Shown one piece after another: positions 1 to 64,000 of a stretch of DNA of 64,000 nucleotides. The DNA lies in contig NC_092640.1 in assembly GCF_039555335.1 (NCBI RefSeq), forward strand, positions 32,047,887 to 32,111,886. Direction: 5' to 3'. The number at the start of each line of letters is the position of its first letter. The first letter of the stretch is position 1. A model generated the notes under the pieces. The model was not told where the DNA came from and did no database searches. It worked only from the letters and a program-made list of their open reading frames with translations. The DNA comes from Amphiura filiformis. Taxonomy: Eukaryota > Echinodermata > Ophiuroidea > Amphilepidida > Amphiuridae. The position numbers and the translations under genes are program-made.

Positions 1-155
1 GCATGGAAGACATGGCCTCAATCTCCCACACAGGGGGTGTAGATTTCAAATGGAGTCATCCATTCAGGTAACCCCATTTGAAATTCACACTTCTGTGTGG
101 AAGATTAAGTCATGTCTTCCACAGGGGGTGTATTGATTTCAACTGGAATAGCCTA
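1..155. mobile_element. Hairpin MITE, family A (cut by window start)
   Basis: Non-autonomous foldback element. Its arms pair a segment reading 'cacagggggtgtagatttca' with later inverted segments, and it ends in 'tggaatagcc'. At least seven related copies lie in this window (29.8, 43.7, 44.2, 51.0, 54.2, 58.6 and 60.1 kb). The left arm is missing because the window begins inside the element. No coding capacity is visible. Confidence 0.8.
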
Positions 156-630
156 TTGCGCATGATAATTCATTAATAACCTGTCATTATTAATTGTTTC
201 CTGCATTTACATTATAGGCATTAGAAGCATTTATTTGTTTCTATTACTATTATAATATGGACCACAAAACCAAAGATAATATTATACTCTTTTTAGGCAA
301 AGTAAAAATAAAACATGTTTCTTGTCCAGGTTTTGGAAAAATAGGAGGAAGAGGGCTTTTTATTTTTTATTTTTTATTGAAAAAATGCCCTATATTGCCC
401 TATTTAGACGCTTATATCCTTTTTATATAGCGTAAAGATTAGAAGCTGAAAAACATGAAGAGGCTTTTTTTATTTTGTTGATTTGAGATGCCAACCCCTC
501 TGGTCATCACAAAACACTTCACAAATGCTTCTAATACTATTGTAAAGGCTTATAAGAAGAAGTTGCAACTTCTCTAGTATCTTTACAAAAAGTTATATCT
601 TGGTGTAGATTATTCATCCAGTAGTTCAAA
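156..630. other. No gene seen
   Basis: AT-rich non-coding DNA with T-rich runs. I see no exon, tRNA or element ends here. Confidence 0.5.
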
Positions 631-738
631 ACATTATTTTGTAAATTAAATGAAATACTGGAACTAAAATTTGCAACTAAAGTGAGTTGCAAATTTTAGT
701 TCCAGTAGGCCTATTTGATTTAATTTACAAAATAATGT
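631..738. repeat. Long hairpin
   Basis: Inverted repeat of about 50 nt per arm. The left arm runs from 'acattattttgtaaattaaa' into 'actggaactaaaatttgcaa'. The right arm is the near-perfect reverse complement, interrupted by a short unmatched insertion. The loop is a few bases. It probably remains from a foldback element. Confidence 0.75.
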
Positions 739-1249
739 TTACAAAAAGTTATGACAGAAAGATTGCAAAATAAAAAGAAAAATGCAAATCTTTAAAAAAA
801 AAAAGGAAGCAGGAGGGGACGAGAAACATGTTTTTTTTATTTTCTTGGCCTTACCATGCTTACCTAAGCTTTGATTTTTTCTCAGCTCTATACATGCTAT
901 AATAATTCTACTCCACACTATTATGGTGCATGCTAATTGTTTATCAATTAATACCATGTTCAGTATTAGGCCTAATATCAAACCATCTTAGATCATACTA
1001 TGACTGTTATTTATCATTTTATGATACTTGGTAATCATTATTATTTGTTTATTTATTCTTTTCTTTCGATCTATCTTTCAGTTACTTTATGAAATATTGT
1101 CAAACTATAAATAATGATGAGTCATCATTGCGTGCTATTATGTATCAGTACAAAAATTCCCGTGTTTTTTAAAGGCATGTTTTGGTCTCCAATTTGCATG
1201 ATGCACCAACTGTGTGCATATTGCAATTATGTCTGTGGAGAGGCTTTAC
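739..1249. other. No gene seen
   Basis: AT-rich sequence. The short minus-strand open frame here translates to low-complexity Phe/Lys-rich sequence and does not look coding. Confidence 0.5.
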
Positions 1250-1645
1250 AGTAGGCCCTAAAGCCAAGAATTCTCCGCGTTGCGGAAATTCCGCGAAAAT
1301 CGCGGAATTCGGAGGTAAAGCGAAAAACGCATTTCTGAGAAAACAATATAAAAAATAAGCAAAAATGACCTAGAATTGAAAAGAAATAAATAAAATACTA
1401 AATGAAATGGGTCTTCAAAATTCATCAAAATAAAGTAAAATCCGTCATAGATTTGCCGTACAACGCGCCTGTCCTACCTCCCATTCCAGCCATGATGCCC
1501 AATCACCCATCCCAACTTTGCAACATCGCAATGATCGTCACATTGGCCGGGCTGCAAAAATGTGCTAAAATTACAAAGCGGAGAAAAGCGGAATTTAGCA
1601 TTTGTAAAGCAGACAATTCTTGGCTTTACTTTACAGGCATCAGCT
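1250..1645. repeat. Possible short terminal-inverted-repeat element
   Basis: The segment 'aaagccaagaatt' near the left side recurs inverted as 'aattcttggcttt' near 1614-1626. Both are followed inward by CG-rich 'ggaaattcc/ggaattt' sequence. The match is short and no target-site duplication is clear, so this is tentative. Confidence 0.35.
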
Positions 1646-2136
1646 GGCGGTTGATGTAACAGCAGACATTTTGTGACGTGGTATATCAAAAAGAGACACT
1701 TTTGGGCAGGTTATAAATTTTGAGTGTTTTACATATTTTAAATATAGAGATATTTTGCTCCACAACGCCGTTTTCCCCAATGAGGTCGGACATTCCTATC
1801 AGCGAAGATATTGAGTTCGTAAGTTATGGTATTATCAAATTGGAAAATATTATTGACAATGTTGAGAGTAAGAATTACCTCGAAAAATGTTTTTTAAAAA
1901 ATACAAGATGCCAGTTATATTCCGGTCTGAAACTATCAGACAATATTTTAAACATGATTAACATCACAAATTTGCAAGAAACCCAAACTGTGAAAAATAT
2001 CACCCCCGGGCAGATTTTTTGCAATTTCTCCATTACGACCCTGCCCAAAAGTGTCTCCTTTCGATATACCACGTCACATTTTAGTATTTATTTACCTTAA
2101 ACAAAACAAAAACGATCGAAAGAAGCAAATATAAGC

Positions 2137-2208
2137 GCCTCCATAGCTCAGTGGTTAGAGCACTGGTCTCGTAAACCAGTGGTCGTGAGTTCGACTCTCA
2201 CTGGAGGC
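2137..2208 (+). tRNA. tRNA-Thr (CGT)
   Basis: A 72-nt cloverleaf folds cleanly. The acceptor stem GCCTCCA pairs perfectly with TGGAGGC. The anticodon stem CTGGT/ACCAG encloses the loop CTCGTAA, giving anticodon CGT, which reads the threonine codon ACG. The T stem GTGAG/CTCAC encloses TTCGACT. Box A (TAGCTCAGTGG) is canonical, and box B lies in the T arm. No intron is seen. A TTCTTTT tract just downstream can serve as the polymerase III terminator. It faces the second tRNA-Thr copy at 2896-2967, and the two share flanking sequence. Confidence 0.93.
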
Positions 2209-2895
2209 TTATTCTTTTATGCTTAGTTATTATTTATCAATTTTCTAACAAGATGGGGAACAAAAAACAAGGCTCCTATTTTGTTAAAATGATCTCCCAA
2301 AAACATAATTATTTGACATTTGTACCTGGGCATTTGTAGGACAAGGAATTCTCATTTTGTTTTGTTTTCCTACGAATTGACAAAAAAGTCACAAAATTGG
2401 TACAATTGACAAAATGGGAGAAATTAAAACATGACGAATTGGATTTGAATGCATGTATGAATTACATTTTTTACGCAGTTTTTATAACTTATTCATTGTA
2501 GTCTATATATTCAGAAACAGCTAAAAATGACATGTGTGGGGAATATAGTTTGGGAGTGCCGGATCTCTAATGATGTCCTTATTAGTTCATTTCACAAATC
2601 AATATTGTGCGATTTCATAAAGAATAGATTCTTATTTGTTTTCCATAAAAGTGTTTTTAGTAATTTTCACTGATCAAATTATGTCCTCTTTCGAGCCAAC
2701 AAATGAAGTAAAACATACTGACAAAGAAAACTGCTTTTAATTCTATCCTTAGAGCTCCTTATCCTATGCCCAGGTACAAATGTCAAATATGTTTTTGGGA
2801 GATCATTGATAGTAACTTTGACAAAAAAAGCGTCTTTTTTTCTTCTTTTTTTCGCCACCTTGTCAGATAAATAATAAATAAGCATAAAAGAAGAA

Positions 2896-2967
2896 GCCTT
2901 CAGTGAGAGTCGAACTCACGACCCCTGGTTTACGAGACCAGTGCTCTAACCACTGAGCTATGGAGGC
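2896..2967 (-). tRNA. tRNA-Thr (CGT), second copy
   Basis: A near-identical copy of the upstream tRNA in opposite orientation. The anticodon arm is unchanged (anticodon CGT). The acceptor stem has one C-A mismatch because the 3' strand reads TGAAGGC instead of TGGAGGC, and the variable loop starts GGG instead of TGG. Boxes A and B are intact, and a TTCTTCTTTT tract follows. The mismatch could lower stability or mark early decay, so whether it is functional is uncertain. The palindromic flanks show it arose by inverted duplication. Confidence 0.88.
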
Positions 2968-3352
2968 GATTACATTTACTTCTTCCGATCGTTTTTGTTT
3001 TGTTTATAGTAAATACTAAAATGTGATGTGGAATATCGAAAGGAGACACTTTTGGGCAGGATCGTAAATGCAGAAATTGCAACAAATCTGCCGGGTGATT
3101 TTTTTTCACAATTTGGGTTTGTTGCAAATTTGTGATGTTATTAATGTTTAAAATATTTTCTGATAGTTTCAGACCGGAATATAACTGGCATCTTGTACTT
3201 TTTAAACATTTTTCAAGGTAATTCCTACTCTCAACATTGTCAATAATATTTTTAAAGGCCGATATCTCATCATTTTCAATTTTATAATACCATAACTTAC
3301 GAACTCAATATCTTCGCTGATAGGAATGTCCGATTTCATTGGGGTTGTCGGT

Positions 3353-4684
3353 AGAGATATCACGTGATTTTATAACGACTAACAAATAATCACAATAGAC
3401 TGCTCGCAAGCATAGTCTTAACTTTTTATCAAAAGTAAAGAGATCATTTGTGATTTGCTCCATCGAAGCCATCATTTTTCTCTAATTTCTTTATACTTTT
3501 TGCATGATGGTGTATTAAAATACCACGTAAAAGATTAAACCAGAAGTGCTTTAATTTCAGAAAAATTCAGATGTGTTCATCGATCGAACGATTGCTGACA
3601 CGTCTCGTGCATGCAGTATAAACTACTGCGTGTTATCATGTTTATATGTCCCAGCTGCGTGAAGCCCCGCTCATAATAACGATTGGCGCATACGCATTGA
3701 CGATAATTATTATTATTATTATTCATTTGTTGGCTCGAAATTAAAAGAGGACATAATTTCATATAAACATGATAAATGGGTCATAAATATGTTTAGGTTT
3801 TGGCCAAATCAACGTATAATAACATTTGAACATGTTGAATATCGGGTTATATAAATGTATACGTTTACAGCAACACTAAAACAACATTTTAAAATTGCGT
3901 CAACACTAAAATAACATGAAATGTTTTGCAACAAGTTTTCAAAATATGTTTGACAAAACGTTTTACACCCTTCATTTACCCTTAATATAACCCTACATCG
4001 GTAAAGCGTGTTAATGCCCTGTTCATACACCCTTTATCATGTTTATGTAACCCGACATTTCAAAACGTTTTCTGTAAAACAGTTTGTATTTGCTAGCAAA
4101 CTGTGTTATTTATTTATTGTTTGAACCGCTTTATACCATCTAGGTATCATAAAAACTAAAAATAACTTGGTATGACCCTGGGGAAAGTTCATAGTGTCGT
4201 TTAGATGACTTCATATTCCTTAATATTTTACAGGGTTTATTCCCAAATTTAATATGTTTGTCTCTTTCCCAGTCTTCCAAATCCTTAACACGCACCATTA
4301 CTGATAGTCTAATGCACTAATCAAAACGGTTTGCGAAGAGGCAACGTGTATATATTATAGAGAAAAAAGTTCATTCTGACCAGGAACTCCCAAATTTCCC
4401 GCCAATATTGGCCGTCACAAACGAATGCAATATCAACATGGAAATGGCGCCAAAACAGTGCAACCGCCAATGTTAGGAATCATAAGAGCATGGCACAAAT
4501 TACATGCATATTACCATACGATAGCATACAATGTACTTCTGGGGATAACCCGAAGTACAGTCATAGCCGTTGCTTTCTTTTTATTTTTAGTGGACAGATA
4601 TCCAGGGGTGGGCAGGTTTGCTTCGGACATGCGGTCAATAATCTTAAGTTGTATCCAAATCCAAGAAGCTCCAAAAGGAGAACC
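3353..4684. other. No gene seen; (ATT)n tract
   Basis: AT-rich sequence. A short (ATT)n microsatellite lies near 3703-3722. The stretch 3820-4100 is rich in 'aaaacattt/aaaacgttt' words, like a decayed element of the family at 44.7 kb, but no ends could be defined. Confidence 0.45.
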
Positions 4685-5112
4685 AATTCTCGCTATTCGC
4701 AATAAGGGCGCCGCCAGCGGTTTGCGATGTAATCGTGATGTATCATGGGAAAATCGTGATGTATCATGGGAAAAGGTCGACATCCAAGTCCGCGCAATAC
4801 GAATATTACCATGCTATTACATAGCAACACGTGACAATATTTTTCAGTTTGTCAATATAACGGTATTACACGCAAATCGATAGAGAACAAATTAATTGTG
4901 CACATTTCAAATCACATTATTAAGTATTATTGAGTATCGAGTCGCGTGTAACACCTTTATTTTGACAAACTAAAAAATATTGTCACGTGTTCCTATGTAA
5001 TAGCATGGTAATATTCGTATTGCGCGGACTTGGATGTCGACCTTTTCCCATGATACATCACGATTACATCGCAAACCTGCTGGCGGCGCCCTTATTGCGA
5101 ATAGCGAGAATT
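4685..5112. mobile_element. Foldback MITE with ~185-bp arms
   Basis: The two ends are complementary. The left reads 'aattctcgctattcgcaata' and the right reads 'tattgcgaatagcgagaatt'. The arms stay matched almost to the centre (~4880 and ~4930). The left arm alone carries a tandem duplication of a 20-bp unit containing 'cgtgatgtatcatggga', so the arms are asymmetric. An open frame starting at 4425 runs into it but is explained by the repeat. Confidence 0.85.
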
Positions 5113-5267
5113 CTAGAGTCAGTTATATTATAGTGGTTATGTGGATCCAAATATTGGCTGTTGCAATTCATGATGATTCCAAGTGGTCTTAGTTTGTAAA
5201 ATAATATCATATCATAGTGATCTTTCTTCGAATGTATATGATAAACGAAGTTCATAAGCTAGGACTC
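5113..5267. other. Short non-coding gap
   Basis: Nothing recognised. Confidence 0.4.
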
Positions 5268-5582
5268 CCCGGGGTACTCAAGTTTGGTTTTGGTAGGGAC
5301 GTGCCGCTGAGATTTTGGAAGTGGACCCATAAATATACCAATTTTTCAAGAAATTTTGACCCATTGATATACCAAAAGTCAAAATCTTTGGCCGAATTTA
5401 ACCAAAATTGTCTTAGTTTTTACAAATTTTCCCAAAATTTTGGGAAAATTTTGAAAAAAAGGACCCATTCATATACCAAAATAGGCTTTGAAAAAGGGGT
5501 CATTGATATACCAGAAGGCCGAAAATGCTACCCATGTTTGTGGCACGTCCCCGTATGGTCATTTGTACTGAGTACCCCCCCG
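5268..5582. repeat. Element with CCCGGGG...ACTC ends, ATACCA-rich body
   Basis: Bounded by 'ccggggtactcaagt' on the left and 'actgagtacccccccggg' on the right, which are inverted relatives. The body repeats a 'gacccattgatataccaaa' motif several times in both strong and degenerate forms. The same end type bounds 27487-28660, and a remnant is at 57.9 kb. The superfamily is unclassified. The 152-residue open frame across it is a by-product of the internal repeats. Confidence 0.65.
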
Positions 5583-5810
5583 GGACTTTCTCAGAGGGGG
5601 CAAGGGCAGGGCAACTTTCAAGCGGGAACAAAAAGGAACAATGTGATGAGCTGTGATGAAAATGGTCAAAAATGAATTTCTTCTTCTTCTTATCATGTCC
5701 ACGCTAGATATTGTGTTTCAGCCAAAGCTGGGCACAACTCTTAGCAATATCATTGTTCTCTGCAAGATCCTAAGCTTTGCATTCTTGCTCCATGGAGGAC
5801 ATCGCAATAC
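5583..5810. other. No gene seen
   Basis: Nothing recognised. Confidence 0.4.
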
Positions 5811-6109
5811 GCTGGCGAAGTTACGTAATTAATCGGATTAATTACCATAGCAATAGGTTAAAACAATTTTGAACATATCGCGCTGCACTACAAGCAGGTT
5901 ACACTAATCACCTGTGTATGTCCGCAATCATTGATTGAATACAATACTGGTCTTTTCAAAGATACTAATCTTACAGGTGCAAGTGATCAGCATGATATGG
6001 TTCAATGCAGAGGTACCGCGTGAACGTTTCAGTGTAGCGCGGTATATTCAAAAATTGTTTTCACCTATTGCTATGGTAGTTAATCCGATTATTACGTAAC
6101 TTCGCCAGC
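5811..6109. mobile_element. MITE with ~70-bp terminal inverted repeats
   Basis: The left end 'gctggcgaagttacgtaa' and the right end 'ttacgtaacttcgccagc' are reverse complements. Complementarity continues inward through 'ccatagcaataggt'. The interior (~150 bp) is non-coding. No clear target-site duplication was found. Confidence 0.85.
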
Positions 6110-6932
6110 CTATAGTTGCTGGTTTGTGGTTCAGTTCCTTCAGTTTCACATACGCAGGTCACATCTTTGGTGTTTAGTTAAACCCACTTTTTGATAATCA
6201 CTTTACAATGGACTAAAAAGTACGAAAATAACATAAAAATATATTGAATATCAGAACGGCCAGCATACCATGAGTGGCAAGGGCAAGGCTTCTCACAGAG
6301 AGTCAGCTTCCCCTTCCCCTTTGCCCCACGGGTACCCCACTGAAGCTAGGAGATGTTCTTATTGGTTTTAAACATAGTTGCGTAACTTGCGTATCCTCGT
6401 TCCTTTATTTAACCTCAAACTCTGAAACAGTTTGATTAAAACTAACAAGTTTTTGTTTCTCTTACAGATCTTTGTCACAAGGTAAACGTCCGTAATATTT
6501 AAATATGTGATTTTTTATAATTAACCAGTGTTTAATTGTCTCATAGTTGAATGAAGTACGCCACATGGGATTAAAAGTGTGATGCTGACGTCATCACGCC
6601 GTGAGCAGGTTAATTGTGTTATCTGTTTATCATAATCATGCAAACCGTCACTACTTTATTTTAAGGTTGAAATCAGTACCAACTGTAGCACATGCGCCGC
6701 TAAAGGAGGGGGTTTCATGGAGGAGGGTGGCTTTTAAACCCCACGCCACCTCCCGCCAAAACAATATGGGACAATTCTACTATTTTGTATAAAAAAGTGC
6801 CAACCTTTAGGAATACTTTATAACTCGTAATTTGGAATAATCTGTATTTTTGTGCAGGTTTTATGGAGTTCATTAACAGTAACACCACACTACAGTATTA
6901 TTGTGTCCTTTTATTTAAGAGAGTGACGATGA
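6110..6932. other. No gene seen
   Basis: Mixed non-coding sequence. A 63-residue plus-strand frame at 6601-6792 has no recognisable motif. Confidence 0.45.
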
Positions 6933-6981
6933 CCGTATTTGCCGCCATAACCCTAACCCTAACCCGTTCCGGCAAATACGG
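6933..6981. repeat. Hairpin with telomere-like loop
   Basis: Twelve-base perfect arms (ccgtatttgccg / cggcaaatacgg) enclose a loop containing 'ccctaaccctaaccc', the metazoan telomere hexamer. A second, larger hairpin with a telomere-like loop is at 63385-63547. Confidence 0.75.
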
Positions 6982-7195
6982 CTACCTCTCTACTGATAAA
7001 GAATATTTATAAAACTTCAATATGTCGAGGCCCGATGACCTTTTCCCAAAACTCAAAGACCCGTTTGGAATAAAGGCCTAATAGTTCCGATATTGATGGA
7101 GGATCCCCAAACGAAATAACTGCCCTACTTGCTTTCTTACCAAATCTTATAATTGACACTCGGAGAACATTGATTTCCTTTTAGTCTCATTTATC

Positions 7196-7471
7196 ACTGC
7201 AAAAACAGCAGAGCAACACTTTAATAAACACTTTAAAAAACATTAATAGCTAAGGTTTGTACAGTGAAGGTATAGGGGTGTTAATATATTAACACTAAAA
7301 CGGGTAAAAAATATGAAGATGTTTATGTTATTTTTAACACAATCTTGCTTTAAAAAACAAACATCTTCATATTTTTTACGTGTTATTGTGTTTATAAATT
7401 AACACCTCTAAAACCCTTAGCCGAAAAAGTGTTCAAGTTTCCATTAAGTGTTGCTCTGCTGTTTTTGCAGT
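7196..7471. mobile_element. Foldback MITE (ACTGCAAAAACAGCAG ends)
   Basis: The left end 'actgcaaaaacagcagagca' is matched by its exact reverse complement at the right end. Complementarity continues inward with breaks to a centre near 7345, where 'aaaatatgaagatgtt' pairs with 'aacatcttcatatttt'. It has no coding capacity. Confidence 0.88.
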
Positions 7472-7889
7472 ACTCAATAAGAACACATTAAAAAAGGATA
7501 TACACCATAATCATAACGAAGTAATAGCTTTCTCAATGCAACCAGAATATACCCACACGATGTCCTGCAATGACCTTTTTACATCTCTTTCAATGACATC
7601 ACAAGCCTATCATTCCTGTCCATGTTGCCACATTGATTTATGATTTGGGCATCTCCTTACCCTCTTTAGGTAACAAACAAGCTCCATATCTTTTTCTCCA
7701 AGCATAGCGCATACGGATCTGAACTAAAAGCTCCTTTGCTTCAACCGTTAATTCGGTCAGCAACCTATAGCTTCTTATAAACATGATATAAACCAAGCCC
7801 ATGGTCACAGTGATATTGCTTGTAGGAGGCTGCTACTGACTATTACCAATCATGATTCACCTTGAACTATTAAGCAGTTAAGTTAGTTT
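7472..7889. other. No gene seen
   Basis: Nothing recognised. Confidence 0.4.
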
Positions 7890-8287
7890 AATTTATAAGG
7901 CGTTTGACTATGGTGCGAGAGGTTGTGGGTTCGAACCCTGGCGGTGGTTTAGTACGCTCTCGTGGAAAATTGTGTTAGCTTGAAATTCCCTTGGACAAGG
8001 AACGTACTGCTTATTGTCTCGTTGTAACCCGTATGAAACTCGTGGAGATGATTCTGGTTGCGAAGGTCAATTGTGGAATGTCTAGGGTGTGCGCTCTTGA
8101 AGCTGCAAAGTCCCTGTCCCGGAATGGTTGTTAAATGGTCTGTGGAATAATATGGGGCCGAAGTCGTCAGCGACAACCTGTAAAGTGTGCTGAGGCTAGT
8201 GCATCAACGTCTAGGCGTTGTGCATAGTGCACTCTAAATCATTGTGCTATTTGTATTTATTTATTTATTTATTTATTTACTTATTTT
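7890..8287 (+). mobile_element. tRNA-derived SINE with (TATT)n tail
   Basis: A polymerase III box B 'ggttcgaaccc' lies at ~7929-7939, preceded by a degenerate tRNA-like 5' part. A tRNA-unrelated body of about 280 bp follows, and the element ends in a (TATT)n microsatellite at 8254-8287. This layout (tRNA head, body, simple-repeat tail) is that of a SINE. It is unrelated in body sequence to the SINE family at 13.0, 22.0 and 30.0 kb. Confidence 0.72.
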
Positions 8288-9300
8288 TTGTGTGTAAAAA
8301 ACATATCGGACGAAAACTGTCATTTTGCTATTTGAACATCTGCAGAGACTCGACTGGGCAGTGTCCAGTTTCTTCAGATGTTCAAATCACTATTACTGAT
8401 TACCTGAAGTCACCAGTTACTTAGTAGTTTTGTTGGGAATGTGTTGGGACCACAGACAATGACAGAATTATTTTGAAGACTCTTTTTTATCTGGTATCTC
8501 ATGTTCATTGATGGTGAAGGCATTAAAATTGAATACAGTCCTGCAGAGTGTCCAGCGGTCGACACGGGGTTGATGCATATTAAATATTGGTTTTTTAGTC
8601 TAGCTCCAGAATGCTCCTGTTGTGCTGCCCATCCGTGTCTAGTTGTTTTGGCACAGGAACCTTTTGCAATATAGTCATGAATTGAAGGTATTCAAAGTCC
8701 ATTTTGATATTTTGATCCTAACACCGACACACTTCAGTCAACCCAACCTTCACACAAGCACGTATACAATCTACCGACCTTCACCAACTACTTAAGTTTA
8801 CAACCTTCACCAACTGTTAATTCAGACTACTCATACCTGCACTGATTGCTTTAGTCTACATACCAAACTTTACATTCAATGGTATTCAAATGGCCGAACT
8901 CTTCAGTTGGAGGCAACGTAACCCGATTCGGCTGCTTCTGCCACCCTCTTACACAGGCGTCCCACAAAACTTCTGCTCAAACCTAATTCACGTAACCCTG
9001 GTGACATAATGTAGCAATGAACGCTCTGCGTCCGAATTCAAAAGGATTACACGCTACTTTCCACTCTCTGTCTTCGCAATCTGCTCGTAACTCTGCATCC
9101 TTAGCATACTTCCGCCCAAACTTCCTCTTTAGATGTTCTTAAGGAAAAGTTTAGCTCTCCAAAGATTTCTTGCCATTCAGATACTGACTTCTGACCTTGA
9201 ATTGTCTTTTATAACATCAGAACATAATTAGATAGCAATGTTTTCTTTCTATACAATACTTTCTAAACAATACATTAAGCTGTAATCAGGACCCTGACAG
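8288..9300. other. No gene seen
   Basis: About 1 kb of non-coding sequence. The part 8710-9200 is C- and A-rich (repeated 'accttcac' words). It holds no open frame of useful length and no recognised ends. Confidence 0.45.
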
Positions 9301-9452
9301 TGAGTTCAGAGGTTTGTTACTGCGGGCATGGAAGCGGCCATTGACCCTGTCATCGCGTATCAGGAACTACCGGTCGCGTACGGCGCACTTGAATGCGCCC
9401 TATACGCGTTATTGATCGCGTAGGACGCTTGTGCTGGCGACGCGTTCGTTAG
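9301..9452. other. CpG-dense block
   Basis: The block contains many CpG dinucleotides in runs such as 'cgcgtacggcgcac' and 'cgacgcgttcg', in sharp contrast to its AT-rich surroundings. No open frame is visible. It could be the edge of a GC-rich repeat or an unmethylated island. Confidence 0.45.
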
Positions 9453-9923
9453 GGGCGCACACCACCAATTCAGCGTCCCATTGAAACACACGTGAAAACA
9501 CGCCTTTTCTATGCGCGATTTTAGGCCTTTTCGGCAACAAATTGATTACAAAAGTACTACCAATCGATTGCAAATCGATGAAAATTTAATATATGTTTCA
9601 ATGTACGGGTAGTCTTGTGATTAATTTTTGAGATATAGGCGCTTAAACAGCACCATGACCATTTTCGACCCCTTCTATACCCTGAAAACCCGTTTCTGGC
9701 CATTTTTCAATCCGCGGGCCTACTTTATTCAAAAATTGTGTTTTGCAACTTTTTGTGCGATCCAAATTCATGTATAGGTCTCAATCTTTTATTTAAGCTA
9801 TAACATGCTTCTCGTTTTGATTACAAATCCACAGAGAGGCCCAAACTACCAAAAAATTATTCTGTTTTTACCGGAACTCATTAGGGTTACACAAATGGCA
9901 CATTGATTTGGTGGTGTGCGCCC
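9453..9923. mobile_element. MITE copy 1, GGGCGCACACCACC ends, TTAG duplication
   Basis: 471 bp. The ends 'gggcgcacaccacc' and 'ggtggtgtgcgccc' are perfect inverted repeats. The element is flanked on both sides by TTAG (9449-9452 and 9924-9927), a 4-bp target-site duplication. The body is non-coding and shared with the copy at 10106. Internal landmarks include 'cgattgcaaatcgatgaaa' and 'accggaactca'. Confidence 0.9.
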
Positions 9924-10105
9924 TTAGCACCCCGGCGACCCACGCGTTGCAGTTAGCACAGTCCTGTTCACACCCTATGACAGCTCCCATACGTGTGATT
10001 CGCGGAATTTTATTTTCAGGCTCTGTAGCGTGCAAATTTGGCTGGTCCGTTTTTTACAGTGGGGACCTGCTGTAATGTTTTCAGACAGTTTTCTTGACAG
10101 CTTCA

Positions 10106-10574
10106 GGGCGCACACCACTAAATAATTGCCCCATTGAAATACGTGTAAAAACACCAGTTTTATTTGCTCGTTTTGAGGCCTTTTCGGCGCTTTCTGAGAA
10201 ATTTAAGGATAACCAGTCGATTGCAAATCGATGAAAGTTTAACATATGTTTCAATGTATGGGTAGTCTTCCGTCTCGTTTTCCCGGTAGGAGCCGCTAAA
10301 CAGCGCCCTCACTGTTTTTGACATGCTCTCATGACTGTAAACCCGTTTCTCCCCATTTTTAATACGCGGACCTATTTTCTCGATAATTATAAAATGCGAC
10401 TTTTTAGTGATTCAAATTCATGCACAGGCTTTACACTTTTATTTAAGCTATAATTCGCTACTCTTTCTGATTATTAGTCCAAAGAGCAGCCCATTATACC
10501 TCAAAAACTTTCTGTATTTTACCGGAACTCAGTAGGGTTGCACAAATGGCGCATTGATTTAGTGGTGTGCTCCC
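10106..10574. mobile_element. MITE copy 2, same family, TTCA duplication
   Basis: 469 bp in the same orientation as copy 1 and separated from it by 182 bp. It starts 'gggcgcacaccacta' and ends 'tagtggtgtgctccc', and is flanked by TTCA at 10102-10105 and 10575-10578. The different 4-bp duplications show that the two copies inserted independently rather than arising by tandem duplication. Confidence 0.9.
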
Positions 10575-10578
10575 TTCA

Positions 10579-11650
10579 ATACCCAAAGTAATTCTTTCCA
10601 TGTCATGGGATCTGACAGGATGAACGGTTTACCACTTTATCATACAGCCGAAGGCAATACCATAAAAATTCGTATAAGCATATGTGCCTATTAACGAGTT
10701 GCTCGGACAAAAACGAACACAATGCTTATATACGTATTTTTACGCTATATGACTCAGATGTGTATCAGGTAGATCACGCATTGTTCAGTCCAGCTTTCCA
10801 GGAAGTGCCCTTCGCCTGAGACAATTGATTGTCAAATGCTGGAAGCATTGTTTGGCTATTGTATGGTAAATGAGTAGCTAAAACGTTGGTAAATCCAAAC
10901 GGATTCGAGTAGCCTAATGACTGAAAATTCTTCAAAATGTGAGAAATTTCAGGCATCTAAACGTTTATAGGCTACCTTCAAAGATGGCAATGGGATTTCT
11001 GTAACCTTTGGTACCAAGATCAAAACGCTAGTCACCTTGTAGTAGTAATATTGATCTATGAGCATGATGAGTATAGTGAGATAAAACTAGGGACTGACAA
11101 ATAAAATGATTTTGGAGAAAATAACGTTTTGTCTCGGCCACGCCCATTTCTGCAATAAGACTCCCGGGAAATGACTTCCATTTGGTGTTGTCAAATTCCT
11201 TTTATGATGAACGTGTTTTATTGATAAGAAGGTATAAATGAGTTAGCATTTCTTGAGAAACATGCTGAAAGAAGAAGTCATTAGGATCATAATAATGTCA
11301 AAATGTGATAACTCAAACATATCAATGACTTGGCACATATCTCTGTCATCAGGCTTTCATTTCATATAATGTATATAAGAGCTTTTCTTTAATATACTCA
11401 CGTGAACTGTCCTAGATTTCATATTATTTATCAATTGATTTGCTCTTTAATCGTTTGTTTAAAGCTTTAAACCTAAAAACAAATCGCCTTTATCAGTCCG
11501 GTCCACTCCGGGCTCCGGGACGCGACAAAATTACGGCATTGACGGAATCCCGTCAAAATCGTGTTGAGGGCGCCAGACAAAGGTCAACATTCCAAGTCTG
11601 AAACGGGATTCCGTCCAGCCATCGACGACGACATATCGTTGATCAGTGAT
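10579..11650. other. No gene seen
   Basis: Non-coding. A 60-residue minus-strand frame (10774-10956) has no recognisable domain. Confidence 0.45.
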
Positions 11651-11654
11651 GATA

Positions 11655-11990
11655 GGTGATGCCAACACCGCTGAGCCAACTGACGGCAGAACCCCGAAGA
11701 AGCAAATATTCGGTATAATTACCGAATAGGGTGCAACTTGCTAGACTTGAGTCCAGTTCTCGTTTACGGGGTTTAGGGTTAGGGGTTTTGGTTGGGGACT
11801 TGGGGTAGGCAGGTCTATAAGGTGATGCCAACACCGCTGAGCCAACTGACGGCAGAACCCCGAAGAAGCAAATCTCCAATTTCGGTACAATTACCGAATA
11901 GAGTGCAACTTGCTAGACTTGAGTCCAGTTCTCGCTTACGGAGTTTAGGGTTAGGGGTTTTGGTTGGGGTAGGGCAGTCTTGTAATAAAG
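11655..11990. repeat. Tandem duplication of ~168 bp with telomere-like core
   Basis: Two direct copies begin at 11655 and 11821, each starting 'ggtgatgccaacaccgctga'. Each contains 'ttcggta', 'gaatag', and a TTTAGGGTTAGGGG tract. The copies are very similar, but the second has a small 'ctccaat' insertion. An inverted copy of the 'tgcaccctattcggtaat' piece follows at 12002-12019. Confidence 0.85.
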
Positions 11991-12041
11991 ACTAGTAGAA
12001 TTGCACCCTATTCGGTAATCGCTCCCAAATTTCTATCTTAA

Positions 12042-12698
12042 GGGATCTAAAATGAGCGTTTATTGCGTTTCGACAGTATTTTTTGTGGGACATGAGAGCA
12101 CCTCGGACCTGTTGCATTCGTAATTGCATTCTGAATACGAAGCATGTCTTTCTGATATCAAATAATTTTCATTTTTTGAAAATCACAATATAATACAAAT
12201 TTTATGACAAATTATAAAAATTTGATATTTTTGATATATAACAGTCCTCGAAGTAAATTATATAAATCTAATGATATATTCTTAAAGTGTATGTAGCAGG
12301 GAGGAAAAGCCGACGGTCAAATGAAAATTTTGACCTTTCATATTGAAGATATGGATTTTTTCCCAAAAGACCTAATTTTTTTTGGTGTTTTGGGAAAAAA
12401 ATCCATATCTTCAATACGAAAGGTCAAAATTTTCAATTGATCGTCGGCTTTTCATCCCACCTACATACACTTTAAGTATAAATCATCAGATTTATAAAGT
12501 TTACTTCAAGTACTGTTAAATATCAAAAATATCAATTTTTAATGATTTGCCATAAAATGTGTATTAAATTGCGAATTTCAAAAAATCAAAATTATTTGAT
12601 ATCAGAATGACATTCTTCGTATTCAGAATGCAATTCGATATGTCTGATGTGCTCTGATGTCCCAAAATAAAACTGTCCAAACGTTCATACCCCAGCCC
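12042..12698. mobile_element. TTAA-flanked foldback element (GGG ends), copy 1
   Basis: 657 bp flanked by TTAA on both sides (12038-12041 and 12699-12702). The ends read GGGATCTAAAATGAGCG and, in reverse complement, GGGCTGGGGTATGAACG. Inside, the arms are long and imperfect, meeting near 12375. Close relatives lie at 33058-33719, and decayed partial copies at 44.9 and 61.8 kb. There is no transposase frame. TTAA duplication is the hallmark of piggyBac and Kolobok elements. Confidence 0.9.
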
Positions 12699-12702
12699 TT
12701 AA

Positions 12703-12983
12703 CAAAGGGCTACCATCAAATTGTTAACACGATTGGGGTGTCACTATGATGTATTTCATTTAATTGTTAAATATTATGTTTTATAGATCGAACATCTGGG
12801 CCTAGAAATTCGAGATTAATAGATTTTCTTTTTTCTTATACACTTTTCCCGAACGAAAAAGGGGGAAATGTACGGTACAATAGATTTTTGTATTTTCTTT
12901 AAAATTTTTGTGATGGTTGTTTTCCTTCTTCTTTTTTTTTTTTTTAACCCGTAACGTATTATTACGTTGGAGCACGGAGCAGG
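12703..12983. other. No gene seen
   Basis: AT-rich; contains a poly-T run at 12928-12945. Confidence 0.4.
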
Positions 12984-13170
12984 GAGCACGGTGGCCGCGC
13001 GGAACGGGCTCCGACTCATAATCGGAAGGTTGCGGGTTCGAGCCCCGGGCGACGCCATCGGGTTGTGTCCTTGAGTAAGGCACTTTATCTCGATTACTCC
13101 TCTCCACCCACGTTTTTTCATGTTCTGTTTTCTATCTAGATTGAGGCCTGTCATTTAAATATAGGCTAAG
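12984..13170 (+). mobile_element. tRNA-derived SINE, 5' part
   Basis: The head resembles a tRNA. It has box A-like 'tggccgcgcgg', an anticodon-like arm 'ccgactcataatcgg' (loop reading CAT) and box B 'ggttcgagccc'. The next part, 'ccttgagtaaggcactttat' and then 'ctcctctccaccca', is shared with the SINEs at 22.0 and 30.0-31.2 kb. The 3' half is missing. The mismatched acceptor and the SINE-type continuation rule out a functional tRNA gene. Confidence 0.82.
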
Positions 13171-14979
13171 CAGAAACGTGTATAACAATGCCCATCACTT
13201 CCGGTGTGGTTACCACAAATTTTTTTTTTTCAATCGTTTTTGTTCAATCTCAATTTGATGAAGAAACATGGGGGATGAGGCTATCGATCGGGTCAAGGAC
13301 CTTTAAGACAAGCTCTCTGAAACGCAGGCCGGATGGTGGCAATGTTGGATAAGGGGTTAACCAAGTTTAACAAATTAGTTTACATCAATGAATAACTGCG
13401 GCTATGTGAAAGGAAAACCAATGTCACGGTTTGTGCCTTTCAATACTCATCGTGATCATGTGACAGGAAGTGATTAGAATCACATGACAGGAAGTGACGA
13501 AACTAGTCTTATTTTACTTTGTATGTTGTTTAACTTTCAATACATGTATTACATATTTATATGAATGAAATAGTTTTGTGAGGAATTCTGGTTGGTTACA
13601 TTTGTATGATATCTGCCAAACATCCTGAGATAAGCGGATTTTATAAGTGTAACATTTGGTTAGGAATGTAACAGTACAGGCAGAAAAGAAAACATGCTCA
13701 ATATCCTGCCCTGACGATGTAATGAATGCCGGTTAAAACATATTATGATTAAGACTATCCGGCCGAGAATATACAGAGCTAGGGCTTGATAATGGCAAAA
13801 ACAAGGGAACAAAACAAGCAAACATGGTGAGGAATATCGCATTTTAATTGTTATTTGTTTTCATTTGTAAGATTTTGTGATTTTATGAATAGAACGCCCT
13901 AATCTTATACAACAATATTTAGTTTCCCATCAGGCGTGGTCCAGAAAATCAGCTTCGTGAGACAGGCTGGTACGATATACTGCAGTCACTGTCCGTTTTC
14001 CTATACACAATACACAGTGCTCTCACCATTGACGCGTGACCTCTACAAATGATGTATGTTGGAAGAATGGACACTTGCCTAGTTAACATCACTGTGTGAA
14101 AAATAACCAGCCAATATTTAATTTATTCTCCAAACTTCTAGCAAATATATTTCTCTAAAATGACCTAAAATTACAGCTAGGTTAGATGTTCAGAAATGGT
14201 CGCACTTTTGTAAAATATGAGTGAGGGCAAAGCATAGCTAGCTCATAGCTAGCCAACTCCCCGTGTTAATTGAATGGAGATTTGACCGAAAATATTGAGC
14301 TATATTGGTAACGGACCGCTCCGTTCTGAAGGATGCCACAAAAAAACGGTACAAGCTACATTTAAACTATTCTAAATAGGTTCTAGAAAATATAGTTTTG
14401 TAACATGTCCTAAATTTTTAGCTAATTTAGATGCTTGGAGAGGGTCGCACTTTTGTGTTTTAGGAAGGATATGTAAACGACAGATAACACCAAAAATATG
14501 AAGAAATTATTTCCAAACCGTGTAAAGTCAACAATCATTATGCTGCTCATTTTGAAGAATGCTGGTTAACAAAAAGCAGGTCATTGTCTCATTTCGTGTA
14601 CAAAGGTACACATACCATTGTTTCCTTTCGTTTCCTTTATAATCGGTTACCCAACTGAAGCTATAATACCAGCTTTATTGCGATGTCGCACATGTAAAAC
14701 AGACACTTGTGCACAACCAGAGAAGATCTGATTTAATCAGTTGAGCTGCTTCAATGAGTGTTATCTTGGTTTAATAGCTTTTAATGGGGTTTAAGTCCTG
14801 CAAAGGTCGAGATGAATTCTACTGTAGACATGACTGCATCATGAATGCAGTGGCCAGCAAAATATAAGGGACATTGTCTGATGATAAACACAGGTTGAAT
14901 GTCCGTATTATGAGTGTTTGGAACGTAGTCTCGTCAGCTAATATTTAAATTAATACCCATCGCAACAGTTACGTGTAGC
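13171..14979. other. No gene seen
   Basis: About 1.8 kb of non-coding DNA. Two CAGGAAGTG words (ETS-type motif) lie about 26 bp apart near 13464-13494. No exon or element ends were recognised. Confidence 0.45.
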
Positions 14980-15835
14980 ATTCATTGAGCTGGTCCTCCA
15001 GTTTCATAGCAATGGTCCCAGTTTCAGACCCATACAACAAAACACTTTCAAGTTTCAACGCAGGACTTGGGGAGCGTTACTTAATTGATCTTTCGAACTT
15101 TTCGAATTCTCAATTCTAGATCTTAATCAATTTATTGCAGGTATTAGATGCATGAGCATTCATACATCTGAAGTCATGAAGAAAATCTGGAACATGATCA
15201 GTGATAATACCCCGTATTAGAATTTCAATTCGGAGACATTTTTCAGTACTGACAACTCCATACTGCTTCTGCACTCTGCTCCCGGACTCTGCTACAGTGA
15301 TTCGGCTTTCGAATATCGTGGAGAAGGATCGCAGGATAGTGTCTTCTTTTTGTTCTTCAATGTGTAGCCCAGAACTGTGATAATATGAATGGTGTCAAAG
15401 TGGCACCTTGGCGGACGTCGGTTGGTATCTTGATGATCAATTTTCTCCATCCGGAGAGATGGCAATAGCTGAAGACACTAGGATCCCAAACATTATCATC
15501 TTTCAGGACACAGTTTGTTAACCCCAATATGCGTGTACACTCGTACAATGACCTTTAAACGAGTTTGCTGCACTGACAAAAACTCATACTCCATAATTTG
15601 AGGTCAAATTATGTGCTATGTTTGTTAATAAAGATGACTGAACTTTGTAATTGCTGATGAGATCATTTTAATTCATAGTGAGAATTGTCACTACCTTTGC
15701 AACACTCACAATGCAATGGTGTTTAGGAATACCATAATTATGCACGAAGAAAGGATGTCAAAACATGCGCTCACGATGAACCGAGTCAAATGCCTTAAAG
15801 AAGTCTATGAAAACCGGAATATATAACAATGTTGA
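14980..15835 (-). pseudogene. Decayed non-LTR retrotransposon reverse transcriptase
   Basis: Three pieces of a LINE-type reverse transcriptase occur in the correct order on the minus strand. The piece at ~15815-15770 reads FIDFFKAFDSVHR, the catalytic motif A with its first aspartate. The piece at ~15440-15400 reads DVRQGATLTPFIL, the RQG motif. The piece at ~15053-15001 reads LESVLLYGSETG, typical of the region after the catalytic core. They lie in different frames separated by stops, and no YADD box was found. The distance between the first two pieces is too long for the family because a short dispersed repeat (15497-15660) sits between them. It is a dead fragment with no intact gene. Confidence 0.8.
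15497..15660. repeat. Short dispersed repeat inside the reverse transcriptase
   Basis: This shares 'aaaactcatactc', 'ttgaggtcaaatt' and 'ttaaccccaata' in the same order with 22836-22985 and 52996-53205. Its presence in three unrelated contexts, and its splitting of the reverse transcriptase motifs, suggest an inserted element of about 150-200 bp. Its ends are not clear. Confidence 0.6.
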
Positions 15836-16154
15836 TTATAATTAGTGATGTTTCATTTAACGATTTAACAATGCCTCAAAATCTGACACAGCTAGTCTCT
15901 TTACATTGTAAGTCAAAAGACTACAAAGATCGAATTTTGAGAAATGTGACCCAACACGACAAATTGAGGCAGATGTCGGACTGATTTACTTAGAATACCG
16001 CCATACTTCGCCTTCTCATGTCACAGCTTTGACTTTTATTCTTCCTGTTCTTGGTTTTGTTATAACGGAACAGAGCCCTTGCATCGGGGAATCGGAATTT
16101 CCAATTTCTGATTTCTCGACCCAAGAGCTAAGAGCAAAATTGTGCACATAATTT
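15836..16154. other. No gene seen
   Basis: Nothing recognised. Confidence 0.4.
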
Positions 16155-16290
16155 ATGGAGGCACGGTGGTGCAGCAGTAAAGGCTCTATACCTCGAGCCT
16201 CGGCGGTGCCACCGTGTTATGCATTAGAGCAAGGCGCTTTAACTCACTTGCCTCTCTCCACCCAGGGGTGAAATGGGGAGCTGTTAGGAA
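16155..16290 (+). mobile_element. SINE fragment
   Basis: Contains 'ggcacggtggtgcagcagt' (tRNA-like head), 'agcaaggcgctttaactc' and 'cctctctccacccaggggt'. These match in order the head and middle of the SINE at 13.0 kb, at low identity. No 3' part is present. Confidence 0.6.
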
Positions 16291-18015
16291 TATTGTCCAA
16301 ACGGTATGAGCATGGGCATTGTATGGCAGCTGACATATTCTAATGACAGCGCTTTGATAAATGTGAAATGTCAACATTTATTTATCTTTTAATTTCTTGG
16401 GGTGGCCTTTATTTTATTTTCTATTTTTCTTCAATTGTGATTCTTTCTTTTTCCATACAGGCTAGCATGCGTATATACACTATATGAATTGGCTTGAGCA
16501 GTTTGTTTGAGACTGGTTCCACCAGGACACACGTGTCCTTCTACCCGGACCGACTGGATAAACAATAATTCTGATATGCAGCAAATAATGCTGCAATCTT
16601 TCATCGTATATCGTATATATTGACCAGCAAAAGAAAATGTTCTGTCCCTCCATCGCATTGACATTATAGAGTTCATGTTAAATTAATGTTTGATAGGTCG
16701 AAGTATCCAAGGACCCATAAATACAACATTAGATCGGAAACGGATCATATTAAGCTTCCTAAGAAGATCTAATCAGAAGCGATAGGCACAGGTTGGCATC
16801 TTAGATATCAATTTATAGTTCGACAAAATTAATGTAAGATGTAACATGAAACATTCACTGAACTTTCTACAATACATATAAGGAATGACCTGAACCCTCG
16901 AAGTTGCTAATATTAAAGAAAAGTCAAATGGAGCAAGGCGCGAAGCGTACAACAATTTGGCAGACAAGTTTATTTGCAATTTATACCACAATATTATACA
17001 ATTTCTCATCATCTAAGATCATATTTAGCGAGACTAATCCCCGCGGGAGCCATGATGATGTCATCGGATACATGAGATATCGCAATATAAAAGCCAATCC
17101 CTGATTGGACAGACAATTATTAACAACATTTCGTTATGCTAATGATGTCAACAGATATGTCTCGATTTAACCCAATCGCAGATTGGTCAGGTTATTTACG
17201 ACACTCGCTATGCACGTAAGAACATGAACTGACGCGATCAAAGCCAATTGCTGATTGGTTAGTCCATTTCACATTATTTCATGCTTTAGATACAACATAG
17301 AACCATGAACATGATGACATTCTGACCCTATTTTCAACTTAAATAACCCTCTCCACACGGGGTTCGACTGCAGACGACAAGATCTAAATTTCTTTAAAAA
17401 TTCAAAAATGTCAGAATAGTACATTTTCATGACTGCATTTGGAATCCGGCATGAAAAATGCTTTAAAATAAGTACAAACAAGCCTTGTATTGGTTCAATG
17501 GTTTTTAAGATAGCTCTTGATATTTTATGAAAATATCACAAAACTTGAACATTTTATGTTGCACCCTATGGCTAGTACGCTAAGCACTAATACATTATGG
17601 AAGCCATGTGCTACTTACATTTCCTCCTCATCGCCACTTGACCTTGAAACAACATTACAACATGAAAACGATGGTACTTGTGACACATGTTTCAATTCTT
17701 ATGGAAGTCCTAAACGGTGATCGAAGATCGATGGATTGTTAAGGGGTGTGGCCAGATCAACAGCCTCACCTCCCCACACATCCTATCAAAATAAAGAATT
17801 TGGCATCAGATGGATATCCAAAGATAACAATTTACATTTTTACAAATAGATGTTTACCAAAAAAGTGGTCGCCTCATCCCCCATAGTGGTTACCGCCCGT
17901 ACTGTATACAATGGGCCGTCGTGAAACAGGTTTGTTAGTATCAAAACCGCTTGTTTTTGATACAGGTCTAAAAGTGAGGTATTCATTAATGTATACGAAT
18001 ATGCCTACTTTTATA
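16291..18015. other. No gene seen; three CCAAT palindromes
   Basis: Non-coding. Three copies of CCAAT(5 nt)ATTGG lie at 17094, 17172 and 17244, spaced 78 and 72 bp apart. The open frames at 16431, 16773, 16904 and 17269 have no recognisable domain. Confidence 0.45.
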
Positions 18016-19026
18016 CACTACGCAAAAAAAGTTTCTTTATGGTTAGGAAATTTACCCACTATTAAAATCTAGCGACTAATTTTGTACGTTTGCTAAATAA
18101 TCGCATGCGGGTGATTGTCCTGCGCATTTTGACACCTCAATCACTACTCTACGACACTCCTGAGAAAAGATATGAATGTTTAAGTAACACGAGGTCGAAA
18201 AATGAAAATTGCAAAAAGGCCTATTCAAATTTCCAGCATAAAAGAACACAAAAAACAACAAACATGCAGATAACATTGTTTGTTTAATTACTCAGCACAT
18301 TTCAGGCATCATACTGCCGCTTCCAACTTCACTTGAGATTAATGTCTTTCTTTACCCGTCTTTCAATACTTTGTGTGTCCACCGTTGGCTTCCCTTACAG
18401 CAGCCACGCGGCGTCTCATGCTCCTAATGAGGCGTCGAATGTTACCTTGCTCAACCCCGTTCCACTCGTTGATAACGATGCGACGCAATCCCACCAGAGT
18501 TGTATCTGCCTTTATCTTCTTGTTGACTCGTCTCTTGTGTTGATGACACAGTTTCTCCATGGGGTTAAGATCAAGGCTTCTGGAGGGCCACTCAAGTGTC
18601 TCAATTCCTTCTGCTTCCAGGAATGCAGCTGTAATTATGACCTGTTTTGAATCCCTTTTCCAAATCCATCTCTCAAAACGTAAATGTCTTAGTACCCATT
18701 CACCTTTGTCTTTGATCATTCATCTGCACAATAAGCAAATGATTATCCAACATGCATCAATTAAAATGCTTTAAATTAAAATTAAAAAGACGGGAATAAT
18801 CAGCTCTAAAACCATTGAATAGGCTTCCTTGCAATTTTCAGTTTTCGACCTCGTGTTACTTAAACATTCATATCTTTTCTCAGGAGTGACGTAGGGTAGT
18901 GATTGAGGTGTCAAAATGCGCAGGGCAATCTCCCGCATGCGATTATTTAGTAAACGTACAAAATTGGTCGCTAGATTTTAATAGTGGGTAAATTTCCTAA
19001 CCATAAAGAAACTTTTTTGCGTAGTT
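18016..19026 (-). mobile_element. Tc1-like transposon with 212-bp inverted ends, internally deleted
   Basis: The ends 'cactacgcaaaaaaagtttc' and its complement are flanked by TA on both sides (18014-18015, 19027-19028), the Tc1/mariner target. The inverted repeats run 18016-18228 and 18815-19026 with few differences. Between them is only the C-terminal part of a transposase on the minus strand. At 1,011 bp it is shorter than a full Tc1 element (~1.6 kb), so most of the gene has been lost. Confidence 0.92.
18363..18719 (-). pseudogene. Tc1-like transposase, C-terminal fragment
   Basis: A 118-residue open frame matches the end of Tc1-family transposases. It has the segment LEWPSRSLDLNPMEKL, which holds the third catalytic acid (the Glu of DD34E), then KRRV, WNGVEQGNIRRLIRSM and the terminal ANGGHTKY. 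The family protein is about 340 residues. The N-terminal DNA-binding region and the first two catalytic aspartates are absent here, so it cannot transpose itself. In the enzyme the domain performs cut-and-paste cleavage at the inverted ends. The frame's nominal start methionine is just the first in-frame ATG. The frame ends at the natural C terminus, and the stop is genuine. Both flanks are the element's own inverted repeats. Confidence 0.9.
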
Positions 19027-19349
19027 TATAAGCTGCATTTCAAAAGTAATGAGTAATAACCGTCTGATATATGAGTGAGATATAGAACAAGCTAAGCTAG
19101 TGAAGTTCAACAAGTTCCAATGCAACTTCAGCCCCACATATTGTACTGCTATATCACTGGTGTGGCTGAAGGTATTTGAGTGTATGGATTCATTTACGGT
19201 ATGCTGCTTTATAGTTTGAGGGTTTTTTTTGGTCTTGCGGAGATTTGAGCACGGGACCTCTCGCACCAATGTGCCAGCTGTTTTAGTTCTCAAAATAATG
19301 AACTTCCTTCACTATGAGATGAAGCATTATTCGATTGCTACAGACTGAA
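19027..19349. other. No gene; possible decayed SINE head on minus strand
   Basis: At 19240-19285 the minus strand resembles a tRNA-like box B region ('gtgctcaaatctc'). This is too degenerate to call firmly. Confidence 0.3.
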
Positions 19350-19905
19350 CGGTTCAACGACACGCGTCAAAAAAAATCTCCGAACAAAGCAAATGTCATT
19401 TGAGTGGTAAGGGAGAACCGAATATCAAAACTGAAGTGGACGTGGTGGAGAGCCGAACATTTAAAGCAACGAAACAAAGACTGCAGCGGAAAACTAAGAA
19501 TCGCTGCGGAGAAACAAAATCGTAACTTCTGTCACGGCGGAAAAACGGCCCGGAAAATGTCGGACCAAAGTTTGTTCGGCTTATTACAGCGCGCGTCAAT
19601 AAAGACCGAACTCACGCTCGCGTAAATTCACATAAGCGTGCGTCACACATTACGCGACGCACAACTAGCGTAAGTGCTACGGCCAACTGCGTACACGCCA
19701 TTCTATATCAATACACGGTTTTATGCATACCGCGGAAACATGGCATGTTGCCTCAGGGGATCGACGCTAAGTCAGGTACCGCGTGAGCAAACTCAAAAAT
19801 AGCGCAAACAGCGCGAGCGTACACAACAGAAACTTCGCGCGTAAGATAAGCGATGTCGCCAGGTATGTACGCTGTACCGGCGTCAGCTGAATTCGAGTAC
19901 GCTTA
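19350..19905. other. CpG-dense island without recognised gene
   Basis: About 550 bp with many CpG dinucleotides (for example 'cgcgacgcac', 'gcgcgcgtc', 'ctcgcgtaa'), unlike the AT-rich flanks. A 73-residue plus-strand frame (19404-19625) lies in it but shows no known domain. It could be a promoter-type island or a GC-rich repeat. Neither reading is proven by the sequence. Confidence 0.45.
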
Positions 19906-21892
19906 GAGGGCACAGGCATTGAAAATTCCAATCTGTGTATTAATAATCTAAGGTTTTATGTCTTATTTTTTCGCCTTAAACTTTAGAAAAAGTAGTAGCC
20001 TTCAAACATCAAAAGTATTACAACCTCTTTCAGTATCTACTCTAAAAAATGGGCGGCATTAAGGGGTGAATATGGTGAATGGGGAGCTCACGTAATGCTG
20101 ATGATCCTCGCTATGATATCAGGAACTCGGCAGACAATGTGGGTCAGGTATATAGTACAATGCATGACAATATAATAAGGTGATGATATATAGGGTAATT
20201 TGTTGCATTCCTGACTCCATTACCTGCCTCACATACCTATATCTCCGCTAATGTATATATCCTTTCCGACTAGGAATCTATATGGGTTTCTGTAAATCCT
20301 GTTCTGATTTTGTATGCACATGCAGACCTGTAACATGCATAGGTCATTGAAGATGAGTTACAACATATGCTTGGCATTGCGATGGTTCAGTGTCTTTTGA
20401 TAAACTACTGATCCATGTTACAGCGTATCTAGGGTATCTTTCATTCTTCTATGGTACCTGAGATCATGGAGATACATGAGTCTGAGGCCTGGGTCTGAGG
20501 AAAGAGTGAGTGGGTGGCAACAGACTGTCTTTTTCTCTCTTAAGGAAGCAAAAATATAACTCAAATTATTATATAGGGCTATAACAACACCAGTATCAGT
20601 AACATCTAACCTAATAATATTATGATATAGTTTGAATAGCTTGATCACATTATTGTTGTCTTCTTGATGTTCCCAACGATATTATTACGTTACATTGCGC
20701 AGTAGCATGTTGCATATTATATTACAGTGCTCGATAGTTATAGCAACATTTTGGAGAAAAATATGCTTTTTTAGAGAGGAAATTCTGTGAATTACCCCTC
20801 CTTAAAACCCTTAAACACAAACCCTAACCTAAACCAAACCACAGTGGGAGAGAATAATATATTGCTATGCCGGGTTTGTTCATAATATGAAACTAAAAGA
20901 TGAAGAAACTGTTGAAGAATGCCAATCATGTATTTTCACATGACAATAGCAAGGAGTAGAAAAGAAAAACATATTTGTGGACTCCTGTATCTTGTAGATA
21001 AGATTCTGGACAGTCCACAAACCCATGCATCTGATTTCCCTGTGCGATATTGCAATGCTATAGGTATTATAGTTTCAGTTGAATGCACCATTACTAAGCA
21101 AACGCACAGTAATAATACTGTGTGAGCCTTTGCTTCCCAAATGAGAACAATAGTCTGCATATTGTTATGCAGCATTGTTATGGTAAATAATAGCTTGTAT
21201 AAGAGGGTACAACTCATTGTTGCTAATGTCAAACTTGTCAAGGTAATTGTGTTTGTATCGCACAAGTAAATGAGACACATGGGGTTGTGGACTTAACGCG
21301 GTTTGGAAATAAGCTCTTCATATATGAATGTTATGTAAGTGTTATGTAGACGTGTAGACATAATCTGGAAATACATTACATCTAATGTTGACTTTCTTGT
21401 ACCATTCGTTCCTCTTTATGTAATAACCCTACGGTGAAATAATTTGACTAAATATGATGTTTCCACTTTTTAACTTTTTGACCCTTTAAAAGCAACAGAC
21501 ACCCACTATATAAGTGTCCGGGGCGTGCGATAGGGGGTAAACTTGTACAGTTTACAAGCCCCAGGCGTTAGAAATTGATAGAGGAAGATGGCATGTTTGC
21601 TAACGGAAGTAATGGTAGAAGGTAGAGCACCTCTTAGGGGATGTTCTACCTGTAACTTGTTATCTTTGGACATCCTTAAAATTTGCAGTCAATTATTAAT
21701 TAAGTAATTAAACGGTTCAAATTATATAGAGACCTTTTTTCCAGATTTAATGTAAAGAAAACTATGGATTTGGATTCTTATCAAGAGGGACTATACAAAA
21801 GTAATGCCAACCCAATTAAATAAAACGGTGGTATCAACAAATATGGTGCAAGACATATGGTAAACATGGTAAAGTTATGAAAGAGGCGAACC
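19906..21892. other. No gene seen
   Basis: About 2 kb of non-coding sequence. A short telomere-like stretch 'aaaccctaacctaaacc' is at ~20818. The 114-residue minus-strand frame at 20936-21280 is unrecognised and rich in Leu, Thr and Cys, with no motif. Confidence 0.45.
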
Positions 21893-22180
21893 TGTATTAA
21901 ACAGTGAACGGAGCTCTGAGTGTCCATCTCTCTTTCAACGGCGATTGTGCCAGACTCCTCCATGTAATGTTGCAGTGATGATCGCTAGCTACACCTACTT
22001 CACAGCGAGTCGGTTTATACCGCCCCATCATTAAAGAATGCCGGTAGCCATTTATACACCTGGGTAGAGAGGAGAAGTTGAGGTAAAGCACCTTACGACG
22101 TATGACCACGGCGAGGCTCGAACCCATAACCTCACGATCATGAAGCCTGTGCTCTACCGCTAGTCCCCACATGCCCAAAA
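21893..22180 (-). mobile_element. tRNA-derived SINE, near full length
   Basis: On the minus strand, a tRNA-like head ('tagcggtagagcac', then box B 'gggttcgagcctc') is followed by 'aaggtgctttacctc' and 'ctctctacccaggtgtataa'. The body ends with 'gcacaatcgccgttgaaaga' and the 'cactgtttaatacaggttcg' tail. The order is the same as in the interrupted copy at 29962-31185. It ends near the 60-residue minus-strand frame at 21781-21963, which it largely explains. Confidence 0.85.
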
Positions 22181-22250
22181 CCACAAATCCTAGATTCTAG
22201 GGTATGTAATAAAATATATACTGCCTTCTTAATTCGGAGACAGATTACTA

Positions 22251-22754
22251 CAGGGTGTCCCTGAAAGAAATGTACCGTCGGTAACTGAATTGTTTGGGTA
22301 TTTTAACGCATAAATCAAAAAATAACTAAATAACCGATGTGGTTGAGGAATATAACAGTTATCTCATACTTTTTGAATTTTGACAATTGACCTCTCCGTT
22401 TTTTAAATAAAAGAATTTTACAAAACTACCTCAATTTCAACCCGTTCCACGGAATCAAATATCTGTCAATGACAACAAACGCCTCATGCGCTGATGATGC
22501 GCAGTGATAAACTGATAAGCACTCCGAATTCAGATCATCGATTGATATTTGAATCCGTGGAAAGGTTTGAAAATGAGGGAGATTCGTAAAATTCTTATAT
22601 TTCAAGAACGGTGTGGTCAATTGTCAAAATTCAAATAGTATGTGATAGCGGATTTCCTCCTCAACCATACCATTCATTTAGTTATGTTTTGTTGTAATGT
22701 TAAATACTAAAACAATTAATTTTCTGACGAAACAGTTCTTTCAGGGACATTCTG
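22251..22754. mobile_element. Foldback MITE with CAGGGTGTCCCTGAAAG ends
   Basis: 504 bp. The left end 'cagggtgtccctgaaagaa' pairs with the right end 'ttctttcagggacattctg'. The arms continue through 'aattttgacaattgacc' and 'caaatatc'. A TA precedes the left end, but no TA follows the right end, so the presumed TA duplication has decayed. The ends resemble mariner-type ends. There is no coding capacity. Confidence 0.82.
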
Positions 22755-22835
22755 AAGCAACATAACAGTTAGTATACACTTTGATTATTTTCAATTAGAT
22801 TGCCACGAAAGTAAAAGCCAACATGATCATCTATC

Positions 22836-22985
22836 AGGGCACAGTTCTTTAACCCCAATACATTTGTACATTCATTGAATGACCTTTGAAAATGTGGGTA
22901 CAAAAACTCATACTCTGCAACTTGAGGTCAAATTTTGCACTACCAGTGTTTAATTGAGGTTATTGAACCATGCCATTGGTATGAG
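22836..22985. repeat. Short dispersed repeat, copy 2
   Basis: Closely matches 52996-53205, sharing among others 'cattgaatgacctttgaaaa' and 'cttgaggtcaaattttgcac'. It is related to the piece at 15497-15660. Confidence 0.7.
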
Positions 22986-24389
22986 GCCACTGTGGTCCAT
23001 AGTGTAAACGGAACAGATGATGCATTTTGACTTCGAAGGGCAGTAACCTGGTAACTGCAAACTGTTCCCGAGAGAATCACCATTCTGCTCAATAGCATTG
23101 CGAAGATTAAGAAGTTCCCCGGTATATTTGATATCATTTAAAGCATTTTGGGCGTGGTATGAGTAAACTTATCTTTACACCTTTGAAGTGAAAGAAACTT
23201 AGGTGGGAAATAAACACGCTCTAAGTGACAACAAATTTATTGAATGAACTACGTGTTTATGTTTAGAGAAGTCACGGTTGCTTGATGTGATCATTTATTA
23301 ATTTTTCTAACAAAACATAAATGTTCAATTCTGAATCTGGACAATACGCTATCACACTAATGAAAACATACATTTTTTAGCTATTTTTAACACAGATTCT
23401 CGTTTCGTTATCAAATTATTCATTTTTTCTGCTTCTTTAATGGCAATTTGTATTCTATAAACTGTTTGTATGCAAATTGAGGGCGCTATTTTAAACATAT
23501 ATTTTAATTAATTTTAATTTAGCCAAATAATATGAGTTATTCCTTAACTTCGTGATAAAAGGTTTTTTTGACAATTTCCGTGCTTTTTGAATTCTTTTTC
23601 TGATGTTCTAATGCCATATACAAGCGTCTACAAAGATGCAAACAAGATTTAAGATAAATAGCTCCATCAGTGTTCACCTTTACTTAAAAATGACTACAGA
23701 TTTACATACCATCAAACAATCGTGAAGTATTGACTGAGTCGATTCATCTTGGCTGCGCTGCATTGTCCATTATTTTTAAAACAATTTTTCTGTACACTTG
23801 TTCCTTTCAATCTTTAGTTCCTTCTTTGTCTTGTCTAATTCAGCTGTTACTCTGTGTTCGTTTTGTTGTGACGATAATTTATTTGAATATTGATTATTGT
23901 GCCTTAAGCCATGATACCCGTCCATCAAGTGAACGGTGTATTGACCCGCGCATCAATTGAACGCCGTTGAGCGAGCTATTGTCCGTGCTTTGATAAATAA
24001 GTTACTCCTTGTTAACCCTGCAACCGACGTGACCAGACTTGGCTGATTTTGTTTAGTTAGATTGGTCAACATGATGGCGAATATATTGTCATCTGTTGAT
24101 TCATTTCGTCATTCCCGTTCCCGTTCATTCCCTTATCCCATGGGACTCCAAATTCGGTACCTCGCTCGACTTTTCCCTTGGACTAATTCCCCAATTTAGA
24201 TTCATAATACATGGTGGAGTATCCGGGTATCGATATGACAAAATTCATCAGTTGTGCCCGCACAGTTATTTCAGGTCTTTAAAACTCTTTTCTTTTTCCT
24301 TTTGATATCAAATCATCTATTTTCAGGTACTTCCAAGTTCTTCTCAAACTATTCTTCATTTCTGATTGTATCCGACTCTTGCCTATACT
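22986..24389. other. No gene seen
   Basis: Non-coding. The short open frames (23730, 24096, 24254) are Ser/Phe-rich translations of T-rich DNA, without domains. Confidence 0.45.
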
Positions 24390-24970
24390 ACGTACCACCA
24401 CTCCCACATCCATCAGCAGTGCGCCATTTACACTGAACCAACGAATGTTTGTCATCATTATTTTCAACTTAAAAGCCTACAGAAATTCCGTTTACTTGGC
24501 GCCAGTATGGTGGGATCTTTCCCAAGACATTGTCCTCCCATGAGGTAGCTAAGCAAAAGAGTCCAGTTCCTTGACAAAACAGGTCTCCTTTACCAAACAC
24601 TCAGGGGGATAGAACCCGGGACTATTAGGTGATAAATTTTGATTGGTACAGCCCCGACCGGAACTTTTTAGGTAAAGTACCCGTAGGCAAATGGTAGGCA
24701 ATATGTTATGTTACCTTTAATAGTGCCACAAAATGTGAACCACGGATGGAATAGTCTCGGGCCCAGACAACATGTGGTTCAATCGTGTTAGGAACAGAAA
24801 CCAGATGTGAAGGAGACTACGGATGAATCGATCAGTGACCTGATTACCTACCGAACTGTCAATGGAAGTTCAGGGGTGTTATATCAACCCCTTAGGCATG
24901 TGGGAAGCTGATTAATAGTTAGGAATGAGTGGAACATATGTTTAAATACCTTTTGGAGATTGTCAATAAG
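24390..24970. repeat. Dispersed direct repeat, copy 1
   Basis: Matched in the same order and orientation by 26275-26960. Landmarks are 'ccgtttacttggcgccagta', 'gtcctccc', 'gaggtagctaagcaaaaga', 'cccgaccggaactt' and 'ccccttaggcatgtgggaag'. The tggcgcc word resembles the start of a tRNA primer-binding site, so an LTR-element origin is possible. No LTR pair was found. Confidence 0.75.
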
Positions 24971-25211
24971 GATTTACAGATCTGTCGATGATTATAGATC
25001 TGTCCAGATCTGTCAAATAAATAACTCATCTTCTTTTTCCAACTCTTTCGTCATGTTCGTACATTTTTAATCTTTTAACCTTTATTTGTCTGGTTCATTC
25101 ATAGTTTGGTTCAGTTTGGCATGTTTTTTCTCTTTTACATTCACAATGACCACAATGCTCCAAAAATACACTTCGCCTCCTCCTCCTTCCCCTCCTCATC
25201 CCCCTTACGGA

Positions 25212-25328
25212 TGAAATCAAAACTTGACCGGCGGTTGACCGGCGGTTATGACCGGTTGCTATTATTCTAAGCAATGGCAACCGGACGGAACTGCCTGTCA
25301 ACCGCCGGTCGAGTTTTTATTTCATTCC
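25212..25328. repeat. CG-rich hairpin
   Basis: 'gaaatcaaaacttgaccggc' pairs with 'gccggtcgagtttttatttc' with a few mismatches. The centre repeats 'gaccggcggtt'. It probably descends from a very short MITE. Confidence 0.7.
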
Positions 25329-25462
25329 TTATCACCCTCCTTCTCAATTTTTTTCAGGTAAATATATTTCTCCATAAATTCTGATGAATTTTTATTATCG
25401 TGACCCTCACTACACTAATTGTCTAAGTCATTTTTTTTTTTTTGAGAACAAAGTATAAAATA

Positions 25463-26056
25463 TGTGACCCGGCAGCACAAATGAGCCGTAAATTCCCTAA
25501 ATTGTATTCTGAGTTACGGTGTAAAATGTGTACGAAGGTAATATTCATCGGTAACTTCAGCTGGCCCGACATCCGTCTCATTTCGATAGTCAAAAAGTAA
25601 TCAATAATCCTATTGTTGAAGTGGATAATAAGCTTCTACCTTAGATGGCTATAGAACTTTTAATAGTTCTGGTCTTTGTTTGCTTATATTGCTAAATCCT
25701 GTTCAAGTGGTAGGTTACCAGGCATTGTATTTTGTACAGGTATGCATAACCAACAATTAACAATGAGAGAACTTTCTTAAACCTCGTTGACTTGGGGATG
25801 ATTTGAAATGACCGCCAATTATGACTGTTTGATATTTATTGCCAACAATGTGGAAAAAGAGACACATGTAAAAACGTAAAAAGCTATAATTTTGTTGAAG
25901 AAGCAAAGTTTAACAAACCATAACCCCGCTTCTGGATATCGTTTGAAGTCAAATGATATACAATTTTTAAGTTTATGATGTTTATTTTTTAAACACGAAA
26001 TAAAACAAAATTGACCGGGGGAGGAATTTACGGCTCATTCGCCGTGTACGGTCACA
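25463..26056. mobile_element. MITE, GTGACC...AATGAGCCGTAAATTCC ends, copy 1
   Basis: The left end (tatgtgacc...aatgagccgtaaattcc) is repeated inverted at the right end (ggaatttacggctcatt...ggtcacata). The body is nearly identical to 54656-55229 and related to 48287-48858, which is in the opposite orientation. There is no transposase frame. Confidence 0.88.
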
Positions 26057-26274
26057 TATGGTCCAAGCATGCGTTTATTTATCATATCTATTCACCAATT
26101 TTTGCACAAAAACAAATAATAATGAGAAAAATGAAAGGGAATAATCATAAATAATTGGGATGATTACGTAACTGATGCATGCTTGAACCACCTTTTGTAC
26201 TTTGTTCTCAAAAAAACAAAAACAATCAAGGCGATTATCGTAGTAGGGTGAGATATGACCCTTGACTATGTGTG

Positions 26275-26960
26275 CTAGTTATACCACACCCATGTCCATC
26301 ACCAGTTTTCCATTTATATTGAACCACCGAAAGTTTCTTTTATCATGTTTATTATTTTCAACTTATAAGCCTACAGTAATTCCGTTTACTTGGCGCCAGT
26401 ATGGGATCTTTATGAAGACAATGTCCTCCCGGAGGTAGCTAAGCAAAAGATTCCAGTTCCTTGGCTAAACAGCCTATTAAGGGACGCACCATTAGAATTC
26501 AAGGGTGGGGGTAGGAAGTTTTTGAAAAAAAAACTTCACCCACTACATGACCCCAACTTCCTACACCCCCCCTTGAAGTCTAATGGTGCGTCCCTAACAG
26601 ATCTTCTTTACCCAATACTCAGGAACCTTGCAGGTCTTCTTTACCCAACACTCAGGGGATAGAACCGGGACCATCAGGTGATAAGTTTTGATCAGCACAA
26701 CCCCGACCGGAACTTTAAGGTAAAATACCCGTAGGCAAATGGTGTAAAATGTTATGTTTAATCAGGGAATTGCCACTCGTTTTAATAGTACCACTAAATG
26801 TGCACCTCGGAAGGATTCTATCAGTGACCTGATTACCCACCGAACTGTCATTGGAAGTTCAATGGTGTTATGTCAACCCCTTAGGCATGTGGGAAGCTAA
26901 TTAATAGTTAGACATGAGTGCCACATTTCAAATGTTTTGGAGATCGTCAATTAGATTTAG
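26275..26960. repeat. Dispersed direct repeat, copy 2, interrupted
   Basis: Second copy of the 24390-24970 sequence. It contains an extra 114-bp hairpin element (26481-26594) that is absent from copy 1, and a short internal duplication of the 'gtcttctttacccaacactcagg' type sequence. The 90-residue open frame at 26390-26662 runs across the junction and is incidental. Confidence 0.75.
26481..26594. mobile_element. 114-bp hairpin inserted at TTAA
   Basis: The arms 'gggacgcaccattaga' and 'tctaatggtgcgtccc' are perfect complements. The left flank is TTAA (26477-26480) and the right flank is TAAC, so one side of the duplication has changed. The empty site is seen in the related sequence near 24570. 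Confidence 0.8.
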
Positions 26961-27486
26961 GCTATAGATTTGTCAACCCATCTTCCTTTTTAGCTCTTTC
27001 TTACATTCCCAGACTGCCTCACGGTTAAGCAGGTTGGTTTGTTTCTATCTTTAAAAAAAAATATGACCGACCACAATACTCACACGATGAACACAAGGAG
27101 TCTCTGAATGAACTGTGCAGTCGTATCGTAATGTTAAATTTTCGAGTATTTTTCGATGCGTATCAGTCGTAAATCTGCTTAGTAGTGAAATAGAGTGACA
27201 TTACGATGCATCGTAACTTACGATCGATATTGCGACTTACGACTTGTCAGACGTTAGTGAAAGACACCCTAACATTTGTGACGTGCAGTAAGTCATCGTC
27301 CAAATCCATCGTTATTATATTCTGCCATAGAATTTATACGGTAATTGGGATGTTTTGGGCGAATACTGTAAGGCAACAAAATGACATATGAAAGGTATGT
27401 GCCTTGCACTGGGTCGGTGTAGCCGTGTAGGTTTAGCATTTTTCGTATGATTTTGAAAAATGATGAGCCAAGGAGCGGTGACCCGG
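26961..27486. other. No gene seen
   Basis: Nothing recognised. Confidence 0.4.
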
Positions 27487-28660
27487 GGGGGCACTCACAT
27501 TTCCCAGCTATACGGGTATGTGCCGCGGCGACGACCCCCTTTTTCAGAGCCGCTAGCCGTTCCTTAGACCCTCTGAATTCATTGATTGCCCGCTCTGAAG
27601 CCCCGAAAATTTTCTAGCCGTTCCATAGACCCTCAGATCATCGATTTCCGCTCTCATTGGCATCTTGACAGGCGTGTTTTTTGTCCTACTATTTCAAGCC
27701 CAAAAGCTACTTTTGCGAGCCCAAAAACGTCAAAGTGAATTTTCCATAAATTTCTTCCCCATTGAAACACATTGTATTAGGAATAAGGTGAACTTTGGGC
27801 GGGATTTGGGGCTCCTTTAGTAGTGGCAACACTGGTTTGTTGTTATAAACAGCACTGCACTGCCGCGATGCCGACCTGGGGATGCCGATGCCTTCAGCTG
27901 ATGAACATTTTGCTAGAAATAAATGATTTTGAGATCTCTTTTGGGAATAAAATTGCCAAATATGAGGAGAAGTACCTCAAATAATTGTGTGCACATCCTT
28001 GCAGCTGGCCATAACAGTGAATTAAAAGGTAATTTACGATCTACTGGTCCAGTGGAATGGTGTCAAATTCTGCACACTTCACTCAATCATCTCATGCAGT
28101 TCAATGTAGTCAAAATGTTTTTCTTTTCGGCACTGAAAAAAAAATTCTTGTGGGTTTGTTTTTATGGGGGGCTTTTATGTAATGCTGCTAGCTCCTGCTA
28201 TAATTATCAGTAGGCTAATAGCATAGATTGTAGGTCTGCAGGGTCTAGTAATTTTGATTCGAATGCTGTTTTGTTTTGCTGAGATTTTCATCGTAATAGG
28301 CCAAACCAGACCTATTTTGCATTAAATTTAATGGTTTTCCTGATTTAATAATTTAATGCACAATTCAAAGTGAAATCGATTCTTTCAAAAATCTGTGGCA
28401 AAAACGCAACAAAATTGAACCCTGGTTTGGCCTGCATGGTTTAGTTGCCGAGATTTTTCAGATTTTGGCGGCTGATCAGTTCCCAAGACCCCCCTTTTGG
28501 CCGGTCAAACAGTTCTCAAGACCCCCCTTTTGACCCGCCGTTCAGTTCCCTAGACCCCCCCTTTTTGACCTGCCGATCAGTTCCTTAGACCTCAAGTTCG
28601 AAACTGGCGGTGGCACACCCCTACCAAAAAAAAAAGTTGAGTGCCCCCCCCTCTTTTGTT
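27487..28660. repeat. Element with CCCGGGGGGGCACTC ends
   Basis: Begins 'cccgggggggcactcacat' and ends 'gagtgccccccc'. The ends are inverted relatives of those at 5268-5582. Near both ends are repeats of a 'ccttagaccc' type ('gccgttccttagaccctc' on the left; the array at 28477-28610 on the right). The middle holds an unrecognised 96-residue frame (27923-28213). The superfamily is unknown. Confidence 0.6.
28477..28610. repeat. Four tandem ~37-bp repeats
   Basis: The repeating word 'cagttc(c/t)caagaccccccttttg' recurs four times with drift, as a subterminal array of the enclosing element. Confidence 0.8.
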
Positions 28661-29764
28661 GAAATGAGGAATATACTGACTCGAAGCATACAATAGGCAT
28701 TAGGCAGTGGAAGGCATTTTTTTTGGAATCATATGATCCTATTTATATTTGGTACACTGTACTAGTCTGGAAAAGAGTCACACAAGCTGCAAAGATCTGA
28801 TTGCTAAAAAACCAGGAATACAATCACGTAAATCTCAATATTAACTATATAAGTTACGATTTATCATAATTCCCATTTCATCAAGGATTTACCATTGGTC
28901 AGTTGCTACACAGTAATCGGGACAGTAATAGGGATTTATAACAGCAACACATCGTAAAGTAGAGTTACAATGAGTAAAACGCACTCGTAATTTTACAACG
29001 TTATACACATACTTGCGCTACGACGGGTTAAAAGTTTAGTGCAACACGCCCCTGATATAAAACAGGTGTAATGACCAATTAGTGTGGTCAAATTGACGTC
29101 ATACTTAAAATGAAACATAGCCCAAAATATATATGGCTATATCCACAAACTATACCCTGAGAGTATTTAGCGGAAACACTGCCACAGACGGTGGATCCCT
29201 TGTGACGATTTTGAGCCCACTGGCTATTATTACATATTCATGAGCACTTTCAGCACTTTTATTGATTTAGTGGTAAAAACAATGAAATAGAAAGGCTTTT
29301 CTGACACAATAAGCTTGTTTCCCCTCTCCGCCTACAACAAAATGAAGAAGAACAAAGAAAGTGATGAGTATTATGAGTTGCATTTTTCAAAAATTGCTTA
29401 CCACTCTGTGTAAATAACCCCAAAAGGATTTCTTTGAAATTAGGAAATGCTCCGAGTATGCAGATTATATGGGCAGGGAAAAGGATAATGATCATCAATA
29501 TATGCCTTTTGTTTGAAGAAATTTAGACATAATTTGAAAATACATTAGTCTTTAAGTTTAGAAATAGGCCCACCCACCACTCCCTAATCTTTTTGAACCT
29601 AACGAGCGAGAGAGAAGATAAATATTTTCGATCTCACAACATTCCCGGCATTATTTTATCTAGAGATGAGTTAATAAAGATATATTACCCCCGGGATATT
29701 ACGATTCTTTATGTCCTCCGGTTTTGGACTCCATTTCTTTTAAAGCGTAATGTTCTAGGCCATT
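28661..29764. other. No gene seen
   Basis: About 1.1 kb of AT-rich non-coding sequence. Confidence 0.45.
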
Positions 29765-29958
29765 GGGCTATTCCAATTAAAATCCATATGCCCCCTTATG
29801 CATGGAAGACATCTTTTTTAAAATCTCCCATACTGTCGGTGTAGATGTCAAATGGGATTACTTGAATGGTTGACTCCATTTAAAATCTACACTCCCTGTG
29901 TGGGAGATTAAGGTCTTTTCCTCCATAGGGTGTGTATGGATTTCAACTGCAATAGCCC
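29765..29958. mobile_element. Hairpin MITE, family A
   Basis: 194 bp, starting 'gggctattccaattaaaatc' and ending 'tttcaactgcaatagccc'. The inner part is palindromic as in the other copies. The left flank is ATT and the right flank ACT, close to the ATT/ATT seen at 50994 and 58556. It abuts the SINE that begins at 29962. Confidence 0.85.
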
Positions 29959-30049
29959 ACTAGCGAGCGCGGTGGCCGAGCGGAACGAGCTCCGACTCAA
30001 ATCGGAAGGTTGCAGGTTCGAGCCCCGGCGACGCCATCGTGTTGTGCCC

Positions 30050-30633
30050 TAGACTGCACTGCATTCCTTTTTTTTGATAAACAATTCATACGTTTCCATG
30101 CATGAAACCATTTAAAATCTCCAGTGACTGCCCAGCCCAGAGAAAAAAGGACTGCGGTAGTTGGATATGACCTGTGTGACCCACCATATCTTAACACATA
30201 GACTCAACCTCTTTCATCTCCAATCTGAGATGAATGTTAATGAAGCAAAAATCAATGTGGGTGGTAAATCTTAACCAATAACAGATAGGCAAGCATACAT
30301 GTTTATGCATTAGCCCAACCCACTGTGTTCACTGAACCCAACCCACGTGGGGTAGCTCTATTCAGATTTCCTTTGACAGCTTAACCATCGCGTATACGTG
30401 CGCGACGTCAAGCGTGTACATTGGACCTTGTACAAATAATACGCGCTGTTGCATAAACCATCAAGACTGCATTTTTAATGAGGTAACATCATAGCCACTA
30501 TAGAGTGCCTAGTTCATTGTATATTCCAAATACAGTAGACCAGTTTTCTCATGGATAGCTGAGCTGTTGAATCAGAACAGGAATGATGAGTTTTAGGGAA
30601 TGATAAATTAAACTGGTCTACTACAGTAGACTA
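30050..30633. mobile_element. hAT-like non-autonomous element in the SINE
   Basis: 584 bp flanked by the direct repeat 'gttgtgccc' (30041-30049 and 30634-30642). That is the 8-9 bp duplication expected of hAT transposons; the ninth base may be part of the element. The ends begin TAGACTGC and, in reverse complement, TAGTCTAC. The interior is non-coding and includes a CpG-dense patch (30385-30465). Because it splits the SINE, it is younger than the SINE. Confidence 0.82.
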
Positions 30634-30714
30634 GTTGTGCCCTTGAGTAAGGCACTTTATCTCGATTACTCCTCTCTACCCAGGTGTATAAATGGGTATG
30701 TACCGACATTTTAA

Positions 30715-31070
30715 GGGGTACTACACCCCTCGATAATTTTGTTGTCTATTTTGCATTTTCTCAAAACTAATAACACAGTGGTAACAAAAGTTATGTATAT
30801 TATAAAGGCAAGGAATCAATTACTACACTGGAATTTCAGTGACCCAAGACAAGTGGTTTGTTATTTATGACCAGAAATGAGGTACCACTAGGATGTACCT
30901 CGTTTCCTATCATATATACTGAACCGCTTGTCTTGAGTCACTGAAATTTCAGTGTAGTAATTGGATTCCTTGCCCCAATAATATACATAACTTTTGTTAC
31001 CAGTGTGTAATTATTTTTTGAGAAAAATGCAAAAATAGTCACAAATTTACCACATGGGTGTAGTACCCCC
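30715..31070. mobile_element. TTAA-flanked foldback element (GGGGTACTACACCC ends)
   Basis: 356 bp between TTAA at 30711-30714 and TTAA at 31071-31074. The ends 'ggggtactacaccc' and 'gggtgtagtaccccc' are inverted repeats. The arms stay paired for ~150 bp (for example 'tcactgaaatttcagtg' words on both sides). The element sits in the SINE body. Confidence 0.9.
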
Positions 31071-33057
31071 TTAAATGCTGGGAAGGTAACAGACTCGCTG
31101 TGGAGGAGTCTGGCCCAATCGCCAATGAAAGAGAGATGGGCACTCCGATCACTGTTTAAACAGGATCGTCTCCTTTACCTTTACCCTTTTAGCCCACTAG
31201 CTGAGGCATGCAGGCAGACAGAGGTAAACTCGACCTCTCTTTATTTCTCTTTCCATTTAGTATGTTTCTAATTGTCTCATGTTAAATCGTGATCATGATT
31301 AATAATAATTAATCATGCTCTGTCGCATTGTTTTCCTTCCTCTTCTCCGGGTTCTTCACTGACTCCTGAGGCAGCCCATCGTTTCCTTTAATCAACAGAT
31401 ACTGCACTGTGGTCCACTTACTCAGACACCTCAGATAGCATGGATAGTATGGATAGAGAAGACATTAAATAAATCATTGATGTCTTAGACAGGTCACTAC
31501 TCACTAGTACACTACCTATGATCTATTTTATCACAGATTAGGTGTTTCACTGCAAAATACATGTACTTTGAAAATAAAAGTGTACATTTACAGCTAACTG
31601 TCTCGCCAACGCAAGGTATATAATCCCTCTAAAAGGAGAACACTTTCAAATCAAAGATGTCTTACATTGGCCTAAACCAGCGCCTTTTGCATTTAACATT
31701 CTGAAATGCAGTAGGCCTACTTTCAATCTAATCCCTCTAGAAGAAGTAGCTCCATACGGTATATATCGTGCAAAGGCAAAATAAAGGCCCGCTAGCCCGC
31801 CCGCTAGCCACTTTTATCGCTGAAGGATGAAGATATTTGCGACGACAGATATCGAAAAATCACTGACAGCCGCAAGAAAATGACTCCGATGAAACCATGT
31901 CAGTTCACCGTTACAGGTTACCAAGGAAACGTATAAATGTGGTTTTAAAAATTTGGCAAAATATTAAAAGAGAAGAGGCATCTTTAAATTGTTTCTGAAT
32001 GTTTCTGCATATAAAAAGAAAGATACTGGATATAATGGATATAATTAATTGAATAAACGTCGGAAATTGCTATACCATTTGTGCAAAAGACTTGATTCAC
32101 AGATCTGAAATAATTGAGAGTATCTACCTGACAGGAAAACGACGAAAAATAGGACGTTCATCTTTTTCCAAGGCTCGGGCGACAAAAGGTTTCAGAAAAA
32201 CGTTGCTCGAATACTAATGGGTATCATGTTTTGGTTTATATTTAACTAAACATGGATATGACGGAGAATTCATAGTTGCATTCAATTTGGCATAAATTGT
32301 GTTCCCATACATTTCTCATATTAACTATCATGATGATATTCATGAATGTTCATACGTGAAAGTGAAAATTTATGAAAGTCATGATTATTCATTGTTCATG
32401 TTCCTTTCCATTATATCTTCCTTCCTCTCCTCTCACTTTCTTTATCCATCCCTGAAGTGGGCTATTCCACTTTTCCTTTTGTTAACAGCTACTGCACTGT
32501 GATCCATTTACTTACCTTTTCTGCTTCGACATATCAGATAGAGAAGACGGTACGTGTGAAACAAATCCTTCATGTCTTACATGGCCCTACCTAGAATCTA
32601 TTTCATCACAGATTATGAGTTTCATTGCATGTTACATTTTGAAATATAGTTGGGTAGTGTACATTTACAAGAAACTGTCTCGTCATGACAAGGCATATAA
32701 TCCCCCAAAAGGAGAACACATTAAATAAATCGTACCCAGCACATGTTTCGTTGATATTCCCGTTGATATTAGGAAATGTGGTAGTACAGTAGTCCTATAT
32801 TTCGTGTCGTGACTATGTATAATCCCTCCAAAAGGAGCGGTTTCACATGCATCATGCGGGTAAAGGCATAAGTAAAGACCCCGCTTTGTCACTGATTAAG
32901 AATAAACAGGATAAAGATACTTGCGATGAGTATATCGAAAATTGCTGACAGCCGTAGACAATGACTCCGATGACACCTGAGACCATAATATGGTCTCAGC
33001 CAGCACATGCCAGTTCACCGTTACACGTTACCAAGGAAACGTGCAAATGTGGTTTAA

Positions 33058-33719
33058 GGGCTGGGGTATGAACGTTTAGACAGTATTTATTTTGGGACAT
33101 TAGAGCACATCAGACATATCGAATTGCATTCTGAATACAAAGAATGTCATTCTAATATCAAATAATTTTGATTTTTGAAATTCGCAATTTAATACACATT
33201 TTATGGCAAATCATTAAAATTGATATTTTTGATATTTAACAGTACTTGAAGTAAACTTTATAAATCTGATGATTTATACTTAAAGTGTATGTAGGTGGGA
33301 TGAAAAGCCGACGATCAATTGAAAATTTTGACCTTTCGTATTGAAGATATGGATTTTTTTTTTTTTTTTCACCAAAACAAATTAGGTCTTTTTGGGAAAA
33401 AAATCCATATCTTCAATATGAAAGGTCAAAATTTTCAATTGACCGTCGGCTTTTTCTCCCTGCTACATACACTTTAAGAGTATATCATTAGATTTATATA
33501 ATTTACTTCGAGGACTGTTATATATCAAAAATTTGAAAAATATTAAATTTTTATAATTTGTCATAAAATTTGTATTATATTGTGATTTTCAAAAAATGAA
33601 AATTATTTGGTATCAGAAAGACATGCTTCGTATTCAGAATGCAATTCGATAGGTCTGAGGTGCTCTCATGTCCCACAAAAAATACTGTCGAAACCCAATA
33701 AACGCTCATTTTAGATCCC
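33058..33719. mobile_element. TTAA-flanked foldback element (GGG ends), copy 2
   Basis: 662 bp between TTAA at 33054-33057 and 33720-33723. It is the same family as 12042-12698 but in the opposite orientation. The neighbouring repeat unit at ~31940 reads straight through ('gtggttttaaaaatttggca'), giving an empty site and showing that insertion was at a TTAA. Confidence 0.93.
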
Positions 33720-34557
33720 TTAAAACATTTGACAAAATAATAGAAGAGAAAAGGATCATCGTTAAATTATTTCCAAACATTTCGGCATAAAAAGAAAAGT
33801 TTAGATACTGGATATAATGAAATGAGGTAACGCCGGCAATCGTAATATCATTATGTGCAAAAGATTTGACTTGAAATATCTGAAATAATTGGAATCTCTC
33901 TAACCGGATTCCGAAAAATGGCAAAACAAATCTTCCAAGGCTCAGGTGACAAGGGTTTCAGTAAAATGCTGTTAATAATAAATAATGTATCATGTTTCGT
34001 GTTGTGCTGTACTTGCGGAAATCATAGTTGCTTTCAATTTAGTATAAATCGTGTTCCACATCTCAATCATGTTAATATCATGATCATGTTCAAGTGATCC
34101 TAAAGTTAGTGAAAATAACATGATTATTCATGTTCCTTCGCATTAGCTTCCTTCCCCGGGTTACTTCCTCTTCTATCACTTTCTTTATCCATCCCTGAAG
34201 CGGGTTATTCCCCTGTTCCTCTTGTCCACATCTACTGCACTGTGATCTACTTAGTTCGACCAGAGAAGATGTAATCTTTTCTGCTTTGACATATCAGATA
34301 GAGAAGACGTGAACGTGTGAAACAAATCCTCGATGTCTTGCATGGCCCTACCTAGAATCTATTTCATCACAGATTATGAGTTTCATTACTCGTTACATTA
34401 TAAAATATAGTTTGGTAGTGTACATTTACAAGAAACTGTCTCGCCATGACAAAGCATATATAATCCCTCGAACACGTTAAATAGTAGCTAATAGTGATTC
34501 GTTCAGATAGATATACTTGGAGCATGTTTCGTTGCATTAGTTTTCTGAAATGCAGTA

Positions 34558-35127
34558 CACTCATAGAAATGACTTGTTCGCCTTGTTGGCGCAATTCAAA
34601 AGGAGTAAGTTTGGACAACTAAAAAATAGTGTAAAAGTTGCCAAAACAAAATTCATTTTAGTTATCCGAACTTAAAAAATGCTGAAAAAGCTCAAAAAGT
34701 AACGTCAACTAATCAACTTTGTTGGCATTACTTAAAAAGTTGATGTAAGTCGTTGCGTCAACTTTTTAAGTAAATGCCAACTTCTGAATTCAAGTTCAGG
34801 GAACTTAGAAAAATAAACAAGGTTCAAAGAACCAATTAGTTGAGTTATTGTAACTCAACATGTAAGTTGATGTAACTCGTTCATATTAAGTTACTGGTAC
34901 TTATTGTTTTGAGTTATTCCAATTTGGTACTTTGTTACTTAATTCACGTAATTGGGTCATTTTCTGCACAATTAGCAGTATTCAAATATTTATTTTTGTA
35001 ATCAGTGCAAAATTTTGTATACTACAGCACACCTCTAGAAAATTATGTCTATGGCATTACTCGGAAAGTTGACGCAACGACTTGCATCAACTTACTGAGT
35101 AATGCCAACGAACAATTTCTATGTGTG
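34558..35127. mobile_element. TA-flanked MITE with AAGTTGATG-type internal repeats
   Basis: 570 bp flanked by TA (34556-34557 and 35128-35129). The ends 'cactcatagaaat' and 'atttctatgtgtg' are inverted. The inside repeats 'caacttttt' and 'aagttgatgtaa' words in both orientations. It interrupts the third 1.08-kb unit. Confidence 0.8.
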
Positions 35128-35148
35128 TAGTAGTACAGTATAATTTTA

Positions 35149-36496
35149 CGAGGGTTGGTCAATAATATCCCGCAACCATTATTTATCTCCGCTCATGCAT
35201 GACTTAGATGATTGTTACTTACGATCAATAAAGTTTTTACCTTTGTCTTTCAAAACGCACAACAATTAGTATCAGAGTACCTTTAATCTCATTTGCATAA
35301 AGTCATTGCTATATGTACACTGACAATTGTCAACATTGGCGAGAAATTTGAATTGGCTTTGAGGAACGTGTAATAAAAAGAATCAGAAGTAAGGACCAAA
35401 GCAGTTTACAAGCCTTACTTTTGGTATGAGGTAATCTGAGTATATTCAATTGATAATTGTGAAAGAAGAAATGTATCCGTCAACAGATGAGGAAAGGGAC
35501 CGTCTTTGAACTTCACCAAAAATAGGCCTATAACAACAAGCAAAAATGGTGTAAAAATCGCGAAAAAGAGCCCACACGGCAGAAGAAAGAATCCAAATTA
35601 TCTCCAAAATAAAACAAAACCAAATATGATTATTGGTATGGTATGAGGGATCATAGTCAGGACAATAGAATCTGTTGCAATAAAAATAGAAATATGCGCA
35701 TGCGTTGATGGTATGCATTATTGAAAGTACCAAAAATGTATGAAAAAAGTAAAAATTCATCAAAAACGCGCTAAAAATATGACTAATACAAGGTTTGCGG
35801 AACAGTAGCTGTGTGAGTGAATTGCTATACCAAGTCTTATGCTAAAATTAGACACACCTTTCGAAATGCAAATCTCTTATTCAATACAGATCCTCTCTAT
35901 GGTGTGCTACTTTAATTACAAAAAACAAGACCTTTTGAAATTAAGGGTTCATTAAGAAAGAAATGTTTATGGTTTCACCACTGGGACCTCCCTTTTTATA
36001 ATCAGTAGATACCCAATCAAACTAGGTACCATTGGTTAAATTTTGTCATCGATTAATCTTTCTATCTCTTATTATGTAAAGAACAATGGGTGATAAAGCC
36101 TACTCAAAATTGGAGATATTCAACACGATTTCTTTTCTTTAATAAAATTGGATATGTCTAAAAAGAGTCCAGCATCATGCCTATGTTATCGGTTTATAAA
36201 GCTGCAAAAACCGTGCCAGATTCTATACTTTTATTCTCGAGATATTTGGAATTATGTAACAATACCTCAATTTGGCGCGAGATTTTCTTGACTACTTTTC
36301 ACCATAAATCAGGCAGTGCCCATACGCTATTGTGTTTATGCTAATGTCATGACGTAATCAAGAATTCAGCATCGCTAATACATATTCTTTTTGAAAGACA
36401 AAAGTACAAACTTGAATTTAGCGTAAGTAACAGCCATCCAAGTCATGCATGAGCGGAGATACACCATAGTTGCGGGAACTTATTGACCAGCCCTCG
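35149..36496. mobile_element. Mariner-like element, 1.35 kb, no transposase recognised
   Basis: Flanked by TA (35147-35148 and 36497-36498). The ends 'cgagggttggtcaata' and 'tattgaccagccctcg' begin inverted repeats of about 100 bp (sharing 'tctccgctcatgcatgactt'). The length equals a full mariner (~1.3 kb), and the end motif is mariner-like. However, I could not find a mariner transposase motif in any frame. The only sizeable frame is a hydrophobic 105-residue one on the minus strand. Confidence 0.8.
35446..35763 (-). CDS. Hydrophobic 105-residue open frame in the mariner-like element
   Basis: Unrecognised. The frame begins MMNFYFFHTFLVL and has two or three hydrophobic stretches (roughly residues 3-30, 46-75), separated by a Cys/Tyr-rich segment NRFYCPDYDPSYHTNNHIW. 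It ends with a more polar tail, EVQRRSLSSSVDGY. It shows none of the mariner transposase motifs. The AT-rich template favours Phe, Ile and Tyr codons, so chance is a strong alternative. It lies between the inverted ends, with no other frame beside it. Confidence 0.15.
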   Translation of the reverse strand: MMNFYFFHTFLVLSIMHTINACAYFYFYCNRFYCPDYDPSYHTNNHIWFCFILEIIWILSSAVWALFRDFYTIFACCYRPIFGEVQRRSLSSSVDGYISSFTIIN

Positions 36497-36736
36497 TATA
36501 GACCTACATTCATGTCGTGACTAAGTATAATAATCCCTCTAAAAGGAGCAGCTTTACGTGCACCATGCAGGTAAAGGGAAAAAGCAAAGACCTCGCTTTA
36601 TCACTGATTAAAGTATGAAGATATTTACGACGAGTATGACAGACCTCGAAAATTGCTGACAGCCAAAGACAATGACTCCGATGAAACCATGCCAGTTCAC
36701 CGCTACACGTTACCAAGGAAACATACAGATATGGTT

Positions 36737-37008
36737 TAACCCTAACAAGTAACATGCTTTTTTTGCTATCGGAAGACAGAGAAGGAACGAAAAAGGAGAG
36801 AAGATGAAGAAAGATTACACTTGGCACCCCCGGGAATTGACCCCGGGACCCCGGGACGCACACAATCACCGACCTCATGCCACGGGGGAGTCGCTTGCCC
36901 GGCCAGCGACTTGGTGCCCATAAATGACTTCGGGTGATTGCGCAATGCCATCACGTGGAATGCATACATGCGCAGTGGTTTTCCTTGTAAGATTTTGTAA
37001 GATTTAAA
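36737..37008 (-). mobile_element. SINE of a second family
   Basis: It shares with 56545-56845 the order 'ggagagaagatga', 'cacttggcac', the box B region and 'acatgcgcagtggtttt'. Here box B is degenerate ('ggtcaattccc' on the minus strand). It interrupts a 1.08-kb unit: the flanking 'atatggttt' and 'aatttgacaaaata' are adjacent in other units. Confidence 0.72.
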
Positions 37009-37339
37009 GGCGTTAGGGAAGAATTTGACAAAATATTAGAAAATAAGAAGATATAGTTATTGTTTCTCCCGTTTCGCCATAAAAAAAAGAAAGAAAAGTT
37101 TAGATAATTGGATGTAATAAATGACATAACGTCGGAAATCACAATGTTATTTGTGCAAAAGATTTGATTCACAAAAATCTGAAATAATTGAGACAGTATC
37201 TGTCTAAATACGTACCTGACCAGAAAACTCGCATTCAGAGGATGTTTAAAAGGAGCGGCTTCACAAGTATCTTGCAGATAAAGGCAAAAATAAAGACCCT
37301 GCCTTTTTTGTTTATCACTAATAGGCTACGAAAAACATC

Positions 37340-37802
37340 CTGTTCTACGGGCCGACGGACCTTTGTTCTCCTCTAGAGGAATTATATGCCTTGTCATGGC
37401 GAGACAGTTTCTTGTAACTGTACACTACCAACTATATTTCAGAATGTAACATGCAATGAAACTCATATTTGTGATGAAATAGATTCTAGGTAAGGCCATG
37501 TAAATAAGACATCGAGGATTTGTTTCACACGTTTAACGTCTTCTCGATCTGATATGTCGAAGCAGAAATACGTCTGGTCGAAGTAAGTGGATCACAGTGT
37601 AGTAGAAGTGAACAAAAGGACTAAAAGGGGAATAACCCGCTTCAGGGATGGATAAAAAAAGTGATGGGAGAGGAAGGAAGCTAATGTGAAGGAACATGAA
37701 CAATGAATACTCATTATCATGATTTTCACAAACTTTTTACGTTCATTTTGAACATGATCATGATGTTAACATCATGATCATGTTCAAGTAGAAATGAATT
37801 GT
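37340..37802. repeat. Inverted copy of the 1.08-kb unit, part 1
   Basis: The landmarks of the array appear in reverse complement ('cgagacagtttcttgt', 'tgatgaaatagattctagg', 'ggatcacagtg', 'agggatggataaa'). The palindrome 'catgatcatgatgttaacat' lies near 37750. Confidence 0.8.
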
Positions 37803-38335
37803 AACACTAAAATTGGCAGGACATCTTACCAAAGCCATCTGACAAAACCTCCTGGAAAGCTCTAGATGACTTACTATATGAAGTCCCCCCCCCATATGTT
37901 AGGAGGATTCCAGAGGAACAGCTTGACAATTTGGAAATGTATGTCTACAAGAAACTCGGAAAAGTGAATTTGGTGTGAAACCGCAATCCTCCAAGACTTT
38001 TGCTATGAAATCTCAAAGGAGTCATCAACGCATAAAATTGGAAGTGCCTAAAGAAAGATATAACTTCAGCAAGCTGTACGTGAAAAAGAAAAAAAAAGAA
38101 GATTGAAGATACCAAGAAAGAATTCCATAAGCTTGTTAGACTCCATAATAAGATCCGTAAATTTGAGTTAAAGCAGAGAGAAATGCTGAACAAATCCCAG
38201 CAAGAGGTGCGTGACAATTCTCACCAAGTTTCAAAGAAGATCTTCAATAACAACCAAGATCAACAACCATCATTTCAAAAGCCAAAATACTTCAAAAACC
38301 CTGATGGACTATTCAGATATTGCCATCCACCAGGG
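37803..38335 (+). pseudogene. Non-LTR retrotransposon ORF fragment (linker upstream of RT)
   Basis: Broken coding sequence. One frame reads LPKPSDKTSWKALDDLLYEV and VPPPYVRRIPEEQLDNLEMY near 37825-37935. After frame changes and stops, other segments continue with KEFHKLVRLHNKIRKFELKQ (from ~38118) and FQKPKYFKNPDGLF (~38275-38318). The charged helix followed by F-x-KPKYF-xNP is what precedes the reverse transcriptase in LINE-type polyproteins. No catalytic motif is present, so the class assignment is an inference. Copies of the 1.08-kb repeat flank it on both sides in the same inverted orientation, so it inserted into, or was carried with, that repeat. Confidence 0.55.
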
Positions 38336-38945
38336 ATGGATAAAGAAAGTGATAGAAGAGGAAGGAAGCTAACGTGAAGGAACATGAGCAATGAATAATC
38401 ATTATCATCAGATCATGATTTTAATTTTCAATGTTCACTTAAACATGATCCTGATATTATCATGAGATGATGAACACGATTTATGCTAAATTGAAAGCAA
38501 CTATGAATTCTCCGTGTTTATTTCAACACTACACAAAACATACTCCATATTTATTATTGAACAGCATTTGATGAAACCCTTTGTCGCCTGAACCTTGGAA
38601 GAACAATCCCCATTTTTGTGCCATTTTCCGGTCTCAACTATTTCAGATTTTGAAATCAAATATTTGCACAAATGACATTGTGATTTCCGGCGTTGTGTCA
38701 CGTTTATTACACCCAGTATCTTAACTTTTCTTTTTATGTCGAAACCCCGGTCGAAACGTTTAGAAACGATTTAACGATATCCTCTTCTCTTCTATGATTT
38801 TGTCAAATTTATTTAAACCACAGTTTGTACGTTTCCTTGGTAACCTGTAACGGTGAACTGGTATGGTTTCATCGGAGTCATTGTCTTCGGCTGTCAGCAA
38901 TTTCGCTGTCATACTCATCGCAAGTATCGTCATCTTTAAGGCGAC
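38336..38945. repeat. Inverted copy of the 1.08-kb unit, part 2
   Basis: Reverse-complement landmarks: 'gaggaaggaagctaacgtga', 'acgtttccttggtaacctgt', 'tggtttcatcggagtcatt'. It is another partial unit. Confidence 0.8.
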
Positions 38946-39290
38946 CAAAAAAACCCAGAATTTGCGTTTTGGTTTTGCTTTTCAAATGTTGCTAAAATCA
39001 TGTAATCAGACGTTTGGGCTGAAAATGTTTAGAAAATATGCCTACAAGAATCTTTTCAGATTTTGCTGAAATTTTAGGGTAATAGACCAACCAATCCTAC
39101 TTAATACGTTAAATAGCATTCGTTCTGATAGCAGTGGCGTGTCCGGGTGGGGGGCTCTTTGGTTGCTGAAGCCCCCGCACTTAAAAAATCATGTAAAATC
39201 AGCCGGTTTTTTGGCGATTTTAGCCATTAGGCCCTAAGCCCCCCGCAAAACTCTGAAAGCCCCTCTGATCCCCACGCAGGAAAAGATCCT
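38946..39290. other. No gene seen
   Basis: Non-coding. The stretch 39120-39300 is rich in 'agccccc' words and may be a remnant of a CCCC-ended repeat. Confidence 0.4.
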
Positions 39291-40900
39291 GGACACGCCG
39301 GTGGATAGATACACATACCCAGAGCATGTTTCGTTGCATTAAATATTCTTAAATGCAGTCGTACTACATACGTGTCGTGACAAAGTATAATAATCCCTCG
39401 AAAATGAGTGGCTTCATATGTATCATGCAGGTAAAGGCAAAAGTAAAGACCCCGCTTTATCACTGATTAAAGGATGAAGATATTCTCGATGAGTATGACA
39501 GACCTCGAAAATTGCTGACAGCCGCAAGACAATGACTCCGATGAAACCGTGCCAGTTCACCGTTACACGTTACCAAGGAAACGTACAAATATAAATGTGG
39601 TTTAAATAAATTGGACAAAATACTAGAATTTTTTTGTTTTTCTTGCCTCGGACACATCATTTGGGTATAAAGGACAGGGCATTAAACTTTATTTTTGAAG
39701 TATAGGCAAAATAAAAACCCTGCTTTATCACTGATGGAGGATGAAGATATTTGCGTCGACAGATATCGAAAACCGCTGACAGCCGCAAGAAAATGACTCC
39801 GATGAAACCATGTCAGTTCACCCCTACACGTTACCAAGGAAACGTACAAATGTGGTTCAAATAAATTTGACAAAATACTAGAAGAGAAGAGGATATCTAC
39901 AAATTATTTGTGAATGTTTCTGCATAAAAAGAACGTTTAGATACTGGATATAATTAAATGACCAAACGTCGGAAATCGCATTGTCATTTGTGGAAAAGAT
40001 TCGATTTGAAAATCTGAAAGAGTTGAACAGAATCTGTGAGGACATTCATCTGGGCTTCCGGCTAGATCATCTGGCCGGAAAAAGACAAAAAACAACAACT
40101 GTGCATTAATCTTCCAAGGCTTAGAAACAAAAGGTTTCTGTAAAAGCTGTAAGCATGGTAAGTGTTGTACAAATCTTAGATGGTCCTACCTTATCTATAA
40201 TAGGTTTCATTGCCGCGACATTGCGAGTTATGGAATTGCATGATATTCATCAACATGCCGTCTTTTTTCTTGCAAATTATGCATGCAGTATAGTATAATA
40301 ATTATGTTCATCACTTCATTTTTTTACGTTTTCTAAACGTTTTTACTGCCTCGGACACATCATTTGGGTGTAAAGGACAGGGCATTAAACTTTATTTTCA
40401 GGCGGCGGTATCATTTCTGCGTAATTATAGAATGGCGGCCATGTTTGTTCAGATATACCACTTTATTTCTGAAGTATAGGCCAAATAAAGACCCTGCTAT
40501 ATCACTGGAGGATGAAGATACTTGCGTCGATATCGAAAACCGCTGACAGCCGCAAGAAAATGACTCCGATGAAACCATGCCAGTTCACCGTTACACGTTA
40601 CCAAGGAAACGTACAAATGTGGTTCCAATAAATTCGGGAATAAATTTGACAAAATACTAGAAGTAAAGAGGATATCTACAAATTATTTGTTAATGTTTCT
40701 GCATAAAAAGAACGTTTGGATACTGGATATAATTAAATGACCAAACGTCGGAAATCGCATTGTCATTTGTGTAAAAGATTTGATTTCAAAATCTGTAATA
40801 GTTGGACAGTATCTGTAATGACATCTATCTGGCCGGAAAAGACCAGAAAAAGGGCATTCTTCTTGAAGGTATATGCAACTTTCCAAAATTTCCAACGTTT
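39291..40900. repeat. Three further partial copies of the 1.08-kb unit
   Basis: Forward copies lie at about 39300-39650, 39690-40190 and 40480-40870, each with 'atgactccgatgaaacc', 'ttaccaaggaaacgtacaaa' and (second and third) 'gatactggatataattaaat'. A duplicated 'ctcggacacatcatttgggt' sequence introduces the second and third. The ladder-like order suggests local duplications. Confidence 0.8.
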
Positions 40901-42085
40901 TGAACATTACCAAATTGTGTCTGTATCTGTAACGCCCCGGGCCGAGGATAACGCCCTGGGTTAACGCTTAGTTTCATCTTAATTTCAGGTTTAAGATTAA
41001 AGCAAGCTAGAGTTAGGGTTTACGATTGGGGCCGGGGTTAGAGTTTGGGCGATGTCTAGGCCCCGGGAAGGCACGCGCACATCATCAATTTTGATGGGTA
41101 TATTATTTTCCCCCGCATTAGAATATGATGGGTTTTTGGGAGCTGACAACGTACCGGTAAAAAGGAGTCTTTCGGAGCTGGGAACGGTCAAGATCTCAGG
41201 TCAAATTCAAAAGTCTTTCTTAGCTTTTCTTGGCTCTCGGGTTGAAATTGCCTCGAAAAAGCGAGACATGAGAAGAACGGACAATTTATGGGTCTTTAAG
41301 AGCTAAAATGGTCAAAATCAAAAATCATGGGACTGTTAGCGCTCTGTTTTGGTAAAATTCAGGGGTCTTGTGCGGTTCAAAAATTTGATCTTTCCGGGAG
41401 CATGCACACGCGGTCTTTGTGTTGAGTTCCCCCCACCACCCCCACCTCATGGTTACGGGGATAGGCCTAATCAAGGTAAGGTCAGTGTCAGTTTTAGGTT
41501 TTTGAAATTGGCAGGCGATACAAAATAAGACGCAGTATGTAACATCAAATCGTTGTAGCTTACGGATCTTGATCTTATTTTGGAATGTTTTTCTTAGAAT
41601 GTTTTGCACATGAAAACATGATGCATTTGCCGATACACCCGTATCAAAACAAAAACCGACCCATGTTTCTAAACCATATCATTTTGCCTTAATTGGTACC
41701 CGGCTTTAAACGATATAACAAGAAAAGGAAATGTAACCTTTTGGAAGAAAAAATATAACAAAAATTACGTCTGGGTGAGAAAAGTTTCACTTTGGGCGTG
41801 ACTCGGAAATAACAAGGAAAGACAACTTAGTTATGTCAGGTTTAAGTTTAGCTTTGTGTTCTACCTCCACCTCATCTCATGGGACAAAGGCACACGAGAA
41901 AAACATGACTTCCCATGATGCTTTACGTGAAACTGAATGAGCTAAATACAGGCGCGTACCCGGGACGGGGGGGGGTCCGAATTGCACAAAACTATGCTGA
42001 TTTTGTATGCATGTTTTTGCACAAACACGCTGGGTGCAAACGTTCCCTAAAAAACCCTAGTATACCAGTAAAATAATATAGCTTA
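40901..42085. other. No gene seen
   Basis: Includes a GC-richer stretch with 'gggttagagtttggg' near 41036 and a G9 run at 41970. The 84- and 94-residue frames (41052, 41325) have no recognisable domain. Confidence 0.45.
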
Positions 42086-42551
42086 ATTAAAGCCATATTA
42101 TAACATTTTCATACAAAATAGATTAGCATTTCTTTGCCATAAAATGATAGTTTTTACTGTCAGATATATCCCCTTCAGATATAACAACTACGGCAAAGCA
42201 AAGAAATTGGAATTTACTACCAGCGCATATGTCGCCAATACATACCACTCCTTCGGTCATGTTATGGTACGACCCTTTGCTGTGTAGATCACCGTCCCGC
42301 ACGTCGTGTACGTACTGTGTGTTATGAACATCGTGTATGCATTCGACTAATAATTCCATCGTAATAATAAAACGCCGGTTCCGTCGGGTTTTTTTCAAAA
42401 TCTCGGATTTTGACAAAACTACAGCACCTAGAGTCTTGATTTTTGCAGGGTATATTGGTTTAATAAAGTACAATATAATCGTGTAAAAAAATAATTTAAA
42501 AACATCAATGAGGGCGTCCTCCTCAGCAAATGTTATAATATGGCTTTAATA
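42086..42551. mobile_element. TIR element, AAAGCCATATTATAACATTT ends
   Basis: The 20-bp left end 'aaagccatattataacattt' is matched inverted at the right end ('aaatgttataatatggcttt'), and both are flanked by TTAA-like sequence. The interior carries a 116-residue minus-strand frame (42123-42473) with no known domain; it may be fortuitous. Confidence 0.78.
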
Positions 42552-42829
42552 GAACCTTGCTATAATCATAATTCTTTTCTTGGTGGTCAGTTATAAAACA
42601 CGTATACCTTAAACCACATAGTCAAAAATAATTGCTTAACTTTGGCAATATTACACATGATGCGGATTGTTTTTTTAAGTAATGGGGTGGAGAAAGTAAA
42701 AACTAGGAGGGAATTCAGAAAACAATTGGCAATTTTTGCTCAACAAAGTGGGATTCGCGGCAAATGTTGGTTCTGACTTAGACTTCGAAGTCTCGTATCA
42801 TCCAGACAACTGATGGCACTATAACCACC
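42552..42829. other. No gene seen
   Basis: Nothing recognised. Confidence 0.4.
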
Positions 42830-43050
42830 CTCACACCCCCCCCCCCTTTCCCCACCCATCATTATTTTCAGTCAAAATATGATTTTTTTACTCGGGGACA
42901 GGGGTGGGGGGGGGGCATTGTTATTAATTAGGAAAAAAGGAAAAAAACAATCAAGACTGGGGGAATGGGGGAGGGGCAAAATTCAAGTTTTTTTGGGGGG
43001 GGGGGCAGATGGGGATTCCCCCATACCTCCCCTGTCACCACCACTGTGCA
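42830..43050. repeat. Poly-C / poly-G rich stretch
   Basis: A C13-type run near 42836-42848 is followed by several G runs (42900-42917, 42959-42976, 42998-43008). Four or more G-tracts on one strand could fold into a G-quadruplex. Confidence 0.7.
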
Positions 43051-43491
43051 TGATGGGATGCCATGAAACTCTCCTATGAGACAAAGGTGCGTGAAGGCAG
43101 GAAATGTTGCCACCACCGTTATTCCAAATTTCTTTTACTTTTCATCATTTATGTTCATCCATGACTGACAATGTTTCCTCGCCATTCTCGCGGGAGCAGT
43201 CCTTCTTGTAAACCTCAATTTATTGCTCCTATTAAAAGAACTGTGGTTGCGGCTCTTTCTTTTTTAAAATGTTATGATAACATCTACATGTTGTGTTGGG
43301 GGAAACGGAGGCTGTCAATAACATACGAGGACGCTAAAACTGGTTTTGTTGACCTGATAAATGAGTGGTGTATGATCCAACTCTCCTATGGGAACACCTC
43401 CCTGTAATAACGCAAGTCATTTTGTTTTCTGAAACCAAGTTTGATCATAGATCGTACGGTTTGATCCTCTTCTACAGTAGTTTGAGCATTT
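43051..43491. other. No gene seen
   Basis: A 78-residue plus-strand frame (43171-43407) has no recognisable domain. Confidence 0.4.
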
Positions 43492-43687
43492 GAAGAGCTT
43501 AGTTTCAAAACCCTTACATCACTTGAGCAATTTTGAGAACACATCATCAAAAAATCACTGATATATGGGGGTTGCAACAAAAGCTTTTGTTGAAAACCCC
43601 CTTATATCAGTGATTTTTTTGATCATTTTTTGATGTGTTCTCAAAGTTGCTCAAGTGGATGTAAGGCGTTTTGAAACTAAGCTCTTC
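43492..43687. repeat. Long hairpin (~95-bp arms)
   Basis: 'aagagcttagtttcaaaac' pairs with 'ttttgaaactaagctctt', and the arms run inward through 'gaacacatca' and 'atcactgatat' to the perfect centre 'acaaaagcttttgt'. It is a foldback element without visible target duplication. Confidence 0.85.
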
Positions 43688-43699
43688 ATTTGATGAATT

Positions 43700-43870
43700 G
43701 GCCTATTCCAGTTGAAATCCAAACACCTCTATGGAAGACATCCACACAGGGGGTGTAGATTTCAAATGGAGTCATCCATTCAGGTAACCCCGTTTGAAAT
43801 CCACACTCCCTGTGTGGAAGATTAAGATCATGTCTTCCATAGGGGGTGTATAGATTTCAACTGGAATAAC
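43700..43870. mobile_element. Hairpin MITE, family A
   Basis: Starts 'ggcctattccagttgaaatc' and ends 'gatttcaactggaataa'. It has the inner palindrome shared with the other copies. Confidence 0.85.
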
Positions 43871-43929
43871 TCGATTTATGTACAAATATCTATACTTTTG
43901 AACCTGAACTTTCCTTTCTTGTCCTCTAC

Positions 43930-44130
43930 ATGTAGAACCCTCACTCTTATGGTTCTATCAAGAATCAAAACAGGTTCTTTGAGCAAAAAAGATCCCTTTC
44001 TGGTTCTCTAAAGAACCATTTAAGATTTTACAGAACCCCTGAATGTTCTTCTAAGAACTAAAACCCTCACTGAATAGGTTAAAAGCTTGTCCAAAAACCG
44101 TTATAAAGATGAGGGTTCGTTTACCAAAAC
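43930..44130. repeat. Repeats of GGTTCT/AGAAC words
   Basis: 'ggttct' and 'agaac' words recur about every 15-25 bp, and 'aaccctcact' occurs twice. It looks like the core of a palindromic MITE. Boundaries are uncertain. Confidence 0.4.
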
Positions 44131-44204
44131 AATGTTCTAAACTTGTAGCCAGATTGTTTTCTGGAGTGTGGTATTTTCAAAATGTGGACTTTTTATGTGG
44201 ACCT

Positions 44205-44307
44205 TAATATTCCATACAGAGTCCATTTGAGATCTACACCCCCTCTGTGGGAGGTTAAGGTGATGTCTTCCATAGGGGGTTTATGGATTACAACTGGAAT
44301 AGCCCAT
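44205..44307. mobile_element. Hairpin MITE, family A, partial
   Basis: Contains 'tccatttgagatctacaccc', 'gtgatgtcttccataggggg' and the end 'aactggaatagccc', followed by ATT. The left arm is shortened. Confidence 0.75.
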
Positions 44308-44694
44308 TTCTCAGAGTGTAGGATGATCCTTACTAAAATCTTTGTATTCCAAAGCTATCAACCAAACACACCGTGTATCCTTCCAAAATCAACCCCCCCC
44401 CCTTTAGGTATCATTACAAAGATACAAAATTCAAGAAGATACAACTTTATTGTCTTGTTTGTCAAAATATTGTGAATTCCCCATTTTATTTTGCATAATT
44501 CTGTATACAAAATATGACAAGATTGTTGGTAATCAAGTAATACAAATAATATTAATTAGTACACTAATTATGTGACACTAATTTGACAACCTAACCAGGA
44601 ACTTTAATGATATCAATTTAGACCATGCCTCACTTGAAACAAAAAAGCATCCTTGACTTGCAGTGGATAGACTTGTCTTCTTCCCAGCAAACAC
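44308..44694. other. No gene seen
   Basis: Nothing recognised. Confidence 0.4.
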
Positions 44695-45312
44695 AAAAGT
44701 TTTCCAGAAAATGGTTTAATGTATTATTGGCTTATGTAAAGGGTATACAAAAGTTTTAACAAACATTTTTGAAAATGTTTTCCAAGCACAATAACATTTT
44801 GAAAATATTTTTTAAATGTTCTTGAAGTGTTTTATCATGTAAAACATTTTTCATGACTTTAAGGGCTTGGATTGCAAGTTTGCACAGTATTTTTTCTGGG
44901 ACATGAGAGTACATCAGACAAATCAAATTACATCATGAATAAGAGGAATTTTTTGAAATTTGCAATATGATACAAATTTTATGGCAAATTATTATAAAAT
45001 TTAGGTCTTTGTGGGAAAAAAATGTGTACCTTCAATATGAAAGGTGATTTTTTTTTAAATGTTGGTCAGCTTTTCCTCCCAGCTACATACAATTTAAGTA
45101 CATATCATTAGATTAATTTGATATCAGCAGGACATTCCTCGTATTCAGAATGTAATTCGATATGTCTGATGTGCTCTCATGTCCCAGAAAAACTGTCATT
45201 CAAATGTTTTTATCAAAACCAAAACACCTTTTTTTTTCTTTGAACAAGTTTGAACAAAACCAAAACACATTTACAACACCTAACATTTTAAAAACAATTT
45301 TGTCTTTGCTAG
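44695..45312. mobile_element. MITE (CCAGCAAACACAAAA ends) split by a TTAA element
   Basis: The left end 'ccagcaaacacaaaagtttt' and the right end 'ttttgtctttgctagg' are imperfect inverted repeats with 'aaacattttt'-rich arms. The middle is interrupted by 44863-45197. Confidence 0.65.
44863..45197. mobile_element. TTAA-element (GGG ends), decayed copy 3
   Basis: TTAA at 44859-44862 is followed by 'gggcttgg', then sequence matching the family ('ctgggacatgagag', 'acatcagaca', 'cagaatgtaattcgatatgt', 'tgtgctctcatgtccca'). The outer right end and its TTAA are lost. Confidence 0.75.
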
Positions 45313-45573
45313 GTTTAAATGTTCAGTAAAACGACTGGTTATATATTACCATCTTGTTTTGTTTTTTATTAAAACATGATTACATTTTGGCACAATTTCA
45401 CACAATAATTACAAAGTTACAACTAAAATAATTATTTCATGTTACAAAATATCACAGTTGGTTTCAACATAATGTAACCTGGTATCATGAAACGAGTCAC
45501 AAGTTGGTAGTTTCGAGACATCCTTATATTATTTGCGACTTAACGCTCATTTCGAGGTAGCAGGTCACATAAC
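45313..45573. other. No gene seen
   Basis: Nothing recognised. Confidence 0.35.
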
Positions 45574-45715
45574 GACTGCTCAGTGCCGAGGTGGGTAAGT
45601 GCAATAGCTGCCATGTGTAGCTGCCATGTGTAGATGAGTACAATATACTGTGTGTAAACTGCCAAATGTTCACAAGGCAGCTACTGCACTTAGCCACTTC
45701 TGGCACTGAGCAGTC
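45574..45715. repeat. Hairpin with GACTGCTCAGTGCC ends
   Basis: 'gactgctcagtgcc' and 'ggcactgagcagtc' are perfect complements, extended by 'gtaagtgcaatagctgcc' and 'ggcagctactgcacttag'. 'agctgccatgtgt' is duplicated inside. Confidence 0.8.
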
Positions 45716-46346
45716 AATATATGATTTGACAAACTTTATCTTTACATGTCAGATTCATTTCACAATACCAGCCTTGGAATCAAGTCCACCATGGCCAAGT
45801 CTGACGCAAATTGCGAGTTTAGTAGAGTCCGCATCAAGATCAAAAACCAATGTTTATTTCAGTTTTCTACTACCCATTCTGATTACTAGTATAGTGATCA
45901 GCTGCACCATATTGGACTTATTATTCTAAGCTTGTAAAAGTGTCATACCATCATGGGCTCTCTTGACATAACTGAAATTATAGTTCACTCCCGTAAAAAT
46001 CCCACCAATAAATAAAGGCACAGTCCCTGGGATTTGCAGAGGAGGGAGCTCTCTATTTGTAATTGTATGTAAAATAAGGCAAAGACAAAGGAGCACTGTT
46101 CACCATTAGGCGAATCTTTAAAGTATTTTATCGTCATGGATTACATACACACCTCTATTAAATTGATAGGATAGTGTATAAAATTATGCAATGATTATTT
46201 AATATAATGATATTTTAATTAATACAACATAATTTTAGCTTTATGTCAGGATTATTTGAGTAATTAATACCCACCATATTATACAACAAGTATGAAAATA
46301 GTTTAAACAAAAGTCTGGTGATTTTCTGGGTACAAAATAGGTATAA
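45716..46346. other. No gene seen
   Basis: The 87-residue plus-strand frame (45666-45929) is unrecognised. Confidence 0.4.
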
Positions 46347-46592
46347 GGCACCAGAAACAAATTAGTTCGATCTTTGGATCGACCTTCGATGTTGCTTCGA
46401 TGCTTGTTATTAATGAACTATCAACTAATTAATCAGAATTAACGCAAAATTTATATTGGTCAATATCACTACAGGCACAAATTAATATTTTATCACAATT
46501 AAAAATAGTTAATTAATTGATTTCATAAATATTAAGGACCGAACAAGCATCGCTGGTCGATCGAAAGATCAAACTAATTTGTTTCTTTTGCC
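46347..46592. mobile_element. PIF/Harbinger-type MITE (TAA duplication)
   Basis: 246 bp flanked by TAA on both sides (46344-46346, 46593-46595). The ends 'ggcaccagaaacaaattag' and 'ctaatttgtttcttttgcc' are inverted, and the arms continue with 'ttcgatc' words. The 3-bp TWA duplication and GGC start fit the PIF/Harbinger (Tourist) group. Confidence 0.82.
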
Positions 46593-46624
46593 TAATATGA
46601 TTGTAAAACTAAGTACATGGTATA

Positions 46625-46895
46625 TTGTGTATATGCATGTTTTAATATGTGGCCTAAAATATAAAGATGAATTTCAATTTGAACCAGTTTTATTACTGAT
46701 AAATAAACATCCTTGAACTTTAATAACGCAATGAAAATATGATTGCAAACAATATTGAATATATATGCATTATGTTTTAATATGTGGCTAAAATATAAAG
46801 ATGAATTTCAATTTGAACCAATTTTATTACTGATAAATAAACACCCTTGAACTTGAATAACCCAATGAAAATATGACTGCAAACAATATCGAATT
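46625..46895. repeat. Tandem duplication, ~132-bp unit
   Basis: Two direct copies of 'tttaatatgtgg...taaaatataaagatgaattt', each ending in 'gcaaacaatat', with few differences. It appears recent. Confidence 0.88.
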
Positions 46896-48286
46896 TGGCT
46901 TGGTTTCCAAATACATAAAGTTTTCCTAAGTTTTCCTAATTAAAAGAGTCTCATTCACAGAGATTAGACACAAAGAGTCCCAGCTCAGAATTGCCATAAT
47001 GGTATACTAAATTCGCCATATTGGTTTTTGTCACATGATCAAAATCATGGCAAGTATCACACATTAGATGGCAGGTTAAAGAAATAAATTATATCTCCTG
47101 CATTTGTCAGCAACGTCCAGATATCAAATGAAAAGCTGCAACTCCAAGCTTAAAGGGTTACACATGCAGGTTTGCATATTATGTAGCATTTAGCATGCAT
47201 CAGCAGCACACAGCATTACATTCACAAACAGCACACACTAGTTTACAGGGCACATGACAAAATAATCACATTTTGCCCTTTAAGAAGGACACGCAAACAT
47301 AGCCGAGTCAGGACCCTTTCGGTTTCAGTACAGCTTTGTACAGATATGCCAGAAAACAACTTGTTTCCGCAATCAAATATTAATAATATCATTACTTTTA
47401 TGAAATTTAGTTAGTTGAATAGTATCACTGGTGGTTAAACTCTTGACATGTACAGTTTTATACCAATGTTATAGAGGAAGATTTACATACATCATAACCA
47501 TTGCCGTCCTAAATTGCATTAACGCATTAAGTAATATTCACATAGCACCAATTGTTTTTCTAGTTACAGATTAGAAACTTTAGCAATAGACAAATTACCT
47601 AGACCTCTGTGTGTCCATCCCAAACCATGGCAGTATATGAAGCCACATATCCATGGTGATTTTGACAGGATGACTGAGTTACCATGCACTGAAAAATAGA
47701 AGCCCCACATCGCGTACATGTCTCGTGCTCGTTTGCGTATTTGCCAAAATTAACGCTAAGCAGTGCCAACTTCACTACACATATCAAAGTCAGAGGTGCA
47801 GGTACTTGTTTACCTGGGACTTTAACCATATCATTCTTGGTGTCATATCTGACAAAATCATGAGAAATTAGTCTCAATGTTTTTACAATCAATTTTTTAC
47901 ATTATAAAGTACTAGTCCTTCACATATTTCATGCAAACCAAATTGAACTTGGCAAAAAACCCAAAAAGAAACAAGAATTTCAGCACTTTTTTGCCAATAC
48001 CTCATAATCAACATCAGCGTCACATCATGAGACTCATTCACCTTGATCGTGTCACATATGGAGCCCACTTGGAAACATTTTTAAACCAAAGAAACCAAGA
48101 AGTTCTTATAAATGTCGCTTTTTTCCTGACAGACAATTTCCACATGGAAGTAGGAGAGCTGCGATTTCCATAAACTAAATAACTACTGTACTGACAACAG
48201 ACAAGTGTAAAGTTCACTTGCAAAATGCCAAATATGCACTTGCTGCCTTGTGCCATTTTTAAAAATCAATCTTGTTTTTGATAATT
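46896..48286. other. No gene confirmed
   Basis: About 1.4 kb. A 97-residue minus-strand frame (47599-47892) contains a Cys/His-rich stretch, HETCTRCGASIFQC, but has no family match I know. The short minus-strand stretch ending GTTGATTATGAG at ~48007 resembles the PLOD penultimate exon end only superficially. Confidence 0.4.
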
Positions 48287-48858
48287 TGTGACCGTCCACG
48301 ATGAAACGCTCGTAAAGTCAGCCCCTGGTCAATTTAGTTTTCTTCCGTGTTTAGAAAATATATATCATATGCTTTACAATGATATATCATTTGACTTCAA
48401 ACGATATCCAGAAGTGGAGTTATGGTTTGAAACTTTGCTCCTTCAGCAAAAGGGTACAATATTTCGGTGCTACATTATTTCTCTTTTTACACATTGCTGG
48501 TATAAAATATCAAATGGTCATAATTGGCAGTCACTTCAAATCATCCCCAAGTCAACGAGGTTCAGGAATGTCCTCTCATTGTTAATTGTTGGTTAACCCA
48601 CCACTTGAACAGGATTTAGCCAACGCAAACAAAGATAAGAGCTATTTAGGAGTTCTATACATAAGTAGACGCTTTTTATCTTCTTCAACAATAGGATTAA
48701 TGATTGGTTTAAAAGGTGTTTGACTCTCAATAGCAAAATGAGAAACATGTTGCACCAACTTGAGATACATATGAATACAACCTTTATGCACATTTTGCAC
48801 TGTAACTCAGAATACAATTTGCCAACTTTATGAGCGGTTTGTGGTGGATGGTCACATT
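48287..48858. mobile_element. MITE, GTGACC family, copy 2 (inverted)
   Basis: Relative to 25463-26056 it is reversed and more diverged. It starts 'tgtgaccgtccacgatgaa' and includes 'tgacttcaaacgatatcc' and 'gtcaacgaggtt'. It ends '...gtggatggtcaca'. The 102-residue frame within it is incidental. Confidence 0.82.
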
Positions 48859-49425
48859 TTAAATTATATTTTCGTGATTATTTCTTCTTTTATAATGATC
48901 AAAAGCTTTCAACATCATACTAATACTAATTAGTGCTGCCTGATAGCAATTGCAAATCATCATTGCATAAAGTAGCAATATTAATACCAAAATACACACG
49001 GCAGCTTTTGCATTATATCACATTTTGCATTTATTTGTTCTGAATCTGAACTGCTCAAGTGATACTTGTACTTTTTGATATACAGCTGTATGTGTTGTAT
49101 GCTAACAGCTGTGTTGGATGTGTACACACTGTGGCCGGTCATCACAGACATATGAGCTGACTGACCCTAGCACTTTGGCAGTGAAGTGTTATGTGTCAGC
49201 CGATTACCACTATGTCAACTCGATCACGCTTTTGGGTCCTGAACCATGATCAAAATGATCGCCACACAAAGTCTACAGTATGTAAGATGATTCCAGAAGG
49301 TGCATGATCCAGTTACAAAGGAGTTATGTAACCAGTTTGCTATGGCTATCGTAGCAGTGAACACCGACTTCAGAAAAAGAAACAGATTTTTGTTGGCCAT
49401 TGACAATCTCTGAAAGTATATTTAA
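48859..49425. other. No gene seen
   Basis: Nothing recognised. Confidence 0.4.
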
Positions 49426-49631
49426 CCCCATGAGAACTACCTACTGATTGGCCAAAAAGAAGTTTTTATTATCTATTGGACCAATCAAAACATTGTTAGA
49501 ATAATTTCACTACGCAAAAAAAATGGGGTTTATTATTTGCAAATCTCCATTCTGATTGGTGATTAAAGTGAAGATATCACGTAATTGACCAATCAGAGGC
49601 AATGTTAGATCGGCAGGTAGTGCTCAGGGGG
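49426..49631. mobile_element. piggyBac-type MITE (TTAA, CCCC ends)
   Basis: 206 bp between TTAA at 49422-49425 and 49632-49635. The ends 'ccccatgagaactacct' and 'aggtagtgctcaggggg' are inverted repeats. The CCC start directly after TTAA is the piggyBac arrangement. The interior contains GATTGG/CCAAT words. Confidence 0.88.
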
Positions 49632-50993
49632 TTAAAATCTACAACACCAACTGAGAAGCCCACACTTGCACAGAAATCAAGTATTATTAAAGAAAAATAG
49701 TGAGTATGAATACAAAATCATCTACAAAATAATCAGATTTTAAGAAAGTTTACATGTTAGCACACATGGAAATATGTAGTGATACACAGGCAAGCATTTT
49801 ATGGCATACTAAAATAAATATATCTTGCACCAAAATTCTTTAACTACAAAACAAAATAACATGGAAAAAAAAGTAAACAAAAAACCCAGCCTGACAAATT
49901 GTAATTTTAATTTCCAATGCTCTCAAAATATTTTTCTTGATGGATTGTACATGCCACAAGTTCTCCATTACATCTATTTATGAGCTGTTTTTCCACTTAT
50001 GAGAGTTATTCTTTTTGTTTTAAATAAAATTTGTTTTCTCAATTTTCGAATAAAATATACACATACATATTAATTACACAAATCTTAATCTTTAAAAATA
50101 TTATGCAATCAACTGTGCATTGATCTAGAAATATTCTTGCCAAGTAAACAAGTATCTTGTACATATACCACTAGCACCAAGTGTGCAACCAGCGTTGGCG
50201 TTCCAGGGGAGGGGGGAGCAATAGATCTGGTCACTGAGAATTTGGTCCCAATTCGAGGGAAAGAGTACACAAAAGGGGCTTGTCATTTGTGTGAGAGACC
50301 ACAGAATTTGGTGACTTGGATTACAATGAGGGATTATGAGCTTTAGTCTGTGATCTCTTAGTGCATTTCACACCAAAAGAGAGTGGATTAACTTGAGTCC
50401 TTCCGAGTTTACCTCAAAAAATTTCTGAGGGCTTCCCTTTGGTTACGCCACTGATTAACACACAAAATGGGAACATTACCAGACAACAAGTTACCAAAAC
50501 TAAATTAAGGTCCAGGTGATGTCTATATGTTATTGAATAACTATATTTATTTTTCCCATTTCTTTCATAATTCCCCCAGATTTCTTTCATTTCTTGCCAT
50601 TTCTTACAACAGAGAACTTGTGGCTGACTCTTACTCTTACTCAACACATTTACAACCTAATCTACTGGACTCAAATTAAACTTATGACAGTATGACAAAA
50701 CAAAATACAAACAAAAATTCTGGATCATGTTAAATGTTGCATTCATTATTTTCAGTAACGTATTTACCATAAGGCACATTGAGTTGAATATTACATTTTT
50801 GTTAAAGGGGTACTTCATGATCAACAGCCTCATCCCCTACTTAATACTCCAAAGAGGTTGAGATTTTCATCACCATCAGAAATCTAGAAATACCTTATCT
50901 TTGTGTGCATAACCTTTCTTGCAGAATTGGTTGCTTGACTAAGGCATCAACCAAATTGTGTTTTGTCTATCCAAACAGAAATTGGGCTATTCC
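49632..50993. other. No gene seen
   Basis: About 1.4 kb of non-coding DNA downstream of the PLOD 3' end. Short frames only. Confidence 0.45.
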
Positions 50994-51260
50994 ATTTAAA
51001 ATCCACACTACCCCTGTGGAAGATTTTGGAAATATCTGCCACAGGGGGAGTATGAATTTCAAATGGAATGAATACATTAGCAGCTCCATTTGAAACTCAA
51101 CTTCCCTCAGTGAAAGATTCAGGTTGAATCTTTCTCAGAGGGTGTATGAAATTCAAATGGAGCTGCCTATCGATTCATTCCATTTGAAATTCACTCCCCT
51201 GTGGCAGATATTTCCAAAATCTTCCACAGGGGTAGTGTGGATTTCAAATGGAATAGCCCA
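50994..51260. mobile_element. Hairpin MITE, family A, long variant
   Basis: 267 bp of near-perfect foldback from 'gggctattccatttaaaatc' to 'gatttcaaatggaatagccc', flanked by ATT on both sides. The arms (about 120 bp) pair through 'cccctgtgg' and 'gatattt'. The variant at 60060-60293 is its closest relative. Confidence 0.9.
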
Positions 51261-51441
51261 TTACAACACAGCAGCCTAAATACAATTATGCATATTCTGC
51301 ATATTTAATATCTAAATCAACTGATATTTTGGAAATACGCTTTTTCGTGGAGATCTATTGAACCAAATGCTCTAAAAAGTGGATGGTAGAATCACAAAAT
51401 GCTCCTTTAACTTTCTCATTATATTCCTTTCACATTGATTA

Positions 51442-51447
51442 TTTATT
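51442..51447 (-). promoter_or_regulatory. Candidate polyadenylation signal for PLOD
   Basis: AATAAA on the minus strand, about 144 nt downstream of the stop codon of the distal PLOD exon. A T/G-rich stretch follows. No AATAAA lies between the two terminal exons, so both may use this site. Confidence 0.55.
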
Positions 51448-51590
51448 AAATTAAAGTGCTGAATAGAAAAAAAAAAGTAAGAAATTCTAAACATACTATG
51501 ATTTCAATCAACCGACTGGGCTTTAAATTTGACCAATCATGTTCAATCTAATTACAATCCTAAAAAGTTTGACCTTTGACCTTTAACCTT

Positions 51591-51746
51591 TTAAGGGTCA
51601 ATAAAAGATACCATGATGTATCTTGTACCCCATGTTGTCTCCAAGCCTTCATGGTAGTGGGTTAGCCGTCCGGGATGCATGAGTGTGTATCCAACAGGAA
51701 GACCTATACAGCTGCAATTGTAGCGGATAAAGTGTGCTCCACCACC
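51591..51746 (-). CDS. PLOD: Procollagen lysyl hydroxylase, terminal exon, distal copy
   Basis: C-terminal 51 residues of a PLOD enzyme, which hydroxylates collagen lysines in the endoplasmic reticulum using Fe(II) and 2-oxoglutarate. The exon follows a splice acceptor ('ccaatttgcag') and opens in phase 0 with [13 protein letters not shown]. The core [13 protein letters not shown] holds the distal iron-binding histidine, and GTRY, ten residues later, holds the arginine that binds 2-oxoglutarate. It ends with the family's terminal VSFIDP and TAA. Family proteins are about 700 residues, so this is only the tail. Relative to the proximal copy it keeps the usual Arg in HPGR. AATAAA lies ~144 nt downstream. 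No earlier exon was recognised in the window. Alternatives: a second, alternatively spliced last exon, or a duplicate now used as 3' UTR. Confidence 0.88.
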
Positions 51747-51874
51747 CTGCAAATTGGATGAGAATAGTATAGAGGTTTATATTATAATACATGTAAATGT
51801 CATCATCATCAGTTGACTGAGGAGCAGGTGACCACAAGTTTCCTCCACCTGCTGTAGCATTATATTAAGACCTT

Positions 51875-52030
51875 CTAAGGGTCAACAAAAGACACCATGA
51901 TATATCTTGTACCCCATGTAGTCTCCAGTCCTTCATGGTAGTGGGTTAGCTGTCCGGGGTGCATGAGTGTGTATCCAACAGGGAGACCTATACAGCTGCA
52001 ATTGTAGCGGATAAATCTTGCTCCGCCACC
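51875..52030 (-). CDS. PLOD: Procollagen lysyl hydroxylase, terminal exon, proximal copy
   Basis: A near-duplicate of the exon at 51591-51746. It also encodes 51 residues in phase 0, after a strong acceptor ('cttcttcttttgcag'). It begins [13 protein letters not shown] and contains [20 protein letters not shown], so the iron-binding histidine and the 2-oxoglutarate arginine are present. It ends VSFVDP and TAG. By my count it differs from the distal copy at 14 of 156 bases: eight synonymous codons, three replaced residues and the stop. The usual HPGR arginine is Gln here. Being first after the upstream intron, it is the default exon, and using the distal copy requires skipping it. The product acts on collagen in the endoplasmic reticulum. 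PLOD identity is clear from these motifs, but which paralogue cannot be told. Confidence 0.9.
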
Positions 52031-52134
52031 CTGCAAAAGAAGAAGATGAGAATAGAGGTTTATATTTAATGCACATAGATGTCATCATCATCATCAGTTG
52101 ACTGCACAGCAGGCAACCGTAAGTTTCTTCCAAC

Positions 52135-52995
52135 TCTTACGATCTTTGGCTAGAGGTAACTGCTGCAATCTTGAGCCATTGTTACAAATTGGTCAGGCTG
52201 CAGCATTCAATAAAGATCACTAACCATGCACTGAACATACTGCAAAAGAAAAAGAAAAACAAAAAACAGTATTGTCCGGTTTCTCATCCTGTGTATATAC
52301 CGGGCACATTCTTTCACAGGTTCATTGTTTGGCAAGCCAAGTACATGATGAGAAGTTTATGGGCCCTAACTCGGATGACCAGAAGTCACATTGTACATAG
52401 TTTCAACAGACAACCATCCACCTAGATGTTGCAAAAGCATTCATTTTGTTTTCAGGAATAATGCTCTTGGATGAAAATGAAGTGGGATTTACATTTTAGA
52501 GCGAATTTCGCTCAGTTGGATTGATAATGGCATGCAGGCACTCTCTTTGATATAGTATTAGTGTTTCAACTACTTTTACCTAGAATGTAGCTGCAATCAT
52601 GCATGGTAGTAACTTTAAGATTGAAATGATATGCTGACTGATATTAATTTTATAAAGAGAGAAAATAAACAAATAGGTTGCTAAAAACCTTGTTGAATCA
52701 TTAACATGAACCGAAATGTAGCTTTAAATGTGCATACTTTCATCACACAATACAATATTATCCTATTTTAACTGAAGACCAAATTTAGAGACTGGTAAGT
52801 TCAATAACTCCCAATCCTAAACTCACAATTCTGCAATATAATTCTCAAACTAGTTTAAAGTATTCCATCTCTCATCGCACCATACTAATCCTGGTTATCT
52901 CTCCAACACATCAGTGATCAACCTGTACCTGCACAGACAAACCCAAACTATCAATTATTGAGGAAATTGACCCAAATATTGGCAACTTTTTCTTT
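52135..52995. other. Presumed PLOD intron; no exon seen
   Basis: Non-coding. I searched the minus strand by eye for the His-His-Asp segment of the PLOD catalytic domain and did not find it. Confidence 0.45.
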
Positions 52996-53205
52996 ACAAA
53001 CTCTCATTAGGATCCATAACATGCTCATCTATCAAGGCACAGTTCTTTAGCCTCAATACATTTGCACATACATTGAATGACCTTTGAAAATTTGGGTACA
53101 TAAACTCATACTCTGAAACTTGAGGTCAAATTTTGCACTATGATTGTTTAATTGAGGTTATTGAACTATGCCATTGGGATGAGGCCATTGTGGTCCATAG
53201 TGTCT
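52996..53205. repeat. Short dispersed repeat, copy 3
   Basis: Closely matches 22836-22985 and, more distantly, 15497-15660. Confidence 0.7.
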
Positions 53206-54247
53206 GTCAATATCAGTTGACATTAAGGATGTCCTATATCCACCCACCAGTAACCTGATACCACCAACTTGCATAGGAGAGAATTACGTATTACCAACAT
53301 GGAAATCTACCTTAATAGTTATAAATTTAGATGGACATCCCACCTCGTAATAAGTAATTATATACTACATCACTGAGGTCTTAAGAAATGTCAGTCAAGT
53401 TCTGCGCTGTTTCTAAATATAACTGTTGCAGAGCCCAAACTGTGATAGTATCAAAATGGCGACAAATTCGATGGGTACTTCACAGGCCACAGGAGTTAAA
53501 GCACTTTTCTAGTGGATATAAGAATCAGACCACTTCCTGCAGGACTGCAGCCATCATAACATATCAGTACTTAGATTGTCAGTGTCCAGTCTGTGGCAAA
53601 CACCCAGCTCTTTTTTTTTTCTGACTGGAAGCTACATGTATAGGTAATGGCTCTCTGCATTACATAGGACAAAACATCCGAGAGTAAATTGAATGAAAGC
53701 TTCCTCTCTCGGTAAGCAATTGGAATGTTTTGAGATGTGAATATTTTGTCTCTCAACAAAATATAGTGACTTACTTTAATATTTCATCACCACAACCGTG
53801 GGACTTCATCAAAATTTGCCTTCTTGTGAGGTACATGGCCTACCTGTCCGACTCCACTGGCATTCATTGAATTCGGATTTGAATGAGTTAATTGATCAAA
53901 TGTCTGTAATGTAAATGATTCTTTTCTCATATATTTATTTTTTTGCTTTGTGTGTTTGTGTTCTCGGCCACCGCTCTTGTCATGTCTTGTTTGTATGTTT
54001 GTTTGGTTTTTGAGTGTTTAATTTAATTGTCAGGTGGTGCAACATTTTCTCAAGCTTTGCTTTTAGTTGCACCTCCTCCATCTTGTTTTTATATAAAGTT
54101 GTTGGTGTTATTATGTATGTGATTTTTGATGGAAATAAATTGAATATGAATATGAGAATAGGAGCGGTAAAGCTAATCATGTGACTCACAGGAAAACCCG
54201 GAGTCACATGACTTGATGACCGGTTTTATACACCCCTACTTAAAACA
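53206..54247. other. Presumed PLOD intron; no exon confirmed
   Basis: A 47-codon minus-strand frame (53787-53930) is noted in the findings. Nothing else was recognised. Confidence 0.4.
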
Positions 54248-54390
54248 TTACCTTTACCTTCCACACAAGGAGTGTGAATTCCAAATGGGTTTACCTGAAT
54301 GTGTGACTCCATTTGAAATATACACCTGTGTGTGCAAGATTAAAGTTATGTCTTCAAAAGGGGGTGTATGGATTTCAACTGGAATAGCCT
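54248..54390. mobile_element. Hairpin MITE, family A, shortened
   Basis: Contains 'ccacacaaggagtgtgaatt', 'gactccatttgaaatataca' and the end 'ggatttcaactggaatagcc'. The outer left end is lost. Confidence 0.8.
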
Positions 54391-54655
54391 AAAAATAAAC
54401 ATAAAACATGGGACCAACATCTTATTACCATCCCTTCTGAATGATGAAGCCCTTCATTCACCCAATAATACATTATTCCACAGACCAAATGAAGCCAGAA
54501 TTAACTGAGTATTAACAAACCATGAATATTCATTAACAGTATGAATATTCATTAATATACAGAATCAGTACTCAACCTGCTCTGAATCAAGTCCCTATAG
54601 CCCTTTTCATCTCTTGATCCATTTGATGACAGAATGGGGTTGTAATGAATAATTT
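54391..54655. other. No gene seen
   Basis: Nothing recognised. Confidence 0.35.
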
Positions 54656-55229
54656 AGGGGTCATTATCTCCCTAAATTGTATTCTGAGTTACGGTGTAAA
54701 ATGTGTACGAAGGTCGTATTCATCGGTAACTTAAGCTGGCCCGACATTGATCTCATTTTGATACTGAAACACTAATCAATTATCCTATTGTTGAAGTGGA
54801 TAATAAGCTTCTACCTTAGATGGCTATAGAACTTTTAATAGCTCTGGTCTTTGTTTGCTTTTGCTAAATCCTGTTCAAGTGGTGGGTTACCAGTCATTGT
54901 ATTTTGTACAGGTATGCATAACCAACAATTAACAATGAGAGAACTTTCTTAAACCTCGTTGACTTGGGGATGATTTGAAATGACCGCCAATTATGACTGT
55001 TTGATATTTATTGCCAGCAATGTGGAAAAGAGAGACACACATAGAAACGAAAAAAGCTATAATTTTGTTGAAGGAGCAAAGTTTAACAAACCATAACCCC
55101 GCTTCTGGATATCGTTTGAAGTCAAATGATATACCATTTTTAAGTTTATGATGTTTATTTTTAAACACGAAATAAAACAAAATTGACCGGGGAGGAATTT
55201 ACGGCTCATTCGCCGTGAACGGTCACTAA
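54656..55229. mobile_element. MITE, GTGACC family, copy 3
   Basis: Very similar over its length to 25463-26056 (from 'ctaaattgtattctgagtta' to 'cggctcattcgccgtgaacg'). The outer left inverted repeat is missing, and the right end 'acggtcac' is present. Confidence 0.88.
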
Positions 55230-55234
55230 TGTAT

Positions 55235-55271
55235 CATCTTCTGAGTATGTAGGCTACATACTCAGAAGATG
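55235..55271. repeat. Perfect 18-bp hairpin with 1-nt loop
   Basis: 'catcttctgagtatgtag', then g, then its exact reverse complement. It borders degenerate ~70-bp repeats containing 'cttctgaatg.tctagca' and 'agaagagac.agtaaagac' that recur at 55276-55383 and 56145-56215. Confidence 0.9.
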
Positions 55272-55387
55272 AAGCCTTTACTAGTCTGTGTAGCAAATGT
55301 CTGGGAAGAGACCAGTAAAGACACAGTTTGCTATTTTCTGAATGCTCTAGCATATATCTGAGAAGAGACTCAAGTAAAGACATTATG

Positions 55388-55871
55388 CAGTCCTGTACAA
55401 TGATTTTATATAAATTAATATATTATCGAGTCGAGCTCATGGAGGCAGCCATTAGCAGACCACCCATTGTCAGATGGCTGGATGATTTTCAGCTCTACAC
55501 ACAAATGAATAGGAGAAATTTGAAAATGAATCATGACTTTTGGATAAACCGCTTACGGCCAAAATTCTGAGCACTGGGTGATTCTAAGTTTCACATACAA
55601 TGCACAAAACAATATTTGTAAAATCTTTGTCGAGAGATTTAAAAAGTTATCGAGAGAATTTTCTGTAATATTGTTTTAAATTAGCACAAAATACAATTTT
55701 CTAAGCAGAAAAATGGCCACAGTTCCTATCTTGCCATTGAAAACTAAAGGAAGACCACCCAGAGCTTCAAGCCACATGCCAGACATCCTGGCGCTAACTG
55801 CAAATGGCTGCGCCCATGTGATGCAAGGCGATAATATATTATCGACTTTATAAAATCATTGTACAGGACTG
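55388..55871. mobile_element. TIR element with TTATG duplication
   Basis: 484 bp. The ends 'cagtcctgtacaatgatttt' and its complement are perfect over 20+ bp, extending to 'aatatattatcga'. The direct repeat TTATG flanks it (55383-55387 and 55872-55876). The 80-residue plus-strand frame inside is unrecognised. A 5-bp duplication is unusual among common superfamilies. Confidence 0.88.
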
Positions 55872-56544
55872 TTATGTGTCCATTCCCCACAAATGAGCTG
55901 TAATGTTGTCATTGAACCTCTCAAAAACAATAAAAGACTCTCTTAGTGATTCTTTACTACCATGCAAACAAGCAACATCATTGTAAACATACTTGCCAAC
56001 ATTGGAAAATCAAAAACAGGGAAATTCTTATGCAAAGCGAATCTCTCACTTGTCACGAATGGCCGAGAGTATGACATGAACACAAATTACCACTTTGCAT
56101 AAGAGCCCATGTGTGGTTGCCGGTCATTACAATTTGCTATCTTCTGAATGATCTAGCAGTTGTCTAGGAAGAGACTAGTAGTAAAAGACATGGTTTGTTA
56201 TCTTCTGCAACATCTAGTTATAGCAGTCTGTCGATGATCTATGACTGAGAACAAGTGTACATGTACATGACTGTTCATTTTACAATTAATATTATAGATT
56301 TAGAAACTTGTTATTTTCATGAAACCATATAATAACGTAGCAAAAGACAGTAAAAAGAAAAATTGACTTGGATAGGAACTGACCTCTGACCTCCCAAGGG
56401 TCATTGTACGGTACCAAGTACTAGCATGTACAGGAGAAATCAACAAAAGAAGCCAATTCAGGTTTAACATTAAAGTTAACAAAAAGGTTGTATTTTATGC
56501 ACATTAAAGCTCATGTTATAGTCCCCTTTCCAAACGTTGTATAG
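55872..56544. other. Presumed PLOD intron; no exon seen
   Basis: Contains another degenerate copy of the ~70-bp repeat (56145-56215). Confidence 0.4.
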
Positions 56545-56845
56545 CGGGACAATTAACGCTAGCACCCAACCCTGCTTTTTGCTATCAGAAGTTAAAGAAG
56601 AAACAAAAAAGGAGAGAAGATGAACAAAGAAGTCACTTGGCACTTGGATTCGAACCTTAGACCCCTCGCATGCCAAGCACATGATCCCGACCGGTAGCCA
56701 CGTGAGTTACGCTGCCCCAGGCAGCGATTCTGTTAGCATATAGCACTTGAGTGACTGATTACGTCATCACAGACCCTGGGATTCACACATGCGCAGTGGT
56801 TTTCATTGAGGTACTTTGTGGTATTTATGGGTGTTAGGGTTAAAG
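56545..56845 (-). mobile_element. tRNA-derived SINE, second family
   Basis: On the minus strand a tRNA-like head has box B 'ggttcgaatcc' (in reverse complement at ~56648-56658) and 'gtggctaccggtcgggatca' before it. The rest matches 36737-37008 ('acatgcgcagtggtttt', 'ggagagaagatga'). The plus-strand right edge reads 'gggtgttagggttaaa'. Confidence 0.75.
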
Positions 56846-56877
56846 ACTCTGAAATGATGCATGATGGGAAAGCATGT

Positions 56878-56957
56878 GGCCCTTGAACATGTTTAAAACC
56901 AAAATTGCCAAGAGGTTACATCTATAGGAGGTTTTGCTTAAAACATGTTCAGGGGCC
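56878..56957. repeat. Hairpin
   Basis: 'ggcccttgaacatgttt' pairs with 'aaacatgttcaggggcc' around an ~45-nt loop. Confidence 0.75.
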
Positions 56958-56965
56958 AATGACAC

Positions 56966-57898
56966 AATACAAGGTTTTTTTCTGCCCAATGACGACATAC
57001 TCATGCTGTACCTTTCCTTATTCCCAAACAGAACCAACCAATCACACGAACTAGGTCAGACAATACAACAAACGTTCAAAGACTCTTTTTCTCAATCAAG
57101 ATAAAAACTAAATATTTCTGACTACTTTAGTGATACCCAAACAAACCATGGAGCCAGTCCTCCAGGTTCAATCACCTCCAGTGATATTACCAACAAAAGT
57201 ACAACCTATATTAAGCCCCTGGAAAATCTGTGTTTGTGGAAAATGATAACTTAATCACAGAATTTGGCTTTTCACACACAAAATGTGAGTTAATTTGGAG
57301 AATTTCCATAGATAAGCCATTTTCATTTCAAGAATATCAAAGTTGTTTGTATATAATGTCAAAAAACAATTGACAGTTATCAATGAAGTATGCAGAGATA
57401 AAAAAAATTGTGTAAAAAGTCAGAAACCGTCCCCAAGATCACCTCTGAGTGTGTTCTATTTACCTGTTTACAAAATGTGCTTTGAATTTCATGACATACC
57501 GTCATGTAATAGATCCACAACAAGTTCATTTGAAGACAGAAATCCAGACTCTGGCATTTTTCAGCGAGGTAAAATCCTTTTTTTTTTTCAAATAAAAAAT
57601 TTGTGCACAGAATTCGCAGACACAAAATGCAAATTCTCCCTAGCCCTACCTATACCTTCTATTTGTGTCTGGTAAAATCAAAATGTTGTTCTATACCATT
57701 TTCCTCTTCATATTAAATATCTAATAAAAGTAAATCCCTGCCCCCTCTAGGGACATTAGATTGAGCGATATAGGTAAGAGTTGGGGGGGGTCTTACCTAT
57801 CTCTGTATTTATTCCTTGTTGGGTTTGATATTAAATCTGCTGTGAAGTCTCGTTGTCAATGAAACTTACATCAATTGTAATCCACGCTATACATGAGT
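56966..57898. other. Presumed PLOD intron; no exon confirmed
   Basis: Open frames of 110 (+) and 81 (-) residues at 57343-57675 overlap each other and show no domain. Confidence 0.4.
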
Positions 57899-58150
57899 CC
57901 CATGGGGCGGGGGCATTCAAGTTTGTGGTTGTGTAGGGATGTGCCTTCAGGATTTTAAAAGTGTGACTCATCTTTATACTTCGCCAAAAATGGGACTCAT
58001 TCTGGGCCAATTTGTTGATTTTGCTCCCCACGAAATTCTGGTGCTGACATTGGTTGTGCCTCATTGGGTTTGGTTTTAGATCTGCTCTGAAGTCTTTTGC
58101 AAATGAAACTTGCACAAGGGTATATCCAGCTTTTAAGGGGGGGGGGTGCA
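57899..58150. repeat. Remnant of CCCGGGG-ended element
   Basis: 'ggggcgggggcattcaagttt' resembles the left end of 5268-5582, and a G9 run with 'tgcaaactg' lies at the right. A direct repeat ('gatctgctctgaagtct' and 'aatctgctgtgaagtct') flanks it. This is weak. Confidence 0.35.
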
Positions 58151-58555
58151 AACTGTTGTATCCAATGCAATAGCAAAGTTTTAAGTGGCCCAAGTTTTCC
58201 ATCCAAGCAGAATTTAATTGTGTGTAGTTAACTAAAAAGCACTTGTAGTCCTCAAATGCACATAAGTATCATTAAGCGCATGTTAACTGACCTCATTCAA
58301 AATAGTATGTGCTATACACTAATGTATGCACATTTTTAAGAGAAATTGTGTTTTAGTTTAGCTTGCTTTTTATCATAATTATCAAACAGTATAACATTAA
58401 CGTCATACGTATATCACTAACTTGCATATTTCCCCCTTTTTCACTGCTTACAATCTATGCTACTACTAATTATATTAAAGCTAAATTAATCTTCCAACTA
58501 GGTGAGAATGGTTTCCTGACCTAGTGAAGTTAAGTCAATTAGGTGCCAATATATT
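58151..58555. other. No gene seen
   Basis: Nothing recognised. Confidence 0.4.
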
Positions 58556-58743
58556 GGGCTATTCCACTTGAAATCCATACACCCCCTGTGGAAGACACGA
58601 CCTTAATCTCCCACACAGGGAGTGTGATTATCAAATGGGGTTACCTGAATGATACGGTGACTCCATTTGAAATCTACACTCCCTGTGTGGAAGATTAAGG
58701 TCATGTATTCCAGGGGGTGTATGGATTTCAACAGGAATAGCCC
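58556..58743. mobile_element. Hairpin MITE, family A, full length
   Basis: 188 bp from 'gggctattccacttgaaatc' to 'gatttcaacaggaatagccc', flanked by ATT on both sides. It is the best example of the ~190-bp form. Confidence 0.9.
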
Positions 58744-58865
58744 ATTGCCGTAATAGTTTACTCCTATTTGGTGACAATGATATCATAATTGGGCCTACCT
58801 CAGCAGGCGATTTAGTGGTTGTCATCCAGGGAGCCAGCTTCAAGTGGCTTATGCATTTTGTGTAT
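58744..58865. other. Short gap
   Basis: Nothing recognised. Confidence 0.3.
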
Positions 58866-59780
58866 CTGTGGTCCCATCATGACCCAAGCGTGTCTCTACA
58901 CAGAACAACAGTTTAACCAAGCAAACAAACAAATAAACAAAGAACCTTCACCTTGCATAGCACAAAAACATCTCTTGATTCAATGCAATGCAATGACCTA
59001 TTACTCAGGCTCCACGCATCTACTTCATTTATCGTTTTGTTTGAGCCTGTCCCATTAGGACCCAAGTGTGTCTCTGCACTGAACAACACTTTAGCCAAGC
59101 AAACAAACAAATAAACAAAGAACCTTCACCTTGCATAACACATGTTTCTCTATTCACTGCAATGTAATGACCTATTACTCAGACCAGCATCTACTTCATT
59201 TATCATTTTGTTTGATCCAGGTCCCATTAAGACCCCCACATGTCTCTGCATGGAACAACAGCTTAAGCAAGTAAGCAAACAAATAAATGAAGTACCTTCA
59301 CCTTGGGCAACACAAAAACAGGTCTCTATTCAATGCAATGACCTATTCTATTACTCAGGCTCCGCGCATCTAGTTCATTTATCATTTTGTTTAAGCTTGG
59401 TCCCATTAGGACCCAAGCGTATCTCTGCACAGAACAGTTTAACCAAGCAAAGAAACAAATAAACAAAGAACCTTCAGATTGCATAACACATGTTTCTATA
59501 TTCACAGCAATGTAATGACCAATGTAATTACTCAGACCAGCATCTAGTTCATTTATCATTTTGTTTGAGCCTGGTCTCATTAGGAGGACCCAAGCGTGTG
59601 TCCGCATATAGCAACTTGCACTGTATGCAGTGAGTGACCTTAGCTTTGAATGAAAATAATGATTTTAACAAGCAAACAAACAAATAAAAAAAGGATCTTC
59701 ACCTTGTGTAGCATACAATTCAATGCAATGACCTATTACTCAGATCAGCATCTAGTTCATTTATCACTTTGTTTGGTCAA
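58866..59780. repeat. Minisatellite, ~176-bp unit, about 5.5 copies
   Basis: The word 'gtcccat(t/c)a' (gtctcat in the last unit) recurs at 58871, 59049, 59221, 59400 and 59574 (spacings 178, 172, 179, 174). Each unit carries 'aagcaaacaaacaaataaa', 'ccttcacctt', 'atgcaatgacctatta' and 'ttcatttatcattttgtttg'. A truncated sixth unit follows. The open frames of up to 106 residues on both strands here are repeat artefacts. Confidence 0.93.
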
Positions 59781-60059
59781 TATACACGATGTACTTTGAT
59801 CATATGGGAATAAATGTCCGTAACTCTTTTTTATTCAGTAGATTGAAGTCTACGATAAGCTAAGTCTAGGTCTCTGGTCCATGTCCCTGGTCCATGTCTG
59901 CTGCTTGTTGAGAGAGAAACTGATGGCAGGTGGTGAAGACCGCAGCCAAAAACTGTCAGGACATTTTGGACATGCTTGGACACGACAGCTGCTAATACCT
60001 GAAAACAACGTTAATGATGTGAACGGCGATAATCTAAGAAATGTGGTCATTTAAAGGCC
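59781..60059. other. No gene confirmed
   Basis: The minus strand here has an acceptor-like 'ttgttttcag' followed by an open stretch (59850-60010), but no protein family was recognised. Confidence 0.35.
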
Positions 60060-60293
60060 CATTCAGTGATCTGTGGAAGATTTAGCTCAAGTCTTCCACA
60101 GTGGGAGTATAAGTTTTGAATAGAATAGACATTTGGGCAACTTCCATTTAAAATACTCACTCCAATTGTGGAAGACATATGTAAACCATACTACAGGAGG
60201 AGTATGGGTTTCATTTGAAAAACATAATTCCTCTGTGTAATATATTTCCAAAATCTTCCACAGGGGTAGTGTGGATTTCAGCTGGAATAGCCC
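60060..60293. mobile_element. Hairpin MITE, family A, long variant, decayed
   Basis: Shares 'atatttccaaaatcttccac' and 'ggggtagtgtggatttca' with 50994-51260 and ends 'ctggaatagccc' followed by ATT. The left arm is diverged. Confidence 0.75.
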
Positions 60294-60947
60294 ATTTGCT
60301 CATCTGGACGATCATAAAAATCATCAAAATTCAGATTGTATGTCATTGTCATAGATGTGCTAACATAGCCTGCTAGGGGTTCAGCCAAAAACTGTGCATT
60401 TAGGACAACATTAAAGGCATTTACATGAATCTCTAATTTATATACTGACAGCATATAAATTAGCTACATGTATTTGAATGGGGCCTCAACTTTCCTAATT
60501 TTTTGGCAAATTTGTCATTTCAAAAATACTTAATGACAATTTTAATGACTTATCCTTTACTTTTAGACAATTTATAAACAATATCAAAAGGCCTTTAAGG
60601 CAATACAAGTCATTTGTTATATCAAAAGTCATCAATTTTGGACAAGAAATTTGGAGAAAATTAGCCCAATTGCCCAAAAAATTGCTTTAAGAAGATTTTC
60701 TGATTTTTGCCACCTATCCATAAAAAAATTTCATGTTGCCCTCCTATTGCTGCTCCCCAGAAAAAAGGTCCTGGCACCGCTATTGTATATTGATGAAAAA
60801 AATTCAGATTGAGGTAAGCAGTTGATACAGTTCACGGAAAAGGAGAAATGACGTTAAATGAACAAGACAGAGTCAAGTACCTGAGCCATGTATAGGATTA
60901 ACACATGCGCCACGGTGTCCATAACGGTATACACCAATGGGAAAAGG
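60294..60947. other. Presumed PLOD intron; no exon confirmed
   Basis: AT-rich. A possible minus-strand exon-like stretch at ~60880-60950 is discussed under rejected items. Confidence 0.35.
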
Positions 60948-61142
60948 AGAGCTCAATCGGCATGCTCTTACAAATTAACTTTGATGGTAGGTCTTTCATT
61001 GTGTGACTTCATAGCTATAGCCTTGTAAACTGTGGCCTAGACTCAAGCTCAATCTTCATGCTCGTACAAATTAACTTTGATGGTAGGTCCTTCTTGATGT
61101 GGCTGCATGATAACTAGAGCCTTGTAACTGAGGCCTAGATTC
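60948..61142. repeat. Tandem duplication, ~97-bp unit
   Basis: Two direct copies share 'acaaattaactttgatggta', 'gagctcaatc/agctcaatc' and 'gccttgtaa'. Confidence 0.85.
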
Positions 61143-61749
61143 GCTGGACATGACTTCACACATTGACACATCATATTAGACCAATAATGTCTGATTTGGT
61201 TAAATGGATGGTACCAGGCCCACTGCACTCTATACAAGCTGCCTATACCGATTTGGAGTCACTTGGCACCAGGGTCTTAGCTCAAATTTCACAACTGCCA
61301 GTCCGTCCAAAATTTGACTCTGAAAACATAAACCAGACCTCTGTCCCTTCTGGGGGTTCAGTCAGTTCAAATAGCTATTGCTATAGCCTTCATTTATTAG
61401 TCTGATCTTATTTTGAGTTCACAGAATTTATTCAACCATTATTTGTAGAATTTAGCATAGTCAATCATTTTGCCTGTCCCAGGAGCAAACTGCCTGTCCA
61501 AAATGAGGGGTGAACACGTGGCTAACTAACACCCTGCTGCTCAGCGCTAGTTTCAGGCTTCAACAGGACTGTGACTCTGTACCACTAGTCACATCTATAT
61601 GTATCTGATAAACAGCTTAACTGTGCCAAAAGAATTGCAATAAATAGCGCCCTAACTCAGAGATCATCTTTTGTATCATCGCTCAAGTCACCTTTTCAGA
61701 ATTAGCCCCCCGCAGCTGTCAATCACCATGCACATCCACAAATTGTAAG
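61143..61749. other. No gene seen
   Basis: An 80-residue plus-strand frame (61163-61405) is unrecognised. Confidence 0.4.
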
Positions 61750-62086
61750 ACCTAAAATATTAAATATTAGGTCTTTTCGGAAACTTCATGTATATATCTT
61801 CAACAACAAACAGGTCAAATTTTCATATGATGGTCGACTATTCATACTAGCTACATGTATCACTTTTAAGTACATATCATTTGATGTATAAAAGTTTACT
61901 TTGAGGACTGTTAAATGTCAATTTTCAATAATTTGCCATAAAATTTGTATTATGCCACAAATTAAAAAAAAATTCAAAATTATTTGATATCAGAAGGACA
62001 TTCCTCATATTCAGAATGTAATTTGGTGTGCCTGATGTGCTCTCAGGTCCCACAAAAATACTGTGCAAAGGTGGGTCACCAAGCCC
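61750..62086. mobile_element. TTAA-element (GGG ends), half copy 4
   Basis: Matches the right half of 12042-12698 ('tttgccataaaattt', 'ttatttgatatcagaaggac', 'tgatgtgctctcaggtccca') and ends 'gccc' followed by TTAA (62087-62090). The left half is missing. Confidence 0.82.
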
Positions 62087-62090
62087 TTAA

Positions 62091-63384
62091 GTTGAATAAT
62101 TTTGTACAATGCTAAAATGCACCTAACTGTACACAGCGCAAGCATTGTGAGAATTTGTAACACTAAGGTGTGTGTGTGGGGGTGGGGGGTGAGTCATTCC
62201 ATGGGACACATGATTTGATTTTTTTACAATTGTGTAAAAGCACAAATTATTGCAAATGACCGACTCTCTAAGCTGCTTATTCAAAAACATAAAAAACTCA
62301 TATAATTAGTAGCTGCCTTATAGCACTGCTCCATCCCAGCAGCTATTCTCCCAGTAATGGTCTCATTTACCCACAATCTGCTCTTCCTGTAGTCACCTAA
62401 GCCAATATCCTCTAAACAGCTTACCCCTATCCTGCCTACCACAGCACACACTGGTATAACCAGAGTTGCTAAACCCATGATTTGGTAGCCCAATTGGGTG
62501 ACTTTCAATGATTTTTTCCTGCAACTTTTGACAATTTCCTGTCCCATAGAAACCAATGGTTAAGAAAAAAATGTGTGACTTTTCAACATTAGCGCTTGCA
62601 ACTTTGGTAGTTTAATAATGTCCTATAAATATCAATTATTAAGATAAACAAATTGGGCGACTTAACGATGATTTGCCCCGCGAATAGGCTGAACAATTCT
62701 GGCAACGTAGGTATAGGCTTTAATTCAATTTGACCACTTTCATAATGGATTTCACCAAACACAAAACACTCTACGTTTCCTCTCACCATTGACTGAAATA
62801 ATATTTTTTTCTCTGTTCCGAGCACTTGGTGAAAGTTGTTATAATCCATGGTTGTTTTCAGTATAATCTATGGTATTTACTTGTTTTAATGTGTTTAGTA
62901 AATTGACCTTTTGGGTGTGTATTTGTGCGCCAGGAAACAGACATTTAGCACCTTTGTTACGGAGTGTATATTTTAGAATTCAACGAACAGGTACTGAAAT
63001 AATATTTTTCTGTTCCGAGCACTCGGTGAAAGGTACAAGTTGCATGTTTTACAGCTTTAGTTTTAATGCAGGGTAGCCAACCTTTTAGACCTCAAAATAC
63101 AGAGAGTTGCATAGTGTTATTACTAACTTTGTTTTATATAATCATGATGTTATTTGCTGTAAGAAAATGCTTTAAGGGCCACAGGCACCTGTTTCACAAA
63201 TAAGGAGTAAAATACAATAGAAAACATTGTTTCCTTACACAGACCTACACACAAAAATAATACATTCGCGCATTGTCATTTTCTCACGGTAGCAGCTTGG
63301 AACGCGAAAACAGCGAAATTAAATTTGTGGGTAGAACTTTACTGACTACTCATACACTCCTAGATAGTGCGAACCAATCAGAGC
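62091..63384. other. No gene confirmed
   Basis: Two direct copies of a ~45-bp sequence containing 'gaaataatattttt' and 'ctgttccgagcac' lie at ~62790 and ~62992. Unrecognised minus-strand frames of 91 and 86 residues are at 62281-62556 and 62589-62849. Confidence 0.4.
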
Positions 63385-63547
63385 ATTTATATTGGTTTAT
63401 CCTTCGTGTAAGAGAGCACAAAATAATAATTTAGGGTTAGGGTTAGGGTGAGGAATAAGGATTTAGGGTTAGGATAAAGGTTAGGGTTAGGATTAGAGTT
63501 AGGATTTGTTTTGTGCTTTCTCACACGAAGGATACACCTTTATATTT
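63385..63547. repeat. Hairpin with ~75-bp telomere-like loop
   Basis: The arms 'tatccttcgtgtaagagagc' and 'gctttctcacacgaaggata' pair, with outer 'tttatatt/aatataaa' also matching. The loop is TTAGGG and close variants (three perfect hexamers in a row, then interspersed ones). Confidence 0.88.
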
Positions 63548-63559
63548 GCTTACACTTTA

Positions 63560-63775
63560 GGGCTCATATTGAAATACCCTACCACGTTTTCACACAGAAA
63601 GAAGGCAGGATTCCCCTCGCTAAGCGCGCGCCTCAGGAAAGCTCGGTCATAAAAACGGATGGATTATATGCATCAGTGATACACCCTGCCCAGGATTTTA
63701 ACAAAAGAAGGCTAGCACAGGAAAGCTGCAGGATGGCGCACACCTTCCTGTGTAAGGGAATTTCAATATGAGCCC
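63560..63775. mobile_element. Short TIR element (GGGCTCATATTGAAAT ends)
   Basis: The ends 'gggctcatattgaaat' and 'atttcaatatgagccc' are perfect complements and are followed inward by 'ccct/aggg'. TTA flanks both sides. The interior is GC-rich. The 86-residue frame 63511-63771 spans it and is incidental. Confidence 0.8.
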
Positions 63776-64000
63776 TTAGTGAAAATTTTGTAATAAAGAT
63801 AGCAAAAAACAGACAAATCAGAGGATTTTTTCTCGTGTATGAAATACCAAGATGCTGATGCGTCTAAAGATGCATTAACATCTCATTATGCATGCATTAT
63901 TTTGTACAATTTCACTCCAACAAGTAATATGCATTCATTAACCTGTAACTATTCCTCCCACCCATGAACCCCTGATGTTCTCACAGCACACAATAATACA
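63776..64000. other. No gene seen
   Basis: Nothing recognised to the end of the window. Confidence 0.35.

Follow-up and report, generated by a model that had tools for sequence, protein, structure and literature searches.

Does one lysyl hydroxylase gene of the ophiuroid Amphiura filiformis end in either of two catalytic exons? The question is raised by a 64,000-nt stretch of contig NC_092640.1 (NCBI RefSeq assembly GCF_039555335.1, positions 32,047,887 to 32,111,886 of the forward strand), hereafter the window, whose minus strand carries two 156-nt last exons of the PLOD lysyl hydroxylase type, copy 1 upstream and copy 2 downstream of it (Table 1). Each exon is preceded by a CAG acceptor (the letters just before it read ...TTTTGCAG or ...TTTGCAG), is read in frame from its first base and closes with a stop codon. 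Both translations follow a single pattern, GGGA(R/H), 21 residues, (Q/R), 21 residues, (V/I)DP and then the stop, in which the alternatives, given as copy 1/copy 2, are the changed residues at positions 5, 27 and 49. An earlier note on this DNA had credited each copy with an acceptor, a phase-0 start, the catalytic His and Arg and a stop, and translation together with alignment confirmed this anatomy in both. The distance of 284 bp that it gave is the spacing from one exon start to the next; the gap between the two exons is 128 nt.

The exons are part of a tandem unit with a period of 284 nt, each copy comprising about 100 nt of intron end plus the exon, with 85.7% identity over 265 aligned columns. 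Searched against the window with blastn, the unit retrieves its other copy at 2e-73 and then nothing better than E = 0.98, so the similarity of the pair is far beyond chance. We considered whether the exon pair might be a dispersed repeat and rejected this; within the window, the unit matches its own other copy alone. The tandem duplication of the PLOD last exon is real, diverged and, apparently, constrained.

Table 1. Positions in the window of the two last exons and of the elements around them.
Feature	Position	Strand	Observations
Copy 1, last PLOD coding exon (proximal)	51875..52030	-	51 codons + TAG; R5, Q27, V49; LH3 match E = 2.9e-20
Copy 2, last PLOD coding exon (distal)	51591..51746	-	51 codons + TAA; H5, R27, I49; LH3 match E = 6.1e-20
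Duplicated 3' part of the intron before copy 1	52031..52132	-	acceptor 18/20 pyrimidines; next upstream AG at 73 nt
Duplicated part of the intron before copy 2	51747..51847	-	acceptor 14/20 pyrimidines; next upstream AG at 72 nt
Junction of the two units, directly after the copy-1 stop	51848..51874	-	only variant hexamers between the copies
AATAAA	51442..51447	-	sole one in the scanned 52030-50701; begins 144 nt after the stop of copy 2; both messages presumably use it

Homology identifies the exons as lysyl hydroxylase sequence. In phmmer searches, each copy matched human LH3/PLOD3 over all 51 of its residues (E = 3e-20 for copy 1 and 6e-20 for copy 2) and also matched L230 of mimivirus (E = 3e-9 and 7e-9); copy 1 is 71% identical to LH3. 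Both fragments score below the curated cut-off of the Pfam family 2OG-FeII_Oxy (18.6 and 19.7 versus 23 bits). In LH3 numbering (chain 8zgc_A), the exon spans residues 688-738, which puts His719, Arg729, Leu715, Arg714 and Cys691 where the available text of PMC6082870 has them; that text gives His719 as an iron-binding His and Arg729 as the 2-oxoglutarate Arg. Compared with the LH3/PLOD3 and L230 domains (PMC6082870, PMC5802723), both copies keep the equivalents of the second iron His, the 2-oxoglutarate Arg and the dimer-interface Leu, as the invariant columns H32, R42 and L28, but they differ from LH3 at the position of Cys691 (codon 4, in the 2-oxoglutarate pocket), which is Ala in both, and at that of Arg714, which is Gln in copy 1. 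Cys691 is described as fully conserved among LH isoforms (PMC6082870, available text), and human LH1-3 share other conserved pocket side chains that are not maintained in invertebrate LHs (PMC5802723, available text); given this variation, Ala at the Cys691 position is no argument against PLOD membership. When an alignment of the two copies with the LH3 segment was searched against viral contigs and against contigs of non-eukaryote genomes, it returned 8 and 16 pattern matches, respectively, and none was confirmed in either set.

Comparison of the two copies reveals how they have changed since the duplication. The exons differ at 14 of 156 nt and are identical at the other 142. Differences fall in 11 of the 51 sense codons, eight of them synonymous and three amino-acid-changing, as well as in the stop codon, and codon 5 (AGA/CAC) by itself accounts for three nucleotide changes. 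This recount agrees with the tally in the earlier note, which had also called for a dN/dS test between the copies; by the Nei-Gojobori method, dS is 0.288 and dN 0.039, and at a ratio of 0.136 both copies look constrained. The statement that the flanking intron copies diverge more likewise holds, with a value that varies with where the duplicated unit is taken to begin: with a wider boundary, 23 of 104 aligned columns are mismatched and 5 more are gaps (Jukes-Cantor 0.262), and with the blastn boundary 19 of 99 are mismatched, again with 5 gap columns (0.222), so that Fisher tests against the exon give p = 0.004 and p = 0.02, respectively. Because a dS of 0.29 lies near the intron divergence of 0.22-0.26, synonymous and intron sites appear to be of roughly the same age, and the amino-acid-changing sites alone to have been held back. 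Exon-limited gene conversion could in principle have kept the exons similar, an explanation that we rejected given that synonymous divergence is as high as that of the intron.

The same values speak to whether the pair might be an assembly artefact in which a single last exon is represented by two divergent haplotypes joined head to tail. Assemblies of highly heterozygous animals do contain false tandem copies of this kind, yet the junction has no run of N, as is true of the whole window, and synonymous and intron divergence of about 19-29%, with several gap columns, is far above ordinary allelic divergence. We regard such a misjoin as very improbable.

A low pairwise ratio can come from constraint on one copy alone, and for this reason we ran simulations that required 7-10 synonymous differences and scored the runs with the observed nonsynonymous count or a lower one, in a model of nucleotide substitutions. 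With one copy neutral throughout and the other at an omega of 0.05 or 0, 0.6-1.3% of runs fit the data (kappa 1, 2 and 4); when neither copy was constrained, 0-0.1% did so; and when the free copy had to retain an intact frame while the other evolved at omega 0.05, the fit was 0.35-0.58% (kappa 2, with either copy as the ancestral one). A pseudo-exon from the start is, on these fits of 0.35-1.3%, unlikely. More recent freedom is easier to accommodate: a copy that was free over the final 75% of its history fits in 3-4% of runs, one free over the final 50% in 10-11% and one free over the final 25% in 38-42%. So is unequal constraint, where omega values of 0.5 and 0 fit in 16-25% of runs and 0.3 and 0 in 53-62%, as compared with 62-70% when both copies are held at 0.13. 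One copy may thus have been lost recently or constrained less than the other, and the test is a weak one because it has 51 codons to work with. The earlier note had suggested that both copies were kept under selection: the ratio of 0.136 and the poor fit of lifelong freedom stand behind this, and the fit of freedom over half the history keeps it from being the sole reading.

From these results follows a rival account, in which the duplication is real and one copy is used now, while the other was partly constrained in the past or has recently been silenced and at present lies in unspliced intron or 3' UTR. The runs in which a copy was freed for the last half or quarter of its history are in its favor, as is the weaker acceptor of copy 2 (14 versus 18 pyrimidines of 20), but freedom throughout seldom fits, and neither copy has lost its frame, its acceptor-like site or its stop. 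On balance, we think present-day use of a single copy rather unlikely.

Judged from sequence features, both copies have plausible acceptors. We compared them by the pyrimidine content of positions -24 to -5 and by the distance to the next upstream AG (Table 1); among the 1503 YAG sites of the strand, the two acceptors included, 0.07% are equal to or better than copy 1 on both measures and 0.7% are equal to or better than copy 2. With its weaker pyrimidine tract and its distal position, copy 2 may seldom be used. On the minus strand at 52240-52267, some 210 nt before copy 1, lies a further strong acceptor-like stretch, a long T-rich tract that ends in TTTTGCAG; no recognisable PLOD sequence follows it, and it might serve as a third splice site or act as a decoy.

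How the messages would end can be read, with due caution, from the polyadenylation signals. A search for eight hexamers found only variants between the copies (AATATA at 51866 and 51783, TATAAA at 51781), and the sole AATAAA of the scanned interval follows copy 2, which points to two 3' splice sites in competition, with a single poly(A) site, as the likeliest arrangement. Most likely, then, the choice is between alternative 3' splice sites that share a poly(A) site and not between two terminal exons with ends of their own, and the copy-1 message probably carries copy 2 within its 3' UTR. The earlier proposition that the copies are usable only as alternatives is accordingly valid for the protein and not necessarily for the mRNA. 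Many tandem duplicated exon events in human genes use separate terminal exons, each with its own 3' end, and in this respect the PLOD pair differs from them, one common poly(A) site being likelier here.

The exon pair stands by itself in the window. Neither a six-frame scan for a small set of PLOD motifs nor tblastn with queries taken from LH3, L230 and the window itself revealed another PLOD exon in the 64 kb; the best tblastn matches outside the pair (E = 0.13 for LH3 629-715, 0.44 for L230 and 0.72 for the window exon) include no credible exon. The penultimate exon was sought with the 37-residue LH3 segment that precedes the last exon, and the best tblastn match in the window had E = 0.26. 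In LH3, the HxD iron motif lies just before the segment that matches the duplicated exon; the six-frame motif search of the window did not find an exon with this motif, and HHD is present only in unrelated contexts. Exons for the glycosyltransferase domains would be situated further upstream still. As there is no upstream PLOD exon in the 11.97 kb to the window edge, either the pair is detached or the last intron spans 11.97 kb or more. The earlier note had spoken of a PLOD gene: last-exon homology to LH3 supports the name, whereas the gene itself, and with it the attachment of the exon pair, is something that we infer.

Were the pair detached, it would be an orphan fragment within a partial PLOD duplicate, with no working gene attached to it here, and the signature of selection would have been inherited from the parent locus, where the exon doubling itself would have arisen. 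This is what the lack of a further detectable PLOD exon in the 64 kb, the weak best match of the 37-residue segment and the unrelated settings of HHD might suggest. The frames, however, show no damage, and no intervening gene was seen: 22 of the 44 open reading frames of at least 60 aa in 52.1-64 kb were scanned against Pfam and none reached a curated cut-off, a DUF1996 match in one of this region's frames (E = 0.009, below the Pfam cut-off) being taken as chance. In addition, sequence with further copies in the window makes up about 22.5% of 52.1-64 kb, a share compatible with a long last intron, and an intron of at least 12 kb is plausible in a genome so laden with repeats. We consider an orphan fragment improbable.

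Elsewhere in the window, several repeats and tRNA genes were observed. A tandem array with a period of 172 occupies 58869-59606 (about 4.2 copies, 76% matches), and a dispersed repeat family with similar open frames is found at 25494-26055, 48279-48820 and 54669-55226, two of its copies being 95% identical. Short dispersed elements at 50991-51252, 54228-54392, 58553-58748, 29762-29959 and 4-159 have related ends around CCATTTGAAAT and CCACAGGGG and seemingly form a non-autonomous, MITE-like family, in which we place 50991-51252 by inference. An open frame on the minus strand at 18366-18719 has a weak match to a DDE_3 transposase (E = 2e-4, below the Pfam cut-off). Two tRNA-Thr(CGT) genes lie in inverted orientation at 2137-2209 (+) and 2895-2967 (-), with similar open frames beside them at 1717-2100 (+) and 2930-3304 (-). 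The frame at 2930-3304 weakly matches DUF5854 (E = 5e-4, short of the cut-off), and the region looks like an inverted repeat that holds the tRNA genes.

Overall, we favor the view that the tandem-duplicated last exon probably allows one upstream donor to be joined to either acceptor, yielding two full-length PLOD forms. In this view, a 284-bp tandem duplication in a PLOD lysyl hydroxylase gene would have copied its last coding exon together with the end of the last intron, and the gene's remaining exons would lie beyond the window edge (>64000). Joined to copy 1, the donor would give the form that has Gln where LH3 has Arg714, with copy 2 left in the 3' UTR; joined to copy 2, it would give the Arg form, and both messages would end at one poly(A) site after copy 2. 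Of the two enzyme forms differing at three positions that had been proposed earlier, the three residue changes are counted, and use of both acceptors is predicted from sequence.

What the two forms might do depends on where they differ. Position 27 corresponds to LH3 714 and adjoins the dimer-interface Leu715; copy 2 has the same Arg as LH3 there, copy 1 has Gln, and L230 has Lys. In LH3, the substitution R714N, which adds a glycan, shifts the protein toward the monomer and abolishes hydroxylase activity (PMC6082870, available text); this effect may be due to the glycan, so R714N points to the site without showing what Gln would do there. Position 5 (LH3 692) is R in copy 1, H in copy 2 and E in L230, and the changes at positions 5 and 49 are likely mild. 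Of the three sites where the copies differ, LH3 disagrees with copy 1 at one and with copy 2 at two, so neither copy is clearly the decaying one, and the fact that each has at least one departure also counts toward use of a single copy. With two full-length hydroxylases three residues apart, and one changed residue beside Leu715, modest tuning of dimerisation or collagen binding would be the likeliest consequence rather than loss of activity.

A bolder extension, which we put forward only tentatively and hold to be doubtful, is that the doubled exon acts as a regulated switch of lysyl hydroxylase assembly, generating two PLOD forms and mixed dimers with a different grip on collagen. Use of the proximal acceptor would then put Gln in place of a basic residue beside the dimer-locking Leu and, at the same time, Arg in place of His beside the 2-oxoglutarate pocket.

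Splice variants are familiar among collagen hydroxylases, through exon 13A of PLOD2 (LH2a/LH2b) and exons 9a/9b of P4HA1, the latter being homologous exons and the former a cassette exon, not one of two homologous alternatives. Those are internal exons, whereas the pair described here is a catalytic last exon. The architecture itself is already known, and the closest case that we found is the alternative oxidase (AOX) of oysters, whose exon 10 is tandemly duplicated in Crassostrea virginica and C. gigas (PMC5589949, available text). As in the PLOD pair, the last coding exon is doubled in tandem with a stop for each copy, and the choice of an alternative 3' splice site gives a long message with both copies and a short one with the second only, the same architecture that we propose for PLOD; in C. 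virginica the two proteins are of equal length, as predicted here (PMC5589949). The oyster copies are more diverged, with DNA similarity of 63.5% and 65.9% and with 15 and 14 of 41 residues differing, as against 142 of 156 nt identical and 3 of 51 residues differing in the PLOD pair, which belongs to another enzyme. Messages of both kinds have been demonstrated for oyster AOX (PMC5589949), whereas the PLOD pair is known here from sequence alone. Human tandem duplicated exon substitution events, 77 of 236 of which swap C-terminal regions and most of whose substitutions are conservative, resemble it in offering homologous alternative ends, and the main text of PMC9741552, which reports them, contains neither the term PLOD nor P4HA. 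Our literature searches, with most subscription journals outside their scope, found nothing on a lysyl hydroxylase with a tandem exon duplication: the sole match for lysyl hydroxylase with duplicated exon concerns tenascin-X, those for PLOD with alternative last exon concern only human cancer splicing or hypoxia, and no paper among the matches listed describes a duplicated PLOD exon or a splice-controlled switch of PLOD assembly.

If both ends are used, one PLOD gene would give rise to two catalytic tails three residues apart, which amounts to a nearly minimal pair of natural mutants at the site of LH3 Arg714. A collagen-modifying enzyme would then join the genes with tandemly duplicated last exons, as a simple example of a proximal acceptor and a distal one that share an end and both remain in use. 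If both messages are real, the finding would gain weight from the Gln/Arg difference next to the dimer Leu, and the switch, if true, would mean that splicing controls a change at the enzyme's quaternary interface.
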